From the IMG/VR virus record IMGVR_UViG_3300042923_000701, positions 1 through 21,833 of that record: a stretch of 21,833 nucleotides of DNA; one strand, written 5' to 3'. The first letter of the stretch is position 1. Each line of letters starts with the position of its first letter. The notes beneath the pieces were generated by a model that was not told where the DNA came from, ran no database searches, and was given only the letters and a program-made list of their open reading frames with translations. The stretch comes from a virus. The position numbers and the translations under genes are program-made. Positions 1-21,833 of this stretch are shown here, piece by piece.

Positions 1-180
1 ACTAAAAGATAATACTGAAGAATTCAAATTATGGTAAAACCCTCATCATCATAATTTATGTAGATATTATTTACGCGAGGATGTTGAGGAGATTCATAAG
101 TGAAGCTAGGACCCTAGATGTATGAGCGAAGCGAGTTGATCTTGCAAGCATTTGGGGATTTATCAAGAAGGGAGATTAAA

Positions 181-474
181 ATGTTTAATTCATACTCAAG
201 TTCAAAAACTAATATCAATATAAACGCTGTTTCCGGAACAATCGTAAAGAACCATAAGGATAGCTTTATACTTGATTATCACCTTGATAGTACTTTAGGA
301 AGGCGATTAATGACAGCTAATCCTACGTTAGAAAGAAAAATCGAATATTACAACAGTACTCAACCGGTGGTAATACTTCAATCAATGGTATGCGGTGATT
401 TGAGAGTTATATCGGAAATCATGTGGAAATCAGATTTTGATGCTTTATTTGACAAGTCGGAAGAAGGGAGATAA
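181..474 (+). CDS. hypothetical phage protein, 97 aa
   Basis: No family recognised. The reading frame is open from 118, but the ATG at 181 is preferred because AAGGGAG lies just upstream (about 169-175). The product would be a soluble 97-residue protein with no obvious motif and no membrane segment. It heads a run of small, tightly packed plus-strand genes in which each start has a good ribosome binding site. This is typical of the small genes between a phage replication region and its late regulator. Function is unknown; the coding call rests on operon spacing and the ribosome binding site. Confidence 0.6.
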   Translation: MFNSYSSSKTNININAVSGTIVKNHKDSFILDYHLDSTLGRRLMTANPTLERKIEYYNSTQPVVILQSMVCGDLRVISEIMWKSDFDALFDKSEEGR

Positions 475-476
475 TC

Positions 477-707
477 GTGATAACATTAATAACATTGAAT
501 GATACAGACGGAACATTTATTAGAACTATAACTGAAGTATTTATAATTTATAAAAATTTTCAGAATGATGGGTATAGCTACATACTTGATATTGATGGAA
601 GAGAGCACATTATCACTCCAAAGTGCATTAGTTATATTTGTAGGATGTACGATAATGTATCTGATTGTAAAGCTTTAGGGTCAGAGAAGGAAGGAAGTGT
701 ATCATAA
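477..707 (+). CDS. hypothetical phage protein, 76 aa
   Basis: The start is GTG at 477, two bases after the upstream stop, with GAAGGGAG (about 462-470) inside the end of the previous gene. The 76-residue product has a beta-rich pattern: an N-terminal strand-turn-strand, then a run reading as 'dgreHIITPKCISYIC' near the middle. It has three cysteines and no clear catalytic motif. It looks like the small unknown proteins common in Clostridia prophages. No function is assigned. Confidence 0.55.
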   Translation: MITLITLNDTDGTFIRTITEVFIIYKNFQNDGYSYILDIDGREHIITPKCISYICRMYDNVSDCKALGSEKEGSVS

Positions 708-708
708 C

Positions 709-819
709 ATGGCAGCAGTAACATTTATAGTAGGTTTATTTGTAGGAGCCTTTATAGGAGTAGTTATATCATCTCTCTGTGCGGCAGCAGGAAGAGGAGA
801 TAGTGATGAAGCATCCTAA
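709..819 (+). CDS. single-pass membrane microprotein, DUF3789-like
   Basis: A 36-residue ORF starts at ATG 709 behind AAGGAAG (about 691-697). It begins MAAVTFIVGLFVGAFIGVV and continues with a few more hydrophobic residues to about residue 24, followed by a short polar tail. The composition (glycine-rich helix, CAAA at the membrane edge, acidic tail) resembles the DUF3789 family of tiny phage membrane proteins from Clostridia; this assignment is from memory. It overlaps the next gene by 14 bases, which implies translational coupling. Its role is unknown, but location in the cytoplasmic membrane is likely. Confidence 0.6.
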   Translation: MAAVTFIVGLFVGAFIGVVISSLCAAAGRGDSDEAS

Positions 820-1036
820 ATGTGAAAGATGTCCTGATGAACATACCAGAAGATGTGATACATGTGATCCAAACAAACCTAAGAATCCTGATGAAATTAC
901 AATAGAGAGAGCAATAGAGTACTTTGAAGAGGAAAACGAAAGATATGAGAATATATTAGGGGACCGGGTCAATCAAGTTGAGGATTACCGGATTAACCTA
1001 TTGGTGATAAAAGCATTAAAGCAGGCCACATTATGA
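806..1036 (+). CDS. small Cys-rich (zinc-ribbon-like) phage protein, 76 aa
   Basis: The ATG at 806 is chosen over an upstream GTG at 779 because AGGAG (795-799) precedes it at normal spacing. The N-terminus carries two CxxC pairs (C6, C9, C17, C20 in the pattern CERCPDEHTRRCDTC), which look like a small metal-binding knuckle. An acidic helical part and a basic C-terminus follow (INLLVIKALKQATL). Such proteins are frequent just upstream of ArpU-type late regulators in Firmicutes phages. Zinc binding is an inference from cysteine spacing, and no partner is known. A minus-strand ORF over the same bases is a shadow. Confidence 0.6.
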   Translation: MKHPKCERCPDEHTRRCDTCDPNKPKNPDEITIERAIEYFEEENERYENILGDRVNQVEDYRINLLVIKALKQATL

Positions 1037-1071
1037 AGCTTTCTGGCAGCAGGATTGAAGGGAGTGATTAA

Positions 1072-1566
1072 GTGAATCAAGTAACAGCAGACGAATTAAT
1101 TAGTAAGGCAGTTAAAGTTGCTATAAAAGAATATAACAAGGAACAAAAGACTGAAAAGAGAAGAAAGGCATTACATAATACCAAAATGCTTCTTAAAAAT
1201 TACGATAAGATTAAAAGCAGTATTGAAGAAGCAATTTCCGAGGCAAGCCAATTAGAAGGGCAATCATTTGCATATTCCAATGATGAAGATGTTTATATCA
1301 ATAGCATCAGGAAGAGTAAACTCAAGAGTCTTATTGTTATAGCTCACATAGACAGAGCCCTTGCAGTAGTGCAGGAAGAATATAAAAGCAAAGATGTACC
1401 TGAGAAGTACGATGCTTTTATCAGTTGTATGCTTGACCAGATGACTTATGAAGAGGCTGCATCTATTTACTTCACGAGTAAGCAGTCTATAAGCAGATGG
1501 GTGGTAGATGCCACAAAGTTAGTAAGTATACAGCTCTTCGGTGTTGATGGGGTGGAATTTATATGA
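1072..1566 (+). CDS. ArpU/RinA-like late transcriptional regulator
   Basis: A 164-residue protein with GTG start at 1072 behind GAAGGGAG (about 1057-1064). The first 110 residues are strongly helical and charged. The C-terminal 40 residues form a sigma-70 region 4-like helix-turn-helix, with the pattern YEEAASIYFTSKQSISRWV near residues 122-142. This size, fold order and position directly before the packaging genes match the ArpU/RinA group, which control late gene expression in Gram-positive phages. It probably acts on the promoter or leader found in the gene-free stretch right after it. The exact family is inferred from pattern, not from a search. Confidence 0.75.
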   Translation: MNQVTADELISKAVKVAIKEYNKEQKTEKRRKALHNTKMLLKNYDKIKSSIEEAISEASQLEGQSFAYSNDEDVYINSIRKSKLKSLIVIAHIDRALAVVQEEYKSKDVPEKYDAFISCMLDQMTYEEAASIYFTSKQSISRWVVDATKLVSIQLFGVDGVEFI

Positions 1567-1590
1567 GATTATCGTGAGATAAAGACGTGA

Positions 1591-1620
1591 TTTACATGTT
1601 ATTTTATCCTGTGTTATTAT
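1591..1620 (+). promoter_or_regulatory. candidate late promoter
   Basis: TTTACA (1591-1596) and TATTAT (1615-1620) are separated by 18 bases, giving a plausible sigma-A-type promoter 25 bases after the late regulator stop codon. Transcription would start near 1627 and read the structured segment that follows. The match is good but not consensus, as expected for a promoter needing an activator. No mapped start is available. Confidence 0.4.
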
Positions 1621-1626
1621 TACTGT

Positions 1627-1835
1627 GGAAGGTTGAACAAACCACCGTTGGTTGCTTGGTTGAAAAAGCTGGTAGCAAATTCGGGAAATGATATCGCCTA
1701 GTTACGTAAGGATATCGTCAGTTGTTATCTGTTACAGGATAATAGCTGATTGCCCGCTAACTAAAGTAGCTTTTACAAGCGGGAACTGAAACCTATATTA
1801 AAAGGCATTGACTGTATATCGGTTAGTGCCTTTTT
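1627..1835 (+). ncRNA. candidate structured leader RNA
   Basis: There is no credible gene between 1567 and 1932. Instead the stretch holds consecutive inverted repeats: AACCA/TGGTT (1640-1653); GATATC/GATATC (1690-1695 with 1711-1716); a 12-bp stem (1718-1729 with 1738-1749, allowing G-U); and CCCGCT/AGCGGG (1753-1758 with 1778-1783) enclosing a small AAAG/CTTT hairpin. It closes with an intrinsic terminator. With the promoter at 1591 this would give an RNA of about 210 nt. The layout (late regulator, promoter, structured RNA, terminator, late genes) resembles the lambda pR'-tR' leader. Whether it is a leader, an independent RNA or both cannot be told from sequence. Confidence 0.45.
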
Positions 1836-1836
1836 A
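1800..1836 (+). terminator. intrinsic terminator before late genes
   Basis: A 14-bp stem (1801-1814 with 1820-1833) has a 5-base loop TATAT and ends in a T-run. All pairs form when G-U wobbles are allowed. It stands between the late regulator and the packaging operon, so late transcription from upstream must pass or bypass it. Confidence 0.75.
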
Positions 1837-1932
1837 TTTACTCAAAGCTCCATGCGAGCAGTATACAAATCATTTGGTGTGGCGAAAGCCGGGCAATGTA
1901 TCATCCAACAATTAAGGCAGGTGGGAGCCAGG

Positions 1933-2187
1933 ATGATTGAATTTGAGATAAAGAGAGACAGCAATAGAGGATATCTTGTTATTAGAGTAGAAGGTAATTA
2001 TAATCAGCATGCTCATTGCAGTACACTTAATGGATGCAGGATGCTAATAAATCTTATCAACTCTGGTAGGCTACCGACATCAAAGTATCTGCAGATCAGC
2101 TGCAGTCGCTTACTTAATGAGGATGAATATAAAAGATTGAGACAGAAGAGACAGAGATATGTCAATGTGAATAAGGGTGTGAGATAG
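1933..2187 (+). CDS. hypothetical phage protein, 84 aa
   Basis: The frame is open from 1852, but no ribosome binding site precedes that ATG. The ATG at 1933 has GTGGGAG (1921-1927) at proper spacing and is chosen, giving 84 residues. The sequence begins MIEFEIKRDSNRGYLVIRVEGN and reads as a beta-rich N-terminus, a Cys/His-containing centre (HAHCSTLNGC), and a very basic C-terminal helix rich in K, R and Q. A basic tail next to an HNH/terminase block suggests nucleic-acid contact, but that is inference only. Its stop overlaps the GTG start of the HNH gene by one base. Confidence 0.55.
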   Translation: MIEFEIKRDSNRGYLVIRVEGNYNQHAHCSTLNGCRMLINLINSGRLPTSKYLQISCSRLLNEDEYKRLRQKRQRYVNVNKGVR

Positions 2188-2486
2188 TGGCGAGAGAATT
2201 TGCTAAACCATTTTATAATAGTACAGCATGGAAGTATAAACGTAAAGAAATATTAAAGCGTGATAATTATACATGCAGAGATTGCGATGGAAGAGCGACA
2301 GAAGTACATCATAAGAAAGAGTTGACACCAAAGAATATAAACGACATACGAATAGCATTGGGTAATGACAACCTTGTTAGCTTATGCCATGACTGTCATA
2401 AGAAGATAACATTAAACAGATGTGACGTTCAAGAAGGATATATATTTGATGAGCATGGTCAAGTAGTCCCCCGGGGTATGAAGTGA
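2187..2486 (+). CDS. HNH endonuclease
   Basis: A 99-residue protein with GTG start overlapping the previous stop and a weak AAGGGTG site upstream. It carries a full HNH module: C30xxC33, the H41-H42 pair, N62, C67xxC70 and H71. The two CxxC pairs form the structural zinc site and His/Asn/His the metal-dependent nuclease centre. The N-terminal FYNSTAWKYKRKEILKRDNYTC segment is the common form found next to terminase genes in Gram-positive cos-type phages. In HK97-like systems such proteins work with TerL and portal in packaging-linked DNA cleavage. It is a stand-alone packaging HNH, not a homing enzyme inside a gene. Confidence 0.9.
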   Translation: MAREFAKPFYNSTAWKYKRKEILKRDNYTCRDCDGRATEVHHKKELTPKNINDIRIALGNDNLVSLCHDCHKKITLNRCDVQEGYIFDEHGQVVPRGMK

Positions 2487-2570
2487 TTTGGAGCCCCCTA
2501 AGAATACCGAGTGTCATCCTTCTTTGTAACTGACTGATCACGCGCATGGGGGTGTAGTAAGGAGGCTAGA
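2487..2570. other. candidate cos region
   Basis: The only gap between HNH and terS is 84 bases holding a GCCCCCT run (2493-2500 area), an ACCGAG stretch, and CACGCGCATGGGGGTG (2539-2554 area). The C-run and G-run are inversely related. Phages that pair an HNH protein with a P27-type small terminase usually have cohesive ends close to here. The exact nick positions cannot be read from sequence alone, so this is a location guess. Confidence 0.3.
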
Positions 2571-2951
2571 ATGGAAGATTTTGAAGGGATTTACTCTGAA
2601 ACAGAGCGAAACAAACTTATATCGAAAGAGTACAGAAGATTATCAAAAAGTATAAAAGACATGGATCCTCAAAGTCAAACAGTCCTTAATAAACTATTTA
2701 GTGAGGCTGCATTCATGGCGGTGACTCTGGAGGAAACAAGAAAAATAATCATACGTGATGGGATAATTGAGCCTTATCAAAATGGAGCTACACAAAAGGG
2801 ATTAAAGAAATCTTCTGCTGTAGAAGTTTACGATAAGATGGTTAACACATATTCAAAGGTCATTGCTCAGATAAACAATTCTCTTCCGGATGATAAGTCG
2901 ATAGATCCGGCAGAGGACATAATGAGATTTGCGGTAGGTGGTAAAAAGTGA
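2571..2951 (+). CDS. terS: terminase small subunit (P27-like)
   Basis: A 126-residue, largely helical protein with ATG at 2571 behind a strong AAGGAGG (2560-2566). Size, position between HNH endonuclease and large terminase, and the pattern of a helical N-terminal DNA-binding part followed by an oligomerisation helix fit the P27/phage terminase small-subunit group. It would recognise the packaging site and load the large subunit on concatemeric DNA. The final residues (dimRFAVGGKK) are typical of the family tail. Its end overlaps the terL start by four bases (GTGA), indicating coupled translation. Confidence 0.8.
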   Translation: MEDFEGIYSETERNKLISKEYRRLSKSIKDMDPQSQTVLNKLFSEAAFMAVTLEETRKIIIRDGIIEPYQNGATQKGLKKSSAVEVYDKMVNTYSKVIAQINNSLPDDKSIDPAEDIMRFAVGGKK

Positions 2952-4618
2952 ATTACCCAAAATTGTATTTAGAATCTATCTTATCAGGCGAAGAAGCAGT
3001 TAGTAAAGAAGTGAAATCCGTGTATGAAAGGGAAGTATCCTGGATTAATAATCCACCGGATGACTTTCCGTTTTATTTTGATGATGAAATGGGAATTAGA
3101 CCAGTAGAATTCATTGAAAGGTTTTGCAAACATTCGAAAGGTAAATGGGGAAAGAAACCCATGGAACTCGAGCTGTTTCAAAAAGCAAAACTACAGTTAA
3201 TATTCGGGTGGAGAGAAAAAGATACGAATTTAAGACGTATACGTGAAGTAGTTGACATCAGAGGCCGTAAATGCGGTAAGTCAACCGAGACTGCAGGAGT
3301 TGAACAGTACATGTTGATTGCAGATGGAGAAAACGGAGCTGAAATATACTGTACAGCCAATAAAAAGGATCAGGCAGCCATCATTTTTAACGAGGCTGTG
3401 AATATGAGATCGCAGTCGCCGGCTTTAAGAAGTATCACTAAGAAAAGGCAGACTGATATATATTTTCCGGCTATGTTCAGTTTTATAAAGGCTCTTGCAG
3501 CTGATACATCAACTATGGATGGATTGAATGCTCATTTCTTCTCTCAAGATGAATTCCATGAAGCAAGAAACAGCGATATATATGATGTTATGAAACAATC
3601 TCAGTCCGCAAGAGAACAGCCACTTGCATGGTTAATATCAACGAATGGATTTGTAAGGGAAATGTTCTTCGATGATGTATTTGAATATTGCCAGCATGTA
3701 GCTATGTGGGATGAAGGATTTCATGATTATAGAACGTTACCACTGATATATAAACTTGACAGTAGAGAAGAGTGGACAGATCCTAAGTGTTGGGCGAAAG
3801 CCAACCCTGGTCTAGGAAAGATTAAATCATATCAAACACTTGCTGAAAACGTAGAAACAGCAAAAAGAAAGCCAAATTTTTTACCGACTGTTTTAACAAA
3901 AGATTTTAACATACCAGAAAATTCTGCTGATGGATGGCTTGATTTTAATTCAATAGTTAATGAAACTGTAGTTGATATGGATTATTTAAAAAAATCATAT
4001 GCAATTGGTGGATGCGATTTATCGGCTACAACAGATCTTACCTGTGCTACGTTGTTAATAAAAAAGCCAGATGATGCAAATTTTTATGTTCTTCAAAAGT
4101 ATTTCATACCAACATCAAAAATCGTTCTTACCGAACAAAGCAATAAAACAGAAGCACCATACAAAATATGGGCAGAACAAGAATACATCTCTTTATCAGA
4201 TGGTTCGAGAGTTGATTATAAGGCTATAACAGAATGGTTCGTTGACATGGTAAAAAAATATAATATTAGGCCTTTGTGGATCGGATACGATAGAGCACTA
4301 TCCGGATATTGGGTTGAGGAAATGACACAAACAGGATTTGAGATGGATAAAATAGCACAAGGTCCTATCACGTGGACTTACCCAATGAAACAACTCGGAG
4401 GGCTTCTAGAAGAGCATAAGATAGTTTACCAGAACAATCCGGTTTTAAGATGGTGTTTACAAAATACTTCTAAAAAGACACTGAATAAAGACGGAATAGA
4501 AAGCATACAGCCTGTGAAGGCATCAAGCACAAGAAGGATCGATGGGATGGTAAGCCTTTTAAATGCGTTTACTTGCTATCTTAACCATGAAGAAGAATAT
4601 AACAGATATGTGAGGTGA
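2948..4618 (+). CDS. terL: terminase large subunit
   Basis: A 556-residue packaging motor of usual length for HK97-type phages. The N-terminal ATPase part has a Walker A-like RGRKCGKST at residues 105-113 (K111) and an acidic Walker B/catalytic pair in SQDEFHE (D201, E202). The C-terminal nuclease part has the RNase H-like acidic residues in GGCDLSATTD (D357, D363) and a late D532 in RRIDGMVSLLNA. It would translocate DNA into the prohead through the portal and cut concatemers. The start is GTG at 2948, overlapping terS. The gene looks intact. Two minus-strand ORFs inside it are shadows. Confidence 0.95.
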   Translation: MNYPKLYLESILSGEEAVSKEVKSVYEREVSWINNPPDDFPFYFDDEMGIRPVEFIERFCKHSKGKWGKKPMELELFQKAKLQLIFGWREKDTNLRRIREVVDIRGRKCGKSTETAGVEQYMLIADGENGAEIYCTANKKDQAAIIFNEAVNMRSQSPALRSITKKRQTDIYFPAMFSFIKALAADTSTMDGLNAHFFSQDEFHEARNSDIYDVMKQSQSAREQPLAWLISTNGFVREMFFDDVFEYCQHVAMWDEGFHDYRTLPLIYKLDSREEWTDPKCWAKANPGLGKIKSYQTLAENVETAKRKPNFLPTVLTKDFNIPENSADGWLDFNSIVNETVVDMDYLKKSYAIGGCDLSATTDLTCATLLIKKPDDANFYVLQKYFIPTSKIVLTEQSNKTEAPYKIWAEQEYISLSDGSRVDYKAITEWFVDMVKKYNIRPLWIGYDRALSGYWVEEMTQTGFEMDKIAQGPITWTYPMKQLGGLLEEHKIVYQNNPVLRWCLQNTSKKTLNKDGIESIQPVKASSTRRIDGMVSLLNAFTCYLNHEEEYNRYVR

Positions 4619-4622
4619 GAAA

Positions 4623-5849
4623 GTGGGATTACTGTCAAATGTATTTGGAAAAGTTGTATATAAACTTATGAACGGATACTACGGGTATCGTGCAACATCA
4701 TCACCGTGGAACAAAGATGCATATGAGCAGGAGACCGTAAGGGCAATTATTGATTGTATAGCAACACACGCAGCTAAAGGACAGGCAATGCATGTTATCC
4801 TCGACAAAGACGGACGTATAAAAGAAATAAAAAGGAATTCTACATATGCAAAAATGATTAACCAGAAGCCAAATCCGTTAATGAGTGGTTTTGATTTTAA
4901 ATACCGGATTATATCTGCTCTCGAAACAAAAACTGCGTCGGCTGTATTTGTAAAATGGAAAGAAGGATCAAAGCCTATCATTCCAGAGATAATGATACCG
5001 ATTGACTTTGATCGATATGAAATACTGCCGATCATCGGCGGAGGTTACGCAATACAATTTAATGATTTTGAAGGAGTACAACGCCAATTAAATATCGAGG
5101 ACGTTGTTTTTTTACGGAAATTTTACACAAACAATGAGGTTTCTGGTGATGGGAACGCTCCAATATACAACACACTAGATATGATAAAAGCCTCTGATAC
5201 AGGGTTTATCGAAGCACTAACTGTAAGCAACAAAGTAAGAGGGTTGTATCAACATAAAAAAGCAATGCTGGATCCTGACGATGTGCAAAAATCACAGGAC
5301 GATTTTGCAAAGAGATTTGAAGCTGCCGCTGCCAAAGGTGGCATAGTAGGAATTGACAGCATGGAGAATTATGCTCCTTTAAATGTTACACCGTACAGCG
5401 CGAATGCGGCTCAGATGAAAGCTGTAAGGGATAACTTGTATACTTATTGGAGAGTTAATGAGAACATTGTGAAATCGCAGTATAGCGAACAGGAAGGACA
5501 CGCATTTGCAGAATCTGTTATCGAACCACACTGGCAGAGATTAGGAGAAGCTTTTACCAATGTATGTTTTTCTGCAGGAGAAAGAGACGCAGGAAACCGA
5601 ATTATATTTACAGGTGGGGTATTAATCGGAACGACATATGCAACAAGGGTGGCAATCATACGCGACACAAAGGAAATAGGCTTATTAACAATTAATGAGC
5701 AGAGAGAGCTTCTTGGGTATGATCCGGTTGAAGGCGGAGACATACGCCAAGTATCTCTTAATTTTATTAACGCTGACAAACAAGACGAATATCAAACAGG
5801 AAAGGGTGATAATAATGGAGATCAAAAGGGAAACAAACCAGAAGATTGA
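4623..5849 (+). CDS. portal protein (HK97 family)
   Basis: A 408-residue protein with GTG at 4623, four bases after the terL stop, behind a GTGAGAAA stretch. HK97-type portals are usually about 400 residues. The N-terminus (tsSPWNKDAYEQETVRAIIDCIATHAA) and the central block (GIDSMENYAPLNVTP, then VNENIVKSQYSEQE) match the family pattern of a wing, a channel helix and the region around the tunnel loop. The dodecameric portal forms the DNA entry vertex and binds TerL outside and the connector proteins below. The C-terminus is charged and low in complexity. It overlaps the protease gene by 35 bases. Confidence 0.9.
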   Translation: MGLLSNVFGKVVYKLMNGYYGYRATSSPWNKDAYEQETVRAIIDCIATHAAKGQAMHVILDKDGRIKEIKRNSTYAKMINQKPNPLMSGFDFKYRIISALETKTASAVFVKWKEGSKPIIPEIMIPIDFDRYEILPIIGGGYAIQFNDFEGVQRQLNIEDVVFLRKFYTNNEVSGDGNAPIYNTLDMIKASDTGFIEALTVSNKVRGLYQHKKAMLDPDDVQKSQDDFAKRFEAAAAKGGIVGIDSMENYAPLNVTPYSANAAQMKAVRDNLYTYWRVNENIVKSQYSEQEGHAFAESVIEPHWQRLGEAFTNVCFSAGERDAGNRIIFTGGVLIGTTYATRVAIIRDTKEIGLLTINEQRELLGYDPVEGGDIRQVSLNFINADKQDEYQTGKGDNNGDQKGNKPED

Positions 5850-6426
5850 GCGCAGGTTTGAATTTGAAATCAGGTCGCAGACCATTGAAGGCACTGAGGA
5901 ACAGGAGTTATGGGTAGAGGGATATGCGACTAGGTTTAACTCCCCTACAGTGCTATTTGAATACGACGGAATGGAATACAAAGAGCAGATATCAAGTGAC
6001 GCATTCACTGATTGTAAAATGGATGACGTCATTTTTAATTACAATCATTCCGGAAAAGTAATGGCAAGAACAAGGAATAAAACCCTGACTCTATCTGTTG
6101 ATAGCAATGGGTTATATATCCGCGCAAGACTTGACGGTACAGAAGAAGGTCGTCGATTATACGATGAAATTTCAAAGGGATACATAGACCGCATGAGTTT
6201 TCAGTTTACTGTAGGACAAGAGGCATATGACTATGAAAATCGAATGTGGACCGTACTAAGGGTAAAAAGACTTTACGACGTCAGTGCCGTGGATATCCCG
6301 GCTTATGATGATACATCAATCGAAGCAAGAAAGGCTGATGCGGAGGCGGCAGCTCGGGAAAATCAGCAGAAGGTGGATACCGAACTTTCAAGGCAGAGAT
6401 TGAAGATACTATTAACTTTAAATTAA
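5815..6426 (+). CDS. HK97-type prohead protease
   Basis: The ATG at 5815 is chosen because it follows AAAGGGTG (5802-5809). The frame is open further upstream, but that part overlaps the portal gene in another frame and does not resemble the family. The 203-residue protein has the U35/HK97 protease order. After the VEGYATRFNSP strand comes the catalytic His in NYNHSGKVMART (H78), and then Ser in DRMSFQF (S128). It would mature the head by removing the N-terminal scaffold domain of the major capsid protein, then digest itself. Gene order portal-protease-capsid supports the call. Confidence 0.92.
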   Translation: MEIKRETNQKIERRFEFEIRSQTIEGTEEQELWVEGYATRFNSPTVLFEYDGMEYKEQISSDAFTDCKMDDVIFNYNHSGKVMARTRNKTLTLSVDSNGLYIRARLDGTEEGRRLYDEISKGYIDRMSFQFTVGQEAYDYENRMWTVLRVKRLYDVSAVDIPAYDDTSIEARKADAEAAARENQQKVDTELSRQRLKILLTLN

Positions 6427-6439
6427 TGGAGGAATAATC

Positions 6440-7630
6440 ATGAATAAAAGATTATTAGAAATCATGGCGAGAAAAGCCGAAATCAAACAGGAACTCGAGA
6501 ATACAGCGAATGTGCTTACACAGGAGAGAATTTCGCAGCTGCAGACAGATGTTGATGTACTGCTTAAAGAGGAAGCAGAAATAAGATCAAAGATTGAACT
6601 TACTGGGAAACTCGGAGATCCTATCGTGAAACCGGACGGAAAACCGGACGAGAACGAGGAAAGAGCTAAGGAATTTGCCAAGACCAGACAGACCAAGATT
6701 GGAGCAAGAGAACTGCGTTCTGTACTTCTTTCTACAGATGGCATTGTGAAACCTACCGGTGTTAATGGTTCCATGAATGAGCCATTCAATACTGTATCCA
6801 GCCTGATTGACCAGGTTAATGCTCAGGATGCAACCGGAATGGGTTCTCATAAGGTTCCATATGTTGCTTCATGGCAGACTGCAGACAAGAAAACAGATGG
6901 TACCGCTCAGACGGCATCTGATACGACGTTTAAATCGGTGGCAATCAATCCTTTCCTTTGTGCAGTAACAACCTATGTATCAAGAGAGCTGGCAAAACAG
7001 ACTCCATTGCAGTACGAATCAAAGGTTAAGAAGGGTGCGCTAATCGCACTTAGAAAGAAACTGAATGCATGGATGGTTTCCGGTGGCGGATCTACGGAAA
7101 TTCTTGGTATTTACAATGCTGTTAATACGGACAGTACTCCTGGTGCTATGTATGCTACGTATAGCATGACAGCTGCTATCGGGGCTGACACTCTTAGAAA
7201 GATTGTCATGCAGTATGGTGGTGATGAGAACGTAGGTGCAAATGCTAGGTTGTACTTAAATAAGAATGACCTTATTGCATTTGGTGATGTTCGAGGAACC
7301 AATGAGAAGAAAGCCGTTTATGAGATCACTCCGGACGGAACAAACCCGAATATCGGTATCATCAAGGATGGTGGATTAGCTGTTCCTTATACTATCTGTT
7401 CCGATGTCACATCTTATACAGATGCAACCGGAACTGCTGGTGGAGTTAAGACCATGATCTACGGAGATCCTGCAAACTATGAGCTGGATCTATTTGGAGA
7501 CTATGAAATCAGAGTATCCGAGGACTACAAGTTTGCGGAAGGCCTCAACACTGTAATGGGAGAGGTTATGGTTGGAGGTAATATTACAGTCGCTAACGGT
7601 TTTGTTGTTGTTCTTAAGAAGTCGGCATAA
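6440..7630 (+). CDS. major capsid protein (HK97 fold)
   Basis: A 396-residue protein with ATG at 6440 after a strong GGAGGA. Residues 1 to about 55 form a charged coiled coil (RLLEIMARKAEIKQELE and onward), the scaffold-like delta domain that the neighbouring protease removes. A linker rich in K and D precedes the capsid core, which ends with the family-like pattern EDYKFAEGLNTVMGEVMVGG. It would assemble into the icosahedral shell. The cleavage point probably lies around residues 85-115, but this cannot be fixed from sequence. Glycine- and alanine-rich loops and a usual length support an intact gene. Confidence 0.92.
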   Translation: MNKRLLEIMARKAEIKQELENTANVLTQERISQLQTDVDVLLKEEAEIRSKIELTGKLGDPIVKPDGKPDENEERAKEFAKTRQTKIGARELRSVLLSTDGIVKPTGVNGSMNEPFNTVSSLIDQVNAQDATGMGSHKVPYVASWQTADKKTDGTAQTASDTTFKSVAINPFLCAVTTYVSRELAKQTPLQYESKVKKGALIALRKKLNAWMVSGGGSTEILGIYNAVNTDSTPGAMYATYSMTAAIGADTLRKIVMQYGGDENVGANARLYLNKNDLIAFGDVRGTNEKKAVYEITPDGTNPNIGIIKDGGLAVPYTICSDVTSYTDATGTAGGVKTMIYGDPANYELDLFGDYEIRVSEDYKFAEGLNTVMGEVMVGGNITVANGFVVVLKKSA

Positions 7631-7643
7631 TTGGAGGTAGACT

Positions 7644-7946
7644 ATGGCGGTATCTAGTGAATATCTAACTAAATTAAGGCGAGCGGTAAGAAGAAATTCG
7701 TCTGCTGATGTTGATGCCGAATTAACGGATATCATCGAAGAATGCCGCCTTGATCTTATTGGTGTCGGAGTATCAGAAATAAAAGTAGTTGATGAATCGG
7801 ACAGTCTAATTCTTGGGGCTGTCCGGTGTTTTGTTAGATGGAAGTTTGGACTATCAAACGAAGATATGTCAGCAAACCGAGAGGATTATATGCAGCTCCG
7901 TGACGAACTAAGGCGCAAAGCTGCCTACACAACGGAGGTGGTTTGA
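7644..7946 (+). CDS. head-tail connector (gp6-like)
   Basis: A 100-residue helical protein starting at ATG 7644 behind GGAGGT. Position right after the capsid gene and the pattern of an N-terminal helix, a central hydrophobic helix ending in VRCFVRWKFG, and a C-terminal basic helix fit the HK97 gp6/DNA-packaging connector family. It would form the ring below the portal. The stop TGA overlaps the ATG of the next gene by one base. Confidence 0.8.
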   Translation: MAVSSEYLTKLRRAVRRNSSADVDAELTDIIEECRLDLIGVGVSEIKVVDESDSLILGAVRCFVRWKFGLSNEDMSANREDYMQLRDELRRKAAYTTEVV

Positions 7947-8245
7947 TGTTTTTTTCTGACAAAATTACATTAAGAGCATACACAACCACGAGAGATGAAT
8001 ACGGTGATCCTATCAATTCACCTATTGATACAGAAGTATGGGCAAATGTTAAGGATGTCAGGCAATCAGAATTTTATGCCGCAAATACCAAAGTCAATGT
8101 AAAATCAAAAGTTTTTGAAGTTCATATTGATGATTATGCTGGACAGATAGACGCATTGTATACAGGAAAACCATACGAAATTATACGGACATACCAACGA
8201 GGACTAGGAACAGTAGAGCTGATATGCTCTGATAAGGCGGTGTAA
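7946..8245 (+). CDS. head closure / head-tail adaptor protein
   Basis: The ATG at 7946 shares a base with the previous stop and follows GGAGGTGG. An alternative TTG one codon earlier adds only one residue. The 99-residue, beta-rich product (dkITLRAYTTTRDEYGDP at the start, WANVKDVRQSEFY in the middle, YEIIRTYQRGLGTVELIC at the end) has the typical pattern of the SPP1 gp16-like head-tail adaptor family. It would plug the connector after DNA packaging and dock the tail. Confidence 0.82.
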   Translation: MFFSDKITLRAYTTTRDEYGDPINSPIDTEVWANVKDVRQSEFYAANTKVNVKSKVFEVHIDDYAGQIDALYTGKPYEIIRTYQRGLGTVELICSDKAV

Positions 8246-8247
8246 TC

Positions 8248-8709
8248 ATGAAAGCCACATTCAAAATCGAGGGCATGGATAAGCTAAAAAAGGACCTTGA
8301 AAAACTTGGTAAAGTTCCACAGAAGTATGTTACTACATCTGCAAGGAAAGGCATGAATCCGGTATTGAAGAATGCCAAATCAAGTGCACCATATGACGAA
8401 GGATATCTAAAGCAAGGCATGATACTAAAAGGCGAAAAAGCCAGAACCAAAGGGAAAAAGGTATATCAAGTAATCTTTGATCCATCGATGAATGATGTTT
8501 TTCAGAAGAAAAATGCAGCCGGAGATGTTACAGGATATTATCCGATTTCTCAAGAATACGGATATTTTCTCCGAGATGGTAGATACATGCCAGGGTTAAG
8601 ATTTATCCATGATAGCCTTGCAAGCAACGCGCAGAGGTCAGCAAAGATTATGGTTGATACCATGCAAAAGAAAATAGACGCAGAGGCGAGAAAGGTAGGG
8701 TTGAAATAA
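8248..8709 (+). CDS. HK97 gp10-like neck/tail-completion protein
   Basis: A 153-residue basic protein starting with MKATFKIEGMDKLKKDLEKLG, a hallmark opening of the HK97 gp10 family. It is followed by 'NAKSSAPYDEGYLKQGM', also common in the group, and by YPISQEYGYFLRDGRYMPG, where the 'EYG' block is typical. These proteins sit at the head-tail joint and help attach or end the tail. The gene is three bases after its neighbour and overlaps the next start by one base. Confidence 0.85.
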   Translation: MKATFKIEGMDKLKKDLEKLGKVPQKYVTTSARKGMNPVLKNAKSSAPYDEGYLKQGMILKGEKARTKGKKVYQVIFDPSMNDVFQKKNAAGDVTGYYPISQEYGYFLRDGRYMPGLRFIHDSLASNAQRSAKIMVDTMQKKIDAEARKVGLK

Positions 8710-9086
8710 TGGAAAAAGCATTACGATATGAACTTGAACAGCATATAACAGAGCTAGTCGGTCAGATATACCCTACTCACGCGCCAGAAGGTGCAACGAA
8801 GCCTTATCTTGTCTATGCAAGGATAAATACCGACACCATCGAAACACTTCAGGGATATACGAATAAGCAAGCGCTGAGTTATATGTTTTCTATTATGGCA
8901 GTCAAGTATGGAGATATGAAGAGTCTCACCGATAGAGTCGAGGCTCTTTTGAAATCTTTCCCTTTGACTTCCATAGGCTTAGAGAACATCTACATAGAGC
9001 AAGTAAAAATCAACAACGTAACAGAAACATGGGAAAACGCACTTGGAGTTAATCGAGGAATTATTGACTTCACAATTTATTTTTAG
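8709..9086 (+). CDS. tail terminator / tail-completion protein
   Basis: A 125-residue protein whose ATG at 8709 overlaps the previous stop. N-terminal helix, then PTHAPEGATKPYLVYARI, a central TNKQALSYMFSIMA strand, a helix with LTDRVEALLKSFPL, and a final strand: this is the usual order of DUF3168/gpU-like tail terminators that cap the tail tube at the head side. Family assignment is from pattern and from gene order, between gp10-like and major tail protein. Confidence 0.72.
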   Translation: MEKALRYELEQHITELVGQIYPTHAPEGATKPYLVYARINTDTIETLQGYTNKQALSYMFSIMAVKYGDMKSLTDRVEALLKSFPLTSIGLENIYIEQVKINNVTETWENALGVNRGIIDFTIYF

Positions 9087-9101
9087 AAAGGTGGAATATC
9101 A

Positions 9102-9524
9102 ATGAGCGCAACAAGAGCATTAGGAACCACATTAACCAAAGGAACGACAACCCCAGTAACAATTGGGGGTTTAACATCTATCGGAGGTATTGAGATTACA
9201 GCGGATACCATCGATGTAACCACTCTTGCCTCAGACGGTGGTTATAGAGAGTTTATCGGATCATTTAAAGACGGCGGAGAAGTGCCAATCGAGGGATTCT
9301 TTGACCCGGCAACATCGGCCAATCAGACAGCTATGCAGGATGCGCTTGACGCTGGCACAGCAGACGATTACAAGATCACATTCCCTACCACTCCCGGATG
9401 GGCTTGGAGCTTCAAGGGAGTAGTTACAGGATTTAAGGTTGGAGATGTCGATGTTGACGGAACAATCGCATTCGGAGCAACCATTAAGGTTAGTGGCAAG
9501 CCAGTATTAGCAGCAATAGCATAA
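9102..9524 (+). CDS. major tail (tube) protein
   Basis: A 140-residue, lysine-poor, threonine- and glycine-rich beta protein with ATG at 9102 after GAAAGGTGG. The pattern of an ADTIDVTTLASDGGYREFIGSF-like segment followed by an Ala-rich helix (ATSANQTAMQDALDAGTA) and a final Ig-like strand pair is typical of lambda gpV/Phi13-type tube proteins. It would polymerise around the tape measure to form the tail tube. It is the last gene before a strong terminator, which fits the need for more tube subunits than of later products. Confidence 0.88.
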   Translation: MSATRALGTTLTKGTTTPVTIGGLTSIGGIEITADTIDVTTLASDGGYREFIGSFKDGGEVPIEGFFDPATSANQTAMQDALDAGTADDYKITFPTTPGWAWSFKGVVTGFKVGDVDVDGTIAFGATIKVSGKPVLAAIA

Positions 9525-9531
9525 TAATCAT

Positions 9532-9563
9532 GGGATAGGTTGATAGCCTATCCCTTTTCTTTT
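9532..9563 (+). terminator. intrinsic terminator after major tail gene
   Basis: GGGATAGG (9532-9539) pairs perfectly with CCTATCCC (9547-9554) across a 7-base loop and is followed by TTTTCTTTT. It lies eight bases after the tail tube stop and ends directly at the AAGGAGG site of the next gene. It probably acts as a partial stop that lowers expression of the downstream tail genes relative to head and tube proteins. Confidence 0.85.
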
Positions 9564-9575
9564 AAGGAGGAAGTT

Positions 9576-9770
9576 TTGAAAAACTTATTACACGATGTAA
9601 CCATAAAGCAAGGAAAATCAACCGGGAGCGTTCAAAGCGTAAATGTTACCGTGGATGGAATGGAAATCAAGGGATTAACCGACGTGAACTACTCGGCATC
9701 CGTGGATTATCCAACAAAAATAACTCTTGAATTTTTTGTAGGTACTTTGAACGTAGATAAGGAGGAATAA
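9576..9770 (+). CDS. small tail-region protein, TTG start
   Basis: The frame is open from 9540, but that start lies inside the terminator hairpin. TTG at 9576 follows a perfect AAGGAGG (9564-9570) at 5-base spacing and is preferred, giving 64 residues. The product begins with LKNLLHDVTIKQGKSTG and is beta-rich, ending in EFFVGTLNVDKEE. It overlaps no neighbour and stops one base before the next ATG. Proteins of this size between tube and chaperone genes are seen in related phages, but no function is known. The rare TTG start may reduce yield further. Confidence 0.6.
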   Translation: MKNLLHDVTIKQGKSTGSVQSVNVTVDGMEIKGLTDVNYSASVDYPTKITLEFFVGTLNVDKEE

Positions 9771-9771
9771 T

Positions 9772-10086
9772 ATGTATACACCTATTAAATTAGATAAACC
9801 AAGAAATTTGAGATATGGAATGAAAGCTCTATCAATGGCAGAGGACATCATGGGCAAGCCGATTATGACATTGGATTTGAACCGGATTACAATTAAAGAC
9901 ACAGCAACGCTCTTATGGTGCGGATTAGTTCACGAAGACAAGGAATTAAGCGTTGACATTGTAATGGACTTGCTTGATGAGTGCGAGGATATTCAGAAGG
10001 TATTTGAATTAGTCGGAAAGGCACTTGCTGAATCGTTCGGAGGCAAGAACCAAAAAAACGGACAGAAGGTAGCGGCGAAGAAGTAG
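9772..10086 (+). CDS. tail assembly chaperone, short form (gpG-like)
   Basis: A 104-residue acidic helical protein between the tube and tape-measure genes, where lambda-type phages place the gpG chaperone. The frame ends at TAG after a lysine-rich tail. At codons 94-96 it carries the canonical slippery heptamer A AAA AAC (10053-10059) in the correct phase, 27 bases before its stop. Only a fraction of ribosomes should shift back one base and make the longer fusion. It binds the tape measure protein and recruits tube subunits during tail assembly. Start ATG at 9772 follows AAGGAGG. Confidence 0.85.
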   Translation: MYTPIKLDKPRNLRYGMKALSMAEDIMGKPIMTLDLNRITIKDTATLLWCGLVHEDKELSVDIVMDLLDECEDIQKVFELVGKALAESFGGKNQKNGQKVAAKK

Positions 10087-10430
10087 AGCCGTGGAGTATC
10101 GAAGGCGAATTTGTTAACGCTACCTCAATCGGAATAAGCATAAGTGATTTTAACTACAGTACCCCTTATGAATTAAACCTCATAAAACAGGGGTATGCAA
10201 AGCGAAAAGAACGCGAAGCTGAGGAATATCTGATCAAATATGAAAACGAAAGAAAATTATTAACTATACAAGCCTTTTTAATTTCAAGGTGGGTGTGGCA
10301 AAAGAAAGTTGACATAGACAAGGCGCTTGGAGAAACACAGAAGCGGAAAAAAGTAATGACAGACGAGGAAATGTTGGCGCAAGTCAAAATACTAAATACA
10401 TTGTTTGGAGGTGAAGTAAGGAATGGCTAA
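9772..10430 (+). CDS. tail chaperone -1 frameshift product (gpGT-like)
   Basis: Translation of 9772-10059 continues in the -1 frame from 10059 to the TAA at 10428-10430, giving about 219 residues. The -1 frame has no good start of its own, has no stop for 123 codons, and encodes a charged helical segment (for example REAEEYLIKYENERKLL) as expected for a gpT-like domain. The heptamer is followed 12 bases later by GCGGC/GCCGT (10072-10076 with 10088-10092), a short stem that could help shifting and holds the zero-frame TAG in its loop. The end overlaps the tape-measure start by eight bases. Confidence 0.82.
10053..10059 (+). promoter_or_regulatory. programmed -1 ribosomal frameshift site
   Basis: A AAA AAC fits X XXY YYZ exactly and is in phase with the upstream gene (CAA AAA AAC). 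It is one of the most efficient bacterial slippery sequences. The conserved gpG/gpGT arrangement in long-tailed phages supports function. Confidence 0.85.
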
Positions 10431-12786
10431 GTCGAATTTTATAGTCAGAGGCGGACTCGATATGTCGAGTGTAACGAAAGGATTACAGCAAAGCCAGAAG
10501 CAGTTTACATCCTTCCAATCGAGCATCAGCAAGTCGATGGGTTTTGTTAAGACTGCACTAGCCGGAATTGCACTTGGTAGCATAGTCAAGGAGAGTCTTG
10601 CAGCCGCTAGCACACTCGAAAGTGCAATGATGGGACTGACATCTATTGTTAGCGGCCAAGGAAGAGATGTCGAGAAGGCAAAAGGATTTATTCAAAGCTA
10701 TGTAAAGGACGGTCTTGTTCCTCTTGCAGACGCGGTTACGGCATACAAGACGCTTGCAATGCGCGGATACAGTGATGGTCAAATAGAAACCATCATGAAT
10801 AGGCTAAAAGACTCTGCAGCTTTCGGAAGGCAAAGTTCTCTCACCCTTGGAGAGGCCGTCAAGAGTGCAACCGAAGGTTTAAAGAACGAAAATTCTATTC
10901 TGGTTGACAATGCGGGTGTAACCAAAAATGTCTCTAAGATGTGGGAGGACTATGCAAAATCAATAGGAAAAGGTGCGAATAGCCTTACACTTGCTGAAAA
11001 AAGACAAGCCGAAGTCAATGGAATTCTAAAAGAAACCCAATTTCAAGTAGGCGACGCTGCAAAGTATGCCAATACATATCAAGGCAGAATATCGGCTCTG
11101 AACAAGACTTTAACGGACATAAAAGTCAATCTAGGGAATGCATTTATGCCGATTGCAAATATCATTATTCCGATCCTTCAAAGCCTCGGTAATAAACTAG
11201 CAAGCATCACTGGCAACATAGCTGCCTTTTCGCAAGCATTATTTGGAAAGGCTTTAGTAGCCTCCACTAATAACACAACCGAAACCACAGAAGCCATCGA
11301 ACAAGCTGGAGATGCAGCCAAAGAAGCTGGCAAGAAAGCTAGCAAGGCAATTGCTCCTTTTGATGAATTAATCAAAATCGGATCAGGTGAAAACGGAGCT
11401 GGTTCCGGTTCAAGTTCCGCAACGACTACAAACACCACGGGAACCCCGTCACAAGAAGCGGCTGACAACACCAATAATTTTACATCGGCAGCTGAAAAGC
11501 TAAAAGCAGCGCTTGAGCCAGTAACCGATGCACTGGGCAATCTATGGAGTGCAGTAATTCCTTTTGCAAAGTCGGTAGGAAAGGGATTTCTTGATTTTGT
11601 AGGACAGCTCAAAGATATTGGCTCAGAGGCTTTAAGCGGATGGATACCAGGTGGAATTAATGCAATCGCAAGCGGACTAAACAAAATTGATCCAAGAATG
11701 TCGGAAAGTATTGGAAGTGGATTAGGTAAGATTGCCTTAGCTTTCGGGGGGTTCAAAATAATTACTGGTCTCGGAGAATGGTTTGCCGGGGTTGGAAAAG
11801 GGTTAGTTGCTTTTGGTGGAGGGCTTCAAAATGTCATAGCACTTAATCCGGTGATGTTTGTTGCTCTGTTTTACGACGAATTAGACGCTATACAAAAAGC
11901 CATATACGATGCATTACCGAAATGGGCGAGAGATATTTGGGAAGGAGTATGGGGCGCTGTTCTTCAAATGCTTAAGGACGTATTTAGATTCGACCGGACG
12001 CTTGCTTTAGCAGATGAAGCATTAAATCATTTCAGAGACGCATTTAGCGGCAAGGATGATTTCATGTGGAGAATCGGTAGGGATATTATGCTTGGACTAT
12101 TAAAGGGGCTTTTGTTGCCTTTCAGTTTGATATTGGAACCAATCAATAACTTCTTTGCATCGTTAATCAAGGCAATTTGTGATGTATTTGGTATAAAGTC
12201 ACCTGCAAAGAAAATGATGCCGTATGGAAAAAACATCATGCTTGGACTGATTAATGGATTTAAGCAAGGATGGAGCGATACGTGGAAATCATTGAGCGTA
12301 TGGTTGTCGTCAATTCCATCAAAGATATTTGATGCAATTGGTAGTTTATACGACGCTGGTAAAAACCTTGTTAAAAGCTTGATATCTGGATTAAAATCAA
12401 TTGCAATACCAGGCTTAGAAGTTCCGGTTTATTCAGGATCAATTTCTCCTGGTGGAAAATCACACTCTTCAGGAGTTGGTGAGTTTGCAACTGGTGGATT
12501 TCCTGATACCGGTTCATTGTTTGTGGCAAACGAAGCAGGACCGGAGCTTGTCGGAAGAATTGGTGGAAAGACAGCAGTAGCTAATCAAGATCAAATTACA
12601 CAGGGAATAGCCGCGGCCGTATCATCTGCTATGAGCGAAGAAACAGCATTAATGAGACAGCAAAACGAATTATTGAGAGCCATTCTTGCTAAAACAGGTA
12701 TAAATACTAAAGATATTTTCAAAGCAGTTGCATCAGAAAATGATACTTTTATTAAGAAAACTGGTAGAAGTGCATTCGCACATTAA
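10423..12786 (+). CDS. tape measure protein
   Basis: A 787-residue protein, the longest in the window, directly after the chaperones, starting at ATG 10423. Residues 1-60 (NFIVRGGLDMSSVTKGLQQS then FVKTALAGIALGSIV) are a typical tape-measure N-terminus. Residues 60-260 are helical. A linker rich in S, T, N and G (about 320-345) follows, then hydrophobic stretches (about 440-620) that may help membrane passage of DNA. The Gly-rich ATGGFPDTGSLFVANEAGPELVG motif near 690-710 is also common in the family. It sets tail length: at about 1.5 A per residue the tail would be near 115-120 nm (inference). A 192-residue minus-strand ORF inside is a shadow. Confidence 0.93.
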   Translation: MAKSNFIVRGGLDMSSVTKGLQQSQKQFTSFQSSISKSMGFVKTALAGIALGSIVKESLAAASTLESAMMGLTSIVSGQGRDVEKAKGFIQSYVKDGLVPLADAVTAYKTLAMRGYSDGQIETIMNRLKDSAAFGRQSSLTLGEAVKSATEGLKNENSILVDNAGVTKNVSKMWEDYAKSIGKGANSLTLAEKRQAEVNGILKETQFQVGDAAKYANTYQGRISALNKTLTDIKVNLGNAFMPIANIIIPILQSLGNKLASITGNIAAFSQALFGKALVASTNNTTETTEAIEQAGDAAKEAGKKASKAIAPFDELIKIGSGENGAGSGSSSATTTNTTGTPSQEAADNTNNFTSAAEKLKAALEPVTDALGNLWSAVIPFAKSVGKGFLDFVGQLKDIGSEALSGWIPGGINAIASGLNKIDPRMSESIGSGLGKIALAFGGFKIITGLGEWFAGVGKGLVAFGGGLQNVIALNPVMFVALFYDELDAIQKAIYDALPKWARDIWEGVWGAVLQMLKDVFRFDRTLALADEALNHFRDAFSGKDDFMWRIGRDIMLGLLKGLLLPFSLILEPINNFFASLIKAICDVFGIKSPAKKMMPYGKNIMLGLINGFKQGWSDTWKSLSVWLSSIPSKIFDAIGSLYDAGKNLVKSLISGLKSIAIPGLEVPVYSGSISPGGKSHSSGVGEFATGGFPDTGSLFVANEAGPELVGRIGGKTAVANQDQITQGIAAAVSSAMSEETALMRQQNELLRAILAKTGINTKDIFKAVASENDTFIKKTGRSAFAH

Positions 12787-12797
12787 GGAGGGATTAT

Positions 12798-13184
12798 ATG
12801 GCATTTGCAGGATATTTATTAAAAGTAAATAGTACGATATTCCCTCATAAGTACATCAAAATTGAAACATACAAAATAACACCGAACCAGACTCAGGATG
12901 ATAATTCTTATGAGGACGGTGACGGACTTCTACACAGAGATGTATTGCCACATAAAAGATCAAAGCTTGAATTTGTCACTCCACAAATACATGAAGCAGA
13001 TAATAGGATTATACAAGCATTGTTTCCGGACACATTAACGGTAAGTATAGAGCTTTGGAACCCAAGAAAAGGGATTTACGAAACGGCCACATGTTACACA
13101 CCAGATACTACGTTTGAAATATATAAAACTACCGATACGGATATTATATATAATCCATTAAGAATAGCATTTATCGAATACTAG
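12798..13184 (+). CDS. distal-tail-region protein (possibly DUF6711)
   Basis: A 128-residue beta-rich protein with ATG at 12798 after AAGGAGGG. The opening MAFAGYLLKVNSTIFPHKYIK and the later HRDVLPHKRSKLEFVTP resemble a family of small proteins (DUF6711, from memory) that sit between tape measure and tip genes in Clostridia phages. It occupies the place of the distal tail protein, though it is much shorter than typical Dit. A role at the tail tip or baseplate hub is inferred only from position. Confidence 0.65.
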   Translation: MAFAGYLLKVNSTIFPHKYIKIETYKITPNQTQDDNSYEDGDGLLHRDVLPHKRSKLEFVTPQIHEADNRIIQALFPDTLTVSIELWNPRKGIYETATCYTPDTTFEIYKTTDTDIIYNPLRIAFIEY

Positions 13185-13196
13185 GAGGGAAGCAAA

Positions 13197-15206
13197 ATGT
13201 TGAATGCAACAGAAGAACTAAAAATATTATATAAGACATCGAGCATACCAAAGTATTACGATATATATTTTCCATCACTCGATTTACACATCAACACTGC
13301 CGGAAGCAACGACCATATAGTTTCCGGCAGTTATAACTTGGAGGAGTCGATTTGTTCAGAGACAGACTTAAAATTTGGAATGTGTGATGCTTCACACATA
13401 AATTTTACTGCAGCTGATATAGATCAGAATTTGACAGGACTAGATTTCACGGTAACACAGCTTATCGGAAATTATACAGTAGCACTTGGAAGTTATTTGG
13501 TTGATACATGTAAAAAGCAAGATAATAAAAGATTTAAGGACATTTCCGCCTATGACCGTATGAAAAAAATTGATATCGAAGTGGCAGCTTGGTACAATTC
13601 ATTATTTCCATTAGGTACAGAGTCTTACTCTCTTGCACAGTTCAGAACCTCGTTTCTGGATTATGTAGGGTTAACAGAGGATACAAGTAAACTCCCGTTA
13701 CCGAATGACACGATGGCTGTAACAAAGACCATAGAACCAGAATCTCTTGATGGTAGAGTTGTTATTGAAGCCATAGAGGAAATCAATGGTTGCTTTGGTC
13801 ACATTAACCGTTCAGGGCTATTTACTCATATCGTATTAAAGCCTGCTTATGGACTTTATCCTACAAGCAATCTTTATCCTTCGGATACTCTTTATCCAGT
13901 ATCTGAAACGGATACGACATATACGCAACCTGACTTAATTAACGAGATAATTTCACCTGATATGAGGCGCTCCATTAGATTTGAGGAGTATACGGTAAAA
14001 GAGATTGATAAGTTGATTATCCGGACAGACGAAGAAGACTTTGGAGCTATAATCGGCACTGGAACGAATGCTTATATTATCCAAGGCAATTTCCTACTAT
14101 ATGGGAAGTCTGCAGCTGAACTTCAGGTAATAGGCACGAATGCTTACGGCTATATGGCTAAGCGTCCATATCGGCCTTATGAAAGTGACAACATTGGATT
14201 ACCTTATCTCGAACCAGGGGACATGCTGAAATTTGACCAGAGTGACGCAGTAATCGGTTATATGCTTAATCGGACATTAACTGGCATACAGAGCCTAAGA
14301 GACAGCTATAGTGCAACAGGAAGACAAGAGAGAGAACAGCGAACAGATACCAATACCGAGATTAAGATGTTGCAGTCCAGAACATTAAAGATCAAGAAAG
14401 ATGTGGATGGCGTACTCATTGAGGTCGAAGATTTAAGGCAAGACACTTCGACTGCTATCGAGCAACTATCTAATCAAGTTGTCATAAAGGTAAATACTGC
14501 TGGAAACATCGGCTTCATAAGTCTTGATGGAGATCCCGAGATAGAATTAACTCAGATCAAGCTTAAGGCAGATAATATATCTCTTGAGGGCATTGTTACC
14601 GCAAATAATAATTTCAAAGTGATGTTGGACGGAAGCATAGAAGCTGTGAACGGAAAGTTTAGCGGTCAAATCTCTGGAGCTAAATATTATCTGACATTAG
14701 ATGAAGCCAACTCAGCAATAATTGGTACGGATGGGACATCAGAATACAATGTAGTGTCTTACAAAAACACATCTGTTCCAGAATGGGGCTATTACCAAAG
14801 GTACATAGTAGCTGGGGATACAGGGATTGGCTATTGGGTTAGCGGAAACACTTGTGTGATACGAGCGTCTGATAGGGTAGCAATACAAGCATACAATCCG
14901 GTTTCACTAACATCACATCGAAATGGAGCGTATTACGGTGTTTCAATTGATGGATATAAATTCTATCCGAACACTGATGGGAATATTGCACTTGGCGATA
15001 ATTTCAATGCATGGAGTAGCTTTTATACAAAAAACATAACATTAAAGTCAGGCGGAACCCTTGGACTGTTCGGATCTTCTCCGGCAAGTCAGAAGACAGT
15101 AACAAAACTTTCAACAAGCGCTACCTTAGCAGATGTGATAAATAAAATGAATGCACTACTGGACGCTATCGGTAATAGTACCGGTTATGGCTTGATTGAT
15201 TTGTAG
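13197..15206 (+). CDS. tail tip / fibre-anchoring protein
   Basis: A 669-residue protein starting at ATG 13197 after AGGAGGG. The first 370 residues resemble the phage minor tail/tip proteins of Clostridia, with a hub-like beta domain (YDIYFPSLDLHINTAGS) and LYP repeats at 219-234. Next comes a charged coiled coil (about 375-430, REQRTDTNTEIKMLQSRTLKIK region). After it, beta repeats around 'IKLKADNISLEGIVTANNNF' resemble the Gp58/prophage endopeptidase tail module. The last 150 residues hold a fibre-like domain and a trimerisation-like helix (TLADVINKMNALLDAIG). It would anchor fibres at the tail tip. No peptidase motif was found, so an endopeptidase label is not justified. Confidence 0.78.
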   Translation: MLNATEELKILYKTSSIPKYYDIYFPSLDLHINTAGSNDHIVSGSYNLEESICSETDLKFGMCDASHINFTAADIDQNLTGLDFTVTQLIGNYTVALGSYLVDTCKKQDNKRFKDISAYDRMKKIDIEVAAWYNSLFPLGTESYSLAQFRTSFLDYVGLTEDTSKLPLPNDTMAVTKTIEPESLDGRVVIEAIEEINGCFGHINRSGLFTHIVLKPAYGLYPTSNLYPSDTLYPVSETDTTYTQPDLINEIISPDMRRSIRFEEYTVKEIDKLIIRTDEEDFGAIIGTGTNAYIIQGNFLLYGKSAAELQVIGTNAYGYMAKRPYRPYESDNIGLPYLEPGDMLKFDQSDAVIGYMLNRTLTGIQSLRDSYSATGRQEREQRTDTNTEIKMLQSRTLKIKKDVDGVLIEVEDLRQDTSTAIEQLSNQVVIKVNTAGNIGFISLDGDPEIELTQIKLKADNISLEGIVTANNNFKVMLDGSIEAVNGKFSGQISGAKYYLTLDEANSAIIGTDGTSEYNVVSYKNTSVPEWGYYQRYIVAGDTGIGYWVSGNTCVIRASDRVAIQAYNPVSLTSHRNGAYYGVSIDGYKFYPNTDGNIALGDNFNAWSSFYTKNITLKSGGTLGLFGSSPASQKTVTKLSTSATLADVINKMNALLDAIGNSTGYGLIDL

Positions 15207-15221
15207 AAAGGTGGAATAGAT

Positions 15222-15416
15222 ATGAAGTATTACGCATTTACAGAGGAACAACACAGCAAGATCATTAAGTCACTAAATACAATAAGTGTGACTGGTATAA
15301 ATCAGAATGATGCATTTCACGAGGCTACTGATATACTCAGAAAGCCTGCTCTAATCGAAACAGAGGAGGTGGACAAAGATGGCAAAGAGATACATAAGGC
15401 TGAACTGGCAAAATAG
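15222..15416 (+). CDS. small fibre-associated protein, 64 aa
   Basis: A 64-residue charged protein starting at ATG 15222 after GAAAGGTGG, 15 bases after the tip gene. It begins MKYYAFTEEQHSKIIKSLNT and ends in an acidic-basic helix (VDKDGKEIHKAELAK). Its last 38 bases overlap the fibre gene in another frame and contain that gene's GAGGAGG binding site, so the two are likely translationally coupled. No family is recognised. A fibre-assembly role is possible by position alone. Confidence 0.65.
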   Translation: MKYYAFTEEQHSKIIKSLNTISVTGINQNDAFHEATDILRKPALIETEEVDKDGKEIHKAELAK

Positions 15417-15888
15417 TCCTTCGGTGGCGACACCGGTTAACGCGGTTAACCTCAACGCAATGGACAAAGGTATCGATGACTTGGACAATGCTATAGAGGA
15501 CTTGTACAGTGTCAAGTTCGACAAAGCAAACATTGTCCAGCAAGCCACAGTAAATGATGCGGCAAAGGTACCGAGCACTGCGGTAACCTACAGTTTAGCG
15601 CAGAGTGTTCAGTTGCTAAATGATAATTTAGTCGCTCAGTTAAATGGTTATAAGATATCATCAGCCACTGTGGTGCTTAACTTTGATGCAGCCGGAATGG
15701 CTTATTTCAATCATGTGGCAACGGTTGGAGCCGTGATGTTTATTTCTCCTATAGCGAATGATTTTATAGTTACCAGATGTGTTTACGATACGACTAACCA
15801 GCGATTCGAAATAAATTTCAAAACTTTTGCCGGAGCATTATATGTGAGCCAAGGTGTCGGTGTTAACTATATAGTCATAAGCAAGTAG
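15379..15888 (+). CDS. tail fibre / receptor-binding protein, switchable C-terminus
   Basis: A 169-residue protein with ATG at 15379 behind GAGGAGG (about 15363-15369). Residues 1-70 are the constant part: MAKRYIRLNWQNSPSVATPV, then a helical repeat (NLNAMDKGIDDLDNAIEDLY) and the TVNDAAKVPSTAVTYSLAQS block seen in many Clostridia phage fibres. Residues 75-169 are a beta-rich C-terminal module likely to meet the receptor. At Y71-A74 the DNA carries a 13-bp repeat, and at about codons 80-85 a 16-bp repeat. Both have exact inverted copies near 16150, next to a second C-terminal coding module on the other strand. The gene thus seems to be one state of an invertible cassette. Confidence 0.75.
   Translation: MAKRYIRLNWQNSPSVATPVNAVNLNAMDKGIDDLDNAIEDLYSVKFDKANIVQQATVNDAAKVPSTAVTYSLAQSVQLLNDNLVAQLNGYKISSATVVLNFDAAGMAYFNHVATVGAVMFISPIANDFIVTRCVYDTTNQRFEINFKTFAGALYVSQGVGVNYIVISK
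15588..15600 (+). repeat. outer inverted repeat, left copy
   Basis: CTACAGTTTAGCG inside the fibre gene encodes Y71-S-L-A74. The exact reverse complement is at 16148-16160. Confidence 0.85.
15616..15631 (+). repeat. inner inverted repeat with dyad, left copy
   Basis: CTAAATGATAATTTAG is itself a dyad (CTAAAT-GATA-ATTTAG). Its exact reverse complement is at 16117-16132. The gap to the outer repeat is 15 bases on both sides, with only about 3 of 15 bases matching between the copies. Confidence 0.85.
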
Positions 15889-16116
15889 TTATCTACACTC
15901 CAACAATTATATAATCAATAGTATATGAACCTGTTAAGTTGGCATAAACTACCAACGTATTACCTGTCACCACAGGGTTGCACGGCACATCGGAAGCATT
16001 TAAAAATCGGACTATCGCCGTAGCTCCAGAGAAGGTTTTGCTTAGGGTAATATTTCCACTTTGAGAACCAGTAAAGGTGCTTACAACTCGTCCGTAAGAA
16101 ATTTTCGTGTTAGCAC

Positions 16117-16132
16117 CTAAATTATCATTTAG
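16117..16132 (-). repeat. inner inverted repeat, right copy
   Basis: CTAAATTATCATTTAG is the exact reverse complement of 15616-15631. Confidence 0.85.
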
Positions 16133-16147
16133 TGTAGTGATAGAATT

Positions 16148-16160
16148 CGCTAAACTGTAG
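16148..16160 (-). repeat. outer inverted repeat, right copy
   Basis: CGCTAAACTGTAG is the exact reverse complement of 15588-15600. Similarity to the fibre gene ends here: the next bases outward differ. Confidence 0.85.
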
Positions 16161-16177
16161 TTTCATCCATCAAACTA

Positions 16178-16192
16178 AGACCTAAAAGGTCT
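16178..16192. other. short hairpin downstream of fibre cassette
   Basis: AGACCT/AGGTCT (16178-16183 with 16187-16192) form a 6-bp stem with an AAA loop. No long T-run follows, so it is at best a weak terminator. It lies just outside the invertible part and would follow the fibre gene in either orientation. Confidence 0.3.
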
Positions 16193-16219
16193 ATCTTAAA
16201 TAACGAAAGGAGAGTTTTT

Positions 16220-16540
16220 ATGGAAATAATCAAAATTAACAATAAGACATTTGAACTGATACCGATGGGGATAGTCCAGTCGGAAAAGAGGCGGACATAT
16301 ACCATTGTATCCGGATTGCCTTTTGCCGATATAGAGGCAGCATTTTCTGATGTATCCAGTATTCAGCATTTTTCAGAAGGTGGAGAGCTGCTGGTATCAT
16401 ACATGGATGGCATATCAGTTAAGACGATTTCAAAAGACCTAGAGACTGGCACATATACTGTAGATATCGGTATCGATGCAGTTGAGGCAGAATTAAAGCA
16501 ATTACGCGCGCAAGTAGCGGCATTAACGGTAACAGAGTAG
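16220..16540 (+). CDS. hypothetical phage protein with C-terminal coiled coil
   Basis: A 106-residue protein with ATG at 16220 after GAAAGGAGAG. The N-terminal 80 residues are beta-rich (KINNKTFELIPMGIV, RRTYTIVSGLPF, LLVSYMDGISVKTI). The C-terminus is a short heptad helix (VEAELKQLRAQVAALTV). Similar small proteins often lie between fibre and holin genes in Clostridia prophages and may be tail-tip accessories. No family was identified. A strong terminator follows at once. Confidence 0.65.
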   Translation: MEIIKINNKTFELIPMGIVQSEKRRTYTIVSGLPFADIEAAFSDVSSIQHFSEGGELLVSYMDGISVKTISKDLETGTYTVDIGIDAVEAELKQLRAQVAALTVTE

Positions 16541-16541
16541 C

Positions 16542-16570
16542 AGAGCCTTTGGAAGTTAAGGCTCTTTTAT
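16542..16570 (+). terminator. intrinsic terminator before lysis genes
   Basis: AGAGCCTT (16542-16549) pairs perfectly with AAGGCTCT (16558-16565) with an 8-base loop, followed by TTTATT. It separates structural genes from the lysis cassette. Confidence 0.8.
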
Positions 16571-16603
16571 TATGCAAAAAATAAAAGAAAGAAGGTAAAT
16601 GGA

Positions 16604-17044
16604 ATGGAAAAAGTCAATATAATAAAGCTATGGTTCATAACGGTATTCGGTGCAATCGGCGCATTCATCGCACAACTATTGGGAGGATGGACAAACGACA
16701 TGCAGACGCTTGGGGTGCTAATGGTTGTTGATATTGTCATGGGATTCGCAATCGCAGCATTTTGGAAGAAGAGCGGGAAGTCTATCACCGGTGCATTAAA
16801 CAGTATTTCGATGTGGAAAGGTCTGTGTCGTAAAGGTGTATCGCTCTTAATTGTTCTGGTAGCACACCAACTTGATACAACCATGGGAACGGAATATATC
16901 AGATCGGCTGTGATAATTGCTTTTATAGTAAATGAATTAATCTCCATTGTGGAGAATGCCGGAATTATGGGGGTGCCAATACCTTCGGTGATTACCAAGG
17001 CGATTGAGGTATTAAAAAAGAAAGAAGGCGATACTAATGGTTAA
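16604..17044 (+). CDS. phage holin (TcdE/holin 4 family)
   Basis: A 146-residue membrane protein. It has hydrophobic spans at about residues 8-28, 36-55, 75-90 and 100-122, and a charged C-terminal tail (KAIEVLKKKEGDTNG). The segment GVLMVVDIVMGFAIAAF and the later VNELISIVENAGIMGVPIP are typical of the toxin secretion/phage lysis holin family that includes TcdE. It would open the cytoplasmic membrane at a set time and release the amidase. ATG at 16604 follows GAAGGTAAATGG. Its end overlaps the amidase start by eight bases, so lysis proteins are made together. Confidence 0.92.
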   Translation: MEKVNIIKLWFITVFGAIGAFIAQLLGGWTNDMQTLGVLMVVDIVMGFAIAAFWKKSGKSITGALNSISMWKGLCRKGVSLLIVLVAHQLDTTMGTEYIRSAVIIAFIVNELISIVENAGIMGVPIPSVITKAIEVLKKKEGDTNG

Positions 17045-17744
17045 ATACTTAGTAGCACTTGATGATGGGCACGGTATGCAGACAGCCGGTAAAAGAACTC
17101 CGGAAATCCCAGAACTAGACGACCGTGTTATTCATGAGAATGAATTTAACCGATCGGTTGTAAATTATCTCAGCGAAGAGCTTAAGCGAAGCGGCATCGA
17201 TACATTGTTGGTAGCACCTACGGATGCAGATACCTCGTTATTCGCCAGGGTAAGTCTTGCTAATAAGAATAATGCTGACTTGTATGTATCAATTCATTAC
17301 AATGCCTTGGATGGTAAATTTGACAGTAAGGATCCTAGTGGTCACTCGATACATATCTATACCGGATCAAGGAAGAGCAGACGGCTTGCTGAATGTATTC
17401 ATAAATATCTGATCGGTGGTACGGAGCAGATTGACAGAGGAATAGTCGAGAGTAATTTTCATGTTTTGCGTGAGAGCAATATGCCGGCCATACTTTCCGA
17501 GAATGGCTTTATGGACAACAAGAGAGAATCACTCCTGATGATCGATAAAGATTTTCAGAAAGAGGTAGCTGTTGAACACGCAAAGGGAATCTGCGATTAT
17601 TTCGGTGTCAAGTATGTGCCTGAGGTAAGAACTGTTTACCGTCTGCGTGTCGGCGAATACATTAATCTGGATGAAGCAAACAAGGCCAGAACGAGACTTA
17701 AATCTCTTGGGTACGAGTCAATAGTTGTGACCGATAAAATTTAG
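17037..17744 (+). CDS. N-acetylmuramoyl-L-alanine amidase endolysin
   Basis: A 235-residue Amidase_3-type lysin. The zinc site is complete: H12 in DDGHG, a glutamate in HENEFN (E34 or E36), H87 in SIHYNA, and the catalytic E155 in SENGFMDN. It cuts the amide bond between muramic acid and the stem peptide. Residues 201-231 (YRLRVGEYINLDEANKARTRLKSLG) form a SPOR-like segment, probably the wall-binding part. It is short, so only one repeat is present. No signal peptide is seen, as expected for a holin-released lysin. It is coupled to the upstream holin. Confidence 0.93.
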   Translation: MVKYLVALDDGHGMQTAGKRTPEIPELDDRVIHENEFNRSVVNYLSEELKRSGIDTLLVAPTDADTSLFARVSLANKNNADLYVSIHYNALDGKFDSKDPSGHSIHIYTGSRKSRRLAECIHKYLIGGTEQIDRGIVESNFHVLRESNMPAILSENGFMDNKRESLLMIDKDFQKEVAVEHAKGICDYFGVKYVPEVRTVYRLRVGEYINLDEANKARTRLKSLGYESIVVTDKI

Positions 17745-17872
17745 TCGCTCCGCTTCGCTCCTTAAGCAGATTTAAGCCGAAACAGAAGAGACAAAGAATT
17801 GGTTGTCTGAAATCGTAGTTTGCTATATGGTCAAAATACGAGGTCATGCCGAAATATTTTACAATTAAAAAT

Positions 17873-17897
17873 CCCCTGGGCTTGATCGGCTCAGGGG
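17873..17897 (-). terminator. terminator of minus-strand membrane gene (probably bidirectional)
   Basis: CCCCTG..GGC pairs with GGC..CAGGGG across TTGATC, with one mismatch. On the minus strand it is followed by ATTTTTAATTG, fitting the end of the gene at 17911. It would also end lysis-gene transcription on the plus strand. Confidence 0.75.
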
Positions 17898-17910
17898 TAA
17901 CTTAATTTTC

Positions 17911-18141
17911 TTATCTAATCTTACCATATCTTAGAAAGTATTCTAAATCGATACCATCCATCCCAAAGGTATGATACAATATCATGAGTGCTGAAAAAGC
18001 AAGAATAAACATCACTATTGCTCTTACTATATACCTTCTCTTTTCTTTAGATTTCAAGTTCTCTTCGAAAATCTTAATATAATCATTGTATAATTCCGCA
18101 AAATAAGCGATCAGAATTGCTCCATTCAAAACATATACCAT
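17911..18141 (-). CDS. small two-span membrane protein
   Basis: A 76-residue protein read leftward from ATG at 18141, behind a perfect AAGGAGG on the minus strand (18151-18157). Two hydrophobic helices (about residues 3-17 and 40-57) flank a charged hinge (EENLKSKEKRR). This marks a membrane hairpin protein with a short C-terminal tail (MDGIDLEYFLRYGKIR). It lies after the lysis genes, opposite to them and divergent from a small HTH gene, sharing an operator-rich gap. Candidates are a superinfection-exclusion or lysis-modulating protein or a membrane toxin. No family is recognised, so function is unassigned. Confidence 0.72.
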   Translation of the reverse strand: MVYVLNGAILIAYFAELYNDYIKIFEENLKSKEKRRYIVRAIVMFILAFSALMILYHTFGMDGIDLEYFLRYGKIR

Positions 18142-18181
18142 AATCGGGTACCTCCTTAGACATGAACATCCTTACAATGTC

Positions 18182-18210
18182 AATATACACCAAAAACAAT
18201 GTATAATAAA
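18182..18210 (-). promoter_or_regulatory. candidate promoter for membrane protein
   Basis: On the minus strand TTTATT (18110-... read as complement of 18105-18110) and TATATT (complement of 18182-18187) are 17 bases apart. The first dyad below fills the spacer, so a repressor bound there would block it. Confidence 0.4.
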
Positions 18211-18273
18211 GATGAAAATACACCAAATATAGAGTATGTTTATTGGTTGTAATGCACATTAAATATAGTGTAT
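18184..18273. promoter_or_regulatory. three operator-like dyads in divergent promoter region
   Basis: Three related inverted repeats occur: TATACA-n10-TGTATA (18184-18205), ATACACCAAATATAGAGTAT (18218-18237) and ATGCAC-n10-GTGTAT (18252-18273). The shared pattern is ATACAC..AT-rich..GTGTAT, and sites are spaced about 34 bases apart. Site 1 lies in the minus-strand promoter. Site 3 lies between TTGTAA (18247-18252) and TATCAT (18271-18276), a plausible plus-strand promoter for the HTH gene. This suggests autoregulation by the HTH protein and joint control of both genes. Confidence 0.6.
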
Positions 18274-18306
18274 CATTCTTATGTAATAATTCCGAAGGAG
18301 GTCATC

Positions 18307-18519
18307 ATGGGTAAGATTGTTTATGAGAAGCTCTTAGCTATGATGGAGCAGCAAGGGCTTACGACATATAGAATAAGAAAAGAAAAGATCATATCTGAAA
18401 GTACATTACAGAGCATAAGAGATGGTAAGGGAATAAGTACTGATGCTATAGGGAGATTGTGTGAGGCTTTGAATTGTCAGCCCGGAGATATACTGGAATA
18501 TGTACCGGATAAAAGATAG
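18307..18519 (+). CDS. small XRE/Cro-type HTH regulator
   Basis: The ATG at 18307 is preferred (perfect AAGGAGG at 18295-18301) over an in-frame GTG at 18268 that lies in the operator. The 70-residue product is nearly all one HTH domain: YEKLLAMMEQQGLTTYRIRK (helices 1-2), SESTLQSIRDGK (recognition helix) and IGRLCEALNCQPGDILEYV (helices 4-5). This is the Cro/C1-type set common in Firmicutes small regulators (YozG-like). It probably binds the three dyads upstream and controls itself and the divergent membrane gene. It could be the regulator of a prophage accessory module or an antitoxin. Confidence 0.82.
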   Translation: MGKIVYEKLLAMMEQQGLTTYRIRKEKIISESTLQSIRDGKGISTDAIGRLCEALNCQPGDILEYVPDKR

Positions 18520-18539
18520 AAACATAAATAAAAAGAATA

Positions 18540-18570
18540 CCCCGACCATTACTGGCCGGGGCTTGTTTTT
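18540..18570. terminator. bidirectional terminator
   Basis: CCCCGACC/GGCCGGGG (18540-18547 with 18554-18561, one mismatch) is followed by CTTGTTTTT on the plus strand. On the minus strand it is followed by TATTCTTTTT. It sits between the convergent HTH gene and the Ig-like gene and serves both. Confidence 0.85.
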
Positions 18571-19429
18571 ATCTTGCTTCGTTTATAAAGATTTCATAAT
18601 CATCATAAGGTAGTTTGTCGTAATTTTCATCATACGGCTCTAATATCTCCGTAGAATCGTTTTCACCTGAAGGTATGTCTGAAAAATAACCCCAACTATG
18701 CGATACTATCTTGCCTCCAATATAATATAGTACTGATATGTCTATCGACGAAATATCTTCATCACCTTCATTTGTTGCGGTAACCACTAAATACCTAGAT
18801 CCTTTATTTGACTGTAAAGAAATCTGGTCTATGATTTTATCTTGTGATACATATTCGACATCTGCCTTGATTTTTATTTCATATCTACTAAATTCCATAG
18901 GATTATAGTTATCATCAAGAGGATACCTTGCGTATTCAACTGCTTTTTTTCCTGACTCAAAAGTCCATATATATCCGGATTCAGTTGAAATTACTGAATC
19001 GTTGTTGTCGTAGTAAAGAACTTGAATTTCTGCTTGAATATTAACCTTGTTTTTATTCTGTAGAATAATTATCAACTGATCTTGCAATTCATGTGTTTCA
19101 TATGTAATATTCTCAGCTGCTTCTTTCCCTGTTAGAACATCTTTCACCCTAACCTTGCAGGTTAGTTTCTTCTTAGACACCACCGCTGTTATTGTGGCAT
19201 TCCCCTCTTTAACAGCCTTGACTGTCCCTTTTGAAGATACCGTGGCAACATTTTTATTGCTTGTTGACCACTTAATGGAGCTTGTTGTGTTTACACTTAA
19301 TCTGTAGCTCCCGCCTTCATTTAATGTAAGACTTGTATTGCTCAATCTAAGAGTAGCAGCAAATGCGGAACTTGGAAACAATGATAAACATAATGCTAAT
19401 ACAACGATAATTGCCAAAACTTTTTTCAT
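18569..19429 (-). CDS. secreted Ig-like (Big_2) domain protein, prophage cargo
   Basis: Read leftward from ATG at 19429, chosen because GGAGGTG (about 19435-19442) precedes it and a signal peptide begins there. An upstream ATG at 19486 lies in the promoter. The 286-residue protein has a signal peptide (MKKVLAIIVVLALCLSLFP, cut near SAFAA). A bacterial Ig-like group 2 domain follows at about 28-100 (SLTLNEGGSYRL; IKWSTSNKNVATVSSKGTV; VKEGNATITAV). About 170 further beta-rich residues hold two similar-looking halves (each with YYDN/YYIG and a 'Y...YEI' end). It has no anchor, so it would be exported. Codon use and position suggest a lysogenic-conversion gene. Confidence 0.82.
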   Translation of the reverse strand: MKKVLAIIVVLALCLSLFPSSAFAATLRLSNTSLTLNEGGSYRLSVNTTSSIKWSTSNKNVATVSSKGTVKAVKEGNATITAVVSKKKLTCKVRVKDVLTGKEAAENITYETHELQDQLIIILQNKNKVNIQAEIQVLYYDNNDSVISTESGYIWTFESGKKAVEYARYPLDDNYNPMEFSRYEIKIKADVEYVSQDKIIDQISLQSNKGSRYLVVTATNEGDEDISSIDISVLYYIGGKIVSHSWGYFSDIPSGENDSTEILEPYDENYDKLPYDDYEIFINEAR

Positions 19430-19457
19430 TTGTACACCTCCGTAATTTATTAATTGG

Positions 19458-19486
19458 ATTATACTACCAATGGCGTATTTTGTCAA
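19458..19486 (-). promoter_or_regulatory. consensus promoter for Ig-like gene
   Basis: On the minus strand TTGACA (19486-19481) and TATAAT (19463-19458) are both perfect and lie exactly 17 bases apart. Transcription would start near 19450 and read into the Ig-like gene 20 bases later. No operator dyad was seen, so expression in the lysogen is likely to be constitutive. Confidence 0.85.
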
Positions 19487-19512
19487 AAAGAAAACCCTGC
19501 ATCACTGCAGGG
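19487..19512 (-). terminator. terminator of repressor transcript
   Basis: CCCTGC (19495-19500) pairs with GCAGGG (19507-19512). Read on the minus strand, the stem is followed by TTTTCTTTTT, which runs straight into the TTGACA of the next promoter. It would end repressor transcription just before the Ig-like unit starts. Confidence 0.75.
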
Positions 19513-19649
19513 CCTCTCGACAAATCTAATTCTAGTTTTTGGGATAGGTATATAATAACACTGTTCAATAATTTTCACCAGTTGGAGAAATGACGAAAAA
19601 TTTTGTGATTTTAGGTATTAATTACTAATTATCGACACATGAAAATCTT

Positions 19650-19940
19650 TTACTTTTTTCGGACCCCGATAATATATTTTATATATTTGTCTACTTCAAG
19701 TCGTTCGCTGTCTGTGAGATCTGGTATACTGTCTTCACCAAGTAACCACGAAGCCGATACATCTAAAACAGATGCAATCTCCATTAGTTGTGTGACGGAT
19801 ATATCCTGATTGCCACTTTCGATATTTGAATAATTTGGTTGGCTCATATTTAGCTTCTCACTTACTGCAAGCTGTTTAAGATTTTTTAATTGTCTTGCAA
19901 TCCTTATTCTATTGCCCATACTTACGATGTCATAGTCCAT
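19650..19940 (-). CDS. XRE-family repressor (CI-like)
   Basis: Read leftward from ATG at 19940, behind GGGGTGAT; the ATG 11 codons earlier lacks a binding site. The 96-residue protein has an HTH_3 domain at about residues 5-60 (MGNRIRIARQLKNLKQLAVS; LNMSQPNYSNIESGNQDIS; LMEIASVLDVSASWLLG) and a short C-terminal acidic helix and basic tail (YIKYIIGVRKK). It lacks a peptidase domain, so induction would need an antirepressor or other signal, unlike classical LexA-like CI. Position beside the attachment site and a gap with a strong palindrome support a role in lysogeny. Alternatively it is an accessory regulator and the main repressor is left of the window. Confidence 0.82.
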   Translation of the reverse strand: MDYDIVSMGNRIRIARQLKNLKQLAVSEKLNMSQPNYSNIESGNQDISVTQLMEIASVLDVSASWLLGEDSIPDLTDSERLEVDKYIKYIIGVRKK

Positions 19941-19957
19941 GTTATCACCCCACGCAT

Positions 19958-20150
19958 TACCATAACATACCAAAAATATCAGGACAATACAACATTGACA
20001 TATATAATCATGAGTTATAAAATATAAGCGAAACTTATAATATGACAGATAATAACAATGATATCTCCAGATACTTATTGTAAAATCCCCCGACTTGCCA
20101 AAGGGGTTGACATATTTATCCTACATTCGCCACGAGGCATAATATAAAAC
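19958..20150. promoter_or_regulatory. immunity-type intergenic region with operator palindrome
   Basis: The region between the repressor and the small plus-strand gene contains a clean dyad TATAAG-CGAAA-CTTATA (20023-20039) and a longer dyad ACAAT..ATTGT (about 20056-20082). On the plus strand TTGACA (19995-20000) and TAAAAT (20018-20023) lie 17 bases apart. A minus-strand promoter for the repressor can be drawn as TTGTAT-17-TATGTT, ending about 30 bases from its start codon. The dyad overlaps the plus-strand -10, as expected for repressor control. Confidence 0.5.
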
Positions 20151-20207
20151 ACAAAAGAAAATTTACAGCTGGGTACAATTAACGATAGTCATAAAGGGGG
20201 ATTTATA

Positions 20208-20387
20208 ATGGATAACGTCGCAATAAGCGCGATGATTAATGATGTAGCAAAAATTAAAAAAGAGATTGATGAAGGAAACAGTGTAGACATAAATTTGATC
20301 ATTAAAACCATGGCCCCATATAGCCAAAAAGACTTATATCTGTTTAGGGACTGCATCGATTTTATGATTATATATAATAACAGATAA
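20208..20387 (+). CDS. small acidic/helical protein, 59 aa
   Basis: A 59-residue ORF with ATG at 20208 behind AAAGGGGG (about 20192-20200). It starts MDNVAISAMINDVAKIKKE, contains a helix-forming EGNSVDINLIIKTM stretch and ends LFRDCIDFMIIYNNR. A perfect terminator follows eight bases after the stop, so it is its own transcription unit. It is the last prophage gene before the attachment junction and lies divergent from the repressor. No family recognised. It could be an antirepressor-like or excision-related peptide by position, but nothing in the sequence proves it. Confidence 0.65.
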   Translation: MDNVAISAMINDVAKIKKEIDEGNSVDINLIIKTMAPYSQKDLYLFRDCIDFMIIYNNR

Positions 20388-20394
20388 AAACCTA

Positions 20395-20434
20395 AACACT
20401 CTTGTCAAATAATTGCAGACAAGAGTGTTTTTTT
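20395..20434 (+). terminator. strong intrinsic terminator at prophage end
   Basis: AACACTCTTGTC (20395-20406) pairs perfectly over 12 bp with GACAAGAGTGTT (20418-20429), loop of 11 bases, then a T-run. It shields the chromosome from prophage transcription. Confidence 0.92.
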
Positions 20435-20494
20435 ATGGTGGGATTATTAGAGAGTTTCTTCTATATAAATAGGGCAAAGTGATTAATAAAGGAT

Positions 20495-20535
20495 TATGCA
20501 AATTATATGTATGGATGAATCCCTGTTCCTGTGGC
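20495..20535. other. right attachment junction (attR region)
   Basis: Similarity to ComM begins abruptly at ATGAATCCCTG (20515 onward, protein MNPCSCGYYPDR). The preceding codons (INKGLCKLYVW) do not match the usual ComM sequence before this motif. The crossover therefore lies around 20500-20530. No tRNA is involved, and insertion inside a conserved gene motif fits a large serine integrase. The integrase and the left junction are outside this window, so the core sequence cannot be fixed. Confidence 0.55.
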
Positions 20536-21006
20536 TATTACCCTGATCGAAACCGGTGCAATTGCTCCATCAATCAGGTGAAGCGTTATCTCGGACGGAT
20601 CTCACAGCCGCTATTGGATCGCTTTGATATTTGTATCGAAGCGTTGCAGATGAATTACAAAGAATTGCAGCTTCAAGAGAAACAGGAAAGTTCAGAGGAG
20701 ATTCGTAATCGGGTGGCGATTGCAAGAAGCCAACAGCTTAAGCGGTATGAGGGTCAGAATATCTACTTTAACTCCCAATTGACACCGCGATCGATAAAGA
20801 AATACTGTAAGCTGGAAGCCAAGGAGCAAGCACTGTTGGAGGAGGCCTTTCACAAAATGAATCTCAGCGCGAGAGCCTACCATCGAATCCTTAAGGTGGC
20901 TAGAACCATAGCTGACCTGGATCAGAGTGAACGGATTACAACAAAGCATATTAGTGAAGCAATCTGTTATCGTTCAATCGACCAGAAATATTGGGGAGAG
21001 TATTAA
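20512..21006 (+). pseudogene. comM: comM (yifB, Mg-chelatase-like) 3' fragment, split by prophage
   Basis: About 164 residues of the ComM C-terminus remain, against about 500 in the complete protein. The fragment starts at the MNPCSCGYYPDRNRCNC motif (a Cys-rich element conserved in ComM). It keeps the VKRYLGRISQPLLDRFDICIE arginine-finger region and the C-terminal helical Mg_chelatase_C domain (NLSARAYHRILKVARTIADL), ending YWGEY. The Walker A and B parts are missing and must lie at the left end of the prophage. ComM is a hexameric helicase that aids branch migration during natural transformation. The open frame back to GTG 20479 is phage-derived and not a true start. While the prophage is integrated, ComM should be inactive. 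Confidence 0.9.
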
Positions 21007-21029
21007 TATAGAAGGGATAGGAGAAGGCC

Positions 21030-21833
21030 ATGGATCAGATACTGTATCGGTATTGGTTAGCCAATTTACATAATATCGGAATAAAGAAAATCGAACGTCT
21101 ACTTGATGTATTCGGTAGTGCGGAGTGTGTTTATAAGGCTTCGAAAGGGGAGTTATATGCTCTCAAAAGAGATGGAGCATTTGCGGAAATGATGAGTACT
21201 AGGGATATAGAAACCATCCTATGTAATCGTGATATGGACATAGTAGCGAAGAATTATGAGAAATTGGTAGGCAATGGAATTCGTTTTGTTACCAGCGAGG
21301 AGGAAGCCTATCCGGATCGATTGCGTAACATTTTCGCGGCTCCCTATGCTCTGTATGTAAAAGGAAGACTTCCGGATAAAGAGGATAAACTGCTTGCAGT
21401 CGTGGGTGCCAGAGAATGCACCCATTATGGTATGGAGATGGCCAACTATCTCACAAGTGAGATTGCTAAGGAGGGTATACATATTATAAGTGGTCTCGCC
21501 AGAGGGATTGATACCTACGCACATCGGGGAGCACTTACATCAGGGGGGATCACGTATGCTGTGATGGGATGTGGAATAGATATCTGTTATCCGCAGGAAA
21601 ATATCAATTATTATATGGATATACAGAGGGAGGGCGGTGTCATAAGTGAATATGCACCCAAGATACAACCCATTGCTGGGAACTTCCCGATGCGAAATCG
21701 CATTATCAGTGGACTGAGCGATGGTATCTTAGTAATTGAGGCAAAAGAAAAAAGCGGATCCTTAATCACCGTAGACTATGGACTAGAGCAGGGGAAAGAA
21801 ATCTATGCCCTTCCGGGAAGAGCCACAGATCGT
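21030..21833 (+). CDS. dprA: DNA-processing protein DprA, 3' end outside the window
   Basis: ATG at 21030 follows GGAGAAGG. The frame is open for 268 codons to the window edge, against about 360 in the full protein. An N-terminal helical SAM-like part (YRYWLANLHNIGIKKIERLL) is followed by the Rossmann-like DprA core: AVVGARECTHYG near residue 124, SGLARGIDTYAHRGAL near 152-167, GCGIDICYPQEN near 180, and FPMRNRIISGLSDGILVIEA near 220-240. It protects incoming single-stranded DNA and loads RecA during transformation. It is 23 bases after comM, the usual comM-dprA operon. Interruption of comM puts its expression at the mercy of whatever promoter remains downstream. Confidence 0.95.
   Translation, partial: MDQILYRYWLANLHNIGIKKIERLLDVFGSAECVYKASKGELYALKRDGAFAEMMSTRDIETILCNRDMDIVAKNYEKLVGNGIRFVTSEEEAYPDRLRNIFAAPYALYVKGRLPDKEDKLLAVVGARECTHYGMEMANYLTSEIAKEGIHIISGLARGIDTYAHRGALTSGGITYAVMGCGIDICYPQENINYYMDIQREGGVISEYAPKIQPIAGNFPMRNRIISGLSDGILVIEAKEKSGSLITVDYGLEQGKEIYALPGRATDR

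Follow-up and report, generated by a model that had tools for sequence, protein, structure and literature searches.

We have analysed the complete 21,833-bp IMG/VR record IMGVR_UViG_3300042923_000701, hereafter the window, and our analysis of this prophage is confined to that span. Its head, tail, lysis and regulatory genes are those of a siphovirus-type prophage, and its right end is marked by host sequence at 20479–21833 (+), where a split comM-type gene (Mg_chelatase) is represented by its 3' part and accompanied by a gene recognised as dprA-like from its sequence and from the gene order. Only this 3' part, beginning at the MNPCSCGY motif, is present, which suggests that the prophage has inserted into comM. 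The same seems to hold for another prophage, L120 of Herbinix, and it is possible that integration in this gene provides on/off control of a competence gene. Near the prophage end, at 18569–19486, is a gene whose product is predicted to be secreted and has Ig-like (Big_2-type) repeats, and in relatives similar genes are located near the fibre. The tail-fibre gene itself (15379–15888, +) encodes 169 aa. Codons 1–70 (15379–15588, +) form a constant N-terminal part, recognised from the open reading frame, its conservation in relatives and a weak PHROG match to a minor tail protein, and the repeat alignment places the remaining 99 codons and the stop (15589–15888, +) in an expressed C-terminal cassette. 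A small conserved gene lies immediately 5' of the fibre in these phages (15222–15416, +). Behind the fibre, on the minus strand (15893–16159), translation and in-silico inversion reveal a silent, start-less, in-phase alternative C-terminal cassette of 88 codons and a stop; the frame is open from 16159 to 15896, and its stop at 15895–15893 is 4 nt from the fibre stop. Another small conserved gene follows (16220–16540, +), and then holin and amidase genes. A small hairpin, AGACCTAAAAGGTCT, is found 3' of the right-hand inversion site described below (16176–16196), and at this position relatives have a terminator-like GACC...GGTC with a T-run.

The left arm of an extended inverted repeat lies at 15588–15631 (+) and pairs with the right arm at 16117–16160 (−) with 32 of 44 matches, the exact blocks of 13 and 16 nt falling on one diagonal (15588–15631 against 16160–16117). 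The earlier note on this DNA had placed these blocks at 15588–15600/16148–16160 and 15616–15631/16117–16132 and had described 88 start-less minus-strand codons ending 4 nt from the fibre stop, with the same reading phase at both repeats; all of this is exact, and true alignment keeps the frame. When 15588–16160 is inverted in silico, the last 99 fibre residues are replaced by an intact, in-frame 88-residue alternative, and inversion at any point within the repeat gives an uninterrupted fibre of 158 aa. The intact fibre which the note had foreseen is thus confirmed, but its figure of 84 residues for the new end gives way to a range of 74–88 residues, set by the crossover position. The longest exact inverted repeat measures 16 nt, a length that none of 300 first-order Markov simulations approached more closely than 13 nt, and an open frame of 88 codons occurred in 0.07% (0.0007) of simulated sequences with the same composition. 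An 18-bp near-palindrome, GCTAAATRATAAKTTAGC, serves as the functional unit; it is found at 15615–15632 (+) and 16116–16133 (−) and read as L-N-D/N-N/K-L. The left site, GCTAAATGATAATTTAGT, lies inside the fibre gene, reads L-N-D-N-L and scores 25.0, and the right site, ACTAAATGATAATTTAGG, scores 22.0, on an 18-bp weight matrix which was built from the cassette sites themselves and matches its own sites by construction. It is the right-hand repeat that is the element common to relatives, and CTACAGTTTAGCG represents the coding homology of the YSLA.S...LNDNL stretch. Searches found no near or exact counterpart of the window's own two tips, and a PDB sequence search gave no meaningful match. AlphaFold models of the fibre and of the silent tip were of low confidence (pLDDT 54 and 61) and gave only a helical stalk followed by beta strands.

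At least eight other phages or prophages have the same layout (L004, L006, L013/L042, L019, L038, L041, L077 and L082), six of which were found by gathering fibre relatives from viral contigs and bacterial genomes. These six loci follow a common plan, in which an active C-terminus faces a convergent, silent, start-less and in-phase C-terminus, with an inverted site at each end; stop-to-stop gaps were −6 to +10 nt wherever measured. L013 (=L042) comes from Anaerosporobacter faecicola and L041 from Herbinix hemicellulosilytica, where the sites match at 20 of 20 positions; in L019 the cassette is in a second fibre gene and has a 51-bp repeat with 50 of 51 positions matching, and L048 carries a reduced form. 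A DNA scan with the site consensus added L077 and L082 as cassette phages with different fibre N-termini. The codon phase is identical at all fibre sites (G CTA AAT RAT AAK TTA), and because every site has the same phase, either tip would join the same stalk in frame. Single-cassette relatives (L009, L010, L005) still carry the inverted site after the stop codon, where it no longer codes for protein, from which it follows that the DNA is conserved and not the peptide alone. The weight matrix found the expected pairs and little else in each phage genome scanned; its informative results are the scarcity of other matches and the matches in loci outside the training set (L077, L082, L114, L121, L123, L178, L180 and L188). 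Motif matches in L075, L076, L080 and L083 lie in unrelated proteins and were taken as chance, and repeat matches inside other coding regions (the second in L013, those in L158, L171, L177 and L178, and the far ones in L198 and L209) were likewise judged to be chance and were not counted. On the strength of this comparison, a fibre C-terminus that would be invertible in frame is strongly supported. The usual number of tips is two, and three to four tip versions occur in G017 (L038), G067 and L077. Stand-alone, start-less tip cassettes with their own sites are present in L038 (10579–11296), L077 (11842–12482) and L114 (12372–12692), where they sit behind an endolysin or recombinase gene, which suggests shufflon-like stocks with three to four states. 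In an Anaerocolumna-type relative (L040, 978–1532) the place of the silent tip between the two inversion sites is taken by a foreign gene, which has a start codon of its own (MEELLIQIELALQYNLYYLA...).

Several of these phages encode, in addition to a large serine integrase, a tyrosine recombinase of 333–340 aa which matches the XerA, XerC and XerD models and is of XerA type. In G067, 17 bp separate its gene from an in-phase fibre cassette, and a third tip lies on the far side of the recombinase; in G419, G417, G003 and two G017 contigs it is found upstream of a late-activator-like gene, before the terminase genes. Of 397 genomes in the family to which Anaerocolumna sedimenticola belongs, which we take to be the Lachnospiraceae, 57 contain homologues. 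The surroundings of 60 homologues and the G067 fibre locus together gave 11 prophage loci with an in-phase convergent fibre cassette 16–155 bp from the recombinase; the automatic cassette search returned 21 matches, a few of which are hsdS or chance, against none in reversed sequence. We found no dedicated invertase common to all cassette phages. G002 and G010, which look complete and carry cassettes, have one integrase each and nothing more in Pfam scans of their non-structural ORFs.

The same homologues lead to bacterial defence loci. More than 20 of the 60 recombinase loci have hsdM and/or hsdS nearby, and inverted site pairs (score >=17) occur in 5 of the 60 against none with the reversed matrix. 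L121, L122 and L123 (MT838471, MT839915 and MT835621) are type I restriction-modification (R-M) loci in which the recombinase is surrounded by several hsdS parts; the public records name them "Bacteriophage sp." from human faeces, and they are actually bacterial R-M loci with invertible hsdS. The sites in these loci have the sequence GATAAATGATAATTTAGA or one close to it, which specifies the I-N-D-N-L-E conserved in HsdS. A site almost the same as that of the window recurs in inverted pairs in hsdS, beside homologues of its relatives' enzymes; the window itself contains no hsdS. In the recombinase tree, the phage enzymes of the pre-terminase slot form the sister group of the hsdS type (94/86), most of the fibre-adjacent recombinases falling outside, and the sites of slot-type phages are nearer to hsdS sites than are the AGTG-type sites of the G067 clade. 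A single enzyme family may govern the host range of phages and the defence of bacteria alike. The identity of the fibre and HsdS sites could be due in part to similar peptides in AT-rich codons, but the inverted pairs, the non-coding copies and the association with the enzyme argue against this as the whole explanation.

We consider it probable that the region at 15.4–16.2 kb works as a DNA-inversion switch with two states, by which a siphovirus tail fibre would change its receptor-binding tip, and that an XerA/PsrA-like tyrosine recombinase operates it. According to this model, the recombinase would recombine the two inverted 18-bp near-palindromic sites, one within the fibre gene and one behind the silent convergent cassette, and inversion would give the constant N-terminal stalk one or the other of two C-terminal domains that are unrelated and that would set receptor specificity. 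The fibre cassette of this prophage would still flip, with an enzyme coming from outside the record, that is, from the missing left part, a co-resident prophage or a host hsdS invertase. The window does have a place for such an enzyme. Its segments 779–1036 and 1072–1566 are adjacent and show 45% and 74% identity to the genes which flank the XerA-type recombinase in phage G419; between them (1037–1071) the slot is empty, and tblastn detected no recombinase or remnant in the window, the 35-bp gap included. With none in the window, either the enzyme is supplied in trans or encoded beyond the record, or the switch is locked. Could a once-active switch have lost its recombinase, leaving the silent tip as a relic which changes only by rare exchange between phages? 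This is the main rival, and we regard it as unlikely. The slot at 1036–1072 is empty despite its conserved flanks, and single-cassette relatives with an orphan right-hand site do exist (L009, L010, L005); however, the silent frame of the window is unbroken and in phase and its 16-bp arms are perfect, the frame is also intact in other phages without a recombinase, and the silent tip of L041 is homologous to the expressed tip of L009 (74% aa identity) with dS 0.41, dN 0.16 and a dN/dS of about 0.4. The pairing of L041 with L009 also lends indirect support to the view that both orientations may occur in a population. A working or recently working switch is the most likely reading of these sequences. 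It is possible, and we hold this tentatively, that a host hsdS (type I R-M) invertase or the invertase of a co-resident prophage flips the fibre in trans through the shared recombination site. In Herbinix hemicellulosilytica T3/55 the cassette prophage, whose 20-bp sites are perfect, is on contig C17, and a prophage with the recombinase beside its fibre is on C15. If trans supply is true, one enzyme would reassort the receptor specificity of the phage as well as the restriction specificity of the bacterium, and phages that lack a recombinase, this prophage among them, would be parasites of the host's switch.

Comparison of phages also marks the site as a recombination junction, in line with the proposed switch. 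L077 and L078 are about 20% divergent until the second base of the site is reached, and from there they are 100% identical for more than 1.2 kb, a stretch spanning both tips and the next gene; L086 matches L077 at 85% over 2.8 kb and diverges completely 3 nt past the site. These breakpoints, together with tips that diverge strongly beside near-identical N-terminal parts, would fit a platform at which phages swap tip modules, inversion within a genome being secondary or absent. We find this improbable as the main function: exchange alone would require neither a recombinase gene close by nor a second cassette that is inverted, in phase and start-less and whose stop abuts that of the first. Contig L088, which is 90% identical to L078, ends inside the site; its end and L086 are cases of metagenome contigs ending at or just past the site, which fits assembly breaks where both orientations coexist.

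The inversion reading has older parallels in the Mu G-segment (Gin), the P1 C-segment (Cin) and the Min shufflon of p15B, which likewise have invertible alternative fibre C-termini and change host range. Gin, Cin and Min are serine recombinases with their own site type and an enhancer. The earlier note had likened the cassette to the Mu and P1 segments; we have given up that kinship, as the sites, the enzyme class and the ancestry differ, the present system having a tyrosine recombinase and an 18-bp in-frame site. That a serine invertase of the Gin, Cin or Min type operates the switch is very improbable, despite the same general plan of alternative fibre ends: these phages yielded no small serine invertase and neither an enzyme nor a site homologous to those of such systems, no PF00239 gene lies near the cassettes, the only serine recombinases being large ones (about 450–570 aa) elsewhere in these phages, and the recombinases next to cassettes are XerA-like tyrosine enzymes. 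We can hardly credit that LNDNL is just a common stalk motif in AT-rich codons whose inverted copy is a coincidence, even if unrelated LNNNL proteins also match the DNA motif (L075, L076, L083), since none of the 300 simulations reached the exact 16-bp arm, non-coding inverted sites persist behind the stop in single-cassette relatives, and the controls with reversed matrix and reversed sequence gave no pairs.

The closest described system is the Rin shufflon of Bifidobacterium prophages, later also reported from Eggerthella (Eggerthella lenta), in which a tyrosine recombinase inverts tail-fibre segments (PMC6109161, PMC8778435). A second bifidophage inversion locus has no adjacent recombinase, and service in trans was suggested for it (PMC6109161, PMC8778435). 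Both systems have an XerD-like tyrosine recombinase, a constant N-terminus of the receptor-binding protein (RBP), short sites inside and behind the gene and exchangeable C-termini, which in Rin are about 95–100 residues long, and in the window too inverted sites surround an active and a silent C-terminal cassette that are in phase after inversion. They differ in the site, which is the near-palindromic 18-bp GCTAAATRATAAKTTAGC here (in the window GCTAAATGATAATTTAGT and ACTAAATGATAATTTAGG) and the asymmetric rix sequence TTCCCTAACCC in Rin; in the hosts, here Bacillota (Lachnospiraceae-type), with usually two tips; in the recombinase, which here lies beside the fibre, in the distant pre-terminase slot or is missing, the XerD-like enzyme in the RBP locus being absent from the window and present in 11 homologous loci; and in that the site here is common to bacterial hsdS loci. 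PsrA of Streptococcus pneumoniae (cod/SpnIII) is a characterised hsdS invertase with a 15-bp in-frame inverted repeat (PMC7096588, PMC4948785). It shares with the present system the tyrosine recombinase, the in-frame inverted repeat within coding sequence (the pneumococcal repeat was compared by its description) and the swap of C-terminal specificity, and the recombinases linked to Lachnospiraceae hsdS are sister to the phage ones with a nearly identical site; however, its target is the DNA-specificity subunit of a methyltransferase and here it is a virion protein. RecV of Clostridioides difficile, a tyrosine recombinase acting on distant inverted repeats mostly upstream of cell-surface and regulatory genes (PMC5903667), offers a precedent for action in trans in a Clostridia host; its mostly upstream targets set it apart.

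Fibre inversion by a tyrosine recombinase is thus known, and what is different here is the host phylum, the site, the two positions of the enzyme and, above all, the sharing with hsdS. In the open-access literature we found no paper describing a fibre switch that shares its site and enzyme family with hsdS inversion, and none of relevance that contains the site string. In phages of Lachnospiraceae-type anaerobes, our findings point to a widespread and little-described fibre switch whose site is defined and portable, one in which phage host-range switching would be tied to R-M phase variation by a common recombinase family and site. Such switches can be predicted from sequence and may explain contig breaks in fibre genes. 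The prophage in the window offers a testable case of a phage which would use a recombinase supplied in trans.
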